From the NCBI RefSeq assembly GCF_947497025.1, contig NZ_CANMFC010000001.1, positions 310,001 through 374,000 on the forward strand: a stretch of DNA of 64,000 bases, given 5' to 3'. Source of the DNA: an uncultured Kushneria sp. (GTDB taxonomy: Bacteria; Pseudomonadota; Gammaproteobacteria; Pseudomonadales; Halomonadaceae). Made by a program: the position numbers and the translations under genes. Every line of letters begins with the position of its first letter. Positions within the stretch are counted from its first letter, which is position 1. Below the pieces are notes generated by a model, which was not told the origin of the DNA, searched no databases, and saw nothing but the letters and a program-made list of their open reading frames with translations. This document shows, piece after piece, positions 1 to 64,000 of this stretch.

Positions 1-975
1 CTGGCGCGGCGGCGGCAGGCAGGCCTTCCACCTTTCACGGTGCTCTCCTGTGACAACATGCCGGACAACGGCGAGCGCACCCGCCGCGCCGTGGTGGCCC
101 TGGCCGAGCGGCGCGATGCCGCGCTGGCCGAGTGGATCGACACCGAGGTGGCCTTTCCCTCCAGCATGGTGGATCGCATCGTACCGGCCATGGACGAGGA
201 GGCCTTCGCTCGTCTGCAGGCCATCGGCTGTGACGATCCGGCGGCCGTGGTCAGCGAGGCTTTTCTACAATGGGTGATCGAGGATCACTTTCCGCAGGGA
301 CGGCCCGACTGGGGACAACACGGCGTCGAAATGGTCGAGGATGTCGCGCCCTTTGAGACCATGAAGCTTCGCATGCTCAACGGGGCGCATTCGCTGCTGG
401 CCTATACCGGCCCGCTGATGGGACTGGAGACGGTGGCCGAGGCGGTCACCGATCCGCTGCTGCAAAGGCTCTTGCGCCGTTACATGCTGGAAGAAGCGGC
501 GCCGACCCTGTCCATGCCGGAGAGTATCTCGCTTGACAACTACGCCGATGCGCTGATGTCACGCTTTGCCAATGACAGCCTGCGCCACCGGCTGCACCAG
601 ATCGCGATGGACGGCTCGCAGAAGCTGCCTCAGCGCTGGCTGCGCGGCGGCGAAGAGCGTCTGGCCGCAAGCCATGATGAGCAGGCACTGAGTGCCACCG
701 TCTTCGGTGTGGCCGCCTGGATTCGCTATACCCGTGGTGTGGACGAGCAGGGCCGGGCCTACCCGGTCAGCGACCCGATGGCGGATCGGCTGGCGCAGTG
801 TCATGACCATGCGCGCAGCGTTGATCGAGCGGCGGCCATCATGGGGATCGAGGCGATTTTCTCTCCGTCACTGGTCAGCGCGCCACGCTTTGGGGAACAG
901 GTACAGCAGGCCCTGGCATCGATCGAACAACTTGGTATGCGCGCGGCGCTTGAACAGCATCTGGCCAGCGTTTGA
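1..975 (+). CDS. Fructuronate reductase / mannitol dehydrogenase family oxidoreductase, C-terminal part (5' truncated by window)
   Basis: Frame open from base 1; 'LSCDNMPDNGERTRRAV...STPS/SSMVDRIVP' resembles the mannitol dehydrogenase family; followed by uxuA. Confidence 0.85.
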   Translation: MARRRQAGLPPFTVLSCDNMPDNGERTRRAVVALAERRDAALAEWIDTEVAFPSSMVDRIVPAMDEEAFARLQAIGCDDPAAVVSEAFLQWVIEDHFPQGRPDWGQHGVEMVEDVAPFETMKLRMLNGAHSLLAYTGPLMGLETVAEAVTDPLLQRLLRRYMLEEAAPTLSMPESISLDNYADALMSRFANDSLRHRLHQIAMDGSQKLPQRWLRGGEERLAASHDEQALSATVFGVAAWIRYTRGVDEQGRAYPVSDPMADRLAQCHDHARSVDRAAAIMGIEAIFSPSLVSAPRFGEQVQQALASIEQLGMRAALEQHLASV

Positions 976-1007
976 CAGAATTTCAGAGTTCACGACAGGA
1001 GAGAAGC

Positions 1008-2189
1008 ATGGAACATACCTGGCGCTGGTTCGGCCCCGATGATCCGGTCACGCTATCCGAGATTCGCCAGGCCGGAGCCACCGGCATTGTCACCGCCCTG
1101 CACGGACACGCCCCGACCGTGCCCTGGTCAATCGAGGAGATCACCGAGCGCAAGGCGCTGCTCGAGGCGGCGGGACTGTCATGGTCGGTGGTGGAAAGTG
1201 TGCCGGTGCCGGAGGCGATCAAGCAGGCGCTGGATATTCCGGCCCGCGACCGTGCCATCGAGGTGTTCTGTTCAACGCTGGAAAATCTGGCCGCCTGTGG
1301 GATCGATACGGTGTGCTACAACTTCATGCCGATTCTGGACTGGACGCGCACCGAGCTTGAATGGCCCACCGAGACCGGTGGGCGAGCGCTGCGCTTTGAT
1401 CAGACCAGCTTTGCGGCCTTTGAGCTGTTCATTCTCGAGCGCCCCGGAGCGCAGGCGCTCTACAGCGAGGCCGAAATCGAGGCGGCGCGTCGATGCTTTG
1501 AAGGCATGGATGAGCTGGCCCGTCAGCGGCTGGTCACCACCCTGATTGCCGGGCTGCCGGGGTCGGACCAGCACTACACGCTGGCGCAGTTTCTCGAGCA
1601 TCTAAAGGCCTACGAGGCCATCGATGAAGATCGGTTGCGGGACAATTATCAATATTTCCTGCAAAAGGTGGTGCCGGTGGCCGAGCGAGTGGGCATGCGT
1701 CTGGCCGTGCATCCGGATGATCCACCGCGCCCCCTGCTGGGGCTGCCGCGCATTGTCTCGACGGCGGCCGATGCCCGCTGGGTGATTGATCAGGTGCAAA
1801 GTCCGGCCAACGGCCTGACGTTTTGTACCGGCTCCTGGGGCGTGCGCAAGGACAATGATCTTGTCGCGATGGCGCGCGAGTTTGGCCCGCACATTCATTT
1901 TGTGCACCTGCGCGCCACGCGACGTGATCTGGAGGATCCGCAAAGTTTTATCGAGGCGGATCATCTGGAGGGTGATGTCGACATGGTCGGCGTAATCCGC
2001 GAACTGATTGGCGAGGAGCGTCGCCGCGCAGGGGAAGGCGGTGCCCGACTGCCGATGCGTCCGGACCACGGCCACAAACTCTGTGACGACAATGCGCGTC
2101 AGACCAACCCCGGCTATCCACTGATCGGGCGTCTCAAGGGGCTGGCCGAACTGCGCGGCGTGGAGTGCGCCGTTCGTCGGTTGTGCTGA
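1008..2189 (+). CDS. uxuA: Mannonate dehydratase
   Basis: MEHTWRWFGPDDPVTLSEIRQAGATGIVTALH...; ATG preceded by AGGAGAG; family recognised from sequence. Confidence 0.95.
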   Translation: MEHTWRWFGPDDPVTLSEIRQAGATGIVTALHGHAPTVPWSIEEITERKALLEAAGLSWSVVESVPVPEAIKQALDIPARDRAIEVFCSTLENLAACGIDTVCYNFMPILDWTRTELEWPTETGGRALRFDQTSFAAFELFILERPGAQALYSEAEIEAARRCFEGMDELARQRLVTTLIAGLPGSDQHYTLAQFLEHLKAYEAIDEDRLRDNYQYFLQKVVPVAERVGMRLAVHPDDPPRPLLGLPRIVSTAADARWVIDQVQSPANGLTFCTGSWGVRKDNDLVAMAREFGPHIHFVHLRATRRDLEDPQSFIEADHLEGDVDMVGVIRELIGEERRRAGEGGARLPMRPDHGHKLCDDNARQTNPGYPLIGRLKGLAELRGVECAVRRLC

Positions 2190-2343
2190 CCGGCCTTTCC
2201 CTGAACCTGACCTTTCTGCGCCGGGCGCTGCCCGGTTCTGGGTCGCCTCGTCCTTTCCAGTGATTCATTCAGACAGGGTGCAGTCTGCGGGTGTACCCTG
2301 TTAATGATGGGTACCTGATGCAGCGCGCCTGCCGGGAGGTCTG

Positions 2344-2922
2344 ATGAAATCTTCATCCCGCATTCTGATATTTCTTTCGCTCTCACTGGTGGCATTGCCT
2401 GCCTGGGCGGCGACGCCGCTGGCCGTCGAAGATGGGGTCCTGATCCTGCTGCTGGGGCTTTTATTGATCGGCATCGAGGCCGTGACGCCGACCTTCGGGG
2501 TGGTGGGGCTGCTGGGCCTTCTGGTCTTTGTCGTCGGCGCCTCGATGATGGTCAACGCAGGTTTGCTGCCGGGGGGAGATAGCGCCATGGGGATGGGACT
2601 GGTCATTGCCACGGCGCTGCTGATCGGCGCCTTTTTGCTGTGGGTCGTCATGCGTTTTTTGCGCTTTCGACGTATCACGCCAATGGGCGGACGTGAGGAG
2701 GTCATCGGCGCGGTGGCCGAAGCCACGCGTCATTTTACCGAACATCATCAGAATGAGTATCACGGCTATGTTCGCGTGCAGGGCGAGCGGTGGCAGGCGC
2801 ACAGCGCCACACCCATGGCAGAAGGGGAGCGCCGCCTCGTCAACGACGTACACGGCCTCGTGCTGATACTGGAACACGAGGCGGTTTCCACCATGGATGG
2901 CGCACCCTCAACGCACAAATAA
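2344..2922 (+). CDS. NfeD-like short membrane protein
   Basis: Signal peptide, several TM segments, C-terminal OB-like region; adjacent to a slipin/SPFH gene. Confidence 0.85.
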
Positions 2923-2951
2923 TCCTACCAGGCCCTGTCAGGAGATCTCGC

Positions 2952-3707
2952 ATGCTGACCTATCTGATTCCCATTGTTGTCATTGTTTTTATTCTTGCCG
3001 CTTCGGTAAAGGTGCTCCCCGAATACAAGCGCGGGGTGGTGTTTTTTCTGGGGCGCTTTCAGGGTGTGAAAGGGCCGGGGCTCTTTTTCATCATTCCCGT
3101 CATTCAGAAGATGGACATCGTGGATCTGCGCACCGTGACCCTTGATGTGCCGGGCCAGGACGTGATCTCCCGGGATAACGTGACGGTACGGGTCAACGCG
3201 GTGGTTTATTTCAAGGTGGTGGACCCCGAGCGCGCCATTATCCAGATCGAAAATTACGGCATGGCCACCAGCCAGATTGCGCAGACCACGCTGCGCTCGG
3301 TGCTGGGCAAGCATGACCTTGATGAGATGCTCTCCGAGCGTGACCGCCTCAACGATGACATCCAGGTGATTCTCGATCAGCAGACCGAGGCCTGGGGCAT
3401 CAAGGTCTCCAATGTCGAGATCAAACAGGTCGATATCAGCGAGGACATGGTGCGGGCCATTGCCCGCCAGGCGGAGGCCGAACGTGAGCGCCGGGCCAAG
3501 ATCATCGCTGCCGAAGGGGAGATGCAGGCTTCGGAGAAACTGGTGGAAGCCGCCGACATCATGTCGAGAAATCCGGCTGCCTTGCAGCTTCGCTATCTGC
3601 AGACCATGAGCGACATGAGCAACAAGAATGCCTCGACCATCGTGTTTCCGCTGCCCCTGGAGATCACCAAAATCTTTGAACAGATGCGCGGTCATTCCGG
3701 GGATTGA
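2952..3707 (+). CDS. Slipin/stomatin SPFH-domain protein
   Basis: N-terminal TM then [38 protein letters not shown], a typical SPFH sequence. Confidence 0.93.
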
Positions 3708-3800
3708 AGCGTGACGTCGGGTAAGACATGGTTAAGCAGATGGCGGTGATTTAATCTATGCTAAACATGCTATAGCAAGAATCATAATGGAGAGTGCCAC

Positions 3801-4439
3801 GTGCAAAAAAAGACCGCATTGAGTGCTGCCGTACTGGCGGGAATGCTGAGCATCGCACCGGCCATGGCCGGTCAGCAGCAGCCCGAGACCGACAACATCA
3901 ACGATGTACCGGCCGGCAATTACACGATTGATCCGCTGCATTCCAAGATCACATGGGGCGTGGATCATTACGGCTTTTCAAACTATGAAGGCCAGTTTGT
4001 CGATCTGTCCGGCTCGCTCAGACTGGGTGAAGACCCCGCCGACAGCAATCTGAAAATCGAGATTCCGCTGAACAAGGTGCTGACCGGCAGCGATCTGAGT
4101 GAGCATTTGCAGGGCGAAAATTTCTTCAACAGCGCCGAGCATGCCACGGCCACCTTTACCTCCACCAGCATCGAGATTGATGGTGATGACGAGGCCACGA
4201 TCACCGGTAATCTGGCCCTCAACGGTCAGACCCATCCGGTCGAGATTGAAGCCGAGTTCAATCGTGGTGCGGTCTATCCCTTCGACGAGAAATATCATAT
4301 CGGTTTCAACGGCGAAGCCACGATCAAGCGCAGCGACTTCGCCATCAACTATCTGATGCCCGAAGATAACAAGCAGGGCATCAGCGATGAAGTCACGCTT
4401 CAGATCGAGGCCGAGTTCGTGCCCGAGAAGAGTCAGTAA
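3801..4439 (+). CDS. YceI family periplasmic protein
   Basis: Signal peptide; NYTIDPLHSKITWGVDHYGFSNYEGQF typical of YceI. Confidence 0.9.
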   Translation: MQKKTALSAAVLAGMLSIAPAMAGQQQPETDNINDVPAGNYTIDPLHSKITWGVDHYGFSNYEGQFVDLSGSLRLGEDPADSNLKIEIPLNKVLTGSDLSEHLQGENFFNSAEHATATFTSTSIEIDGDDEATITGNLALNGQTHPVEIEAEFNRGAVYPFDEKYHIGFNGEATIKRSDFAINYLMPEDNKQGISDEVTLQIEAEFVPEKSQ

Positions 4440-4483
4440 CTGCTGCACTGACAGGGCGTGATATACGCTGCGCCCTGGCCTCA

Positions 4484-4519
4484 AGAGCCGTGATCCCTGC
4501 CGATCACGGCTCTTTTTTT
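4484..4519 (+). terminator. Rho-independent terminator downstream of yceI
   Basis: AGAGCCGTGATC-CCTGCC-GATCACGGCTCT followed by a T-run. Confidence 0.9.
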
Positions 4520-4660
4520 AACCATGTTTTGCAGGCCTGAAGGCGGCCATTTCAGATATAGGCCTGCGGGATGAAAATTCGACATGAGGTGAGGGTGCAG
4601 GTCAAAGTCCGGATTGCTGGACTATGTTGTATCAACGAACCTGGATTCCGTTTGATCCCA

Positions 4661-4782
4661 TGATCTCGATGCCTGTCACGACTTTCTGGCGCATGCCGCC
4701 GCCCTGAGCCTTCAGGGTTACACCGCTCCCATTGAGTGGCGCACTCGCCCGAGTGCCTTTGTCGTGACGTTTCCGGCGTCAA
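4661..4782. repeat. Structured repeat, copy 1 (outer stem + four hairpins)
   Basis: Direct repeat of 5068-5190; GATGCC.GTCACGAC ... GTCGTGAC.GGCGTC outer stem; internal hairpins GGCG/CGCC, CCCTGA/TCAGGG, CCGCTC/GAGTGG, GCACTCG/CGAGTGC. Confidence 0.85.
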
Positions 4783-5067
4783 ATCCTCCGAGTAAAAAAG
4801 TACATATATATGCTGTCGAGCAGGGTTCGACACTATTTTCGACCGTCACAAGGTGTATTGACTGCGCTGAATAGGAGAGTGGCCATGATGGACCATGTCG
4901 ATCAGTTAACCATCGAGATTGATGACGGTTCTCGTGCCCTTGAAAAGGATTGTGACGCGAATGTTGTACCGGCCACCGCGCAACCAGGGTGTTGTCCTGG
5001 AATGCAGAGTGGGTCGCTGTCTGCTAGAATTCGCTCCATTAAATCATCAGACCTTTGGTCAAGATAA

Positions 5068-5190
5068 TGATCTCGATGCCTGTCACGACTATCTGGCGTA
5101 TTACGCCGCCCTGAGCCTTTCAGGGTTATACCGCTCCCACTGAGCGGCGCACTCGCACGAGTGTCTGTGTCGTGACGTCTCCGGCGTCAA
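5068..5190. repeat. Structured repeat, copy 2
   Basis: Same element as 4661-4782; outer stem identical, CCGCTC/GAGCGG stem fully paired, CCCTGA/TCAGGG retained with a 1-nt longer loop. Confidence 0.85.
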
Positions 5191-5455
5191 TTTTCCGTCA
5201 ATTGTTGTAACGCGTGATCAAGCTGACCTCAGCTGCCATGGCCCTTGTGTCGTGTCTGCTTTCAGCCATGAATGGATTAAAAGCCCGGTGTCCTGCACCT
5301 CAACGGCAAGGGAGCCGAAGAGTATGGCACCCATGACATGCTGCACCTGAACTCGGCAGCTTTATCGAGCTCTTTCGGTGCGGCGGTGTCATGCCTGCTG
5401 TGCAGTGACGTCTGTGGCTCTCTGAATTTTTCAACCGTAAAAAGGAAAGGAGCGC

Positions 5456-6951
5456 ATGATAGGTTCAATAAGGGAAACCTGGTTTTCCAATGTCAAAAAC
5501 GATGGCCTGGCCGGGATCGTTGTCGCCCTGGCGTTGATTCCGGAGGCGATTGCCTTCTCGATCATTGCAGGGGTGGATCCAAAGGTCGGGCTGTATGCCT
5601 CCTTTTGTATTGCCGTAGTGTCAGCCTTTGCCGGTGGGCGACCGGGCATGATTTCAGCCGCCACGGGTGCCACGGCACTATTGATGGTGACGCTGGTCCG
5701 TGAACATGGCCTTGAATATCTGCTGGCAGCGACCATTCTGACCGGTGTGTTTCAGATTATTGCCGGCTATCTGAAGCTGGGCGAGCTGATGCGCTTTGTC
5801 GCGCGCCCGGTGGTCACGGGCTTCGTCAACGCACTTGCCATTTTGATCTTCATGGCGCAATTACCGGAATTGACCGGCGATAATGCGCGCCCACTGGTCT
5901 TTGCGCTCACGGCCGCGGGTCTGGGGATCATTTACCTGTTTCCCTATATTCCGGTCATTGGTAAATCCATTCCTTCCCCCATGGTCTGTATTGTCGTGCT
6001 GACGGCGGCGTCCATGATCATTGGCTTTGATGTGCGCACCGTGGGTGATATGGGCGAGCTGCCTGACAGCCTGCCGGTCTTTTTGATTCCCGATATTCCG
6101 CTGAATTTCGAAACCCTGGCGATCATCTTTCCCTATGCCCTGATGGTCATGCTGGTAGGCCTGCTGGAATCGATGATGACGGCCACCATCGTGGACGATC
6201 TGACCGATACGCCCAGCGACAAGAACCGTGAATGCCGCGGCCAGGGCTACTCCAATATCGTGGCCGGTTTCTTTGGCGGCATGGCGGGCTGCGCGATGAT
6301 TGGTCAGACCGTGATCAATACCAAATCCGGCGGCCGTACCCGTCTCTCCACGCTGATCGCCGGTGTGGGCTGCTGATCATGGTGGTCTTTCTGGGTCCCT
6401 GGGTGGCACAGATTCCCATGGCCGCGCTGGTCGCCGTCATGATCATGGTGTCCATCGGCACCTTTAGCTGGGAGTCGATCAAAACGCTCAAGACGCTGCC
6501 GGTCAGTACCAACATTGTCATGATCGCCACCGTAGTCATTGTGGTCGCGACCCATAATCTGGCCATTGGGGTGATTGCCGGCGTGCTGCTGAGTGCGCTG
6601 TTCTTTGCCAACAAGGCCGGTCAGCTGCTGCATATTGATCGTCGCGTGCTCAACGATGGCGATATCCATGAGTATCACGTCATTGGCCAGCTGTTTTTTG
6701 CCTCGACCACCCGGTTTTCCAACGCCTTCGATTTTCGTGAAGCGCCCTCTATCGTGCGTATCGACCTGCATCGGGCGCATCTGTGGGGCACCACGGCGGT
6801 GGAAGCGCTTGATCGCGTGATTATCAAGCTGCGCCGCGAAGGGACCGAGGTATCGCTTGAGGGGCTCAATGAAGCCAGTGCTACGCTGGTAGACCGTTTT
6901 GCGGTGCATGACGACCCGGTAGCGGCAGAAAAACTGATGGGCGGACACTAA
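5456..6951 (+). pseudogene. SulP family anion permease, copy 1, disrupted by a -1 frameshift near 6370
   Basis: ORF 5456-6376 ends ...LIAGVGC*; the homologous continuation [21 protein letters not shown] is in another frame to 6951; intact paralog at 10437-11936 reads ...[19 protein letters not shown]. Confidence 0.88.
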
Positions 6952-6962
6952 GGAGCGTCATC

Positions 6963-7829
6963 ATGACAAATCAGATCATGGCCTGTATTGACGGGTCACG
7001 GCTATCGCACGCCGTTTGTGACTACGCGACATGGGCGGCCAGAGAAATGGCCGCGCCTATCACTCTGGTACACATGCTCAGCAAAAAGGGGGCTTCTCAG
7101 GCCGACGCTGATTACAGTGGTCGACTCAGCCTGGGAGGGCGAGAAGCCCTGATGGAGGAGCTGACGTCACTGGATGAAAAGCGCAGCCGGCTGGCCCTCG
7201 AGCACGGCAAAATGCTGCTTGAAGAGTACCGGGAGCGTGCTCAGACGCACGGGGCCACGGATGTTCACACCCGGCAGCGTCATGGCCGCCTGGTGGGGGC
7301 GTTGAGCGAGATCGAAGACGATATCGGGCTGCTGGTGCTGGGCAAGCAGGGCCGGGCCTCCGAGCAGGACAATGACAAGGAACACCTGGGCAGTAATCTG
7401 GAGCGGGTGGTCAGAACGCTGCACAAACCTGTACTGGTGACCGTGGGTCCTGAATTTGTCGAGCCCCGGCGCCTGATGATGGCGTTTGATAACAGTGATG
7501 TGGCGCGCCGGGGGATTGAGACGCTGGCCAATAGCAAGCTGGTCTCACGGCTTGAGTGCCATGTGGTGATGGTCGGTGATGATCAGCAGGAGGCCGAGCA
7601 GGCACTTCAGTGGGCGGAGGAGATTCTGAAGGCCGCCAGCGTATCGGTCGTCACGGCCGTGCGTCATGGCGAGGTCGCTCGGACGCTTGAGGATTACGCC
7701 GATGACAATGATATCGACATGATTGCCATGGGCGCCTATGGCCACTCCAGAATCCACTATCTCTTCTCCGGCAGTACCACGACGAAAATGATGCAGACCA
7801 CCCATCTGCCGCTGTTGCTGCTGCGCTGA
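6963..7829 (+). CDS. Universal stress protein (tandem UspA domains), copy 1
   Basis: MACIDGSRLSHAVCDYATWAAREMAAPITLVHML ... DMIAMGAYGHSRIHYLFSGSTTTKMMQTTHLPLLLLR. Confidence 0.9.
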   Translation: MTNQIMACIDGSRLSHAVCDYATWAAREMAAPITLVHMLSKKGASQADADYSGRLSLGGREALMEELTSLDEKRSRLALEHGKMLLEEYRERAQTHGATDVHTRQRHGRLVGALSEIEDDIGLLVLGKQGRASEQDNDKEHLGSNLERVVRTLHKPVLVTVGPEFVEPRRLMMAFDNSDVARRGIETLANSKLVSRLECHVVMVGDDQQEAEQALQWAEEILKAASVSVVTAVRHGEVARTLEDYADDNDIDMIAMGAYGHSRIHYLFSGSTTTKMMQTTHLPLLLLR

Positions 7830-7921
7830 AACCATCGCGCTAAACCGGCCCTGCGGGAGGGGGTATCAGACCCTCTCGCAGGCGCCCTGTCAGAGGCCTT
7901 TCAGGAACAAGGAATCAAGCA

Positions 7922-9073
7922 GTGAAATCTCTGGTGAATTCGCAAAGCCGTTCAAGGGACAACGGGATGGAAAGCTGTGCCCGAAATTTACTGGCACAGG
8001 CCGATATTCAGATCAATGGCAGTCGTGAATGGGATATGCAGGTTCACGACAATGACGTCTTCAAGCGGGTATTTGCCGAAGGCAATCTGGGCCTTGGCGA
8101 AACCTACATGGAGGGGTTGTGGGACGTGCCCGCACTGGATGTGTTTTTCGACAGGCTGTTGAGTGCGCATCTTGATGAGAAGGTAAGGCCCGGCAAGCTC
8201 ATGATACATGCCCTGCGGGCCAGAATGACCAACCTGCAGAGTGTGCGCCGGGCCTGGCAGGTGGGTGAGTCCCATTATGATCTGGGCAATGACTTTTATG
8301 CGGCCATGCTGGATCGCCGCATGACCTATACCTGTGGCTACTGGAAAGAGGCCGCAACACTGGATGAGGCGCAGGAGGCCAAGCTTGATCTGGTCTGTCG
8401 CAAGCTGAACCTCAAGTCGGGTATGCGCGTACTGGATATTGGCTGCGGATGGGGAAGTTTCATGGCCTATGCCGCCGAGCACTATGGCGTGGAGTGCGTT
8501 GGTCTGACGATTTCAAAAGAGCAGGCGGATTATGGTCGCACGCTCATGGCCGCAGCGTTGCCCATCGAGTTTCGGCTGCAGGACTATCGCGAGATTCATG
8601 AGCGCTTTGATGCGGTGGTCAGTATTGGCATGTTTGAACACGTCGGACGCAAGAACCATCGTGAGTTCATGGAAGTCGCCCATCGCTGTCTGAAGGACGA
8701 TGGGCTTTTTCTACTGCATACCATTGGTAAAAATGTGCGTGAAAGTACGCCTGATCCGTGGATCGATCGCTACATTTTTCCCAATGGTGATCTGCCTGCC
8801 ATTGGCCAGATCGGCGATGCAGCCGAAGAGCTTTTCGTGACCGAAGATCTGCATAATTTCGGTGCGGATTACGATAAAACGCTGATGGCCTGGCACAACA
8901 ACTTCGAAGCTTCATGGCCGCTTTTCAAGGATCGCTTTGATACCCGATTCTATCGTATGTGACGATACTACCTGCTCTCCTGCGCCGCCGCCTTTCGGGT
9001 ACGCGATATTCAGCTCTGGCAGTGGGTGTTTTCGAAAGAGGGGGTCAGGGATGGCTATCGTCGTATTACCTGA
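7922..9073 (+). pseudogene. cfa: Cyclopropane-fatty-acyl-phospholipid synthase with in-frame TGA (8960-8962) before the conserved C-terminus
   Basis: SAM-methyltransferase VLDIGCGWGSFMAYAAEHYGVECVGLTISKEQ; same frame continues after TGA: RYYLLSCAAAFRVRDIQLWQWVFSKEGVRDGYRRIT*. Confidence 0.85.
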
Positions 9074-9101
9074 TGCCCATGAAACATGACAGGAAAAGAC
9101 C

Positions 9102-10319
9102 GTGAGCTATCCTCAGCTGCTCAAGCAGCATGCCGGACTACTGTTATTGGGGTTTCTGGCACTGTTTTCCGGCAATCTGGGACAGACCTTCTTTATTGGT
9201 CTGTTTCAGGCCCCCTTTGCCGAGCACTACCAGCTGACCTCGGGTCAGTTTGGCCTCTGGTATTCAGTGGTCACCTTGGCGGCCGGTTTTTTGATCTACT
9301 TCGCCGGCCCGGCACTTGACTGGGTCGCGCCACGCTTTTTTGGCGCGCTGGTAGTGGCAGGCATGAGTCTGGGGATCGTGCTGATGACGCTATCGCCCTG
9401 GGCGGCGCTGGGGATTATCGGGCTGGGGCTGGTGCGACTGTGTGGTCAGGGGCTGTTTACTCATCTGGGCACCACCGTAACAGGCAAGGCCTTCAGTCAC
9501 GCCAGAGGCAAGGCGCTGGGACTGGTCACGCTGGGCATTCCAGTGGGGGAAGCCATCCTGCCTTCGGCGGCCGCTGCCCTGCTGGTGATCGTCACCTGGC
9601 GCGAACTCTAGTGGGGGTTGCTTGCAGGGCTTTTAATACTGTGGCTGCCGCTATTGCTGCGTTCGCCACACTGGCCGGCAGCAGACAGGGCAGCGCGCGA
9701 CGCCAAAGGCAATGCAAATGCCAGGGGTCCGAGTCCACTGCGGGAGCGTCGTTTCTGGCAGCTCAGTCTATTGATGCTGTCCATCTCTATCATTAATACC
9801 GGTGTTTTTGTCTACCAGGCACAGATGACCAGTGAGTTTGGCGCCAGTACGGCGACCTACGCCCTGGGGTTGATCGGGGCGGCGGCGGCGCGCTTCCCGG
9901 GCGCGTTATTGGGCGGGCGCTGGGTCGACCGATTTGGTGCCGGGGGCATGGGGCGTCCTTATCTGCTGCCGCTGGGTCTGGGGCTCATTCTGGCCGTCTG
10001 GTGGCAGGGCAACGCCGGTATTGTGGCCTACATGGTGTGCGCCGGGCTGGTCGTGGGCATGCAGGAGCCGGTCAATACCAGTCTGCTGGTGCGGCTCTGG
10101 GGTGCCGAGCATCTGGCCCGGGTGCGCTCCACCCTGGTGGCGGCCATGGTATTTGCTTCAGGCATTGCCCCGGCGCTTTTTGGGGCGTTGATCGGCCTGC
10201 AAATACCCTTTTTTGTCATCATGCTGATGATGGTTGGACTGGTGGTTCTGGCATGGTTATTGGCGCTGGCGCCCCTGCGTGAAGTGCGACGACGGGAAGC
10301 CGGCCGGGAGGCCAAATGA
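9102..10319 (+). pseudogene. MFS transporter interrupted by in-frame TAG (9609-9611)
   Basis: ORF 9102-9611 ends VTWREL*, same frame continues WGLLAGLLILWLPLLLRS... to 10319; both halves are typical MFS sequence. Confidence 0.87.
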
Positions 10320-10436
10320 ACCATGACCAATGATAAAAGGGAAGCATAACGGCCCTGTTTCCCTGATAATCACGCCCGAAAATATAGACGTGGCATACGC
10401 GCTCTATGGCCATATTGTTTTACAACAGGAAGTCGC

Positions 10437-11936
10437 ATGCGAGGTTCAATCAAGGAAAACTGGTTTTCCAATATCCGTCCTGACGTGTTGTCAGGACTGG
10501 TGGTGGCGCTGGCACTGATTCCGGAGGCGATTGCCTTTTCGATCATCGCAGGCGTTGATCCCCAGGTCGGGCTTTATGCGTCATTTTCGATGGCAGTCGT
10601 CATCTCGATTACCGGCGGGCGGCCAGCGATGATTTCGGCCGCGACCGGGGCCATGGCACTGTTGATGGTGACGCTGGTGCGCGATCACGGCCTTGAGTAT
10701 CTTTTTGCCGCGACCATTCTGACCGGGCTTTTGCAGATTCTCTGGGGCGTGTTGAAACTCGGCAGCCTGATGCGCTTCGTGTCTCGCTCGGTCGTGACCG
10801 GGTTTGTCAACGCACTGGCCATTTTGATTTTCATGGCGCAGCTGCCGGAAATCACCGGTGCCAATGCCACGCTGACAGTCTACGCCATCATGCTGGGCGG
10901 GCTGGCCATCATTTATCTCTTCCCATATGTGCCGAAGATCGGCAAGGTCATTCCTTCGCCAATGGTCTGCATCGTGCTGATGACGGCTGTGGGGATGATC
11001 TTCGGGCTTGATGTGCGCACCGTGGGTGACATGGGCAGCCTGCCCGACAGTCTGCCGGTGTTTCTGATTCCCGACATCCCGCTCAATCTCGAGACGCTTT
11101 TGATCATCTTTCCCTATGCACTGACGCTTTCTGTCGTCGGGCTGCTGGAGTCAATGATGACCGCCACGATCGTGGATGATCTGACCGACACGCCCAGTGA
11201 CAAGAATCGTGAGTGCCGCGGGCAGGGCATTGCCAACGTGGCGACCGGTTTTCTGGGCGGCATGGCCGGTTGCGGCATGATCGGCCAGACGGTCATCAAC
11301 GTGAAGTCCGGCGGTCGGACCCGGCTTTCCACCATGACGGCCGGCGTCGGCCTTCTGATCATGGTGGTCTTTCTGGGGCCCTGGGTGGCACAGATCCCGA
11401 TGGCGGCGCTGGTCGCGGTCATGGTCATGGTTTCGATCGGCACCTTTGACTGGGGCTCGATTCGTGATCTGCCCAAAAAGCCGTTGACGACCAATATCGT
11501 CATGCTGGCCACCGTGGCCGTCACCGTGTCGACCCATAACCTGGCGATGGGCGTACTGGTGGGCGTACTGCTGGCAGCGCTTTTCTTTGCCAACAAGATC
11601 GGCCGTATCCTGCAGATCGATAGTGTGCTTGCCGAGCAGGACGGCGTGCAGCAGCGTGACTATCATGTGCGCGGGCAGGTCTTTTTCGCCTCGACCACCC
11701 GCTTTGCCGATGCCTTTGACGTCAAGGAAGGTGTGGATCGGGTCTGCATCAATGTGACGCATGCCCATTTCTGGGATATCACGGCGGTCGAGGTGCTGGA
11801 CCGGATTGTCATGAAGTTTCGTCGAGAGGGGATCGATGTCGAGGTGATCGGTCTCAATGAGGCCAGTCAGACCATGGTCGACCGCTTTGGGGTACATGAC
11901 AAGACCGATGGCATTATAGAGCCGGGCGGTCACTGA
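10437..11936 (+). CDS. SulP family anion permease, copy 2 (intact)
   Basis: [50 protein letters not shown]; SulP core plus C-terminal STAS-like region. Confidence 0.93.
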
Positions 11937-12021
11937 GCGTCATCGTCATGCTCCCGGGCGGCGACATCTGCGTCCGGGACAAGCCACACTCGAACAACGA
12001 GACGTGTTTTCGGAGATTCTC

Positions 12022-12888
12022 ATGAGCAGAACCATCATTGCCTGCTTCGATGACCAGGCGCGCGCTGACAGCGCCATCGGGGACTATGCGGCCTGGGCGG
12101 CGCGACAGATCAAGGCGCCCCTGTGTCTTTTGCATGTATTGGAACAAAAGACCATCACACACGAGGATTATTCAGGCCAGATCGGGCTGGGTACCCGTGA
12201 GCGACTGCTGGAAGAGATAACCGAAGAAGAAGGACGAATCATTCGTCAGGCGCGTGAAGAAGGGCGCCAGATGCTGGAGACGCTCAGAGCGCGTCTGACG
12301 GACGAGATGTTGACGCCGCAGGTTCAGCAGCGCCACGGTGCGCTGGCACCCACCCTGCGCGAACAGTGCAACAGCGAAGACCTGCTGGTGCTGGGACGTT
12401 GTGGCCATCAGCACAGCCAGAATCATCACCATCAGGGCGACGAGGATATGTCGCTGGGTGCGCATCTGGAGGATCTGGCGCAGCACCTGGACGTTCCCAT
12501 GTTGATCGCCCCGGCACGCTTTCAGGTGCCGGCCCGTGCCATGGTCGCCTTTGATGGCAGCGATCGCGGCCTCGAACAGCTCTCGCGGCTGGTGAAATGG
12601 GGCTGGCTTGAAGGGCTTGAAACGCACGTGGTGCATGTCAGTGAACCCGCCAATTCGCAGCCTGCCGAGCGCGGTGCCGAACTGCTCGGCGCGGCCGGCC
12701 TTGATGTGAAGCCCGTGACGCTTGAGGGCGATGCCGGACGCAAGCTGCCGGCCTATGCCCGCGAGCAGGAAGTCGACCTTGTGGCCATGGGCGCCTACGG
12801 TCACAGCTCGCTGCGCCGCTTTTTGATGGGCAGCACCACCCACAAGCTGCTGGAAGCCATGCCGAGTGCCATTCTCCTGATGCGTTGA
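12022..12888 (+). CDS. Universal stress protein (tandem UspA domains), copy 2
   Basis: MSRTIIACFDDQARADSAIGDYAAWAARQIKAPLCLLHVLE ... VDLVAMGAYGHSSLRRFLMGSTTHKLLEAMPSAILLMR; GGAG upstream. Confidence 0.9.
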   Translation: MSRTIIACFDDQARADSAIGDYAAWAARQIKAPLCLLHVLEQKTITHEDYSGQIGLGTRERLLEEITEEEGRIIRQAREEGRQMLETLRARLTDEMLTPQVQQRHGALAPTLREQCNSEDLLVLGRCGHQHSQNHHHQGDEDMSLGAHLEDLAQHLDVPMLIAPARFQVPARAMVAFDGSDRGLEQLSRLVKWGWLEGLETHVVHVSEPANSQPAERGAELLGAAGLDVKPVTLEGDAGRKLPAYAREQEVDLVAMGAYGHSSLRRFLMGSTTHKLLEAMPSAILLMR

Positions 12889-12907
12889 TCAGGCAATGAC
12901 CACCAGC

Positions 12908-12940
12908 AAAAAGGGGAACCCTCTCGGGTTCCCCTTTTTT
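12908..12940. terminator. Bidirectional rho-independent terminator
   Basis: AAAAAGGGGAACCC-TCTC-GGGTTCCCCTTTTTT between convergent genes. Confidence 0.9.
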
Positions 12941-12966
12941 GATCACATCACTATCACTGTGCGGAC

Positions 12967-13434
12967 TTACTGCTCCAGCGTGACCATATCGCCCTTGAAG
13001 GCGGCTTCCGTCACGACATTACCGGCATGGCACTCATAGCGCTGGCTGTCCGGATTGGCACGCTGCTCGTAATAGCTGGTGATATTAACGATGGCATTGG
13101 CACCGACCTGCCGGGCGCGATCCTGCAGTGCCAGAAGCGACTGAAGTGCGGCCAGACGGCAGGATTCGGCATCGGTGCGCAGGGCAGCACGCACCTTATT
13201 GGCACTATAGAAGCCGCCGCGGCGTGTCTGAATGGCTGGGTGCTGCTGGTCGGCAAAATAGAGCCGGATCGAGGGATCGAGCTTTTCCTGCGCTTCGGGC
13301 TGAGTCATGACCTCGGCCAGTGGCTGCATCAGAAAGGTGTTACGTGCCTGTGCAGGGCCTGCCGTGGCCAGCATGATCAGGGCGCCCGTCATGGCGGCGG
13401 CCATGGAGACTTTAAAGGGCAGGTGGAAGGTCAT
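12967..13434 (-). CDS. Small secreted protein, RcsF/'excinuclease ATPase'-like (uncertain)
   Basis: Signal peptide, then conserved-looking ARQVGANAIVNITSYYEQ...YECHAG core with cysteines. Confidence 0.55.
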   Translation of the reverse strand: MTFHLPFKVSMAAAMTGALIMLATAGPAQARNTFLMQPLAEVMTQPEAQEKLDPSIRLYFADQQHPAIQTRRGGFYSANKVRAALRTDAESCRLAALQSLLALQDRARQVGANAIVNITSYYEQRANPDSQRYECHAGNVVTEAAFKGDMVTLEQ

Positions 13435-13518
13435 CGAACGTCCTCCGGGAGGTATCAAAAAGGCAGGGTGCACAATGTAGCCTTTCACACACGTTTGCGA
13501 AAGACCGCAGCGCGGGCC

Positions 13519-14118
13519 TCAACCTGAAAGTGGTTTGCGAAAGGCCTGAAAACAGTGCTGGTTTCGCGGCAGCGCCACGACCCGGTGTGCGTCAAGTCCT
13601 GGCACCCTGACAGGCTCAAGCTGTGCAAGCGCCGGGATATCCTCGGGGCCGACCCGGTTATAGGGCGGCTGATCGTTCCACCCCAGAAGCAGCAGCCCTC
13701 CCGGGCGCAGACAGTCTACGCAGGCGGCAAAGGCCTGCTCGACGTCGGCCTGTTCATTGAGGCCCCAGCCCAGTACCCCATTGCACAAAATGGCGTCGAG
13801 ACCCTCATGAGGGATATGATCATTCAGCGTTGTCAGATTGCCCACGATATGGCTGTCACCGCCAAAGGGGCGTTTGGCGGCGTCCAGATCGATGGTCGTG
13901 ACCTCGGCGTCGCCCAGCAGTGACGGATAGTGATGGGTATACCAGCCGCAACCCACCATCAGAACGCGCCGAATGCTCCTGTCACTGGCGATGGCCGGCA
14001 GGATGCGGTTCTCAAACATGATGCGATCACGGTAAGGATAGCGCAGCCGCACACCGTAGTGATCCAGCGTGCGAAGGGTCGTGGCGGTCCAGCCATACAG
14101 CGCTGCCTTGAACGTCAT
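13519..14118 (-). CDS. Class I SAM-dependent methyltransferase-like protein of APE-type cluster
   Basis: VLMVGCGWYTHHYPSLLGDAEVTTIDLD motif I/II pattern; CLRPGGLLLLGW. Confidence 0.75.
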   Translation of the reverse strand: MTFKAALYGWTATTLRTLDHYGVRLRYPYRDRIMFENRILPAIASDRSIRRVLMVGCGWYTHHYPSLLGDAEVTTIDLDAAKRPFGGDSHIVGNLTTLNDHIPHEGLDAILCNGVLGWGLNEQADVEQAFAACVDCLRPGGLLLLGWNDQPPYNRVGPEDIPALAQLEPVRVPGLDAHRVVALPRNQHCFQAFRKPLSG

Positions 14119-14203
14119 GCGTCATCCTTTTCGTTATTGTCGTTATCCTTTACAAAACACGTGACGGCGTCGATCTGCCTGATGCCGGCCTGAAAAAGCG
14201 CAA

Positions 14204-14926
14204 TCAGAACAGTCCGCCGTTGACAGCAATCACCTGGCGGGTCACGTAGCTGCTGTCGTCGGAGCATAAGAAGCTGATGACACCCGCGACCTCCTCGGCT
14301 TCCCCCATGCGCTGCATGGGCACGACCTTTTTGATGTCCACATCGATATTGTCGGTCATGTCGGTATTGACCCATCCGGGGGCAATACAGTTCACCGTGA
14401 TGTTTCGTTTGGCCAGTTCCAGCGCCAGTGACTTGCTGGCCGCAATCAGTCCACCCTTGGCAGCGCCATAGTTGACCTGCCCACGATTGCCGATCACGCC
14501 GGCGGCGGAGGAGAGCACCACGATGCGTCCGGGCTTTCGACGCTGAATCATGGGCATGACCAGCGGCCTGAGCACGTTATAGAACCCGCCCAGATCGACA
14601 TTGAGCACGCTGTCCCACTGTTCATCAGACATGCCGGGAAAGGGGGCGTCCTGATGAAAACCGGCATTGAGCACCACGCCATGGTAGGCCCCGTGCTCGG
14701 CGATATCGGCCTCAAGGCATGCGCGGGCCTCGTCGCGTGCGCCGACATCGAACTGCAATAGCCGCGCCTTTTGACCCATGAAGGTAATCTCGTCCGCCAC
14801 GGCGCGTGCCTGCGCCTCGCTGTGGCGGTAGTGCACGACGATATCAAAGCCGTCGCGGGCCAGTCGCAGGGCGGCCGCCCGGCCGATGCCGCGACTGGCG
14901 CCGGTAATCAGGATGGTCTGTGACAT
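14204..14926 (-). CDS. 3-oxoacyl-ACP reductase, FabG-like (ApeQ-type)
   Basis: ILITGASRGIGRAAALRLARDGFDIVVHYR...NYGAAKGGLIAASKSLALELAKRNITVNCIAPGWV; SDR family. Confidence 0.92.
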   Translation of the reverse strand: MSQTILITGASRGIGRAAALRLARDGFDIVVHYRHSEAQARAVADEITFMGQKARLLQFDVGARDEARACLEADIAEHGAYHGVVLNAGFHQDAPFPGMSDEQWDSVLNVDLGGFYNVLRPLVMPMIQRRKPGRIVVLSSAAGVIGNRGQVNYGAAKGGLIAASKSLALELAKRNITVNCIAPGWVNTDMTDNIDVDIKKVVPMQRMGEAEEVAGVISFLCSDDSSYVTRQVIAVNGGLF

Positions 14927-15022
14927 GTCATTTTCCGATCGCGTGGTAGGGAATCGTCATTGGGCGTAGTGGTTGAGAATGATCGTGGGCAACAGGTTGC
15001 AGGCCCCGGGGAATCGCCGGCA

Positions 15023-15484
15023 TTACCCGGCGGTCGTCTGCAAAACGCTCAGCGTCGCCCTGGCCAGCCAGCCATGCTCGGGATTTTCGCCGGGTCGGTA
15101 GAGCACACCATCAAAGGTGCCCAGACCGCTGTCGGCGAGGGTGTCCACGCTGACCCTGACTTCCAGCGGCTGATCAAATGTCAGGTGGTCAACCCGGGCC
15201 TCGAAGCGTCGAGCGCCCAGCAACATGCCTTGGCGGGGCGTACCGCCTTCGCGGGGCTGCAGGGTCGACCAGGCCGCCGAGGCCTGCGCCATCCACTCCA
15301 GCGCCACCTGCACCGGAATGCCCCGGGTGTCGGCAAAAAGATCCTCGGGTGACGGGGTCACGGCCACCACGATGTGTCGGTCATTGGCATCGATCACGTG
15401 ATCGAGCAGACACATCGGCCCCTGGTGCGGGACCAGGGAGGCCACGGGAGGCCACGTTGACGGTCCGGAATATGCGTCATGCAT
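15023..15484 (-). CDS. 3-hydroxyacyl-ACP dehydratase-like hotdog protein (ApeP-type)
   Basis: LVPHQGPMCLLDHVIDAND...GIPVQVALEWMAQASAAW. Confidence 0.85.
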   Translation of the reverse strand: MHDAYSGPSTWPPVASLVPHQGPMCLLDHVIDANDRHIVVAVTPSPEDLFADTRGIPVQVALEWMAQASAAWSTLQPREGGTPRQGMLLGARRFEARVDHLTFDQPLEVRVSVDTLADSGLGTFDGVLYRPGENPEHGWLARATLSVLQTTAG

Positions 15485-16655
15485 CGCTGCGCTCCAGCAC
15501 CAGCACGGCATTGTTGCCGCCAAAGGCAAAGGCGTTGGAGAGCGCCACGCGCGGCTGTCCGGCGCTGTCTTCGCTCACCAGCGACAGCGGCATCAGTGTC
15601 TCGTCAAGCGGCTGGTCATGAACATGGCGCGGCAGAAAACCGTGTTCCAGCGCCAGCCAGCAAAAGGCGGCTTCAAGCGCGCCGGCGGCACCCAGCGTGT
15701 GGCCGGTCAGCGCCTTGGTCGAGCTGGCCGGGGGCTGGCGATCGCCAAACACGTCATGAAGGGCCAGCGCCTCCATTGCATCGTTGTGCGTGGTCGCGGT
15801 GCCATGCAGGTTGAGGTAGTCGATATCATTGGGCGCTCGACCGGCCATGTCGAGCGCCTGGCGGATGGCCGTGATGGCGCCCTGACCGTCCGGCGCCGGG
15901 GCCGAAATGTGATAGGCGTCCGAGCTTTCTCCGTAGCCGGTCAGCTGAATGCCGCCGGCCTCGCGGGTCACGATAAACAGGGCGGCGGCTTCACCGATGT
16001 TGATACCACGCCGCTCGGCAGTAAACGGCTGACACGGCGTATCGCTGATCGCTCCCAACGCGTCAAAGCCATGCGCGGTCAGGTGGCACAGGGTGTCGGC
16101 GCCGCCGGCAATCACGGCATCTGCCTGCCCGGAGAGCAAAAGGCGCCGTGCCGCACTCAGCGCTCGGGCACCGGAGCTGCAGGCCGTGGAAATGGTCCAT
16201 GCCGGCCCCGACAGCCCCAGATGGGCGCGAATGAAATGGGCCGGCGCGCCGAGTTCCTGATGGGCGTAGCGATAGTGCTCGTCAAACTCGTTGCCGGGCC
16301 CGGTGCGGGCAATGGCCGCCTCGGTTTCCGAGATGCCCGAGGTGCTGGTACCCATGACCACGGCGATGCGATGCGGCGCATGATGTGCCAGCGTCTCCTC
16401 CAGCTGCGGCCCCAGTGCCTCCAGTGCCGTGGCGATGAGCCGGTTGTTGCGACTGGCATGCTCGAAAGGCCAGGCATCAGACGAGACCAGCGGGACCGTG
16501 ACATCCCCCAGCGCCAGCATTCGTCCGGGCGTATAGCGCTCGCTGCCGGTCAGCCCGCGCTGCCCTTTGGCGAGCGCGTCAATGATGGTGCCGTGGTTGT
16601 CCCCGAGACTGCAGATCACGGCAGGCGCGGAGAGTCGACAGTAAGCGGGCGTCAT
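15477..16655 (-). CDS. Beta-ketoacyl-ACP synthase (ApeO-like)
   Basis: Catalytic motifs TISTACSSGARAL, LHGTATTHNDAME, TGHTLGAAGALEAAF. Confidence 0.93.
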   Translation of the reverse strand: MTPAYCRLSAPAVICSLGDNHGTIIDALAKGQRGLTGSERYTPGRMLALGDVTVPLVSSDAWPFEHASRNNRLIATALEALGPQLEETLAHHAPHRIAVVMGTSTSGISETEAAIARTGPGNEFDEHYRYAHQELGAPAHFIRAHLGLSGPAWTISTACSSGARALSAARRLLLSGQADAVIAGGADTLCHLTAHGFDALGAISDTPCQPFTAERRGINIGEAAALFIVTREAGGIQLTGYGESSDAYHISAPAPDGQGAITAIRQALDMAGRAPNDIDYLNLHGTATTHNDAMEALALHDVFGDRQPPASSTKALTGHTLGAAGALEAAFCWLALEHGFLPRHVHDQPLDETLMPLSLVSEDSAGQPRVALSNAFAFGGNNAVLVLERSDA

Positions 16656-17269
16656 GGGGTCTCTCCGGCGCTATTGTCATGACCAAAGGGGGTGATGACC
16701 ATGCGATAGCCGATCTGGAAATCGGTCAGCACGTCATGGGCCTGCTCAAGAGGATGATCGATGGTGTCGATGCGGGCGACCAGCGTGTCACCGTCGAGAA
16801 TCTCGCGCACTCGACCATGCTCAAAACGCTGGTCCTGCACCTGCCATGTACTGCCCTGGAAGGCCGCCTGCAGGTCGGTTTCGGGGCGCAGACTCCACTC
16901 CAGGCGCTGGGCAAACCATTGGGCCGGGAAGGGGGGCCTGTCCATGATCGACTGGGTGTAGCGGGCGCCCTGGTCGTCGCGTACCAGGGTGAAAAGCCGC
17001 TGGCCGGTGGGGGTGGCGATGACCACGCGCAGCCCTTCATCGGAGAGACGAATCACCGACAGCAGTGTCTGCTCGGGGCGTGTCTCGTCAAAGGGGGTGA
17101 TGGTCAGCCTGCGCTTGAGCGTCTGTGCCTCGCCCTGCCAGCCGGGCGCCGCCTGGGGGGCCATGGCCGGCACGCTACAGCCGGTCATCAGGGTCAGCAT
17201 CAACAAAAGCGCGCACGGCCACAGGTGCCGGGTCAGAAGAGGCAGTGGCAGAAAGGGCAGTGCTGTCAT
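16652..17269 (-). CDS. DUF3261-type lipoprotein of APE cluster
   Basis: Lipobox LMTGC; position between KS and flavoprotein in an APE-like operon. Confidence 0.75.
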   Translation of the reverse strand: MTALPFLPLPLLTRHLWPCALLLMLTLMTGCSVPAMAPQAAPGWQGEAQTLKRRLTITPFDETRPEQTLLSVIRLSDEGLRVVIATPTGQRLFTLVRDDQGARYTQSIMDRPPFPAQWFAQRLEWSLRPETDLQAAFQGSTWQVQDQRFEHGRVREILDGDTLVARIDTIDHPLEQAHDVLTDFQIGYRMVITPFGHDNSAGETP

Positions 17270-18582
17270 GCGGCGTGTCCACACAGTTGGGCCAGCGTGT
17301 CGAGGTATCGACGCGGCTGGCTGACAAAGGGGTTGTCGTTATCCCAGGCGTAGCCTGCCAGGACGGCGCTGATCATGCGCCTTAAATAGGCCGGTGGCTC
17401 GGGATGAAAGATGATGGCCGGCAGTCGGCCATCGTACCAGGCCTCCACGAAGGCGCGAAAGGTATCGATGCCGTGGCGCAGCGGGCGTTCAAAATCCCCC
17501 TGCCAGTCCACGTCACGGCCTTCAAGCTGTGCCCTGACCAGCGGCGCGGCCAGACAGGCCGAACGTACCGCAATGGTCACACCCGAAGAAAAGATAGGGT
17601 CGAGAAACTCGCCGGCATTGCCAAGAATGGCGTAGCCCGGGCCGGTGAGGGTGGTGACGTTGCGGCTGTAGCCACCAAGTGCCGCGATGGGGCGGTGAGG
17701 CGTTTCGGCATCGAGCCAGCCGTCCAGCTCGTTAAAGGCCGTGAAGCAGGCCTGAAAGCCCTGCGCCTCATCCGTGGCCGGGCCGGTCAGGCGCGCCAGC
17801 TCATCAGGTGCGCCGACAAAGCCGGTCGAGGCGCGATCGTTGGCAAAGGGAATGACCCAGTACCAGACACTGGCCTGCGGATGCAGCCCGATCTGAATCT
17901 TGGTGCGATCAAAGTCATGCGACCGGCAGGCGTCCGGCTTGAGTGACAGATGGGTGAACAGCGCCTGGCGCTGTGTCAGATGGGTCTCTTCCAGCGTGCC
18001 CTCCAGGCGGGCCAGCACCTGGGCCAGACCGCTGGCATCCAGCACGAAGCGGGCCTTGAGTCGCCAGTGGGAGCCCTGCTCGTTCCGGATGGTCAATACC
18101 GGCGTTATAGGGTGGCGCTCGAAGGCCGTGACCCGCTGACCAAAATGCACCTCGGCACCGCGATCGCAGGCGGCCTCGATCAGGCGCTGATCAAAGTCGG
18201 CACGCTCGACCTGCCATGCCTGTCCCGTGCCTTCGCTCGACTTGTCCTGAAAGTCGATATCCACCCGCTGATCGCCACGGACAAAACGGGCGCCGTTTTT
18301 CATCTGATAGCCGGCCCTGTCGATCACGTCGGCCAGCCCTGCGTGCTTAAGGTCCATCAGGCACTGTGGCAAAAGACTCTCGCCGATGGAGAAGCGCGGA
18401 AAATGCGCCGCCTCGAGCACAAGGACGCGATGGCCGGCCTCGGCCAGCAGGGCGGCCGCCACGGCGCCGGCGGGCCCGGCGCCGATAATGGCCACATCGG
18501 TTTCCCTTTCAGGCATGTCGGCCTCAGGGGCGCGGGACATGGAAGTTGTCATGGCGTTATCCGTGGTCATGGGTATTGTCAT
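17266..18582 (-). CDS. FAD-dependent oxidoreductase, tryptophan-halogenase-like, APE cluster
   Basis: VAIIGAGPAGAVAAALLAEAGHRVLVLE dinucleotide fold; contains WYWVIP (WxWxIP pattern). Confidence 0.85.
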   Translation of the reverse strand: MTIPMTTDNAMTTSMSRAPEADMPERETDVAIIGAGPAGAVAAALLAEAGHRVLVLEAAHFPRFSIGESLLPQCLMDLKHAGLADVIDRAGYQMKNGARFVRGDQRVDIDFQDKSSEGTGQAWQVERADFDQRLIEAACDRGAEVHFGQRVTAFERHPITPVLTIRNEQGSHWRLKARFVLDASGLAQVLARLEGTLEETHLTQRQALFTHLSLKPDACRSHDFDRTKIQIGLHPQASVWYWVIPFANDRASTGFVGAPDELARLTGPATDEAQGFQACFTAFNELDGWLDAETPHRPIAALGGYSRNVTTLTGPGYAILGNAGEFLDPIFSSGVTIAVRSACLAAPLVRAQLEGRDVDWQGDFERPLRHGIDTFRAFVEAWYDGRLPAIIFHPEPPAYLRRMISAVLAGYAWDNDNPFVSQPRRYLDTLAQLCGHAA

Positions 18583-20878
18583 GATGTGCCGGCTGATCCT
18601 TTGGAACGCGCCGCTGCACCAGCGCCGTGAGCAGCCAGACGCTGGCCAGCCCGATCAGGGTGGTCATGCCGATATGATGCAACACCGGCGTGGCACTGAA
18701 GGCCAGCAGGCCAAAGGCCAGAAGGCTTGAGATGATCGACAGTGTGATCGCAAGCCAGGCATGATGCGCTCTGGGATGTTCCTGCATGAAGATGCCGGCG
18801 TCCAGCCCGATGCCCAGCACCAGCAACAGCGCCAGCTGATGAAACAGATTCAGCGGTACGCCCAGCAGGGCGTACAGCGTGAGTACGGTCAAAATGGCGC
18901 CGCCGGCCGGGGCGATGACGCGCCAGGTGCGCCACCGGTAGCGCAGGGCCAGCATCAGGGTCAGCACGACAAGTGCGCCTGCCACCCATTGTGCGATCTG
19001 GCGGCGCAGCTTGCCCAGCACATTGCTGATCTGCTCGACGCGGTCGACCAGTTCGATGTGTTCATCGCTGCGCGCCAGGCTTTCCAGCTGCTGATGCGCG
19101 TGGTCATCGATGCCGCCGTTGAGGGTGACCATGCCGGCCACCTGACCCTTGTCGATGTTGCCAAGCCACAGGCGTTGATCACTTTCGCCAAGCGGGCTTG
19201 TCAGCCAGTGATCCAGCGTCAGCGGCGGGGATTGTGTCAGCGTCTCCAGCGCGCGCTCGTAAAGCGCCGGCGGTAGCCCTGCCGAGGCATACATCTGATC
19301 GAGCTGCTGCTGATACAGTCGGCGGGTCCGTTCAAGATTGGCACGCTGCCGGGCACTGGAGGGGACGTGATCGGCCAGACTGGTGTGACCACCCAGATGA
19401 CCGTCCTTCACCAGCCCATCCAGCATGGGGTCGAGTGATTCGACCCGACCGAGAAAGCCTTCGTTGTCATGAGCGGTGATCAGTAGATAAACGGTACCGG
19501 TATCCCGCCCGAGCTCACGCTGGATCAGCGCCTCATCGCCCAGAAGCTGCTGTGACGAGGTATTGAGCAGCCGCAGACTGTCATCGCCTTGCAGACGCAC
19601 ACCGGCAATGGCAACGGCGATCAGAGCCAGCACCAGCGCCAGGCGCGGCCCGAGCCGGCCGCGAAGGCGGTCGAGCACCCGCCAGAGGCGTTCGGCCAGT
19701 TGCCGGGTGCTGGGCGTGGTGCGCACGCGCGTCATGGGTAGCCACAGCACGACCGTCAGCCAGGCCCCAAGCAGGCCGCAGCCAGCAAATATCGCCATCT
19801 GACGAAGTCCCGGCATGGGCGTGAAGGCCTGGACAACGTAGGCCATGACGCTGGTCACCAGCCCGAGCGCCAGACCCGGCAGCATGTGGCGCAGTCGAAA
19901 ATTCCGGCCGGCAAGGGCGCGGGCGCACTGAAGATGCAGGGCATAATCGATGGCCACCCCGATCAGGCTGCTGCCAAAGGCAATGGTCAGCAGATGAATG
20001 CCCTCAAACCACCAGAGCGTGATGGCCAGGGCAAACACCCCCCCCGTGACCAGCGGCAGCAGCAGGGTGGCGATCGTGACCGGTGAGCGAAACACCACCA
20101 GCAGGATGAGCAGGACGCCGATCAACGAGCCCAGCCCGATGGTGCTGATCTCGCTTCGGGCCTGATGCGCGCCATCGGCGGCGTGAAAGACCATGCCGGA
20201 GCGCCATAGATGTGCTTTGGGGTGCGCCTTCTGAAACTGTGCAATGGCTCCGGTCAGACGGTCCTGCAGCCCCGTATCCCAGGCACTGCCTGCAAGCTCC
20301 CCGGTCATGACGACCAGTGCCTTGCCATCCACCTCGAGAGTGACCAGATCCCCCCGGGTATCAAAACGGGTAGAGAGCTGACTGTCGAGCCAGCGGTTGA
20401 GCAGTCCGAAAGGGTCGCGTACCGGGTGCTGGTCGATACCGGTGGGCATGACCAGAGACGCCAGCGCCTGACGGCGTAGCTCGCTGATATCCCCTCCGTC
20501 GATGGTGGCGCGCAGATGGTCATCCAGCAGGCGATAGCGCGACGGCCCCAGCACTTCCAGCAGACTGTCGAGCTGGTAGTCGCCCGGACGATAGCGCACC
20601 TCGCTGACCGCCCCGGCACGCTGTAGCGCCTGTGCCAGTTCCGCCGCGGCCTCGCCGGGTTGTTCGGCGTCCAGCAGCAGTACGAAGCGGTGGGTAAAAG
20701 GGGCGCCGAGCTGCTCGTTGGCGCGATCGACACCGGGAGACTGGTGCGTGTCGGGCAGCAGCGCCGTAATGCGCGTATCAAGGCTTGTGCCACGCAGCAG
20801 CTGCCAGCCACTGAATATCAGACAGGCCGTCAGTACCAGACCCCATAAAAGCGCCGGCAGGCGAGAGGTGCGCGTCAT
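18557..20878 (-). CDS. MMPL/RND-family exporter of APE cluster
   Basis: 773 aa with two TM blocks; typical MMPL architecture. Confidence 0.88.
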   Translation of the reverse strand: MTRTSRLPALLWGLVLTACLIFSGWQLLRGTSLDTRITALLPDTHQSPGVDRANEQLGAPFTHRFVLLLDAEQPGEAAAELAQALQRAGAVSEVRYRPGDYQLDSLLEVLGPSRYRLLDDHLRATIDGGDISELRRQALASLVMPTGIDQHPVRDPFGLLNRWLDSQLSTRFDTRGDLVTLEVDGKALVVMTGELAGSAWDTGLQDRLTGAIAQFQKAHPKAHLWRSGMVFHAADGAHQARSEISTIGLGSLIGVLLILLVVFRSPVTIATLLLPLVTGGVFALAITLWWFEGIHLLTIAFGSSLIGVAIDYALHLQCARALAGRNFRLRHMLPGLALGLVTSVMAYVVQAFTPMPGLRQMAIFAGCGLLGAWLTVVLWLPMTRVRTTPSTRQLAERLWRVLDRLRGRLGPRLALVLALIAVAIAGVRLQGDDSLRLLNTSSQQLLGDEALIQRELGRDTGTVYLLITAHDNEGFLGRVESLDPMLDGLVKDGHLGGHTSLADHVPSSARQRANLERTRRLYQQQLDQMYASAGLPPALYERALETLTQSPPLTLDHWLTSPLGESDQRLWLGNIDKGQVAGMVTLNGGIDDHAHQQLESLARSDEHIELVDRVEQISNVLGKLRRQIAQWVAGALVVLTLMLALRYRWRTWRVIAPAGGAILTVLTLYALLGVPLNLFHQLALLLVLGIGLDAGIFMQEHPRAHHAWLAITLSIISSLLAFGLLAFSATPVLHHIGMTTLIGLASVWLLTALVQRRVPKDQPAHHDNTHDHG

Positions 20879-20880
20879 GG

Positions 20881-21480
20881 TCAGGGGGCCTGTTGCGAGG
20901 AAGCCGCGGCGGTGCCGGCGCCTTCTTCGGGGGGCAGCAGATGAATGTTGAGCCGGTCGCCATCGGCCATGGCCATGTTGATCCGCTCAAGGCGTGCATC
21001 GCCCCGCATATCGATATTGTGAAGATAGTTCGCCAGCCCCTGCTGGCGCGGGACCAGCGTGGCATGCCATGCCTTTTCATCGCCCTCGAGGGTGATATCA
21101 AAGCGATCGGCCAGCGCCGAGAACCGGCCGTTGAGCAGTTGCATGATCAGGGTCGCCACGCCTGCCGGATCATCGTCGATGCGCTCGCCGTTGCGCTGAA
21201 TGCCCGCATCGGAAAGCTCCATGGTCTCTTCGACCGGTGATTCCAGCGCCCAGATCACACGATCGCCCTGCTCGAAGCGGTAGTGACCGCGACCGTCAAT
21301 GCGGGTGTCCAGGTCGGCCAGATATCGAGTCTGCTCAAAGCGCCCGGCCACGTCGCCCTGGGCGGTCAGATGGTCTGCCAGGGTCTCAAGGCTCATGGCG
21401 TGCGCCGGCAGGGCCATGAGCCACAGGGGAAGGGTCACCATGAGAAGGGGCAGTGATCGTAAACGCGTGCGACAAGACAT
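20881..21480 (-). CDS. LolA-like outer membrane lipoprotein carrier of APE cluster
   Basis: Signal peptide; LADHLTAQGDVAGRFEQTRYLADLDTRIDGRGHYRFEQGDRVIWALESP. Confidence 0.85.
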   Translation of the reverse strand: MSCRTRLRSLPLLMVTLPLWLMALPAHAMSLETLADHLTAQGDVAGRFEQTRYLADLDTRIDGRGHYRFEQGDRVIWALESPVEETMELSDAGIQRNGERIDDDPAGVATLIMQLLNGRFSALADRFDITLEGDEKAWHATLVPRQQGLANYLHNIDMRGDARLERINMAMADGDRLNIHLLPPEEGAGTAAASSQQAP

Positions 21481-21524
21481 GTAATGTCAGCTCCTGGGCC
21501 GGCAGGACAGCGGGTGTCCATGGT

Positions 21525-22487
21525 TTAACGGGGTGGGCGTGCGTTTTGCTTTTCGGACTGCCAGAACGGGTAAAAGTTGAACCACTGTAGCGGATAACGG
21601 CAGCAGAAATGCTCCAGGCGCGTGACAAAGTGCGCCATGGTGTTGTCCATCCACACACTGCGCTCCCGGCGCGAGAGCCCGGTGGCATCGCCCAGGGATT
21701 CAAAGTGCACATGGTGTGTCTGCCCCTGGCGGGCGCAGACCAGCAGATACAGCGGGCAGTGCAACAGCATGGCAAGCCAGAAGGCGCCCTCGGGGAAGGG
21801 CGCCGGGCGGCCGAGAAAATCGATCCAGCGGCGTCGGGCGCCGGCCTCGATGGGCTCGCGATCGGCGGCGATGACCACAAAGCCACCCTCGGCCACGCGA
21901 GCCTGAAGGCGCTGGGCCGTGGCGGGTCCCATGTCGCTGACCTCGATGATCTCCACTGACAGGGGGCGGTCGATATCATTGAACAGGGAGTTGAATCGCT
22001 GGGCGTGATGGGTGTGCATGACCACGCTCATTTTCAGGTCGCGCCGCAGCCGCCCCAGCGCCTGACAGATCTCGTGGCTGCCCAGATGCGTGACCACGAT
22101 GATGCCACCCTGGCCGGCATCGATGGCGGCCCTCAGGGTCTCGCGCTGCTCGATCTGGATGGACTCGGGGGCAATACGACCGTAAAGCGCCAGCACCTTG
22201 TCCAGAATGGCCGTACCAAAGGTCGTGAAGTGACGCACGGTGGTCAGGCGCGGCAGGAAGACCGAGGGGCAAAAGGCCTTCAGTTGCTTCTGGTACTCCT
22301 TTGAGGCGCGTCGGGCAATCGGGCGGCGCCACCAGTAGTAGAGTCCGACCAGAAACAGGACGCCCTGATAGGCGCGCGCCCCGAAACGGTCATAAATGGC
22401 CAGCATCAATTGAATGCCCCTGAGTGAGCCGGACTCACTGATGGCCGACCAGTGGCGCGGCGCGCGCTTGCGTTGCGGTGATGTCAT
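21525..22487 (-). CDS. LpxL/HtrB-type acyltransferase
   Basis: GIIVVTHLGSHEICQALGR (H-x4 motif region), lysophospholipid acyltransferase-like. Confidence 0.85.
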   Translation of the reverse strand: MTSPQRKRAPRHWSAISESGSLRGIQLMLAIYDRFGARAYQGVLFLVGLYYWWRRPIARRASKEYQKQLKAFCPSVFLPRLTTVRHFTTFGTAILDKVLALYGRIAPESIQIEQRETLRAAIDAGQGGIIVVTHLGSHEICQALGRLRRDLKMSVVMHTHHAQRFNSLFNDIDRPLSVEIIEVSDMGPATAQRLQARVAEGGFVVIAADREPIEAGARRRWIDFLGRPAPFPEGAFWLAMLLHCPLYLLVCARQGQTHHVHFESLGDATGLSRRERSVWMDNTMAHFVTRLEHFCCRYPLQWFNFYPFWQSEKQNARPPR

Positions 22488-23272
22488 GAAGGGCTCTTGT
22501 GTCGTTCGTCGCGGCGGTGCCGAGCACGTCCGAGTATCAGCTTCGGCAGGCGTATCAGCATGCCCAGCGTCAGACGCAGGTGCATGCGTGCCATCAGGAC
22601 ATTGTCCCGAAACAGGCGAAAGTGAGAGACGCCGTCGGTGGGATAGGTGACCCGCACCGGCAGATTGTCGACCGGGTGACCGGCCCAGAACCAGCGCACC
22701 AGCACCTCGGTATCAAACTCCATGCGGTTGCCACAGCCATGACGCGTCAGCAGGGCATTGACCGTGTCCAGCGGATAAAGACGCACGCCACACATGGTAT
22801 CGCGCAGCGTGGTGGACAGCGTATTGCACCAGACCCAGACGTGCGTGATGTAGCGGCTGATAAAGCGGTGCAGCGGTACGCTGTGATCAAAGCGCGGATA
22901 GCCGATCAAAAGCCGCTCGGGGGTTTGCCTTGCCGCCTCGATAAAGGGCGGCAGGCTTGATTGATCATGCTGGCCATCGGCGTCGACCTGAAGCGCATGG
23001 GTAAACCCGAGCGTTTGAGCATGGGCAAGGCCGTGACGAACGGCGTAGCCCTTGCCGCGGTTGCGCGGCAGGCGCAGCAGGTGCACATCACTGGCCTGTG
23101 CCAGGTGATCGAGCACACTGGCGCAGCCCGCATCGCTGCCGTCATCGACGAGCACGATGGGCAGGTTCAGGGCGCTGAGGCCCTCACAGGTCGCCACGAT
23201 GGCGTGTTCGTGGTTATACACCGGCACCAGCACGCAGGGCGAAAACGCTGCGCTGTTCTGGACGTGATTCAT
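22484..23272 (-). CDS. Family 2 glycosyltransferase
   Basis: CVLVPVYNHEHAIVATCEGLSALNLPIVLVDDGSDAG...LQVDADGQHD. Confidence 0.92.
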   Translation of the reverse strand: MNHVQNSAAFSPCVLVPVYNHEHAIVATCEGLSALNLPIVLVDDGSDAGCASVLDHLAQASDVHLLRLPRNRGKGYAVRHGLAHAQTLGFTHALQVDADGQHDQSSLPPFIEAARQTPERLLIGYPRFDHSVPLHRFISRYITHVWVWCNTLSTTLRDTMCGVRLYPLDTVNALLTRHGCGNRMEFDTEVLVRWFWAGHPVDNLPVRVTYPTDGVSHFRLFRDNVLMARMHLRLTLGMLIRLPKLILGRARHRRDERHKSPS

Positions 23273-24990
23273 GAAGACTCCCCGTGGTCGGGCATCGGGT
23301 CGACACCGAGCAGGCGCATTTGCAGATGCTGGCCCCGATGGGAGGCCACGGTGATGTTCAGATCGCCACGCTGTCGGCTCAGCGTCATGACCGCGCGATC
23401 CCCGGGCAACAGCGGTGCGGGAAAGCGTAACCGGCGCATGTCGCGCCATTGATCCTGCTCGCCAAAAAGACGCTCGGCCTGCTGACGTGCCCAGTGGATC
23501 AGGGCAATGCCCGGCACGATCGGTCGTCCGGGGAAGTGACCCTCAAGTGCTGCCAGACGCTCCGGGATTTCCAGTGCGATCCGGTGTTGATCGGGCGTTG
23601 CGGACTCAAGATCCAGCCAGCGCGGCTGGCGCCGGTCATCCAGGTCATCAAAGAGATGACGCGCCATGGCACGGGTCAGCTTGCCCTGAGCGTTGACCGG
23701 GAAGCGGTGCACAAAACGCCAGAAACGCGGCAGCACCACCGGCTCAAAGGCGCGGGCCAGATGCTGCCGCAAATCGCTGATGAGTGCTCTTCGCGTGTCA
23801 TGATCATGGGCAATGCTGTCGGATGCCATGGCCACGACGGCCCCGATGCGCCCACCCGAGTGATCGATGGTCAGACAGCGGGCGTCCAGGACGCCGGGGA
23901 AGTCCTTGATATGATGGGCCAGACCTTCCAGCGAGACGCGCTTGCCGGCCACCTTGACGATGCGGTCCGCACGTCCGTGCAGGGTGAAACGCACAGGATG
24001 ATCACTGACAAGGCGAATGTGATCGGCCTGCTCGTGCCACTGTTCGGGCTCGGGCAGGCGCCTTGATCGAAGCAGCGTGCGCTCGCCGTCACAGTGCAGC
24101 ATGACGTCGTCAAGCGCCTGCCAGGCGGTATCCTGACAGGGCCGTCGCCAGGCAATGGCGCCGCTTTCCGAGCTGCCATAGATCTCGATGAGCTCGCTGC
24201 CCATTAGCGCCTCGGCCTGCACGGCGGCTTCATGGGGCAGTGGCGCGGCGGCACTGAAAATGCGACCGGGCGCACGGTTCGGCATGCCAGTCGTGCTCTC
24301 GGGTAGTCGGGAAAGCTGAGGCGGCGAGCTGATCAGGGCGCTGACCGGCACGTTCATGAGCCACTCGGCCAGCGTTTCGGGCCAGGTCACGATCTCGAGC
24401 CCGAAGGGGTGAGAGGTCGCCAGCGCGCGCAACAGTCCGGCGGTCAGTCCCCAGGTGTGCTGATGGCTGACCTGGCTGATGACGACCCCTCCCGTGAGCG
24501 GCCAGTGTCGCTCGAAGGCGGCCACTTCGGCCTCGAGCTGGCCCAGGGTGCGAAAGATGGGGGCCGGCTCCCCGCTGGAACCGGAGGTGAAAAGCACCAC
24601 GGCCTCCTGTTCAGGGGGCAGGTCGGGCTCGGGCATCACGTCCGAGACGGGCGGCGGTGGCGCCCAGGCTTGCGGAAATTCGCCCAGCAGGACCAGATCA
24701 CGCTGGCGCAGATGATTAACGGTTTCGGGCAGATTGTCACCCGGCAGCCACACCCGATGGCCGGCATGCCAGAGGCCCAGCAGGGCCGCCGTAAACCGCC
24801 ACGGATCGCTGTCATAAAGCGCCACGTCCCGACCGGTCGGCAGGCGTGTATTGGCCCAGCCCCTGATGGCCCTGATCAGCTCGCTGCGGGTGCGCCTCTT
24901 CTGTCCCGAAAGGGCCACGATGTCGCCGGCCTCTCCTGAAAGCCAGGGGCAGCGGGTCAGCGACGGTTCGCCATATCGAGGCTGATTCAT
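23269..24990 (-). CDS. AMP-dependent acyl-ACP/CoA ligase fused to C-terminal FabA/FabZ-like hotdog domain
   Basis: AVVLFTSGSSGEPAPIFRT AMP-binding core; C-terminus IPERLAALEGHFPGRPIVPGIALIHWARQ hotdog motif. Confidence 0.88.
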   Translation of the reverse strand: MNQPRYGEPSLTRCPWLSGEAGDIVALSGQKRRTRSELIRAIRGWANTRLPTGRDVALYDSDPWRFTAALLGLWHAGHRVWLPGDNLPETVNHLRQRDLVLLGEFPQAWAPPPPVSDVMPEPDLPPEQEAVVLFTSGSSGEPAPIFRTLGQLEAEVAAFERHWPLTGGVVISQVSHQHTWGLTAGLLRALATSHPFGLEIVTWPETLAEWLMNVPVSALISSPPQLSRLPESTTGMPNRAPGRIFSAAAPLPHEAAVQAEALMGSELIEIYGSSESGAIAWRRPCQDTAWQALDDVMLHCDGERTLLRSRRLPEPEQWHEQADHIRLVSDHPVRFTLHGRADRIVKVAGKRVSLEGLAHHIKDFPGVLDARCLTIDHSGGRIGAVVAMASDSIAHDHDTRRALISDLRQHLARAFEPVVLPRFWRFVHRFPVNAQGKLTRAMARHLFDDLDDRRQPRWLDLESATPDQHRIALEIPERLAALEGHFPGRPIVPGIALIHWARQQAERLFGEQDQWRDMRRLRFPAPLLPGDRAVMTLSRQRGDLNITVASHRGQHLQMRLLGVDPMPDHGESS

Positions 24991-25550
24991 GCGTGCACCA
25001 CCCTGCGTCGAACGCGCCGGCGCACCAGCCACTCACCCATCATCAAAAGCGCCGCCAGCAGGTAGCTGATGGCGCCGGTCCAGGTCTGCCATACATGTAG
25101 CGGCGCCCATAGCGCCAGTGCCAGCGCAACGACGGCATTGAGGCTCATGAAAATGCCCCACACCCAGGTGACCCTGCGGGTATAGCGCACGCCCTCGGGA
25201 GGGAGATCGGGCTCTGACAGGCGCGCAAAACGCTCGATCAGGGGGGTGGCGCGCAGGCTGCCCAGAAAGATCAGTGCCAGCGAGGCATTGATCATGACCG
25301 GGTAAAGTCGGATGCCCAGTTCAGCCTGCCCCCCGAACAACAGCGCCAGCAGTACCAGCAGCACCATGGCCCAGCGGGTACGATGTTCGCCGGCCAGCCA
25401 CTGGGCGCCTGCCAGAAGCACAAAAGTGATCAACAGGGCATGGATGCCCCAGAGGGGGAGAACGATCCACAGGGCCGCTGGAAACAGCACCATCGAGAGG
25501 GGTGACGACCAGTGACGTGTTCCGGGGCGACCGGCTGGCATGGCTTCCAT
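24987..25550 (-). CDS. COG4648-type membrane protein of APE cluster
   Basis: Several TM segments; sits between ACP and AMP-ligase as in APE clusters. Confidence 0.75.
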   Translation of the reverse strand: MEAMPAGRPGTRHWSSPLSMVLFPAALWIVLPLWGIHALLITFVLLAGAQWLAGEHRTRWAMVLLVLLALLFGGQAELGIRLYPVMINASLALIFLGSLRATPLIERFARLSEPDLPPEGVRYTRRVTWVWGIFMSLNAVVALALALWAPLHVWQTWTGAISYLLAALLMMGEWLVRRRVRRRVVHA

Positions 25551-25558
25551 TACAAACC

Positions 25559-25834
25559 TCAGTCGCTGCGGCGCTCGGCCACCAGGGCGCTGAGCTGCCT
25601 TAAACTTGCAAAATGTTCGCGGTTTTCCTCGGCGTCGCTGTCAAGGCGAATGCCGTAACGCTTTTGCAGCGCCAGTCCCAGCTCCAGCGCATCAATGGAA
25701 TCCAGACCCAGCCCGTCACCAAACAAGGGCGCTTCGGGTTCGATGTCGTCGGCCGTAATATCTTCAAGCTCCAGCGCTTCGATGATCATGTTGGCGACAT
25801 CGCGTTCGAGTTCGGTCAATGAGGTATTGGCCAT
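25559..25834 (-). CDS. Acyl carrier protein
   Basis: GLGLDSIDALELGLALQKRYGI phosphopantetheine attachment DSID. Confidence 0.93.
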   Translation of the reverse strand: MANTSLTELERDVANMIIEALELEDITADDIEPEAPLFGDGLGLDSIDALELGLALQKRYGIRLDSDAEENREHFASLRQLSALVAERRSD

Positions 25835-25865
25835 ATGGTGTTCTCCGGAATCCTTGTTGTCGTCT

Positions 25866-25960
25866 CCGGGCAGACGAGTACGCCGCTGGAGCGCCGTCTG
25901 CCCGCCTGTTCGGGCGGCATATGATGCCAGAACCGGATATCCTTTGGGGCGCTATCCGGT
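25866..25960. other. Tandem hairpin region between ketosynthase-like gene and ACP
   Basis: GGGCAGACG(25868)/CGTCTGCCC(25895); CCGCC/GGCGG; GGCAT/ATGCC; ACCGGATA(25932)/TATCCGGT(25953-25960). Confidence 0.75.
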
Positions 25961-26704
25961 ATGTGGTGTTGCCATTTCCGTGGTGGCCTGCCAGCAAAGA
26001 GCTGGGGTGCGCGTGATCAGATCCCTCCGCCCCATCAGCCAGTCGGCCAGCAGCGGCGGTGTCACGGTTTGCCCCCTGCTCTCGGCGTTATCGACCGATC
26101 GAGCCTGTAAACGCACGGCATCCAGCGCCGGTGTCAGCGACAGCTCCATCAGCATGGCGGAAGGAGCCTGTGGGGCCTGAGTCTGGATGCGATAGCGGTC
26201 GGGGACCGGTGAGTCGGTCAGGATCAACATGATGCTTTCATGTCCCTCGGCCAGATAGCCCCGGGCTTCGCTTAAAAGCGCCTCGAACTCTTCTCCGGCG
26301 GCAGCCAGCGCGGCCATCGAAGCGTGATTGCCAAAGGCGATCGAGTAGACACCCAGCACGGCATTATGCACCGACAGACCGAATCGGGCGGGCGAGAGCG
26401 GCTCACCCTCGAACAGCGTGTCGAGCATGTCCAGCGGTCGGTGGCCGTCACCGTGGCGCGAGGCATGGAGTACGGGCATGGCTGCCCGCTCATGGGCGCC
26501 CATGTCGCCGAGCAGCGTACAAACGGCGCGGCCCAGCGGCGTCAGGCGGCGTCGCAGCAGGGCCGGTACACTCGACGCTGCCGGCTTTTCATCGGTGATG
26601 ACACACGCAGACGTGCCTTCGCCGGCGCGCTCGGGAAGCCAGGCACGCCAGCGGTGGAGGTAGAGCGTAGGTAGTGCTGTGTCAGCATGGGATAAGCAGT
26701 CCAT
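25952..26704 (-). CDS. Beta-ketoacyl synthase N-terminal-like protein (ApeC/chain-length-factor-like)
   Basis: SVHNAVLGVYSIAFGNHASMAALAAAGEEFEALLSEARGYLAEGHESIMLILTDSPVPDRY typical of this family in APE clusters. Confidence 0.82.
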   Translation of the reverse strand: MDCLSHADTALPTLYLHRWRAWLPERAGEGTSACVITDEKPAASSVPALLRRRLTPLGRAVCTLLGDMGAHERAAMPVLHASRHGDGHRPLDMLDTLFEGEPLSPARFGLSVHNAVLGVYSIAFGNHASMAALAAAGEEFEALLSEARGYLAEGHESIMLILTDSPVPDRYRIQTQAPQAPSAMLMELSLTPALDAVRLQARSVDNAESRGQTVTPPLLADWLMGRRDLITRTPALCWQATTEMATPHTG

Positions 26705-26900
26705 GCGAGCCTCCCTAAAAGTGACATCTGATTGTAAGCGGCAGGCGTGGTTTCATAAACCACGAGTATGACAAACGTGACAGACGCACGTGGTGAGGGC
26801 TTCCGGATGGTGATCGCCACAATGGCATGGCAGCGTCTGTTCAAAACAGGTGTGATGGCACCCTGATTCAGGCCTTGTAAGGCTTTATACGGAGTTTTGA

Positions 26901-28553
26901 ATGGCGCTTTCTACAGACGATCGCAATCGCCGACGCTTCATGCGTCGTGCACTGGCCCTGCTGCCTGTTGCCGGCATGGCGGGGGCATTGGCAACCCCGG
27001 AGCGTGCGCAGGCCAGCGAGTCACGAGAGCGATCCGAAGCGCTCGACATGACCGCCCGCAATAATGTTATTTACTGGGGTGCCGATCCGACAGGCAAGCG
27101 CGACAGCTCGGCGGCATTCGTGCGCGCGGCGCGCTCCAGCGTCGTTAACAGTCTTTATGTGCCACCCGGGCGCTACGCGATCGGTCAAACGGTCGATCTC
27201 AAGGGCAAGAATCTCATCGGGCCCGGTCGGCAGCGTTTCAGAAACGAGGGCAATGCCCTGTTGATGCCGTTTCACTCGCTGGGCGATGGCGTCATGTTCA
27301 CCGGTCACGGCCCGGTCGTGCGGGATCTCAACTTTTCCAGCGGACACAAGGGCCGCTGGAAAGGCACCTTTATCGACAGCACCGGTTACAACACGGTGAT
27401 TGAAAACGTCCATTTCTCTTCTGCCGACATCGCCATCCGGGTGCGAGAGATCATGGTCAACTATAGCCTGCTGCGCTGCACCTTTATCGGTGTGAGCGTC
27501 GGCGTGCAGGTGGATGATGAAAAGGGCAGCAATTCCACCACGGCGCGTTTTATCGGCAACGAGTTCAACTACGCCGATAACGGCATCATCTTCAAAAAGA
27601 ATGTCTATGGTGCGACCTTTCAGGACAATATCTTCGAGGCCCTGAAAGGCGATGCCATTCGCGCCCGCCTGATCTATCGCTCGAGTTTTATCGGCAACTG
27701 GTGGGAGGGCCGCAACGGCGGCGAAGCGCCCTGGCCCTGCGTGCGCACCACTGAAAGCCAGCAGTTCATGAACTGTTTTGCTTCGTCCAATACCTGTGTT
27801 TACGGCTGGACCAACGTCTTCAAGGACGGCTCGCACAGCGGCAGCATGGGCGGTGTATCGCTGGATGGTGGTGAGATCGTCATTCGCAATTCAACCGGCA
27901 ACGCGCTGCGTCTGTCGCCGGACTCAATGCGCGCCGAGGCGGACGCATGGAAACCGGCCACACCGCTGGTGATTCAGTCGAGTCACTCCGCCAGGACCCG
28001 CCAGACCAACCCGATCGTCTTTCGCCATAGCGGCCCCGAGGGCGCGGTAGTGTTTGACACCGACCGTGAGACCGGCAGCAAGGGTGTATGGGATGGCAGT
28101 CTGCGCTTCGCCTCGCAGGTCGATGGTGACGATAATGTGTTGTACGACGACTACCGTGTGAACCGTGGTCGCCCCGGCATGATTGGCAAGACGTCACTGG
28201 TGGACAAAAAGGGGAAGGTGCGTCATGCCCTGACCGGCATTCCCCAGTTCGTCAAATGGCGCAAGGGCGGTGACGGGCCGGGCTGCGATTTCTTCAGTCG
28301 CTGCGAGGCCGTCGACAAGGGGCAGGTCGAATTTTCCTTCCCCGATGGCGAAGTGGAACTGCGTGACCCGATCATAACCGTCACGGTAGATGATGCCGGC
28401 ATTGTCCATGACGGCATCGAGTACCTGTCGGCCTATTCGGGTTCGGTAAAGTATCAGGCCTGGAAGGGTTTTCGGATCCGCTTTGTCGATCGCGAGAGCG
28501 GGCAGCCGGCCCTGCCTGAAAGCTTTAACCTCTCGATCTTCTACCCCGGCTGA
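26901..28553 (+). CDS. Tat-type secreted right-handed beta-helix / pectate lyase superfamily protein
   Basis: N-terminus NRRRFMRRALALLPVAGMAGALA; YWGADPTGKRDSSAAFVRAARS...LYVPPGRYAI typical of the beta-helix family. Confidence 0.78.
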   Translation: MALSTDDRNRRRFMRRALALLPVAGMAGALATPERAQASESRERSEALDMTARNNVIYWGADPTGKRDSSAAFVRAARSSVVNSLYVPPGRYAIGQTVDLKGKNLIGPGRQRFRNEGNALLMPFHSLGDGVMFTGHGPVVRDLNFSSGHKGRWKGTFIDSTGYNTVIENVHFSSADIAIRVREIMVNYSLLRCTFIGVSVGVQVDDEKGSNSTTARFIGNEFNYADNGIIFKKNVYGATFQDNIFEALKGDAIRARLIYRSSFIGNWWEGRNGGEAPWPCVRTTESQQFMNCFASSNTCVYGWTNVFKDGSHSGSMGGVSLDGGEIVIRNSTGNALRLSPDSMRAEADAWKPATPLVIQSSHSARTRQTNPIVFRHSGPEGAVVFDTDRETGSKGVWDGSLRFASQVDGDDNVLYDDYRVNRGRPGMIGKTSLVDKKGKVRHALTGIPQFVKWRKGGDGPGCDFFSRCEAVDKGQVEFSFPDGEVELRDPIITVTVDDAGIVHDGIEYLSAYSGSVKYQAWKGFRIRFVDRESGQPALPESFNLSIFYPG

Positions 28554-28575
28554 GTGTGAGGCCTGGCCGGCGACA

Positions 28576-30126
28576 TTAAACGCTTTCACCCACCGGTGCC
28601 GGTCGGGGCTGGTCGCGGCGCTCGGGCAGGGCGTTCGGGCGCAGGCGTCGCGACAGCACATCCACTGCCATGTTGATCACGGCCGTTACCATCAACAGGG
28701 CAACGGCCTGATCAAACATCAGGTACTCAAAGCTTGAGTCGATGTGAAAGCCCAGCGTGACCACCCCCAGCATTCCCAAAAGCGCTGTCTCGCGCATGAT
28801 GACCTCGGCGCGATAGAACAACAGCGCCAGAATGCCAGGGTAGATGCGGGGCAGCAGCTCGTGGCTATAAAGATTGACCCCCCGAATGCCGGGAAGTCCC
28901 GGTATTACCTCATCGGCATGACGCGCCGCCAGAAAGGCAATCAGGGCACCATTGTGCAGCGAAAGCGCTATCCACGCCGGCAGCAATGACGGGCCGGTCA
29001 GCAGCAGCAGAATAAAGGCCAGCAGCAATTCCGGTGTTGAGCGCATGACAATCAGTGCGCCGCGCCCCAGAGTGCGCGTACCGCGGTTGCCGAAATGGCG
29101 ACTGACCAGCGGCCATGCCAGCAGACAGACCAGCAGGGAGCCCACGGTACTCATCAGGCCCAGCAAAAGGGTATTGCCAATGGCGGGCAGCAGGTCCGGT
29201 AACTGTCCGAACCACTGCGGCAGTGCGGCAAAATCGCCTTCCAGCAGCGGCTGCGGCCAGATGTCATGGCTCACGAACTGCCATAAAAGCGTCGGATTAA
29301 CGCTGGGCCAGGGCCCCAGCAAAAACGCCGTGCCCACCAGCCAGGGCACCAGCAGGCGACGATGGGCCCACCAGGGCAGCAGAGCGATCAGCAGATAAAA
29401 GGCCCACAGAAGAGCACCGCCTTCGTGATAACGTCCCTGACGAAAGGCACTTTCCAGGTAGTACCCAAGCGTTGGAAGCCCCACAAAGCCCAGCAGCACG
29501 CTGGCGCGCAGGGCGCATTCAAAACGATAGCGGGTGTAACCGGATAGTCGCTGCCAGGCCAGCGGCAGTTCGGTATAGACAAAGCGTGACAACCGATCGG
29601 TTCCGGGCGACAACGTTCGTGCCGGGCTGCGATCGATCTGGGTCAGAATTTCGGCGTAGACCTTGGCAAACGTCGCGGCATAGGGCAGGGCGATGGCGGC
29701 CAGCGCCGTTATGGCGGAGAGCCCGAAGACCTGGAGAAACAGCAGCGCCCAGAAAAGTTCATGGATGGCACGCACAAAGGCGCACAGGGTGCGTACCAGC
29801 CGGGAGCGCATGAAGATCAGCGCCAGCGGAAACCCGAGCACGATGCCCAGCATCACGCCCCACAGGGCAAAGGCAATGGTCAACAGCAACGCCCGCAGAG
29901 GCGATTCGGTGGCCGTGATATCCGGCAGGATCATCCCCTGAAGCATGCGCCCCAGTTCCTTCCACGGATAACGGGTCGTGATCGATAGATCCGCCAGCGG
30001 CAGCAGTATCAGGGTGATGGCCAGCATGATCAGGGTCAGGCGCAAAAGCCTTGCGCCGACATTGTCGCCACGCAGCCAGCTGAACCAGCCGGGGCGCGCG
30101 TCAGTCCGTGACATAGAGCACGTCAA
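28576..30126 (-). CDS. PhnE-type ABC permease, two fused permease domains
   Basis: 516 aa with two BPD-like segments (RAIHELFWALLFLQVFGLSAITALAAIALPYAATFAKVYAE; RSTPELLLAFILLLLTGPSLLPAWIAL). Confidence 0.85.
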   Translation of the reverse strand: MTCSMSRTDARPGWFSWLRGDNVGARLLRLTLIMLAITLILLPLADLSITTRYPWKELGRMLQGMILPDITATESPLRALLLTIAFALWGVMLGIVLGFPLALIFMRSRLVRTLCAFVRAIHELFWALLFLQVFGLSAITALAAIALPYAATFAKVYAEILTQIDRSPARTLSPGTDRLSRFVYTELPLAWQRLSGYTRYRFECALRASVLLGFVGLPTLGYYLESAFRQGRYHEGGALLWAFYLLIALLPWWAHRRLLVPWLVGTAFLLGPWPSVNPTLLWQFVSHDIWPQPLLEGDFAALPQWFGQLPDLLPAIGNTLLLGLMSTVGSLLVCLLAWPLVSRHFGNRGTRTLGRGALIVMRSTPELLLAFILLLLTGPSLLPAWIALSLHNGALIAFLAARHADEVIPGLPGIRGVNLYSHELLPRIYPGILALLFYRAEVIMRETALLGMLGVVTLGFHIDSSFEYLMFDQAVALLMVTAVINMAVDVLSRRLRPNALPERRDQPRPAPVGESV

Positions 30127-30796
30127 GGTCGTCGGAAGTCAGCTCATTGGCAGGCGCATCGATGATGATGCGTCCCTCGTCCAGCCCAATGATGCGATCA
30201 AAGTGCGCCAGTGCCAGTTCACGCTGATGCAGGGCCACCACATAGGTCTGGTGGCGTGCGTTGATCAGCTCAAGCAGTCGAACGCCCTGGCGCGGGTCGA
30301 CGCTGGCAACCGGTTCATCCCCGATAAAGACCGGGCGGTCCTGATACAGCGCCCGTGCAATGGCGACACGCTGTTGCTGGCCGCCGGAAAGCTGGTCGAC
30401 CTGACGTCGCAACAGCCCGTCCAGCCCCAGTGTATCGGCAAGCGCACTGATCTCCCGCCAGCAGGTCCGGTCGGGGCGCAGCAGATTGAGCAAATTTTGC
30501 CAGCGCGAAAAATGGGCCAGGCGCCCCATGTAGATGTTGTGATAGGCCGAAAGCGTGGGCACCAGCGCATTGGCCTGTGGACACCAGGCGCCCTGGTCAC
30601 CGAGTCGAATGCGCAGGGCATCGAGCAGGGTCGATTTACCCACGCCGCTGCGTCCCAGCAGGGCGATGCGATCGCCCTGCAAGATACGCAGTGTCAGGTC
30701 GGGAAAGACAACGTGATCGTCATGGCTCAGACAGGCATGATCAAACCCTGCAATCACGCCAGAGGCGTCTGGTCCGACAGTGGCGGTTTCCAGCAT
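30101..30796 (-). CDS. PhnC-type ABC transporter ATP-binding protein
   Basis: Walker A GRSGVGKST; signature LSGGQQQRVAIARAL; downstream partner permease. Confidence 0.92.
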   Translation of the reverse strand: MLETATVGPDASGVIAGFDHACLSHDDHVVFPDLTLRILQGDRIALLGRSGVGKSTLLDALRIRLGDQGAWCPQANALVPTLSAYHNIYMGRLAHFSRWQNLLNLLRPDRTCWREISALADTLGLDGLLRRQVDQLSGGQQQRVAIARALYQDRPVFIGDEPVASVDPRQGVRLLELINARHQTYVVALHQRELALAHFDRIIGLDEGRIIIDAPANELTSDDLDVLYVTD

Positions 30797-30800
30797 GGGC

Positions 30801-31652
30801 TTATCGCAGCAGTCCCAGCGCCTGACCGACCTTCTCGATGGGCGCATAGTCCTCATTGGAGGCCGGGATGAATCCTTCACGCGGAAAGCTTGCCAGCAGG
30901 TCGGGGTCGGTCATGTCCAGCAGGGCCTTTTGAACGTGCTGTGTCGTATCGGCACCGTAGTGATCATCGACATCGCCGCGAATGGTCCACTGATAATCCG
31001 GATAGGCCGGCGTTGACCAGATGACGTGCACCTTGTCGGTATCCACTCGGCCATCGGCCACGGCGGCGTCCCAGACGGTGTAATTGAGCGCGCCAATGTC
31101 AAAGGCCCCTGACTCGACCAGCGCCATGGTGCGGGTATGATCGCCCGAGTACCCGACGCGGGAGAACACCTTCTCCGGAGCCTCGTCAAAACGCTCGCGC
31201 AGATAGTAGTCGGGCATCAGACGGCCGGATGTGGAGGTCTTGGCGCCAAAGGTAAAGGTCTTGCCCTTGACCGCCTCCGACAGCTCGGACTGATCGGCCT
31301 TTAGGTCCGTATCGGCATTGGCAATGAAATAGGTCTTGAAGTCGGCGTCTTCCTTGCCCTGAGCTATCGCTTTCGAACCGGGCACGATCTGGCGCGCCTG
31401 AACGCCGGTCAGTCCGCCAAACCAGGCCAGCTGGACCTGATCGTTACGAAAGGCGCTGACAGCGGCGGCGTAGGATTTGACCGGCACGTACTCGACATCC
31501 AGCCCCGTTTTTTCGGACAGATAATCCGCCACCTTGTCAAAACGCTCCACCAGCCTTGCTTCATCCTCGTCGGGAATGGCCGTAAAGCGGAAGGTATCGG
31601 CGAATGCCGTGGTGCTGAGCATGACAAGCGAAAGGGCAACGAGCCTGCGCAT
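30801..31652 (-). CDS. PhnD-like substrate-binding protein (phosphonate/phosphite/selenate-type ABC)
   Basis: Signal peptide; FTAIPDEDEARLVERFDKVADYLSEKTGLDVEYVPVKSYAAAVSAFRNDQVQLAWFGGLTGVQAR. Confidence 0.88.
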   Translation of the reverse strand: MRRLVALSLVMLSTTAFADTFRFTAIPDEDEARLVERFDKVADYLSEKTGLDVEYVPVKSYAAAVSAFRNDQVQLAWFGGLTGVQARQIVPGSKAIAQGKEDADFKTYFIANADTDLKADQSELSEAVKGKTFTFGAKTSTSGRLMPDYYLRERFDEAPEKVFSRVGYSGDHTRTMALVESGAFDIGALNYTVWDAAVADGRVDTDKVHVIWSTPAYPDYQWTIRGDVDDHYGADTTQHVQKALLDMTDPDLLASFPREGFIPASNEDYAPIEKVGQALGLLR

Positions 31653-31779
31653 CGGGGAAACTCCTCAGAAGCGTCGAGTGGGGTTGGGCGTGCATGCTAG
31701 CATGCTCTGATGCCTATATACGTTGTCGCTGATGTTTTTATGGGTTCCTTCCAATGCCCCACTGATCAACGACAGGCAT

Positions 31780-31810
31780 AAAAAAACCCCCTCTCACGAG
31801 AAAGGGGGGG
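31780..31810 (-). terminator. Rho-independent terminator of sugar porter gene
   Basis: Minus strand: CCCCCTTTCTCGTGAGAGGGGGTTTTTT. Confidence 0.85.
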
Positions 31811-31830
31811 AACACGCAAGCACCGAAGTA

Positions 31831-33273
31831 TCAGTTACCGATGTCTTTCAGCGGCTTGCCACTCATCAGGTTCTTTTCGATCTTTTCAAGCGAGATGCCC
31901 TTGGTTTCCGGGATCAGCAGCAGGGTGAAGATGATAAAGACCACGTTGAGAACCGACAGGATGCCAAACGTCATGGCGCCTCCAATGGCGGCAATCATGA
32001 CCGGGAAGAACTGACCAATGGCAAAGTTGCCGACCCAGTTGGCCACCGTTGAGCAGCTCAGGCCAAAATCACGACCGTTGAGCGGCTGGATTTCGGCACA
32101 CAGGGTCCAGATCAGCGGGCCGGCCGACATGGCAAAACCGGCCACGAAGATCAAAAGCGACGCCATGCCGGTGTACTGCAGGAAGGTCGTGGTCGGGCCG
32201 ATGACCAGAATCGAGGCCAGAACGGCCATGCTGGCGGCCATGACGGCAAACCCGGCATAAAGGATGGGCTTGCGACCCAGACGGTCAACAAAGCCGATGG
32301 CAATGAAGGTGGCCAGCACGTTGACCAGACCGGTGGCAACCGTACTCCAGAGCTGAGCGGCCGTACCCTCAAAGCCCGACATCTGGAAGATCTGCGGGGC
32401 GAAATACATGATGGCGTTCATGCCGGTGAACTGCTGTACCAGCTGCAGGCAGATGCCCAGCATGACCGAGCGGCGGAAGTTGGGGTTCTCCTTGAACATC
32501 TGGAAGCCGCGGCTTTTCTGTTCGGCATTGATGCTCTCCTCGATTTCGCCCATCTCGTAATCGATTTCGGTCTTGCTGCTGCGCAGCTTGGTCAGGACTC
32601 CCCTGGCCTCTTCAAACCGGTCTTGCGAGGCCAGCCAGCGCGGACTGTTGGGGACCATGAGCACGCCGATGAACAGCATTGCGGCCGGAATCATCAAAAC
32701 GCCGAACATCCAGCGCCAGCTTTCGATATAGCTGAAGGCCAGATTCGACATGAAGGCGGCCAGAATACCGACCGTGACCATCAGCTGATAAAAGGAGATG
32801 GTGGTGCCGCGGATGCGCTCGGGGGCTACCTCGGAAAGATACAGCGGTGCCGTAAAAGAGGCCACGCCTACGGCCAGTCCCAGCAGGATACGGGCAATGA
32901 TCAGAACGTTCGGGCTGGTGGACATGACCGCGACCAGTGCGCCGATAAAAAACAAAAGCGAGCTGTACATCAATGCCTTTTTACGACCAAAGCGCTGTGA
33001 TATAGCGCCGGCACCCAGGGCACCCAGCGCGGCACCGACCATCATGGAGCTAACGATCCAGCCTTCCATCAGGGTGGAGACATGAAACTCCTTGACGATA
33101 AAGGGCAGGGCGCCGGAGATGACACCAATGTCCATACCGAACAGCAGACCGGCAAGGGCGGCCAGACCGCAACTCAGCCATACCATGGGCACAATATCGG
33201 CGTTTTTGACGGCGTCCGGTTTCGCCTGATCATAATTTGCAGCGCTTGAGCTGCTCCCTGAGTGACCTACCAT
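31831..33273 (-). CDS. Sugar porter family MFS transporter (GalP/AraE/XylE-like)
   Basis: LFGMDIGVISGALPFI; RFGRKKALM; GRKPILYAG; PETKGISLEKIE sugar-porter signatures. Confidence 0.93.
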   Translation of the reverse strand: MVGHSGSSSSAANYDQAKPDAVKNADIVPMVWLSCGLAALAGLLFGMDIGVISGALPFIVKEFHVSTLMEGWIVSSMMVGAALGALGAGAISQRFGRKKALMYSSLLFFIGALVAVMSTSPNVLIIARILLGLAVGVASFTAPLYLSEVAPERIRGTTISFYQLMVTVGILAAFMSNLAFSYIESWRWMFGVLMIPAAMLFIGVLMVPNSPRWLASQDRFEEARGVLTKLRSSKTEIDYEMGEIEESINAEQKSRGFQMFKENPNFRRSVMLGICLQLVQQFTGMNAIMYFAPQIFQMSGFEGTAAQLWSTVATGLVNVLATFIAIGFVDRLGRKPILYAGFAVMAASMAVLASILVIGPTTTFLQYTGMASLLIFVAGFAMSAGPLIWTLCAEIQPLNGRDFGLSCSTVANWVGNFAIGQFFPVMIAAIGGAMTFGILSVLNVVFIIFTLLLIPETKGISLEKIEKNLMSGKPLKDIGN

Positions 33274-33882
33274 GTCATTTTTCCTTGTACCGCCAGGTTG
33301 AAAGGGCGTTGCTTAATCGTGTCAGCCATAAACTACCAGCGCCGCTGCCTGTGTACTGCGCCATTATGGGCATTTTCTGTTACGTGCAGAGAACGGAGGA
33401 CAATGAAAGAAATGCCTTTCATGAGCCCGTGAGAAATGGTCAGCGATCGACAGTTGATGGCATCTTGAATCATGCGCACCATAATAAAGTTGTTAAGGTA
33501 CGATAAGGCCAGCGATTATCGTTGTTTGTTAGACCAAAGGCTTATGACTCGTCCGCGAGCGGCATGGTCTTCACGATCAATGCGTTCCAAAAATGTCATC
33601 CCCAAGGTAAAAGAGTGCTGATATCATTGGATCTTCATGCAGCCTCGATGCCGCCGAACTATCCTGCCAAATGATGCATGGCCAGGGTTTTGCGCAACCG
33701 CGTCCGTGCAAACGGTCTGCCAGCCATGTCAGATGTACTGGTTCGACAGTGTCTACACCCTCAAGGGCAGACGAAGGGGCTGCTACCTGCTGCCCTGATG
33801 GAAGCGAAGCCATGTGTTGCGAGGATGATGTCCTGATGTCTAACGTTGTCGGAAATCTACCAAACCGGGAAGGGAGCACGGC

Positions 33883-35364
33883 ATGAGTGTGAATGACGAC
33901 AACAGTACTGCTGTCGATCTGGCGCTTTTCGGCGCGCTGGGTGATCTGGCCCTGCGCAAGCTGTACGTTGCGCTCTATCATCTGGATCGCGAATCGTTGA
34001 TGGCGCCCGAGACCCGAATTTTGGGTCTGGCCCGTCAGGAATACGATAATGATGCCTTTCGTGCGCGCGTGCGCGACGCACTGGAAACGCGTGTGCGCGC
34101 CGATGAGCGCACCGAGGAGAGCATGAATCGGTTTCTGGCGCGGCTGGACTATATCGAAATCGAGTTTGCTTCTCCCGAGAGCTACAACCAGATTGCCCAG
34201 TGGCACGGCAACAGTCCGCGACCGCTGACCATCTATCTGTCGGTGCCGGCCCGTCTGTATGGCGAGATCTGCGCCAACCTGTCGACGAGTGGCTGCCTGG
34301 ACGACGAGTCTCGTGTGGTGGTCGAAAAGCCGATCGGCTACTCGCTTCAAAGCTCCGAGGAAATCAACGACGCCATCGGCGCCGTCTTCGATGAGAGCCG
34401 GATCTATCGCATCGACCACTACCTGGGCAAGGAAACGGTCCAGAATCTGCTGGCCCTGCGCTTTGCCAACCCGCTGTTTGGCAGTCAGTGGAACCAGAGC
34501 CATATCTCGCACGTCGAGATCACCGTGGCAGAAACGGTCGGCATCGAGGGGCGCTGGGGCTATTTCGATCAGGCCGGTCAGCTGCGTGACATGGTCCAGA
34601 ACCATTTGATGCAGCTTTTGTGCATGATCGCCATGGATCCGCCTTCCAATCTGGATGCCGACAGCATTCGCGATGAGAAGGTCAAGGTGCTCAAGGCCCT
34701 TCGCCCGTTTGAAGGCGAGCGGCTGGATACCGATGTGGTGAGAGGGCAATACATTGCCGGTACCATTGCCGGCAAATCGGTGCCGGGCTATCTCGAGGAA
34801 GAGGGCGCCAATGTTGATTCGCGCACCGAAACCTTTGTGGCCTTCAAGACCGAGATCCAGAACTGGCGCTGGGCGGGCGTGCCCTTCTATCTGCGCACCG
34901 GCAAGCGCATGCCGGAAAAACTCTCGCAGATCGTGATTCACTTTCGTCCGCAGTCGCATTATATCTTTGATAACGATCAGCGCAGCATGGCGGCCAACAA
35001 GCTCATCATTCGGCTGCAGCCCGATGAGGGCATTGCCCTGCAGGTGCTGACCAAGGACAGCGGGCTGGACAAGGGCATGCGCCTGCGTACCGGGCCATTG
35101 CATCTGGATTTCCATCAGGCCTTCCCTTCGGCGCGTATTCCCGATGCCTATGAACGCCTGCTGCTGGAAGTCATGAAGGGTCAGCAGTATCTCTTTGTGC
35201 GTCGTGACGAGATCGAGTACTCCTGGCGCTGGATTGATCAGTTGATCAAGGGCTGGGAAGCGCGTGACATCATGCCCAAGCGCTATCCGGCAGGTTCGTG
35301 GGGGCCGGTTTCCTCCATCGGAATGATCACTCAGGACGGACGTAGCTGGTATGAAGACTATTGA
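33883..35364 (+). CDS. zwf: Glucose-6-phosphate 1-dehydrogenase
   Basis: [19 protein letters not shown]; active-site [13 protein letters not shown]. Confidence 0.97.
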
Positions 35365-35366
35365 TT

Positions 35367-36044
35367 ATGAAAACGACTGACGCAGACGCACGCACTCGAG
35401 TGGCCCATGACCTGGCGGTCAGTGTGGCCGGTGCCCTCGGGGAAGATCTCGAGCAGCAGGAGCGGGTAACGCTGGTGCTTTCCGGGGGGAGTACGCCCAG
35501 GCCGTTCATGCAGGCGCTGAGCCGGATGCCGCTGCCATGGTCCAGAGTGGATATCACCCTGGCCGATGAGCGCTGGGTGGCGACCGATCACGAGGACAGC
35601 AATGATCGCTTCGTGCGGACGCACATGTTGATCAATGCTGCCGCCGAGGCGCGTTTTCATCCGCTCGTTAACGATGCGCCAACGCCTGAAGAGGGGGCGG
35701 AAGAGGTCGGTCAGCGCCTCACCGCGCTGACCTGGCCTGCCAGTGTCGTGGTGCTGGGCATGGGAGGCGATGGCCATACAGCATCGCTGTTCCCGGACAG
35801 CGCAGAACTTGGTAACGGGCTCGAAAGTGAGGCGCTGGTCATCGCGGCTCATGCGCCAAGCGTTGAACAACCCCGCATCTCCCTGACACGCGATCGCCTC
35901 ATGCGCTCGCATCGTCGCTATCTGCATCTCGGCGGTGCCGATAAAAAAGCCGTGCTGGCGCGTGCCATGGCAGGCAGCGATCAACATGAATTGCCGATCC
36001 GGGCTTTTCTTGATGCGCCGCTGGCACTTTACTGGGCACCGTGA
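35367..36044 (+). CDS. pgl: 6-phosphogluconolactonase
   Basis: VTLVLSGGSTPRPFMQALS; WSRVDITLADERWV; GMGGDGHTASLFPDS. Confidence 0.95.
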   Translation: MKTTDADARTRVAHDLAVSVAGALGEDLEQQERVTLVLSGGSTPRPFMQALSRMPLPWSRVDITLADERWVATDHEDSNDRFVRTHMLINAAAEARFHPLVNDAPTPEEGAEEVGQRLTALTWPASVVVLGMGGDGHTASLFPDSAELGNGLESEALVIAAHAPSVEQPRISLTRDRLMRSHRRYLHLGGADKKAVLARAMAGSDQHELPIRAFLDAPLALYWAP

Positions 36045-36183
36045 CACGATAAAGATCAAGACACGACAAAGCATGTCCCGGTGCGTCAGGCGTTGCCGGG
36101 AAAGGAACAAGTTGGGTCGAGGATGTCTGTTTTCGATCTGTTTAGCGCGGCGCATACCGCCGGGGTGATGATCAGGAGGCTTC

Positions 36184-36846
36184 ATGTCATCGGACAAGCA
36201 GTTACCGTCCACACGTACGACCGAAATTGACAGTATCTGTCAGCGGACCACGGTCATCCCGGTGTTGACCATTCATCGCATCGAAGACGCCGTACCGCTG
36301 TGCCGGGCGCTTTACGAAGGCGGGCTTACCGTACTGGAAGTGACCCTGCGCACCGACTGTGCCATGGAAGCGCTTTATCGCCTGCGTGACGAGTTGCCCG
36401 AAGCCAGCATCGGTGCCGGCACGGTACTCACACCCGCGCAGTATCGGCGTGCAGAAGATGCCGGTGTGGACTTTGTGGTCACCCCCGGTACTACCGATCG
36501 CCTCTACGAGTATGGTATTCAAAGCCCGGTGCCCCTGCTGCCGGGGATTGCAACGGCAACGGAACTCCTGACCGGCTGGCAGTACGGCTATCGTCGCTTC
36601 AAGTTCTTCCCGGCCGAGGCCAGTGGCGGTGTTGGCGCACTCAAGGCGCTTGCAGGCCCCCTGGGAGATGTCCAGTTTTGCCCTACCGGGGGCATTACGC
36701 CCGACAATGCAGCCAACTATTTAAGGCTTCGCAACGTCATGTGTGTCGGCGGTACCTGGGTGACTCCAAAGGAACTGATTGAAAATGAGGACTGGGACGG
36801 CATTCGCGCCATTGCGCGTGAGACCGTGGCCACCATCAAGCACTGA
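36184..36846 (+). CDS. eda: Bifunctional KDPG/KHG aldolase
   Basis: VIPVLTIHRIEDAVPLCRALYEGGLTVLEVTLRT; IGAGTVLTPAQ; FKFFPAEASGG. Confidence 0.96.
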   Translation: MSSDKQLPSTRTTEIDSICQRTTVIPVLTIHRIEDAVPLCRALYEGGLTVLEVTLRTDCAMEALYRLRDELPEASIGAGTVLTPAQYRRAEDAGVDFVVTPGTTDRLYEYGIQSPVPLLPGIATATELLTGWQYGYRRFKFFPAEASGGVGALKALAGPLGDVQFCPTGGITPDNAANYLRLRNVMCVGGTWVTPKELIENEDWDGIRAIARETVATIKH

Positions 36847-36937
36847 GCACGTTGAATTGGTATCTTGAGTTACCAGACGGCAGGGCATGCATGATCCTGT
36901 CGCTACCGGCTCTCTCGGCAGCCTCGGCTGTTGTTTT

Positions 36938-36966
36938 GCCCGTCTCGTTTGAGGCGGGCTTTTTTT
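36938..36966 (+). terminator. Rho-independent terminator downstream of eda
   Basis: GCCCGTCTC-GTTT-GAGGCGGGC then TTTTTTT. Confidence 0.88.
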
Positions 36967-37115
36967 GCGCTGATGGTTGAGAGGTTGCCTTGGCTCCTCC
37001 ATCAATCATCGGGCGTGCGCAGACAGCTTGTCGTCCTGATCCTGCACCTGGCGTATCTGTCACGCCGGCAGTGCTGCCATTTTTGGCCACCTGCAGGGAT
37101 GGGGTGAATGACGCA

Positions 37116-37149
37116 TAAAAAAGGCTGCCCCTTCGAAAACGGGCAGCCT
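37116..37149 (-). terminator. Rho-independent terminator of AKR operon
   Basis: Minus strand: GGCTGCCCGTTTTCGAAGGGGCAGCCTTTTTT. Confidence 0.88.
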
Positions 37150-37172
37150 CCGATGCGCATGACCAAGGGAGA

Positions 37173-38036
37173 TCAGGGCACGCGATAGGCGCGCACGGCT
37201 TCCAGCAGGGCGAACCACTCTGGTCGGCTCAGCGTCAGGCCGGCATCGTGTGCCAGTGCCTGCAGCCGGGCAGGGCGAAGCGTTCCCACCACGGCTCTGG
37301 GCTGCCCCGGGATGGTGTGAAGCCAGGCCAGCGCGATACCGGCAGGGCTGACCTGATGGGTGTCGGCCATGGCCTTGAGCATCTGACCCAGCTGGTTTTC
37401 AAAAATGCGCCCACCCCATAGTGGCGAACCGGCAAGGCCCGACATGTTGTCGCGGCGCATGCTGTCCCACATGCCATCAAAGAGCATCTGGCTGCGGGCG
37501 ATCGACATCTCCATCTGCTGACAGGCCAGCGGTGTCTGCATGGCAGCCTGAAGATGCCGCCACTGAGCAGGCAGGAAGTTGGCCACACCAATGCATCCTG
37601 CTCGACCGCTCTCGACAATGGCATCCAGCGCCCGTCCGGTAGCCTCAACGTCCATCAGAGGATCAGGGCGCATGAGCATGAGGGTGTTGATCTGCTCTAT
37701 GCCCAGCTGCTTCAGCGCACGATTGACGACCTCATCGAGATACTCGGGGCGGGTGTCGTAATACTTGGCGCCAAAGCGGTCTTCATTGCGCTGTGCCGGG
37801 ACCACGCCAACACTCATGTCAAACTGAAGCTGTCGGGCCTGACTTTTCGGGAGCTGCCGGATCGCCTGCCCCAGCAGGCCTTCCTGTCCCTTTTCGAGAT
37901 CACTGTGGTCGAACTCGCAAAGCCCCTCTTCGAGGCGCTGCTGAAACCAGCTCGCCAGTGCTTCGGGCGTTTGCAGGCTGTCGTAGTACGGTAGCTGGCG
38001 CAGACCGATCACAAAGGGCGCGGCTGTCATGCTCAT
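37173..38036 (-). CDS. Aldo/keto reductase family protein
   Basis: IGVANFLPAQW, TLMLMRPDPLMD, VGTLRPARLQALAHDAGL AKR-like patterns. Confidence 0.82.
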   Translation of the reverse strand: MSMTAAPFVIGLRQLPYYDSLQTPEALASWFQQRLEEGLCEFDHSDLEKGQEGLLGQAIRQLPKSQARQLQFDMSVGVVPAQRNEDRFGAKYYDTRPEYLDEVVNRALKQLGIEQINTLMLMRPDPLMDVEATGRALDAIVESGRAGCIGVANFLPAQWRHLQAAMQTPLACQQMEMSIARSQMLFDGMWDSMRRDNMSGLAGSPLWGGRIFENQLGQMLKAMADTHQVSPAGIALAWLHTIPGQPRAVVGTLRPARLQALAHDAGLTLSRPEWFALLEAVRAYRVP

Positions 38037-38041
38037 CAGGG

Positions 38042-38911
38042 TTATTCCCGAGCAGAGGTTTCAGGACTTATGTGCATCGACAGGACGTGCTGTGCCCCGG
38101 GAGCAAGCCAGACCGGATCCAGCCGGGTACAGGCCGGTTCGATACAGATGAAGTTCAGGCGTTCACGGTCGGGGATATCGGTCGGCAGCTTGTCGCCCGG
38201 ATGCCAGACAACGGTTGAGTCGCTGCCCTGCTTGGCGATTCTCAGGCGTCTGTGCCCATCATCAAGCACCAGCGGTCGGCTGGAGTGATGGATGCGATCC
38301 AGCGCGCCACGAATTCCCAGTACGCCGGTCTGTTCTGCCTCGGCGTAGTCGGCCAGCTTGTCCAGATAGCGCGCGCCGCCCAGCCCCTCGATACGACACT
38401 GGTGGGTGTCCGGAACTGCAAAATAGGCGTGCAGCGCCTGGGTCAGGCGTATCGGTGTTTCGCCGATGTGTTCGGTCACAAGCTCCATGGCCAGACGCTG
38501 GGCATTGGCATGAATGATCAAACGAGGCGCCAGGGTGTCATGCAACTGCTCTTCGGGCGAAAGATGAATTTCAACGCCACCTTCCACCCCTTCATCAACG
38601 GCGTCGATACGCCAGTTGGCGGTACGAGCAAGGCCGTGCATCGGGCCATTGCCATCTTCGGGCTCGCCAAACCAGGGCCAGCACAGCGGCACACCGCCAC
38701 GTAAAGCCTCCGGCGATGCCTTGGGCGTGGAGGTGGTCCAGAGCCAGCCGCGATCTCCGACCGGCGCGTAATGCAGCAGATGGCCACCATGGCGGGACAG
38801 GACAAGCTGCCCCCAGTCATCGTTGATGACCAGCAGCGAGCGGCCCTGCCAGGTGGCATCACGTTGCCCCTGTGTGGACGACAAAAGCTCGCTCAATGCA
38901 TCCGGGATCAT
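38042..38911 (-). CDS. D-hexose-6-phosphate mutarotase (aldose 1-epimerase family, YeaD-like)
   Basis: LRGGVPLCWPWFG; MHGLARTANWRI; overlaps glk stop (operon). Confidence 0.88.
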   Translation of the reverse strand: MIPDALSELLSSTQGQRDATWQGRSLLVINDDWGQLVLSRHGGHLLHYAPVGDRGWLWTTSTPKASPEALRGGVPLCWPWFGEPEDGNGPMHGLARTANWRIDAVDEGVEGGVEIHLSPEEQLHDTLAPRLIIHANAQRLAMELVTEHIGETPIRLTQALHAYFAVPDTHQCRIEGLGGARYLDKLADYAEAEQTGVLGIRGALDRIHHSSRPLVLDDGHRRLRIAKQGSDSTVVWHPGDKLPTDIPDRERLNFICIEPACTRLDPVWLAPGAQHVLSMHISPETSARE

Positions 38912-39870
38912 GTCACCTCCTCGTTGTGCAGTGCTTCGGCGGCGCCCAGCAGTCCGGTCCATTTGGCGGTCACTACCCAGGTCGCAATATCGGCATTGTA
39001 GGGGCTCATGCGCCCCTTGTCGGCAAAGGCCTTGCGAAAATCGCTGATCCGAAGCGTATCAAGAATACGAGGCAGAATCCCCCCGCACAGATAAACGCCG
39101 CCGCGGGCACCCAGGGTCAGTGCCGCATCGCCGGTGGCATCGCCGAGTATCTTGCAAAACCGCAGGACAGCCTGACGGGCCACCGGGTCTTCTTCACTGC
39201 GGGCGGCTTCGCTGACGCAGGCCGGTGTGCTGAGGGCGCAGTCATGGCCTTCGAACTCGCACATGGCAGTGTAGATATCCAGCAGCCCCTGGCCGCACAA
39301 AACGCGCTCGATCGAGACGCGGCCATAGCGGCCTCGAAACCACTGTAGCAGGCGAATTTCGAAGTCATCGACCGGTGCGAAGCTGGCATGGCCGCCTTCA
39401 GCCGATAGTGGAATCCAGAAGCGCTGGCTGGGCGCCAGGCCTGCCAGCCCAAGGCCGGTGCCCGGACCAATGACCAGACGTGCACGACCGGGCTCGCTGT
39501 GGCCGTCGCCCAGGTTGACCAGGTCTTCATCGGGAATATGGGGCAGGCCCAGCGCCATGGCGGTAAAGTCGTTGATGACCTTGAAGTTATCCAGCCCAAG
39601 ACGTTGTTTCATGTCGCTTTTTGAAAAGCGCCATGGATTGTTGGTCATCTTGATTTCATCATCGTGTACCGGGCAGGCAAAGGCCAGACAGGCTTCGATC
39701 GGTCGCTCACCATTAATGCTGGCAAGATAGGCGTTGACCGCATCATCGAGGTTGGCATGATCGGCGCAGGCCAGCGTCTGAATATCGTGCAGATCGAAAG
39801 CGCCGGGGGTCACCAGGGCGAAGCGGGCATTGGTGCCACCGATGTCGCCGACCAGGGCGGGGCGTGTCAT
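38908..39870 (-). CDS. glk: Glucokinase
   Basis: LVGDIGGTNARFAL; VINDFTAMALGLP; GPGTGLGLAGL. Confidence 0.95.
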   Translation of the reverse strand: MTRPALVGDIGGTNARFALVTPGAFDLHDIQTLACADHANLDDAVNAYLASINGERPIEACLAFACPVHDDEIKMTNNPWRFSKSDMKQRLGLDNFKVINDFTAMALGLPHIPDEDLVNLGDGHSEPGRARLVIGPGTGLGLAGLAPSQRFWIPLSAEGGHASFAPVDDFEIRLLQWFRGRYGRVSIERVLCGQGLLDIYTAMCEFEGHDCALSTPACVSEAARSEEDPVARQAVLRFCKILGDATGDAALTLGARGGVYLCGGILPRILDTLRISDFRKAFADKGRMSPYNADIATWVVTAKWTGLLGAAEALHNEEVT

Positions 39871-40363
39871 GGCGGATGGTACTCCTGAAGTTCTATAAGT
39901 CTTTGAAACAATTCCTGCTCATCGATGCCGCCAGAATATCAGTCATTAGGGCAACACGCTGACGCGAGGTGGCCACACAGAATAAAACATGTCCTATCGT
40001 CAGGACTTTACCGGGTTGCGCCTTGTTTGACACGATTCACCTCTTTTGTAGAAACCATCAGGATGGATCCTCAGTCATGATCGGTCCTGTGATTTATGCG
40101 TCTCTTCTCTCAATGAGGACAGGCTCTGGCGTAATCGGTCGTCCCGGGCCAGACTTGTCCGGGCATCACATGACGCCGAATGGAAAAAACAGGGGGTTCG
40201 CCCGGGCCATCGCGGACACCTGAATGGGCAGGGCTTTACAACAGGACCATTGAGGTCAGAAAAAATGACCCCACGTTAGACATTCAGGGGCCGAAAACCG
40301 AGAGAATTGCGGCTCATTAATCTGTCGGTGATGAGCTTTATCCAAATCGCAGGAGGAGAAAAC

Positions 40364-41365
40364 ATGACGCTTCGTGTCGCAATCAACGGGTTCGGACGTA
40401 TCGGACGTAACACCTTTCGCGCACTTTATGAAAGTGGTTATCGTGACCGTATCGAAGTCGTGGCCATCAATGATCTGGGCGACCCGGCGCTGAACGCGCT
40501 GCTGCTTGAAAACGATAGTACGCACGGCCATTTCAATGCCGATATTACCCATGATGATGAAAGTTTTACCGTCAACGGTGACCGTGTTCGCATTCTCTCC
40601 GAGCGTGATCCAGCCAAACTTCCGTGGGGCGATCTGAATGTGGATCTGGTCATGGAATGCACGGGTATCTTCACCAAGCGCGAGGCCGCGGCCAAGCATA
40701 TCGAAGCCGGTGCCAAGCGGGTTCTGATCTCCGGTCCGAGCGGTGATGCCGATGCCACCATCGTCTTCGGTGTCAACGAGCAGGTGCTGGAAGCCGGCCA
40801 TACGGTGGTTTCCAATGCTTCATGCACTACCAACTGCCTGGCGCCGGTAGCCAAGGCCCTCAACGATACCGTGGGTATCGAGACCGGTCTGATGAATACC
40901 ATCCACGCCTACACCAACGATCAGAACCTGTCGGACGTTTATCACTCCGACCCGTTCCGCGCCCGCAGCGCGACCCAGTCGATGATTCCGACCAAGACCG
41001 GTGCGGCCTCGGCCGTGGCCAAGGTGCTGCCCGAGCTTGATGGCAAGCTGGATGGCTTTGCCATTCGCGTGCCGGTTATCAACGTCTCGGTCGTGGATCT
41101 GACCTTTACGGCTTCTCGCGATACCAGCCGTGACGAGATCAATCAAATCATGCGCGATGCTGCCGCGAAGTCGGGTGTTTTGAACATCAACGAGAAGCCG
41201 CTGGTCTCGATCGATTTCAACCACAACCCCAGCTCTTCGACCTTTGACACCAACCACACACGTGTCAACGGCCGGCTGGTCAAGGTCATGTCCTGGTACG
41301 ACAACGAGTGGGGCTTCTCCAACCGTATGCTCGATACGGCACTGGCCATGGGCAAAACCCTCTAA
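40364..41365 (+). CDS. gap: Type I glyceraldehyde-3-phosphate dehydrogenase
   Basis: [45 protein letters not shown]. Confidence 0.97.
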
Positions 41366-41415
41366 TCCGTTTCTCGCAGTACTATTGCAGTACCATTATG
41401 GTATCGCGATATCAA

Positions 41416-41440
41416 AGGACGCCTTCGGGCGTCCTTTTTT
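41416..41440 (+). terminator. Rho-independent terminator downstream of gap
   Basis: GGACGCC-TTCG-GGCGTCC-TTTTTT. Confidence 0.92.
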
Positions 41441-41468
41441 GACCCATCATCGTTTTCAAGGAGGAGAC

Positions 41469-42149
41469 ATGACACAAACACTATTGGCCTTTGATGTGTA
41501 CGGCACATTGATCAATCCGAATGCCATGGCTGAGGTGCTGCGGCCCACGCTGGGCGAACAGGCAGAGAGCGTGGCAGCCCAGTGGCGTGCCAGTCAGTTG
41601 CAGCTTTCCTTTCGTCGCGGGCTCATGGGACGCTACGTTGAATTCTCGGTTTGTACGCGCGATGCCCTTGACGTAGCCATTGCCGCGCAAGAGGTCAATG
41701 TGGACTCAAGTACCCGTGATGACTGGATGGCGGCCTATTCACGCCTGCCCGCCTTTGAAGAAGTCGATGGCGCGCTGGCATCGCTGGTATCTGCCGGCTA
41801 TCGCTGTGTAGCCTTCTCCAATGGCACTGAAAAGGCCATGCAGGAGGTGCTTCAAAATGCAGGGCTGGCCCATCATTTTGAAGCGCTGGTCAGTGTCGAT
41901 GACATCAAGCGCTTCAAGCCTGACCCGGTGGTTTATCACCACCTGTCACGCCGCATGAAGGTGGCTCATGACAATGCCTGGCTGGTCTCGAGCAATAACT
42001 GGGATATTCAGGGCGCGCGCCATGCCGGTTTGAAGGCCGCCTGGATTCATCGTGACCGAACGGCCCTGATAGAAGACCCGTCCCTGGCCCCCAATCTTGA
42101 AGTCGACAAACTGGATGAGCTGACCGATAAGCTTGCGGGCATGCGTTGA
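41469..42149 (+). CDS. Haloacid dehalogenase type II (HAD superfamily)
   Basis: LLAFDVYGTLINP; VAFSNGTEKAMQEVLQNAGLAHHFEALVSVDDIKRFKPDPVVYHHLS; ATG after GGAGGAGAC. Confidence 0.92.
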   Translation: MTQTLLAFDVYGTLINPNAMAEVLRPTLGEQAESVAAQWRASQLQLSFRRGLMGRYVEFSVCTRDALDVAIAAQEVNVDSSTRDDWMAAYSRLPAFEEVDGALASLVSAGYRCVAFSNGTEKAMQEVLQNAGLAHHFEALVSVDDIKRFKPDPVVYHHLSRRMKVAHDNAWLVSSNNWDIQGARHAGLKAAWIHRDRTALIEDPSLAPNLEVDKLDELTDKLAGMR

Positions 42150-42335
42150 TATCGGGTAATGATCAGGGCGTTTATCGGCCCTGATTTTCGATGTTGACTG
42201 CCCCGGGGAAGACACGGGTGTCGCAGTATGGCGACAATTTAATTGACAAATAACCTGTGTTCTGATCAGTTGGTTATGTTAAGGTTGCGCTCTAAATCAC
42301 ATAAATTGTCAACCTTGAATTAATTATCTGTCCGC

Positions 42336-42713
42336 GTGCAGCAATGCATCCGAAATGACTGCCGTTCAATGGCAGCAACAGGTCAGCCAGCCATGCCATA
42401 TGTATCCAGGAAACAATGTGTCAGCGGTGTGCATCAGCTTTTGGGGTCAACACTGAGAGATGCACGTCGGGAACGGCAGGGGCGTATCGTTGGTATTGAT
42501 CAGACGCGGGAGCATCCGGTCATCGATGTGATCTGGCAGGGACAGCCCCGCGCCGAGCGCATCATCATTACCTGCGATCAGCTTCGCGATCTGGTCAAGG
42601 CAAGTCTGGCGCGCGCTGCAACAGATCTGCAAAAGACCACTTCGACAGACATCACAGGCGAGCCGTCACACGATAAAAGCCTGATTCTTCTGACCGAGCA
42701 GCGGCGCGCCTGA
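42336..42713 (+). CDS. Hypothetical protein
   Basis: 125-codon ORF followed by a terminator; no family recognised; start uncertain. Confidence 0.45.
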   Translation: MQQCIRNDCRSMAATGQPAMPYVSRKQCVSGVHQLLGSTLRDARRERQGRIVGIDQTREHPVIDVIWQGQPRAERIIITCDQLRDLVKASLARAATDLQKTTSTDITGEPSHDKSLILLTEQRRA

Positions 42714-42738
42714 GTCACCCCAGAAATTTCTGTTCCTG

Positions 42739-42774
42739 AAAAGGGGCTTCGCCAGTCATGGTGAGGCCCCTTTT
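42739..42774 (+). terminator. Rho-independent terminator-like hairpin
   Basis: AAAAGGGGC...GCCCCTTTT. Confidence 0.75.
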
Positions 42775-42880
42775 CTCATGATGACCATCAACACAATAAT
42801 ATCAGCATGCGTTATGTCTTCTTATACTGATAACAACAATGAGGTCACATAACGCGTTTATAACAGCACAGGGGAATTTC

Positions 42881-43720
42881 ATGAGAACCATGTTTCTGGG
42901 ACTCGGCATGGGATTGATGCTGGCCAGCGTCAATACCTGGGGGGATGAGGGCACTCCGGGGCGAATGGGCCCGAAGGTTGAAACGCAGACGCTGACCTAT
43001 AGCGTGGACGGCGAGCAGTACACCGGTTATCTGGCCCGTGATACCGAGAAGGAGGGCAAGCGCCCGCTGGTACTGGTGGTCCACGAGTGGTGGGGGCTGA
43101 GCGACTACATTCGACATCGTACCGAGCAGCTGGCTGCGCTGGGCTATGTGGCCTTTGCCGTCGACATGTATGGCAGTGGCAAAACGGCCACGCATCCTGA
43201 TGAGGCCGGCAGCTTTTCAAAGGCGGTCATGAGTGACTGGCCCGGTGCTCGCCACAATCTCGAAACGGCTATCGACGCCCTCAGGGACCAGCAGGGAGTG
43301 GATGCCTCGCGGATGGCCATCATCGGCTACTGTTTCGGCGGCGGTATCGCCCTCAATGCCGCGCTTGATGGCATGCCGTTCAAGGCAGCGGTCAGCTTTC
43401 ACGGCAGTCCGGGGCAGGTGGTGGAAACCCCCAGCCATTTTGATGGGCGGGTCATCATTCAGAATGGCCTGAATGATCAGATGGTGGCGCAGTCGGCGCT
43501 CAAGTCACTGCTGGAGACCTTTGAGAGTGTGGAGACCGATGCCACGCTGATTCAGTACCCCGATGCCATGCACGCCTTTGCCAATCCGTATGCCGATGCA
43601 AAGGCTCGGGAGTTCGATTTGCCGCTGGCCTACAATGCTGCAGCCGATGCTGCCAGCTGGCAGGTCATGCTCAACGTGTTCAACAAGGTGTTTGCCGCGC
43701 CGCAGGCCAGCGCCAAGTAG
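42881..43720 (+). CDS. Dienelactone hydrolase family protein, secreted
   Basis: Signal peptide; PLVLVVHEWWGLSDYIRHRTEQLAALGYVAFAVDMYG; GYCFGGGIAL nucleophile elbow. Confidence 0.93.
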   Translation: MRTMFLGLGMGLMLASVNTWGDEGTPGRMGPKVETQTLTYSVDGEQYTGYLARDTEKEGKRPLVLVVHEWWGLSDYIRHRTEQLAALGYVAFAVDMYGSGKTATHPDEAGSFSKAVMSDWPGARHNLETAIDALRDQQGVDASRMAIIGYCFGGGIALNAALDGMPFKAAVSFHGSPGQVVETPSHFDGRVIIQNGLNDQMVAQSALKSLLETFESVETDATLIQYPDAMHAFANPYADAKAREFDLPLAYNAAADAASWQVMLNVFNKVFAAPQASAK

Positions 43721-43736
43721 ATCAGCGCCACTCGTT

Positions 43737-43776
43737 AAAAGGGGCCGGCACGGTGCATACCGTGCCGGCCCCTTTT
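43737..43776. terminator. Bidirectional rho-independent terminator
   Basis: Perfect GGGGCCGGCACGGT-GCAT-ACCGTGCCGGCCCC with A/T flanks between convergent genes. Confidence 0.93.
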
Positions 43777-43793
43777 TCTGATCGCCTTGCGGA

Positions 43794-44975
43794 CTACTGA
43801 GGCAGTGACAGAATGCGGCGTGCGAGATGAATCATGCTCGGATCGCCGGTGTTCTTGGCGCGAATATCGGAGAGCTTGACGACCGGCAGCCACTGATCCC
43901 CTTCGGGGCGGGTTTCGGTCATCTTGACCACCATGTTCATCGGCTTGAGGCCGACATCATTGGTGAAATTGGTACCGATACCGAACGACATGCCGATGCG
44001 GCCTTCACAAAAGCGGGTGATTTTCTCGACCTTGTGGGTGTCGAGAGCGTCGGAAAAGATGATGGTCTTGCTGCGCGGGTCGATGCCGTAGTGCTCGTAG
44101 TGATCGATGGTGGCCTTGGCGAATTCGATGGGGTCACCGCTGTCATGACGAATCCCGTCAAACAGCTTGGCAAACATCTTGTCGAAGCCTTCAAAAAAGA
44201 CCTGCGTGGTGAAGGTGTCCGACAGCGCGATGCCCAGGTCGCCACGATAGACCTCGACCCAGTTCTCCAGTGCCAGGGTATTGGCCATCTTGAAGCCAAA
44301 ACGGGCGGCGTGGAACATGAACCACTCGTGAGCATGCGTGCCCAGCGGCTTGACCCCGTGGCGATGGGCCATGTGCACGTTGCTGGTGCCGGTAAAGGTG
44401 CTGCCGCCGTAGCGCTTGAGGGTGCTGACCACCAGGTCGTGCACCTCGTAGGAGTGACGCCTGCGGGTGCCGAACTCGGCAATGCGCACGCCCAGTTCGC
44501 CGTAGTGCTCGATCTTTTCGCGCGTGCGCTGGGCGACCAGCTCATCGCTGTCGCGCTGTTCTTCGAGCATCTCGTACCAGATCTGACTGATCAGCGTCAT
44601 CAGCGGCACTTCCCAGAGAATGGTGCGATACCACAGTCCCTCGATGGTGACGCTGAGCACTTCGCCCTGCTGATCGATGGTGACCTCATGGGGCTTGTAA
44701 CGAAAGCCCTCCAGAAAATCATGATAGGTCGGGTCGAGATAGGGGCAGGTGATCTCCAGAAAATGGCGTTCCTCGCTGGTCAGCCGCAGTGCGGCCATGG
44801 CATCTACCTGCTCCCTGAGCCGTTCGCCAAAGCCGGGCGGGAAGGCATGCTCGCCACGATTGATAAAGCTGTAGCGTGCATGAGCGTTGGGAAACAGTTT
44901 CACCACGGCGTTTTGCATGGTGAACTTGTAGAAGTCATTATCAAGGATCGAATGCAGCATTGAGCGAGTCGGCAT
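43794..44975 (-). CDS. pncB: Nicotinate phosphoribosyltransferase
   Basis: LDNDFYKFTMQNAVVKLFPNAHARYSFINRG; GTSNVHMAHRHGVKPLGTHAHEWFM. Confidence 0.96.
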   Translation of the reverse strand: MPTRSMLHSILDNDFYKFTMQNAVVKLFPNAHARYSFINRGEHAFPPGFGERLREQVDAMAALRLTSEERHFLEITCPYLDPTYHDFLEGFRYKPHEVTIDQQGEVLSVTIEGLWYRTILWEVPLMTLISQIWYEMLEEQRDSDELVAQRTREKIEHYGELGVRIAEFGTRRRHSYEVHDLVVSTLKRYGGSTFTGTSNVHMAHRHGVKPLGTHAHEWFMFHAARFGFKMANTLALENWVEVYRGDLGIALSDTFTTQVFFEGFDKMFAKLFDGIRHDSGDPIEFAKATIDHYEHYGIDPRSKTIIFSDALDTHKVEKITRFCEGRIGMSFGIGTNFTNDVGLKPMNMVVKMTETRPEGDQWLPVVKLSDIRAKNTGDPSMIHLARRILSLPQ

Positions 44976-45100
44976 CTCTGTTGATGACCATTTAAACGAT
45001 AGCTTGACAGCATAGCGCAGCCGCTACGCTGACTCCATCCCGAAGCGTTGACACAAGGCCTGACCCTGGCGCGTCAGGACCTTCTATTCTTTACCCCTGT

Positions 45101-45138
45101 CACTATCCTGTACCGCTATCACTATCCTGTACCCCTAT
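45101..45138. repeat. Two tandem 19-bp repeats
   Basis: CACTATCCTGTACCGCTAT / CACTATCCTGTACCCCTAT, 18/19 identical. Confidence 0.85.
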
Positions 45139-45162
45139 CATGCATCTGGCTGGAGAAGCGCC

Positions 45163-46302
45163 ATGAGTCTCGATATTCGCGATATCGGTGCAATGGCCGA
45201 TATCGATGCGCAGCAATGGAATGCGCTGGCAGGTTCGGATTATCCCTTCATCCGTCATGAATTTCTCAACGCTCTGGAAGTGACCGGGGCTGTCTGTGCG
45301 CGCACCGGCTGGACCCCGCATCATCTGACGATCTGGCAGGGCGATCGGCTGGTCGGCGCCATGCCGCGTTATCTCAAGGATCACTCCTGGGGCGAGTATG
45401 TCTTTGACTGGCAGTGGGCCGATGCCTGGGAGCGGGCCGGCGGCGAGTACTATCCAAAGCAGTTGAGCGCCATTCCCTTTACACCGGCCACCGGTCCACG
45501 CCTGCTGCTCGCCGACAACATCGATACCGATGATGCCCTGATCATGATGGCCGAGCATCTTGAAAGTACGGGGCTGTTGTCATGGCATCTGCTGTTTCCG
45601 GAAGCGGCGCTGGCGCATCAATGGCGCCAGCACTGGCCCGAGCTGCTCGAGCGCAGCGGCATGCAGTATCACTGGTTTGATCGTGACTATGGCGATTTCG
45701 AGGGGTTTCTGGGGGCCATGACCTCGAAACGGCGCAAGGAAGTGCGCCGGGAGCGGCGCCGCGTGGCCGAGCAGGGACTGAGCATGCGACGTCTGGTGGG
45801 GCGAGACATCGACCGGACTGCCATCAAGCACTTTTATCGCTGTTATCAGATTACTTATATGGAGCATGGCCAGCGCGGCTATCTGGACATCAATTTCTTC
45901 TACCGTTTGCTGCAGGACATGCCCGATGCCCTGGTACTGATTCAGGCGCTGGATGAAACATCGCGACCCGTGGCCGCAGCGCTGTGTCTGCGCGGGTCGA
46001 CTACGCTCTATGGACGCTACTGGGGCAGCGAGGTCGAGGCCAGCTGCCTGCATTTCGAAGCCTGCTACTATCAGGGTATCGAGCACTGTCTGGCCGCCGG
46101 GCTGTCACGTTTTGATCCGGGCACCCAGGGAGAGCACAAGATTGCCCGGGGTTTTGAGCCGATTGCCATCCGCTCACTGCACTGGCTGGCCCATGACGGG
46201 TTTCGCGATGCCGTGGCGGAGTTTCTGGGGCGAGAAGACACCGCCATGCAACAGATGCGCCTCGAAGCAGCTGCCATGCTGCCCTTTCGACGCGAGCGCT
46301 GA
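45163..46302 (+). CDS. FemAB/GNAT-like (DUF482/peptidogalycan biosynthesis-type) protein
   Basis: PHHLTIWQGDRLVGAMPRYLKDHSWGEYVFDWQWADAWERAGGEYYPKQLSAIPFTPATGPRLL typical of family. Confidence 0.9.
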   Translation: MSLDIRDIGAMADIDAQQWNALAGSDYPFIRHEFLNALEVTGAVCARTGWTPHHLTIWQGDRLVGAMPRYLKDHSWGEYVFDWQWADAWERAGGEYYPKQLSAIPFTPATGPRLLLADNIDTDDALIMMAEHLESTGLLSWHLLFPEAALAHQWRQHWPELLERSGMQYHWFDRDYGDFEGFLGAMTSKRRKEVRRERRRVAEQGLSMRRLVGRDIDRTAIKHFYRCYQITYMEHGQRGYLDINFFYRLLQDMPDALVLIQALDETSRPVAAALCLRGSTTLYGRYWGSEVEASCLHFEACYYQGIEHCLAAGLSRFDPGTQGEHKIARGFEPIAIRSLHWLAHDGFRDAVAEFLGREDTAMQQMRLEAAAMLPFRRER

Positions 46303-46370
46303 TCGTTTGACATGCAAGCCACTGATCCTCGGTGGTGACCGATTTCCTGTATTCATGTCGTGGAGAAATA

Positions 46371-46943
46371 ATGAAAATCTTGTATCGCAGTATGTGGATG
46401 GCAGCCTGTCTGGCGCTGGCGGGCGGGGGTATGGCGCCGATGGTGCAGGCTCAGTCAGGGGGTCAGAACGCGCCTCAGCAGCAACCGGGCGACATTACCG
46501 ACCACGAAGATCAGACGCTTCTGGAAACGCTCAAGGCCAACGGCGATTTCACTACGCTGGTGAAGGCCCTCAATGAAGCCGGCATGAGTGACATGCTTGA
46601 CGACAACGGTCCCTACACCATCTTTGCACCGACCGATGAAGCCTTCGCGCGGCTGCCTCAGAGCGAACGTCAGGCGCTGCTTGGCGGGGAACACGAGGAG
46701 TGGCTTGAAAAGGTGTTGAAGTATCACATGCTGCCGGGCACGGTGCCGGCCAGTGAGTTCAGGGTGTTGGGCCGCCCCCAGGCCCTGGTGGGACAGCTCG
46801 GTCTGGACGTGCAGGACGGCCAGTACCGGGTCAACGATATTCCCGTCGATCGACAGGAAATTCGCGCGCACAATGGCATTATTCATCCCATCAAGGGCGT
46901 GCTGACCCCCTGGGATGCCACCGGTCTGCGGCCGGATTCCTGA
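46371..46943 (+). CDS. Fasciclin (FAS1) domain secreted protein
   Basis: Signal peptide; GPYTIFAPTDEAFARLP ... IIHPIKGVLTP. Confidence 0.93.
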   Translation: MKILYRSMWMAACLALAGGGMAPMVQAQSGGQNAPQQQPGDITDHEDQTLLETLKANGDFTTLVKALNEAGMSDMLDDNGPYTIFAPTDEAFARLPQSERQALLGGEHEEWLEKVLKYHMLPGTVPASEFRVLGRPQALVGQLGLDVQDGQYRVNDIPVDRQEIRAHNGIIHPIKGVLTPWDATGLRPDS

Positions 46944-46955
46944 GCCTCGGGACCT

Positions 46956-47981
46956 CTAGCCCAGCGGCCCCTGCATCAGCGGTGACAGTGCCGTATCAGG
47001 GGCACTGATCAAAAGAGCGATGCCCAAAAGCGTGATCAGCGCACCGCCCAGCAGGGCGAGAAGATACCCCAGCCCCAGAGGGCGTCGCTGATCGGTTCGC
47101 TGAAAAAGATGGGTCATTAGTCTGCGGGCCATTACCGTCAGGGCGGCCAGAACGGAGGTCGACAGCGCCGTGCCCACTGACATGGCCAGTACCGCCAGCA
47201 CCCCGGCCCACCAGAAGCCCAGCATGGCCGCGACGCCAAGCACCATGACTGCGCCACTGCATGGGCGCAGGCTGATTGAAAGGATGGCCGCTGTCATCTC
47301 GCGCCAGCGTCGGCCGCTGGTCATGGGGTCAATGTGGTAGGTTCGCCCGCAGTGACAGGGGCCATTGCCGACGTGGTTCAACGGCGTCACAACGCTGGTT
47401 CCGGCAGGCTGTGTCGGGGTCAGCCGCAGGATGCCGGGCTGAACGGTATCCTCGGATGATGCCGACAGGGGCGCCTTGCTCTGAAGGCCGCGACCGGCGC
47501 GCACCATGAGCCAGAGCCCCAGTGCCGTGACAGCGGCAAAGCTTGCCTTCTCGATCCAGACGGTGCCGGCCATCGCCTCCCGGGTCAGCCAGCCAAATCC
47601 CAGTACCAGAATCGTGACCATGACAATGGCTACCACGCCCTGAAGCAGGGCAGCGCTGGCGGTCATGATCAGCCCCCGCAGCAGGGCCGCGCGCTGGGTC
47701 AGCAGATAGGTCGCCACGACCGCCTTGCCATGACCGGGTCCGAGGGCGTGAAAAACGCCATAGCCCAGGCTCAGCACGATCAGATCCAGCCAGTCCCCTG
47801 CGCCTTCACGCCGGGAGAGCGCCATCATGGCGCTGGCCAGCCCCCGATGCAGCGTACGCTGCTGTGTGATGATCTCACCGACCAGCGGTTGCCAGAGTCC
47901 CTGACCGATCGTCGACAGCAGCAGCCCCGCCAGTACGATGACAGCAAGCGTTATCCACACCGGTTTCAAATATCCTGACAC
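46956..47981 (-). CDS. Nickel/cobalt (NicO/RcnA-like) transporter
   Basis: GLASAMMALSRREGAGDWLDLIVLSLGYGVFHALGPGHGKAVVATYLL; LRPCSGAVMVLG. Confidence 0.88.
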   Translation of the reverse strand: MSGYLKPVWITLAVIVLAGLLLSTIGQGLWQPLVGEIITQQRTLHRGLASAMMALSRREGAGDWLDLIVLSLGYGVFHALGPGHGKAVVATYLLTQRAALLRGLIMTASAALLQGVVAIVMVTILVLGFGWLTREAMAGTVWIEKASFAAVTALGLWLMVRAGRGLQSKAPLSASSEDTVQPGILRLTPTQPAGTSVVTPLNHVGNGPCHCGRTYHIDPMTSGRRWREMTAAILSISLRPCSGAVMVLGVAAMLGFWWAGVLAVLAMSVGTALSTSVLAALTVMARRLMTHLFQRTDQRRPLGLGYLLALLGGALITLLGIALLISAPDTALSPLMQGPLG

Positions 47982-48627
47982 TTGATCACTCCGGTGTCGG
48001 CAAAAAGCCGGCCAATGCCCTCGGGCGTCTCTCCGGTCACATCAATGGCGGATACGTCGGCCACGACGGCAGGGTCCGGGTCGGCGTGTATCACCTCGCC
48101 ATGACACTGCGAGGGGCATTGACCAGTTCAATGGGCCGCTCGGTCTGATCGTCATACAAAAACTCGATGAAATAGGTGTCATCGTAGACTTTCCAGCGAA
48201 GCGCATCGCTCAGCGGCTGCGGCTCGGCCAGCGTCACAATGAAGGAAAACTCGACCCGATTGTCGTTCAGGCGGGTGGTGTAGTCCTCGATGCCTCTCAG
48301 GGGTATTTCCTGCTCTCCATCGTACACATGGGTCAGGTAATGCTGGGTGGCCAGATTGACCGCGATCTCGTGGCCGAGCGCATCCAAACGCTGTGCCATG
48401 CTCTCGTCACCTGCCACGCCTTCCAGACCCTCCACCATGGTCAGGCTCTGAAACGGGTCCATCTTCCATGACTGCTCAAGCGCCGTGACCCGTTGCTGAT
48501 CATCGACCATGACCGTGACGCGGTAATCGATCCAGCCGTGAGGGTGCGCCATGGCCGAGGCTGCTACCAACAAGATGACACCCCCTGTCAGCAGGACAGA
48601 TACTCGCCTGAAACGCCGGGAATTCAT
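47967..48627 (-). pseudogene. DUF1007 family protein with a frameshift near 48107-48112
   Basis: ORF ends ...VNAPRSVMAR*; alternative frame continues CHGEVIHADPDPAVVADVSAIDVTGETPEGIGRLFADTGVIKCQDI* and overlaps the NicO start. Confidence 0.78.
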
Positions 48628-48754
48628 GAGCACGCTTTTGCCTCTTCCAGTAACCGAAATGGCATGTTGCCCCAGCTCTGCGGGGGTTGCGAGAGATAAC
48701 ATCTACAGCCGGGCGTGGTTCATCAGGATGGATTAAGCAACCAGGGGTTTCTTT

Positions 48755-48770
48755 TTTAACCGTGGTTAAA
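48755..48770. promoter_or_regulatory. Candidate operator palindrome upstream of metal ABC operon
   Basis: TTTAACC-GT-GGTTAAA, 7-bp arms, 38 bp before the SitA-like start. Confidence 0.65.
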
Positions 48771-48807
48771 TAGGATTTCATGACGATACCGCCAGGGGAG
48801 ATTCGTC

Positions 48808-49752
48808 ATGATAAAAGAGATAAACGCGGCCACGATGATGGCGGCGCGCCGCCGGTTGTCAGCGGCTCGGGCCGTGGCGGTCTGGGTGGTGCCGGCGCTG
48901 ATGCTGATGTCCGGTGCAACGCTGGCCCACGAGCGCAGGACGGTAGTGGCAAGCTTCACGATCATGGCGGACATGGCCCGTCAGGTGGCCGGCGACGAGC
49001 TGGAAGTGATTTCCATTGTGCCGCCTGGCGCCGAAATTCATGAATATGCGCCCACCCCGCGCGATATCCTCAAGGCCCGACGGGCCGATCTCATCCTCTA
49101 CAACGGCATGGGGCTCGAGCGCTGGTTTCAGCGTTTTTATCAGGGCATGGACAATGTGCCTGTCGCCGTACTGACCGAGGGTATCGAACCGATTGGTCTG
49201 GGCGAAGGGCCTTACAGCGGCCATCCCAATCCTCACGCCTGGATGACCCCGCAAAACGGCCTGATCTACGTCGAGAACATTCGCCGGGCGCTGGTCGCGC
49301 TGGACCCGGCTCGGGTGGCGACTTACAACCGCAACGCCAAAGCCTACAGCGACCGGCTTGCAGCGCTGGACCAGGCGCTCAGGGACGCCTTTGCACGCAT
49401 TCCCGACGCGCAGCGCACGCTGGCGACCTGTGAAGGTGCCTTTTCCTACCTGACCCGGGAATATGACTTTCGGGAACGTTTCCTCTGGTCGGTCAACGCA
49501 GAGCAGGAGGGAACACCGCAACAGGTGCGTCGCTTGATCGATGACCTCAACGCCGATGATGTACCGGTGACCTTTTGTGAAAGCACGGTCAATGACCGGG
49601 CGATGAAGCAGGTGACCTCTGAAACCGGCGCGCGCTACGGCGGTACGTTGTATGTCGACTCACTGACCCGTGACGACGGTCCGGTCCCCGATTACGAAAC
49701 ACTTTTGCGTTACAACGCAGAGCAGATACAAAAGGGGTTTGGCCTTGAGTAA
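48808..49752 (+). CDS. Metal (Mn/Zn-type) ABC transporter substrate-binding protein, SitA/PsaA-like
   Basis: VVASFTIMADMARQVAGDELEVISIVPPGAEIHEYAPTPRDILKARRADLILYNGMGLE; HPNPHAWM. Confidence 0.94.
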   Translation: MIKEINAATMMAARRRLSAARAVAVWVVPALMLMSGATLAHERRTVVASFTIMADMARQVAGDELEVISIVPPGAEIHEYAPTPRDILKARRADLILYNGMGLERWFQRFYQGMDNVPVAVLTEGIEPIGLGEGPYSGHPNPHAWMTPQNGLIYVENIRRALVALDPARVATYNRNAKAYSDRLAALDQALRDAFARIPDAQRTLATCEGAFSYLTREYDFRERFLWSVNAEQEGTPQQVRRLIDDLNADDVPVTFCESTVNDRAMKQVTSETGARYGGTLYVDSLTRDDGPVPDYETLLRYNAEQIQKGFGLE

Positions 49753-50554
49753 CCTGACTCAATATGACGGTGCCGCTATCGAGGTGTCGCGTACCAGTGT
49801 GCGCTATCCCGATGGGCATCTGGGGATCCAGGAGATTTCTCTGGCCCTGCCGGGTGCCAGTATCTGTGCCCTGATCGGTCCCAACGGCAGCGGCAAGTCC
49901 ACCCTGTGTCGAACCATTTTAGGGTTTACGCGCCCGACCAGTGGCCGGGTGCGGCTTCTGCGGATGACCGTGCGCCAGGCCCAGAGGCGCAATCTGGTCG
50001 CCTATGTGCCCCAGGCCGAGGAGGTGGACTGGCAGTTTCCGGTGTCGGTGCGCGATGTGGTCATGATGGGACGCCAGGGTCAGATGAACTGGCTGCGTAT
50101 TCCGTCGGCGACTGACCGGCGCTGCGTGGAAGAGGCGATGGCCCGCATGGAAATTACCGATCTGGCGCAGCGCCAGATCGGCATGCTCTCGGGAGGGCAG
50201 AAAAAACGCGTATTTCTGGCTCGGGCGCTGGCTCAGGGGAGCCGTATTCTGGTGCTCGATGAGCCCTTTACCGGCGTGGATGCCCATACCGAGCAGGGCA
50301 TCATGGCGCTGATCCGCGGGCTGCGCGATGAAGGCGTGACCGTGTTGATCGTGACGCATGCACTGTCCAGCGTGCCGCAGTACTGCGATCACGTCGCCAT
50401 GGTCTCAAGACGGCTCGTCGCTTTCGGGCCGGTATCCACGACCTTTACCCAGCGCCACCTGGCAGCCACCTTCGGCGACGTCATGGCCGAGACGGTGTTG
50501 TCGGCTACCGATACCAAGGCCAGCGTGCGCGCTGCGTCATGGAGTCTGTCATGA
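49745..50554 (+). CDS. Metal ABC transporter ATP-binding protein, SitB-like (TTG start)
   Basis: GPNGSGKSTLCR; LSGGQKKRVFLARAL; overlaps upstream stop. Confidence 0.93.
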   Translation: MSNLTQYDGAAIEVSRTSVRYPDGHLGIQEISLALPGASICALIGPNGSGKSTLCRTILGFTRPTSGRVRLLRMTVRQAQRRNLVAYVPQAEEVDWQFPVSVRDVVMMGRQGQMNWLRIPSATDRRCVEEAMARMEITDLAQRQIGMLSGGQKKRVFLARALAQGSRILVLDEPFTGVDAHTEQGIMALIRGLRDEGVTVLIVTHALSSVPQYCDHVAMVSRRLVAFGPVSTTFTQRHLAATFGDVMAETVLSATDTKASVRAASWSLS

Positions 50555-51429
50555 GCAGTGATCCGATCGCCTGGCTGCTGGCGCCGTTTGATTATCAGTT
50601 CATGACGCGCGGCATTCTGGTTGGCACGCTGATCGGGGCGGTCTGCGGCTGGCTTTCCTGCTATGTGGTGCTCAAGGGCTGGTCACTTCTGGGGGACGCC
50701 CTTTCTCATGCCGTGGTACCGGGTATTGCGATTGCCTATGCGCTGGGCCTGCCGTTTGCGCCGGCGGCCTTTATCAGCGCCTTGCTGGCGGTTGGCGGCA
50801 TCGGGCTGATCAAGGGGCAGGGTGCCCTGAAAAGTGATGCTGCCATTGGCGTGGTCTTCTCTGCCTTTCTGGCGCTGGGGCTGGTACTGATCTCGCTCAA
50901 TCCCGGGGGTGTGCAGCTCACCACAATTCTTTTCGGTAACCTGCTGGGCATCGGGGACAGTGAGACCGTTCAACTGATCATCATCTCGCTGGTCTGCATC
51001 GTGGCGCTGTCACTGCGCTGGAAGGATCTGATGCTGTACTGCTTCGATGAAGGTCACGCCCGGGTGATGGGCCTGAATACCGTCTGGCTCAATGTTCTGT
51101 TGCTGTCGATGCTCTCGCTGATGACGGTAGGGGCATTACAGGCCGTGGGCGCGCTGCTGGTGGTAGCGATGCTGATTACGCCCGGTGCCTGTGCCTGGCT
51201 GCTCACGGATCGTTTCGGCCACATGCTGTGGCTGGCGCCGCTGATCGGGGCGCTGTGCGCCTTTACGGGCAGCTGGGCGAGCTATTTCATGGACAGCTCG
51301 GTAGGTGGTGCCATCGTGCTGCTGCAGACGCTGTGCTTTTTGATCATTCTGGTGCTGGCGCCGCGTCATGGGCTGCTGGCCCGGCGACGTCGTCCGGCAC
51401 CGGATGCCGCCAGTGAGGAGTGGCCATGA
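50551..51429 (+). CDS. Metal ABC transporter permease, SitC-like
   Basis: MTRGILVGTLIGAVCGWLSCYVVLKGWSLLGDALSHAVVPGIAIAY. Confidence 0.94.
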   Translation: MSSDPIAWLLAPFDYQFMTRGILVGTLIGAVCGWLSCYVVLKGWSLLGDALSHAVVPGIAIAYALGLPFAPAAFISALLAVGGIGLIKGQGALKSDAAIGVVFSAFLALGLVLISLNPGGVQLTTILFGNLLGIGDSETVQLIIISLVCIVALSLRWKDLMLYCFDEGHARVMGLNTVWLNVLLLSMLSLMTVGALQAVGALLVVAMLITPGACAWLLTDRFGHMLWLAPLIGALCAFTGSWASYFMDSSVGGAIVLLQTLCFLIILVLAPRHGLLARRRRPAPDAASEEWP

Positions 51430-52349
51430 GTTCATTCAACGAGACGCTGACACTGCTGTTGCTGCCACTGACACTGGATTTCATGCGCCAGGCGCTGTGG
51501 ATGGGACTGCTGGTGGGGACGGTCTGTGCCGTGCTGTCGTGTCTGATCGTGTTGAAGGGCTGGTCGCTGGTCGGAGATGCGGCCTCCCATGCGGTGGTGC
51601 CCGGCATTGTGCTGGCCTGGCTGGCCGGGATTCCCATGGTGATCGGCGCGCTGGCCAGCGCCCTGTGCTGTCTGCTGGGCGCCGGTCTGATTGAGCGACA
51701 CTGCCGCATCCGCCCTGATGCGGTGCTGGGCATTGCCTTTACCGGTTTTCTGGCGCTGGGCATGGTACTGGTCGCCATGGTGCCCTCGGAGGTGCATTTC
51801 GTGCACATTCTGCTGGGCAACCTGCTGGGGATCGAGGCCTCGACGCGCTATCAGCTCATCGCTACCGGCATTGTCGTACTGGCCGTTGTGGCGCTTAAAT
51901 TCAGCGATCTTCGGCTCTATTGCTTTGACCCGCAGCAGGCGCAGGTGGTGGGGCTTGATACTCGCCGCCTGCAGTTGCTGCTGACGGTTTTGCTGACACT
52001 GGCCACCGTCATGGCGCTTCAGGCCGTGGGCGTTGTATTGGTCATTGCCATGCTGGTCACGCCAGGCTGCACGGCCTTTTTGCTGACCCGCCGACTTGCC
52101 GCGATGATGATGGTGGCCTCGGCAAGCACCTGGCTTTCGGTGTTTGCAGGCGTGATGGTGAGCTTTCATGTAGACGTCGAAACGGGCGGTGTCATCGTGC
52201 TCATCCAGGCGTTTTTGTTCCTGCTGGCCTTCCTTTTTGCCCCCGGCCGCGGCGTGCTCTTTCAGAAGATACGCGTCCGGCGCGCCATTCGCGCCGACAG
52301 GGTGGCCGCTCGAAAACAGGAGGAGGTGGCCTCGTCACATCCCGTCTAG
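51426..52349 (+). CDS. Metal ABC transporter permease, SitD-like
   Basis: MRQALWMGLLVGTVCAVLSCLIVLKGWSLVGDAASHAVVPGIVLAW. Confidence 0.94.
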   Translation: MSSFNETLTLLLLPLTLDFMRQALWMGLLVGTVCAVLSCLIVLKGWSLVGDAASHAVVPGIVLAWLAGIPMVIGALASALCCLLGAGLIERHCRIRPDAVLGIAFTGFLALGMVLVAMVPSEVHFVHILLGNLLGIEASTRYQLIATGIVVLAVVALKFSDLRLYCFDPQQAQVVGLDTRRLQLLLTVLLTLATVMALQAVGVVLVIAMLVTPGCTAFLLTRRLAAMMMVASASTWLSVFAGVMVSFHVDVETGGVIVLIQAFLFLLAFLFAPGRGVLFQKIRVRRAIRADRVAARKQEEVASSHPV

Positions 52350-52389
52350 ACTGTCAGCCACATGTTCTGCGCTGTACAAGGAGAGTGGC

Positions 52390-53457
52390 ATGCGCTGGTA
52401 TCCCCTGAAGCTGACGTCCTTTTATGCGCCCCATGTCTTTGGGGGACGGCAGATAGAGCAGGTGCTGGGCCGTCAGGGGCTGCCGGAGGGCCGGGTTGCT
52501 GAAAGCTGGGAAAGCAGCGATATCGAGGGCAAGGGCGCGCGGGTCACCAACGGTGAACTGGCCGGACAGTCCCTGCACGCCCTGGTCGAGCAGTACCCCG
52601 AGGCACTGGTAGGCGAGGACTTTGACGGGCCGCATTTCCCGGTACTGGCCAAGTTCATTGATGCCACCGGCATGCTGCCGGTTCATCTGCACGCCAACGG
52701 TCCCACTGCCCGGCGCAAGGGCACCTGGTCACACGGCAAGACCGAGGCCTGGCACATCCTGCATGCCGCACCGGGTGCCACGCTGCTGGCCGGCGTCAAG
52801 GAGGGTGTGGATCGTGACACGCTGCGCACGGCACTCCTGGAAGATCGCTTTGATGACGTGATGCATCGCATCGAGATTCGTCCCGGCGATACGCTTTACG
52901 TGCAGGCAGGGCTTTTGCACAGCTTTGGCCCGGAGACGTTGCTCTATGAAGTGCAGCAGCAGGCCGATCATCAGCAGCACGCCATGTCCTGGCAGATGGA
53001 AGATGGCAGCGAGATCAGCCATGCGCAGCGCCAGGCCAATATCGAGGCCCTGCTCGAGGAGATCGATCTCTCACTGCAGACCACCCCTTCAACGCCTCTG
53101 AGCGTACATGAAGCCGCCGGGGTGGAGCGGCGTTTTTGCTGCGCGGGTCCCTTCTTTGCACTCGAGCGCGTGTTGATCGATACCGTCTATATCCGGTCGA
53201 TTGATCGCGCCACGCTGGTGTCCAATTTAGGCGCCCCCTTTACCCTGCATGCCAATGGTGAGGCCGTCCTCCTTGAGCGCGGCGAGTCCGTGCTGTTGCC
53301 GGCGGCGCTGGGCGAGGCCACACTTGAAGGTCGCGCCGATGTCCTGATGAGTTACGTCCCCGATCTTCAGGCACTGAAGGCTCTGCTTGAGGACGCGGGA
53401 GCGACGGCCGATGAGCTTGAGCGCCTTGGTGATATCGACGGAACCGAACCGCTTTGA
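52390..53457 (+). CDS. Class I mannose-6-phosphate isomerase-like protein
   Basis: VAESWESSD; LPVHLHANG; GKTEAWHILHAAPGA; GDTLYVQAGLLHSFGPETLLYEVQQQAD. Confidence 0.9.
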   Translation: MRWYPLKLTSFYAPHVFGGRQIEQVLGRQGLPEGRVAESWESSDIEGKGARVTNGELAGQSLHALVEQYPEALVGEDFDGPHFPVLAKFIDATGMLPVHLHANGPTARRKGTWSHGKTEAWHILHAAPGATLLAGVKEGVDRDTLRTALLEDRFDDVMHRIEIRPGDTLYVQAGLLHSFGPETLLYEVQQQADHQQHAMSWQMEDGSEISHAQRQANIEALLEEIDLSLQTTPSTPLSVHEAAGVERRFCCAGPFFALERVLIDTVYIRSIDRATLVSNLGAPFTLHANGEAVLLERGESVLLPAALGEATLEGRADVLMSYVPDLQALKALLEDAGATADELERLGDIDGTEPL

Positions 53458-53889
53458 CCGGTAGCAAGAGGAGCATTCGATTGTCCAAAAAGAGACCGGG
53501 ATTGCTCACCAATATGCCGCAAACAGCGTTTCTTTTGCCTGGATTTTTAATCCAGATCAACTTGTTTACAAAGATTACAAAATTGGTAACAGCGCCCTTA
53601 AAAGGGCTTTGACGCTGCTCTCGGTTCACGCTATATCTGGCTCATGGTTCCGACATGGTCGTGATGCTCGGGCACCATTTTTCTGATGGATTTATCAGGT
53701 AGCGGTGGTGCCGGATGCACAGCCGACCATAAGCGATCGTTTGTCGACAGGGAATGTCGATAGAGACGATGTCTGTACAGCGTCCGTGTGGTGCCGTCCA
53801 AAAGCGTCGGCGCTCTACAGGTCTGTCGACTGTACCGCTTAATGGCTCGAGACATTTCGGCGTCAGCGCACTTCGCGAGGAGGTCGCGC

Positions 53890-55488
53890 ATGTCTCATTC
53901 AGCCGTTGATGCCACTTTGGCACACGCCACTCACGCTACAAAAACGACAACATCCATTACACCTGTATCTGACACCCTCGCACGTCATAGTATTTCTGCC
54001 GGGCAGAGCGAGCCGGCTGATCCTGTTTTATTCGTGACCTCGGAGCTTGCCGATTTCGTCAAGGTTGGCGGGCTCGGCGATGTCTCGGCCGCCCTGCCGC
54101 GCGCGTTGCTCAATCATTACGATGTGCGTGTTTTGATGCCGGCCTATCGCGAAGTCCTTGAAAGCATCTGGCCAATTCATGTTGTTGAATATCTGCCCGG
54201 GCTTGCTGATATTCCCGGCTGTGATCTGGGGCGTATCGAGCTACCTGAAGGGTTGACCGTCTATGTGCTGATCTGCCCCGAGCTTTATGACCGTCCCGGC
54301 AGCCCCTATCTGGATGAAAGCGGGCAGGAGTGGGAAGACAACGCCCTCCGCTTTGCGCGTCTGTCGCTGGCGGCGGCACAGATGGCGATGGATACTTCCG
54401 AAACCCGCTTCGAGGATCAGGGCTGGCACCCTGATCTTTTGCATCTGCATGACTGGCAGACCGGTCTGGCTGCGGGTTACCTGCGCTGGAACGGCGATAA
54501 TACGCCCTGCGTCTATACCATTCATAATCTGGCCTATCAGGGGCTTTACGGTCCGGAATATCTGTCCCGACTGGGCGTTCCCGAGAGCGCCTTCACCCCG
54601 CAGGGGCTCGAGTTTTATGACCGGCTTTCCTTCATGAAGGCCGGCATCATCTACAGCAATCACATTACGACGGTCAGTGAGACCTACGCCCGGGAAATCA
54701 CCACGCCGGCCTTTGGCTGCGGGCTGGAAGGGCTTTTGTCGGACTGTGCCCGCGACAAACGGCTCAGCGGTATCGCCAACGGCATCGATGACAGCTGGGA
54801 TCCACAGACGGATGCCTATCTGGCCTGCGCCTTTGCCACCAATGACTGGGCCGGCAAGCGCGCCAACACCGATCATGTCCGTCGCATGTTCCGGCTGGCC
54901 GTCAGTCATGGACCGCTGTTTGCCGTGGTCTCCCGGCTGGTGCATCAAAAGGGGCTGGACCTCACCATTGCGGCGGCTGAATCGATCGTGCGCGCCGGTG
55001 GTCAGCTGGTCGTGATCGGCTGCGGTGAGCCGGGCATCGAAAACGCCCTGCGCAATCTTGAAGCGCGCTTTCCGGGGGCCATCGGCGTTCACATCGGCTT
55101 CAGCGAGCGCGAAGCGCGCTGCATCTTTGCCGGCAGCGATTTTCTGTTGATGCCGTCGCGCTTTGAGCCCTGTGGCCTGTCGCAGATGTATGCCCAGCGC
55201 TTCGGTTCACTGCCCATTGCCCACCGCACCGGTGGACTGGCCGATACGATCGAGGATGGCATCACCGGATTCCTGTTTGATGAGCTCTCGCAGCAGGATT
55301 TCCAGAAAGCCATTGAGCGCGCCTTTCGGATTTTCGGCTGCACCGAGCTTTTCTACGCCATGCGCCGTGCCGCCATGGCGATCCACTACCAGTGGCGACT
55401 GTCCGTCACCCCCTATCGACGCCTCTATCATCAGCTGATGGTTCCTGCAGGGGTAACGGCCCATTCGTTAAGACATGTGAGCATATAA
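53890..55488 (+). CDS. glgA: Glycogen synthase
   Basis: LFVTSELADFVKVGGLGDVSAALPRAL; FVGRLVHQKG-like VSRLVHQKGLDL; PSRFEPCGLSQMYAQRFG. Confidence 0.95.
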   Translation: MSHSAVDATLAHATHATKTTTSITPVSDTLARHSISAGQSEPADPVLFVTSELADFVKVGGLGDVSAALPRALLNHYDVRVLMPAYREVLESIWPIHVVEYLPGLADIPGCDLGRIELPEGLTVYVLICPELYDRPGSPYLDESGQEWEDNALRFARLSLAAAQMAMDTSETRFEDQGWHPDLLHLHDWQTGLAAGYLRWNGDNTPCVYTIHNLAYQGLYGPEYLSRLGVPESAFTPQGLEFYDRLSFMKAGIIYSNHITTVSETYAREITTPAFGCGLEGLLSDCARDKRLSGIANGIDDSWDPQTDAYLACAFATNDWAGKRANTDHVRRMFRLAVSHGPLFAVVSRLVHQKGLDLTIAAAESIVRAGGQLVVIGCGEPGIENALRNLEARFPGAIGVHIGFSEREARCIFAGSDFLLMPSRFEPCGLSQMYAQRFGSLPIAHRTGGLADTIEDGITGFLFDELSQQDFQKAIERAFRIFGCTELFYAMRRAAMAIHYQWRLSVTPYRRLYHQLMVPAGVTAHSLRHVSI

Positions 55489-57692
55489 TGGCAACAGCAT
55501 TTTCCAGCGCTTGCCAGGGCGAGCGTGACGCCCTGTCGCGCCTTGCGCAGGCACGACACGATGAGCCGTTTCGCTGGCTGGGCCCGCATGAGCAGGGCGA
55601 TCAAACGCTGGTTCGCCTGCTGTTGCCGGGTGCCGAAGCCGTAGAGCTGATTGATGCCGCGCATCAGTTACTGGCTGTGGCCGAGCCCCTGGAGGGTGGT
55701 CTCTATCGAGCGCACCTGCCACTGGCGTCGCGCTATCGCCTTCGCATTACCTGGCCCGAAGGCGTTATCCAGATTACGGAAGATGCCTACCGGTTTGCGC
55801 CGCTGCCGGGAGAGCTGGATCTTCATCTTTTCAGTGAAGGACGTCACCGTGAGCTGGCCCGTGTATTCGGCGCCTGCCCGACGGCAATTGATGGGGTCGA
55901 TGGCGTGCGGTTTACGCTCTGGGCGCCCAACGCACAGCGGGTGTCGGTCGTGGGCGACTTCAACGTCTGGGACGGGCGCCGGCACGCCATGCAGCGCCAC
56001 GATAGCAGTGGCATATGGGCCATCTTTGTGCCGCACCTCAGGGCTGGCGAGCGCTATCGCTTTGAACTTGTCGATCGCGACGGACAGCTTCGCCACAAGG
56101 TGGATCCGCTGGCGCGTCGGACGGAGGCAGCAATACCGGATGTCTCCGTGGTGGCCGGCAATCGTCCCTTCAACTGGCACGACCATGCCTGGCTCAGGCG
56201 CCGCGATGCCAGCAATATTCGCACGGCGCCGCTGTCCATCTATGAGCTTCATGTGCTCTCCTGGCAGCACGATCATGACGGCAATACGCTGGAGTGGGAC
56301 GCCCTGGCCTCCCGGCTGATTCCCTGGGTGGCCGATATGGGCTTTACCCATATCGAACTGATGCCCATCAATGAGCATCCCTTTGTAGGCTCCTGGGGCT
56401 ATCAGCCCATCGGCCTGTTTGCGCCCACCTCCCGCATGGGTTCGCCCGAAGCCTTTGCCCGTTTCGTCAATGCCTGCCATGGCGCCGGCATTGGCGTCAT
56501 TCTGGACTGGGTGCCGGCGCATTTTCCGGCCGATGAGCACGGGCTGGCGCGCTTTGATGGTACCTCGCTCTATGAGCATCACGACCCGCGTGAAGGTTTT
56601 CATCCCGAGTGGAACACGTTGATCTATAACGTGGGGCGTAATGAGGTCCGGGGGTTTCTGATTGCCAGCGCGCTGGAGTGGCTCGAGCACTTCCATATCG
56701 ACGGGCTTCGCGTGGACGCTGTGGCCTCGATGCTCTATCGGGACTACAGCCGCCCCGATGATGACTGGCTGCCCAATATCCACGGCGGGCGCGAGAATCT
56801 GGAAGTTGTCGACTTCCTGCGCGAGCTCAATGCCACGGTTGCCGAGCGCTGCCCGGGGGTCATGATGATCGCCGAGGAGTCTACCGCCTGGCCGGGCGTC
56901 ACGGCGCCGATCGCCACAGGTGGCCTCGGGTTTACCTTCAAGTGGAACATGGGCTGGATGCACGACACGCTGTCCTACATGTCCCGCGATCCGCTCTATC
57001 GTGCCTGGCACCATAATGACCTGACCTTTGGGCTGCAGTATGCCTTCACCGAGCATTTCGTGCTGCCGCTTTCCCATGACGAGGTGGTGCACGGCAAGGG
57101 GTCACTGCTGTCCAGAATGCCCGGTGATGAAGCGCAAAAGCTGGCCGGGCTGCGGGCCTATCTGGCGTTCATGTGGGCTCATCCCGGCAAGAAGCTTCTG
57201 TTCATGGGGACCGAACTGGGGCAGTGGCGCGAGTGGGATCATGACCGCGAGCTGGACTGGGAGCGTCTGGATGAGGCCGGCCCTCGCGGACTGTCTCGCG
57301 CCATTGCCGATCTCAATCGGATCTATGTCGAGGACCCGGCGATGCACGTTTGCGACGGTGAGTCGGCTGGTTTTTCCTGGGTGGTCGGCGATGACAGCAC
57401 CAATAGCGTGATTGCCTTTTTACGCCATGCCGAGACCGGCAAGGCGCCCCTGCTGGTGGTCTGCAACCTGACCCCGGTGGTTCACCATCACTACCGCATC
57501 GGTGTGCCGGTCATGAGTGTCTGGCGCGAGATATTTAATAGCGACAGTGTGTTCTACGCTGGAAGTAACCAGGGCAACGGGAGTGCCTTGCATGCACACC
57601 CCGACCCCAGCCATGGCCATCCTGCGTCACTGCTTTTGACGCTTCCACCATTAAGTACGCTTTATCTGCGTCAGGGAGACTGGCCAACATGA
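55488..57692 (+). CDS. glgB: 1,4-alpha-glucan branching enzyme
   Basis: GVRFTLWAPNAQRVSVVGDFNVWDGRRHAM; IDGLRVDAVASMLYRDY; LPLSHDEVVHGKGSLL. Confidence 0.96.
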   Translation: MATAFSSACQGERDALSRLAQARHDEPFRWLGPHEQGDQTLVRLLLPGAEAVELIDAAHQLLAVAEPLEGGLYRAHLPLASRYRLRITWPEGVIQITEDAYRFAPLPGELDLHLFSEGRHRELARVFGACPTAIDGVDGVRFTLWAPNAQRVSVVGDFNVWDGRRHAMQRHDSSGIWAIFVPHLRAGERYRFELVDRDGQLRHKVDPLARRTEAAIPDVSVVAGNRPFNWHDHAWLRRRDASNIRTAPLSIYELHVLSWQHDHDGNTLEWDALASRLIPWVADMGFTHIELMPINEHPFVGSWGYQPIGLFAPTSRMGSPEAFARFVNACHGAGIGVILDWVPAHFPADEHGLARFDGTSLYEHHDPREGFHPEWNTLIYNVGRNEVRGFLIASALEWLEHFHIDGLRVDAVASMLYRDYSRPDDDWLPNIHGGRENLEVVDFLRELNATVAERCPGVMMIAEESTAWPGVTAPIATGGLGFTFKWNMGWMHDTLSYMSRDPLYRAWHHNDLTFGLQYAFTEHFVLPLSHDEVVHGKGSLLSRMPGDEAQKLAGLRAYLAFMWAHPGKKLLFMGTELGQWREWDHDRELDWERLDEAGPRGLSRAIADLNRIYVEDPAMHVCDGESAGFSWVVGDDSTNSVIAFLRHAETGKAPLLVVCNLTPVVHHHYRIGVPVMSVWREIFNSDSVFYAGSNQGNGSALHAHPDPSHGHPASLLLTLPPLSTLYLRQGDWPT

Positions 57693-59485
57693 GTGCTTCC
57701 GTATCCGAATCCACTGGTGATCGGTTTTCTTATCGCTGCCATTACGGTGCCATCGTACTGGACGATCACCGCACTCGCTTTACCCTCTGGGCACCCGATG
57801 CCGAGGCAGTCAGGCTGGAGCTGTCACGCACGCCCGGCGGTGAACCCGAAGTTCTCTCCATGGATAAGGGGCAGAACGGCCATTTTACGCTTGAGCTCGA
57901 GTGCCCACCGGGGGCGCACTATCGCTATCGCATCAGCGATGATCTGGTCGTGCCTGACCCGGCGGCACGTGCCCAGCATGAAGACATCACCGGGCCCAGT
58001 GTGGTCATTGACCCCCAGGGCCATGGCTGGAAAAACAGTCACTGGCAGGGACGGCCCTGGCATGAAACCGTCATTCTGGAAGTGCATGTCGGTGTGCTGG
58101 GCGGATTTGATGGCGTTCGAAAGCGTCTGCAGGACTGGGCCGGCATGGGCATTACCGCCATCGAGCTGATGCCCGTCAACGAATTCCCCGGGGCACGCAA
58201 CTGGGGCTATGACGGGGTGTTGCCCTACGCCGTCGAAGCTTCCTACGGCACGCCGGACCAGCTCAAGGCCATGATTGATGAGGCTCATGGCCTGGGCCTG
58301 ATGGTCTTTCTGGATGTGGTCTATAACCACTTCGGCCCGGACGGGAACTATCTGCCGCACTACGCCGGCGATTTCTTTACCGGTGAGCGAACGCCTTGGG
58401 GCGATGAGATCGATTTCGAACGCCCTCAGGTCCGGGACTTCTTCATTGATAACGCTCTGATGTGGGTTGAGGAATACCGCTTCGACGGCCTGCGCTTTGA
58501 TGCCGTCCATGCCATCAATAATGACGGCTTCCTGCGCGAAATGAGCGAGCGGATCAAAGCGCAGGTCAACGACACGCGTCATATCCATCTGATGCTTGAA
58601 AACGAGCGCAACAGCGCCTCACTGCTGGAAAGCACCTACACCGCACAGTGGAACGATGACATCCACAACGTGCTCCATGCCCTGCTGACCGGTGAGCATG
58701 AGGGGTACTACGCCGACTACTGCGATCATGCTACCGACAAGCTGGCCAGTGCCCTTCACGGCGGCTTTATCTTTCAGGGCCAGAACGACCGTCGCGGCCA
58801 TGCACGTGGCGAGCCCAGTGGCCACCTGCCGACCACGGCCTTTATCGCCTTTTTGCAAAATCATGATCAGGTGGGCAATCGGGCGATGGGCGAGCGCCTC
58901 ATTTCGCTGGTCGACCAAAAGCGTCTTGAGGCGGCCACGGCCCTGCTGCTGCTGTGCCCGATGATCCCGATGCTGTTCATGGGGGAGGAGCTGGGCGAGC
59001 GCAATCCGTTTCTCTTTTTTACCGATCACCGCGATGAGCTGGCCGACGCCGTGCGTGAAGGCCGCCGCAGCGAATTTGCCGACTTCTCGCACTTCAAGGA
59101 CGAAAAGACCCGCGCGCAGATTCCCGACCCCAATGCGGTATCGACATTCGAGCAGTCCTGCCTGAAAAGTGAGTCAATGGATGACCCTGAAGCCGCCATG
59201 TGGCGTACCCGTTACATGACGCTGCTGGATATTCGCCACGCTGAAATCATTCCGCGCCTGCCCGGTACACGTCCCATGGGCGCCGTGCCGCTGGGCGAGG
59301 GCGCGATCCTTGCACACTGGCGCATGGGCGATGGCACCGTGCTGGCCATTGCGGTCAATCTGGGCAAGCAGCGCGTCAGTATCGACGCTCCGGAAGGGCA
59401 GCGACTCTATGAACTTGGCGAATCGGACGATGCCACCACGCTGGCACCGGGGGCAATTCGCGCCTGTCTGAGCAGCCATTTATGA
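57689..59485 (+). CDS. treZ: Malto-oligosyltrehalose trehalohydrolase
   Basis: TRFTLWAPDAEAVRLEL; ELMPVNEFPGARNWGYDGVLPYAVEASYGTPDQLK; DGLRFDAVHAI. Confidence 0.95.
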   Translation: MSASVSESTGDRFSYRCHYGAIVLDDHRTRFTLWAPDAEAVRLELSRTPGGEPEVLSMDKGQNGHFTLELECPPGAHYRYRISDDLVVPDPAARAQHEDITGPSVVIDPQGHGWKNSHWQGRPWHETVILEVHVGVLGGFDGVRKRLQDWAGMGITAIELMPVNEFPGARNWGYDGVLPYAVEASYGTPDQLKAMIDEAHGLGLMVFLDVVYNHFGPDGNYLPHYAGDFFTGERTPWGDEIDFERPQVRDFFIDNALMWVEEYRFDGLRFDAVHAINNDGFLREMSERIKAQVNDTRHIHLMLENERNSASLLESTYTAQWNDDIHNVLHALLTGEHEGYYADYCDHATDKLASALHGGFIFQGQNDRRGHARGEPSGHLPTTAFIAFLQNHDQVGNRAMGERLISLVDQKRLEAATALLLLCPMIPMLFMGEELGERNPFLFFTDHRDELADAVREGRRSEFADFSHFKDEKTRAQIPDPNAVSTFEQSCLKSESMDDPEAAMWRTRYMTLLDIRHAEIIPRLPGTRPMGAVPLGEGAILAHWRMGDGTVLAIAVNLGKQRVSIDAPEGQRLYELGESDDATTLAPGAIRACLSSHL

Positions 59486-61482
59486 ACCATGTACTGAAGT
59501 CACTGGCCGAAGCCGCCGGCATCGTGATCGTCTGGCAGGACAGCCAGGACCGTCCACAACAGCTGGATGAGGCCACCATCAAGGGGGTGCTGGAAGGGCT
59601 TGGCTACGCCACTGAATCGCCCGCCGACATCAAGGCGAGCCTGGCCGCCATCGAGCGCCTGCATTCACCGGCCACCGTGGCCGACTGGCCGCCGCTGATC
59701 GTCGGCGAGATCGAGCAGGGCATCGAGCTGCCCGGCACGGTGCCGGCCGGCACCGATTACACCCTCATCGATGAACAGGGGAGGAGCCTGAGCGGGCAGG
59801 TCGATGCCCAGGGCAGGCTGGAAGCCATCACCGAGCCCGGCTATTACCAGCTGCAGATCGAGGGGCAAAGGCGACGTCTGGCGGTCGCGCCGCATCGCTG
59901 TATGGACGTGGCCACGCTGGCCGGAGACGACTCGCCCTCGATGGCAGGCCTTGGCGTGCAGCTCTACGGCCTGCGCCGCCAGGGGGATGCGGGCATCGGT
60001 GACTGTGAAGCGCTGGGGCGTCTTGCCGAGCGCGCCGGACAGGAAGGCCTCGATGCGCTGGCGATCAGCCCGGTGCATGCGCTGTTCCCGCATCAGCCCG
60101 AGCGCTTTTCACCTTATTCACCTTCAACGCGACTGGCCTACAACCCGCTTTACAGTGCTCTGAGCCATCCGGCGGACGACCGTACGGTCGATGACAGTGA
60201 CGATGCGGCACTGGTGGATTACGAGCGCGTTAGCCGGAGGCGCTGGCAGGCGCTCGAGCACGATTTCGCGGCGCTGTCCGAGGCCGATCGCCAGGCCCTG
60301 AACGCTTTTCGCAGGGAGAGCGGTGAGACACTTGAAAACCACTGTCGCTTTGAGGCCATCAGCGAAGCGCTGGGGCCCATGCACGAGTGGCCGGGTGATA
60401 TGCAGGATGTCAAAAGCGAGGCGGTCGCGAATTTCAGTCAGGAACATGGCGAGCGCGTGGCTTTTTATGCCTTTGCGCAGTGGCAGATTGCCCTTGAACT
60501 GGCCTCCGTACAGCAGCGCGCCATCGGCGCCGGCCAGCGCATCGGACTGATCGCCGATATCGCGGTGGGCGTGGACCCCCACGGCAGCCAGGCCTGGAGT
60601 CGCCCGGAAGAGATGCTGGGCGGGCTTCGTATCGGTTCACCGCCGGATGATTTCAACGCCAACGGTCAGGAGTGGGGCGTCACGGGTTTCTCGCCACAGG
60701 GGCTGATCGAGTATGGCTTCGATGGCTTTATCGCCACCCTCAGGGCCTGCCTACACGGCGCCGGTGGCCTGCGTATCGATCACATCATGGGACTTTCCCG
60801 CCTGTGGCTGATTCCCGAAGGCGCCCCGCCCACCGAAGGGGCCTATGTTCGCTATCCCGAGCAGTCGCTGCTGCGTCTGATTGCGCTGGAATCATGGCGC
60901 CATCGCGCCGTGATCATCGGCGAGGATCTGGGCACCGTGGAGCCCGCCTTTCGTGAACGGCTGGAGCAGTTCGGGATTCTGGGCATGGGCGTGCTGTGGT
61001 TCGAGCGTGAGGAAACGACCTTCACACCTGCCAGGGACTATCCGGCGCGGGCCGTGGCGATGACCAGCACTCACGACCTGCCCACGGTGGCCGGCTGGCG
61101 GCTTGGGCGCGATCTGGACTGGCGTATCGAGCTCGACATGCTGGGTGAGGGGGAGACGCCCGACCAGCAGCGCGAGATGCGACAGCAGGACATCGTCGCG
61201 CTGGCCGAGACCTTCGGGATCAAGCCGGATGCCGACCGCGATACCTGGCTTGAAGCCGCGGCGCGCCATATCGGGGCGACGCCTTCGCCACTGGTGCTGC
61301 TGCAGCTCGAGGATCTGCTGGGGCTTGAAGAGCAGCCCAATCTGCCGGGCACACTTGATGAACACCCCAACTGGCGCCGTCGTTTGCCTTTGGCGGTTGA
61401 CGAGATGTTTGAAACCTCCGGCGTCATGGCGAGACTCCGGGCAATGACCACCGCACGCGCAGGAGCAGGGCCGCATGAGTGA
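59482..61482 (+). CDS. malQ: 4-alpha-glucanotransferase
   Basis: GVQLYGLRRQGDAGIGDCEALGRL; LRIDHIMGLSRLWLIPEG; IGEDLGTVEPAFRE. Confidence 0.95.
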   Translation: MNHVLKSLAEAAGIVIVWQDSQDRPQQLDEATIKGVLEGLGYATESPADIKASLAAIERLHSPATVADWPPLIVGEIEQGIELPGTVPAGTDYTLIDEQGRSLSGQVDAQGRLEAITEPGYYQLQIEGQRRRLAVAPHRCMDVATLAGDDSPSMAGLGVQLYGLRRQGDAGIGDCEALGRLAERAGQEGLDALAISPVHALFPHQPERFSPYSPSTRLAYNPLYSALSHPADDRTVDDSDDAALVDYERVSRRRWQALEHDFAALSEADRQALNAFRRESGETLENHCRFEAISEALGPMHEWPGDMQDVKSEAVANFSQEHGERVAFYAFAQWQIALELASVQQRAIGAGQRIGLIADIAVGVDPHGSQAWSRPEEMLGGLRIGSPPDDFNANGQEWGVTGFSPQGLIEYGFDGFIATLRACLHGAGGLRIDHIMGLSRLWLIPEGAPPTEGAYVRYPEQSLLRLIALESWRHRAVIIGEDLGTVEPAFRERLEQFGILGMGVLWFEREETTFTPARDYPARAVAMTSTHDLPTVAGWRLGRDLDWRIELDMLGEGETPDQQREMRQQDIVALAETFGIKPDADRDTWLEAAARHIGATPSPLVLLQLEDLLGLEEQPNLPGTLDEHPNWRRRLPLAVDEMFETSGVMARLRAMTTARAGAGPHE

Positions 61483-64000
61483 AGCATCCATGGAGGCAGC
61501 ATCATCGAACACGCCGGATTTAAAGCCGCTGCTGTCGTGTCTGCGTCTGCAGTTTCACAAGGATTTCACCCTCAAGGATGCCGAGGCGCTGGTCGAATAC
61601 TTTGCCGGACTGGGCATCACTCATCTCTATGCCTCTCCGCTGTGGGACGCGCGTAGCGGCTCGACCCACGGCTATGACGGCGTCGACCCCACTCGACTCA
61701 ATCCCGAGATCGGGGATGAGGCCGCGTTGACGCATCTGGTTGAGCGGCTCAGATCCTTTGGTATGGGGCTGATCGTCGATTTTGTCCCCAACCATCTGGC
61801 GGTCGGGGGGCGCGAAAACCCCTGGTGGCTGGACGTGCTGCGCTGGGGGCCGTCCGGTCGCTTTGCCGACATGTTCGACATCAACTGGCGCGATAACGGC
61901 GACCCGACCCTGGATGGCCGGCTGCTGGTGCCGTTTCTTGGCGAGCCCTATGGTCAGGCGCTGGTGTCCGGCGACATGAAGCTCACCCTCGATGAGAGCA
62001 CCGGCCTTTTCCAGGTCGATTATTTCGAGCACTGTTTTCCCATCGACCCGCGCTGCCACGCGCTGATGCTGCTGGAAGGCGGCATGGGCGAACAGGCTCG
62101 ACTGTTTGAGCAGATCGAAGAGGCCGTCTCGCTGGAGGAGGGGGCCGAGCGGGCAGGTCTGGCCCTTGCCGAACATGTGCGCACCGGGGAGGGCCGCGCC
62201 GCGCTCGACACGTTGCTGGCGCGCTATAACCCGGAAACGCCGGAAGGTGCCGAGCGGCTGCACGTACTGCTGGAGCGCCAGCACTATCGGCTGGCCTGGT
62301 GGCGCACGGCCAATGACAGCCTCAACTGGCGGCGTTTTTTTGACATTACCGAACTCGGCGCCCTGCGGGTGGATGATCCGGCCGTGTTTGCCCAGACCCA
62401 CGTCTATCTGCTGGAACTGATCGAGCGCGGACTGGTCGATGGCGTGCGCCTGGATCACGTCGATGGGCTGGCCGACCCGGCAGGCTATTGCCGCCTGTTG
62501 CGTGCTCGTGTCGATGAGGCGGCCACGCGCCGTCCCGGTGGAGCGCCGGAGACGCCGCTGCCGATCTTTGTGGAAAAGATTCTGGAGGGTAATGAGTCAC
62601 TGCCGCTGGGCTGGGGCGTGACCGGTACCACCGGCTATGAATTCATGAACGTCGTCTCGAAGCTTCAGCATGACGCGGAAGGCGAGGCGCCGCTCAAGGC
62701 GCTGTGGCAGTCGCTGTCAGGTCGCGAGCACAGCTTTGAAAAAGAGGTCATTCGCGCCCGCCGCGAGATCATCGATACCGCTCTGGTCACCGAGTTCGAG
62801 CGCGCCGTTCGAGCGCTGTCCGATGTGGCGCGCCATGACCCCATGACCCGGGACACGACGCCTGCCATGATTCGACGCGTTCTGCGCGAGCTGGCCGTGC
62901 AGTTCCCCATCTACCGCACCTACGCCGATGATCAGGGCCTGGCGCCGCGCGACGAGAACTTCTTTGCGCACGCCGTGGCCGCAGCCAGAGAGTCGCTCAC
63001 ACCGCCGGATCAGGCAGTGCTTGATCAGATTTATGACTGGCTGGGCGGTGACGCCCCGGCCAACGATGACGAGCCGGGCTGTCGGCAAAAGCGCAACGCC
63101 ATCGTGCGCTTTGCCCAGCTGACCTCGCCGCTGGCGGCGAAAGCCGTGGAGGATACGGCCGGCTATCGCAGCGCCGTGCTGATCTCGCGCAACGATGTCG
63201 GCTTTGACGGGGCACACTTTGCCTGCTCGACCGAGGATTTCCACCGCTTCAACGCTTGGCAGGCCCGTCACTTCCCCGGCACGATGGTGACCACGGCCAC
63301 GCACGATCACAAGCGCGGCGAAGACGTTCGCGCACGCCTTGCGGCACTGTCGGAGTGGGGCGATCGCTGGGCGGAGCAGGTGCGGGGATGGCTGACCGCG
63401 TCCTCATCACTGCGTCAGTCCTGCGATGACGCCAGCACGCCTGCCGGTCCCTCGGCTGCTGAAGAGATGATGGTGTATCAGCTCATTGTCGGTGCCTGGC
63501 CGCTGACCCTGTCGCCTGACGATGGCCAGGGCCTTGAGCAGTTTGCCACGCGTATTGCTGACTGGCAGGAAAAGGCGCTGCGCGAGGCCAAGCTGAACTC
63601 GCACTGGCTTTACCCGGACGAGGCGCATGAGCGCCAGTGTCGCGAGTTCGTCATGACACTGCTTACCGATGATCGGGGCGCCGCCCTGCGTCAGTCGATT
63701 TACGACGTTGTGACCGCTGTCAGTCCGACCGGCGCTCTCAACGCTCTGGTGCAGACCCTGCTACGCATGACGGTGCCGGGTGTCCCGGATTGCTATCAGG
63801 GCACCGAGCGCTGGGACTTTTCACTGGTCGACCCCGACAACCGTCGCCCGGTCGATTTCAACGAACGCCGCGAGCAGCTGACGCAAAACCGGCCCATGAC
63901 CGAGTTGATCGATCATTGGCGCGATGGCTGCATCAAGCAGGCGCTGATCACGCAGGTGCTGGGACTCAGACAGCGCCTGCCGACACCCTTTTTACACGGC
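61475..64000 (+). CDS. treY: Malto-oligosyltrehalose synthase (3' truncated by window)
   Basis: Frame open from ATG 61475 to the window end; LRLQFHKDFTLKDAEALVEYFAGLGITHLYASPLWDARSGSTHGYDGVDPTRLNPEIGD. Confidence 0.95.
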   Translation, partial: MSEASMEAASSNTPDLKPLLSCLRLQFHKDFTLKDAEALVEYFAGLGITHLYASPLWDARSGSTHGYDGVDPTRLNPEIGDEAALTHLVERLRSFGMGLIVDFVPNHLAVGGRENPWWLDVLRWGPSGRFADMFDINWRDNGDPTLDGRLLVPFLGEPYGQALVSGDMKLTLDESTGLFQVDYFEHCFPIDPRCHALMLLEGGMGEQARLFEQIEEAVSLEEGAERAGLALAEHVRTGEGRAALDTLLARYNPETPEGAERLHVLLERQHYRLAWWRTANDSLNWRRFFDITELGALRVDDPAVFAQTHVYLLELIERGLVDGVRLDHVDGLADPAGYCRLLRARVDEAATRRPGGAPETPLPIFVEKILEGNESLPLGWGVTGTTGYEFMNVVSKLQHDAEGEAPLKALWQSLSGREHSFEKEVIRARREIIDTALVTEFERAVRALSDVARHDPMTRDTTPAMIRRVLRELAVQFPIYRTYADDQGLAPRDENFFAHAVAAARESLTPPDQAVLDQIYDWLGGDAPANDDEPGCRQKRNAIVRFAQLTSPLAAKAVEDTAGYRSAVLISRNDVGFDGAHFACSTEDFHRFNAWQARHFPGTMVTTATHDHKRGEDVRARLAALSEWGDRWAEQVRGWLTASSSLRQSCDDASTPAGPSAAEEMMVYQLIVGAWPLTLSPDDGQGLEQFATRIADWQEKALREAKLNSHWLYPDEAHERQCREFVMTLLTDDRGAALRQSIYDVVTAVSPTGALNALVQTLLRMTVPGVPDCYQGTERWDFSLVDPDNRRPVDFNERREQLTQNRPMTELIDHWRDGCIKQALITQVLGLRQRLPTPFLHG

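Follow-up and report, generated by a model that had tools for sequence, protein, structure and literature searches.

A putative leader-peptide RNA upstream of sulP, duplicated in tandem in an uncultured Kushneria species

Introduction

Ahead of a sulP transporter gene, an uncultured Kushneria species carries two nearly alike repeats, and the question raised by this locus is what such a pair does there. The window analysed here is the whole stretch of 64,000 nucleotides (contig NZ_CANMFC010000001.1, positions 310,001 to 374,000 of the forward strand), to which all coordinates refer. An earlier note on this DNA had described two repeats of ~122/123 bp, each with an outer stem enclosing four hairpins, in a ~930 bp region without a convincing gene, and had offered a structured RNA, a REP/MITE-like element or a folded single-stranded DNA recombination substrate as explanations. 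We argue, with a probability of roughly 0.68, for a leader acting in cis on sulP and tandem-duplicated in this genome, in which a ribosome at a Pro-Pro-stop sequence opens the stem and sets sulP expression. The features on which the argument draws are as follows.

4595–4623, + strand: promoter-like boxes of copy 1, recognised from the sequence only
4660–4782, + strand: structured leader element, copy 1, with a two-part outer stem and four hairpins (minimum free energy (MFE), covariation over 12 sequences)
4660–4707, + strand: candidate 15-codon upstream open reading frame (uORF) of copy 1, MISMPVTTFWRMPPP; open and free of indels in 12/12 homologues
5002–5030, + strand: promoter-like boxes of copy 2, recognised in the same way
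5067–5190, + strand: structured leader element, copy 2 (MFE −57.2, z −5.2)
5067–5114, + strand: candidate 15-codon uORF of copy 2, MISMPVTTIWRITPP; open in homologues
5075–5188, + strand: outer stem of copy 2 (pair table)
5075–5080/5183–5188, + strand: helix 1 of copy 2
5081–5089/5169–5177, + strand: helix 2 of copy 2
~5094–5108, 5109–5125, 5131–5147 and 5149–5164, + strand: four hairpins of copy 2
5456–6951, + strand: sulP (SulP_a), the gene behind the leader (Pfam Sulfate_transp)
6963–7829, + strand: usp, a universal stress protein gene behind sulP (Pfam Usp)

Two copies of a stable fold

Both repeats are real: the copies are 90% identical over ~123 nt each with a spacing of 284 nt, and their likeness begins one base before the start noted earlier, at ATGATCTC. 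The genome holds no third copy, giving a total of two. Pairwise comparison of the surroundings of both copies found no alignable likeness beyond their edges; this bears out the earlier description of sharp borders as far as alignable sequence goes, but promoter-like boxes are kept at equal distances upstream. Ahead of copy 1, GTGCAG (4595–4600) is followed after a 17-nt spacer by an extended −10 element, TGC-TGGACT (TGCTGGACT, 4615–4623), and ahead of copy 2, ATGCAG (5002–5007) is followed after the same spacer by TGC-TAGAAT (TGCTAGAAT, 5022–5030). Thus an RTGCAG box stands 17 nt before the −10 hexamer at the same distance upstream of both copies.

Both copies fold into the proposed outer stem and four hairpins, with an MFE of −56.0 kcal/mol (z = −4.9) for copy 1 and −57.2 kcal/mol (z = −5.2) for copy 2, a stability that 0 of 200 shuffles matched for either copy; the opposite strand folds more weakly. 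Copy 2 can be aligned with the single copies of related species over a longer stretch than copy 1. Between the copies, at 4885–5067, lies a 60-aa ORF behind GGAGAG that has no Pfam match.

The sulP gene behind the leader appears to have a broken frame: near 6365 there is an apparent one-base deletion, after which the second half lies in another frame, and a stop after AGVGC at 6376 falls within the Pfam match. The break has the look of either a one-base deletion or an assembly mistake. The window also contains a second, intact sulP (SulP_b, 10437–11936) behind an MFS-like gene; the leader is absent from the short upstream gap of SulP_b. The N-terminus of the leader-bearing SulP of congeners is closer to SulP_b than to SulP_a.

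Homologues and synteny

When 275 genomes of the family were searched at the DNA level, seven of nine congeners proved to have a single copy. Covariance-model searching, which the earlier note had recommended, added the remaining two (G125 and G127) as well as a single species from a different genus (G169), giving one copy in each of the 9/9 congeners; among the ten species searched in the genus, only the present one has two. The gene order is yceI, element, sulP in the congeners and cfa, element, sulP in G169, so that what stays constant across both gene contexts is sulP downstream on the same strand. The uORF peptide of K. sinocarnis (L035) is that of G127, MSMMPVTIYRISTPT. A search of plasmids for the element gave no match. 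The recommended comparison with Rfam yielded no family at the gathering score in the window, nor in 13 sulP loci of other genera, and nothing up to E 10 for the element itself.

Several further matches were set aside. BLAST matches in G019 and G109 and covariance matches in G341 (L034) and G186 (L115) were read as chance: the L034 match sits within a kinase-like coding frame, the surroundings of the match in L010 and L011 lack the element, and the L115 match has no sulP nearby.

These results bear directly on two DNA-level possibilities, a mobile repeat of the REP/MITE kind and a recombination site formed by a folded single strand. Two sharp-edged copies are what such an element might leave behind, but the genome has two copies only, each congener has exactly one orthologous copy at a fixed site upstream of sulP, and the bases covary and keep a reading frame, as set out below. 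Reading of both copies revealed no integron attC core (RYYYAAC/GTTRRRY). The recombination substrate gained no positive support, and the fixed synteny, promoter-like boxes and conserved frame point to RNA instead; we find either DNA-level explanation barely credible.

In several Kushneria loci (L003, at 1851–1867, and likewise L004, L005, L006 and L008) a short G+C-rich hairpin of differing sequence stands just upstream of the sulP ribosome-binding site, followed by an ATTTT-containing tail. This hairpin is possibly a second control point.

Covariation of the fold

The covariation set comprised 12 distinct sequences, fitted to a six-helix structure. In this structure 96.3% of cells are paired, and sliding the partners by 1–3 columns lowers pairing to 25–48%. 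Changes on both sides of the helix occur at 9 base pairs, compared with 2.6 in shuffles, and 0 of 500 shuffles did as well; hence the RNA fold has been under selection, and the RNA is capable of forming a five-way junction. Although an alignment fitted to the covariance model is biased towards structure, an ordinary MAFFT alignment gives the same changes. Double compensations fall in helices 1 and 2 and in hairpins 1, 3 and 4, that is, in five of the six helices, and include GGCG/CGCC to GGAG/CTCC in hairpin 1, CCGCTC/GAGCGG to TCGCCT/AGGCGA in hairpin 3 and A-U to G-C in hairpin 4. Hairpin 2 is the weakest: G169 lacks it, and G125 and G127 have it in altered form. Base variability is greatest in the loops and the junction.

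Folding in silico without the 5' part leaves hairpins 3 and 4 in place and frees both 3' strands of the outer stem, which are able to pair with one another in 11 of the 12 sequences, a pairing for which covariation gives no support. The modelled alternative hairpin formed by these strands is thus just a possibility.

A 15-codon reading frame within the fold

A 15-codon ORF opens with base one of each copy (MISMPVTTLWRLTPP, then the stop) and ends in Thr-Pro-Pro-stop, its ATG forming the first invariant bases of the element. Copy 1 has its ATG at 4660 and its TGA at 4705–4707, within hairpin 2; copy 2 has its ATG at 5067 and its TGA at 5112–5114, with ACGCCGCCCTGA at 5103–5114. All 12 homologues have exactly 15 sense codons and a stop, which is TGA but TAA in G169, and their peptides include MISMPVTTLWRLTPP, MIMMPVTTHWSPTPP and MFSAPVMTLWSLTPP. 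There are no indels over the 48 nt of the uORF in the 12 sequences, whereas loops further 3' differ in length. The earlier statement that the region lacks a convincing gene therefore needs qualifying, with a candidate ORF in each copy whose equivalent is open in all homologues. That note had also considered that a lack of homologues and covariation, or ordinary protein-coding sequence, would count against a structured RNA: homologues and covariation both exist, and the 5' third is indeed a short conserved ORF, but it is one embedded in a covarying fold.

From the 12 sequences alone the case for coding appears moderate. In a column-permutation test 55 of 3000 permutations were as good, and the variable columns are spread equally over the three codon positions, partly because the same bases must also form structure. 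No strong Shine-Dalgarno sequence was found before the uORF in this genome. The extended −10 element, as TGN-T[AG][AG]A[AC]T (TGN-TRRAMT), lies 27–37 nt upstream of the uORF ATG in 12/12 homologues, with an RTGCA-like box ~17 nt ahead of it in 12/12. The arrangement expected of a leader-peptide operon, with a promoter-like box, a 15-codon ORF and sulP downstream on the same strand, was found in all 12.

Codons 3 to 8 of the uORF double as the 5' strands of the outer stem, and a ribosome positioned there would therefore necessarily exclude the five-way junction.

The same ORF end upstream of sulP in other genera

An independent set of 80 sulP loci was gathered by transporter similarity alone. 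Counting ORF ends, for most of which an in-frame start codon is present although this was not a criterion, a Thr-Pro-Pro-stop end lies ≤400 nt upstream of 42/80 sulP genes compared with 2/343 other genes in the same loci; the other 38/80 sulP loci have no such end in the 400-nt window. In terms of site density, there are 46 sites in 39.8 kb upstream of sulP and 25 in 1,412 kb elsewhere. Stop choice differs as well, with TAG 34, TAA 10 and TGA 2 upstream of sulP, compared with TAG 2, TAA 6 and TGA 17 elsewhere. Since a Fisher p-value on 42/80 against 2/343 ignores relatedness, it is safer to go by genera: of the 35 named, 18 have a Thr-Pro-Pro-stop end before sulP. An apparently pause-prone peptide end is hence conserved upstream of this gene.

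The frames themselves vary. Pseudomonas has MTVLQTIYWQPTPP; those of Halomonas/Vreelandella end in ...SGLMTPP and those of Marinobacter in ...TVTITPP; short forms occur in Vibrio and Photobacterium (MSITPP), Shewanella (MLITPP, GTG start) and Acinetobacter (MTLTPP); and Thr-Pro-Pro-stop ORFs are also found before sulP in Aeromonas, Acidovorax and Curvibacter. Across this wider family the stop is usually followed by a tract rich in C and poor in G, at positions +8 to +18. In a more distant, class-wide sample the feature is rarer, an XPP-stop ORF end lying 100–220 nt upstream in 7 of 22 readable loci (L135, L139, L140, L141, L148, L150 and L155), six of them with TAG and three ending in TPP. Of six other loci inspected, five have a Usp-like ORF behind sulP, and the upstream neighbours vary. 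In Acinetobacter towneri (L073) the Thr-Pro-Pro-stop leader is also in tandem, 424 and 124 nt upstream of sulP, through an identical stretch 300 nt apart in a duplication apparently independent of that in the window.

The covariance model gives no match in the other lineages that keep the ORF end, which weighs on two further readings. Tandem riboswitches and tandem small RNAs are known as two similar structured RNAs in one intergenic region; here, unlike in those cases, each copy has a uORF, and the doubling is confined to one of the ten species searched in the genus. A tandem-duplicated trans-acting small RNA of the PrrF1/PrrF2 kind, placed before sulP by chance and with an incidental ORF, would account for a promoter-like box of its own ahead of each copy, for the very stable fold and for a base-pair run that never reaches the sulP ribosome-binding site. 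It is nevertheless unlikely, as the element without exception immediately precedes sulP on its strand, across two gene contexts, lacks the PrrF type of terminator directly after the fold and has an ORF end that is found again ahead of sulP in genera lacking the fold. A ligand-binding riboswitch for sulP, the uORF being a by-product of sequence conservation, seems distinctly unlikely: a binding pocket would be conserved, but the loops and junction are the most variable parts, and other lineages keep the ORF end without a match to the fold, even though a multi-branch covarying fold in a transporter leader would suit a riboswitch and tandem copies are known among riboswitches.

Proposed mechanism and comparison with known systems

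The recurrence of the same peptide end before sulP in many other proteobacteria suggests instead that the leader is probably an unreported ribosome-pausing switch for this gene. The sequences themselves establish the fold, the ORF ending and the link to sulP; the steps that follow are proposals built on them. In the cis-acting leader that we propose, the extended −10 promoter would start the transcript shortly upstream of the element, and translation of the uORF would pull apart the outer stem and hairpins 1–2. Pausing at Pro-Pro-stop would hold these helices open and thereby settle if transcription, or translation, proceeds to sulP; within the overall explanation this step is slightly favoured. 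In other proteobacteria, the C-rich, G-poor tract directly after the stop points to Rho: a paused ribosome would partly cover it, and the simplest reading is that Rho loading is controlled there much as in TnaC. Kushneria-type leaders have the structured junction in place of this tract. No intrinsic terminator follows directly after the element, a result on which intrinsic attenuation was rejected for these leaders, and no C>G bubble lies between the element and sulP in the Kushneria group, so that control there may run through Rho, translation or message stability. Also counting against the proposal are the missing strong Shine-Dalgarno sequence, the modest coding test, the 38 of 80 sulP loci lacking a Thr-Pro-Pro-stop end and the broken frame of sulP in this genome.

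The lack of both a terminator and a C>G bubble would also fit a cis leader that acts through structure, RNase processing or mRNA stability alone, with translation of the uORF protecting the message and no pausing. Such a leader is very improbable, in that it leaves unexplained the sulP-specific Thr before Pro-Pro-stop and the UAG found elsewhere.

The pausing leader has a known counterpart in TnaC of the E. coli tryptophanase operon, a short leader ORF ending in Pro-stop at which a paused ribosome covers the Rho loading site. The wider sulP family resembles it in having a C-rich tract right after the stop, in the same placement. It differs in its peptide, in the SulP transporter gene that it is proposed to control and in a stop that is often UAG; in this genus, moreover, a covarying five-way junction surrounds the ORF, and stalling and a Rho effect are here a proposal. 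The copper-responsive CruR/DUF2946 uORF tunes Rho-dependent termination in a transport operon through a C-terminal Pro-Pro arrest motif (RAPP); the CruR protein itself has some 145 residues and a CXXC copper motif (PMC9426467). The sulP uORF shares the C-terminal Pro-Pro, but it has 15 residues, contains no Cys, lacks the CXXC and RAPP hallmarks and places Thr-Pro-Pro directly before the stop. Judged by sequence, the leader belongs to neither TnaC nor CruR. Structured uORF leaders are also described for speF of Salmonella (PMC6386406), corA of E. coli (PMC11552253) and toiL of E. coli (PMC12121999); by these descriptions, rather than by sequence, they are alike in having a translated short ORF and alternative RNA conformations or Rho in a 5' leader, and unlike in their genes, peptides and folds. 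The open-licence literature yielded no paper describing a sulP leader peptide, which is weak evidence of novelty.

More broadly, we give even odds to a widespread, undescribed sulP leader-peptide family ending in Thr-Pro-Pro-(UAG), by which gammaproteobacteria and some betaproteobacteria would set SulP expression through pausing at the termination stage, and which in Kushneria and one other genus would have been recast into an RNA with a five-way junction and a coding 5' strand, duplicated in tandem in this genome. If this is true, an overlooked leader ORF controls a common bacterial transporter family. The strictness of Thr-Pro-Pro-stop, the UAG preference and the C-rich tract lead to a specific prediction, namely pausing at termination involving release factor 1, EF-P and Rho. 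The Kushneria form would be a rare case of the same bases conserving both an RNA fold and a coding frame, with relatives showing intermediate forms.

In Aeromonas media (L113, 638–658), a strong intrinsic-terminator-like hairpin (CTCTGGTTGT/ACAACCGGAG followed by TTTTTTT) lies between the Thr-Pro-Pro-stop uORF and sulP.
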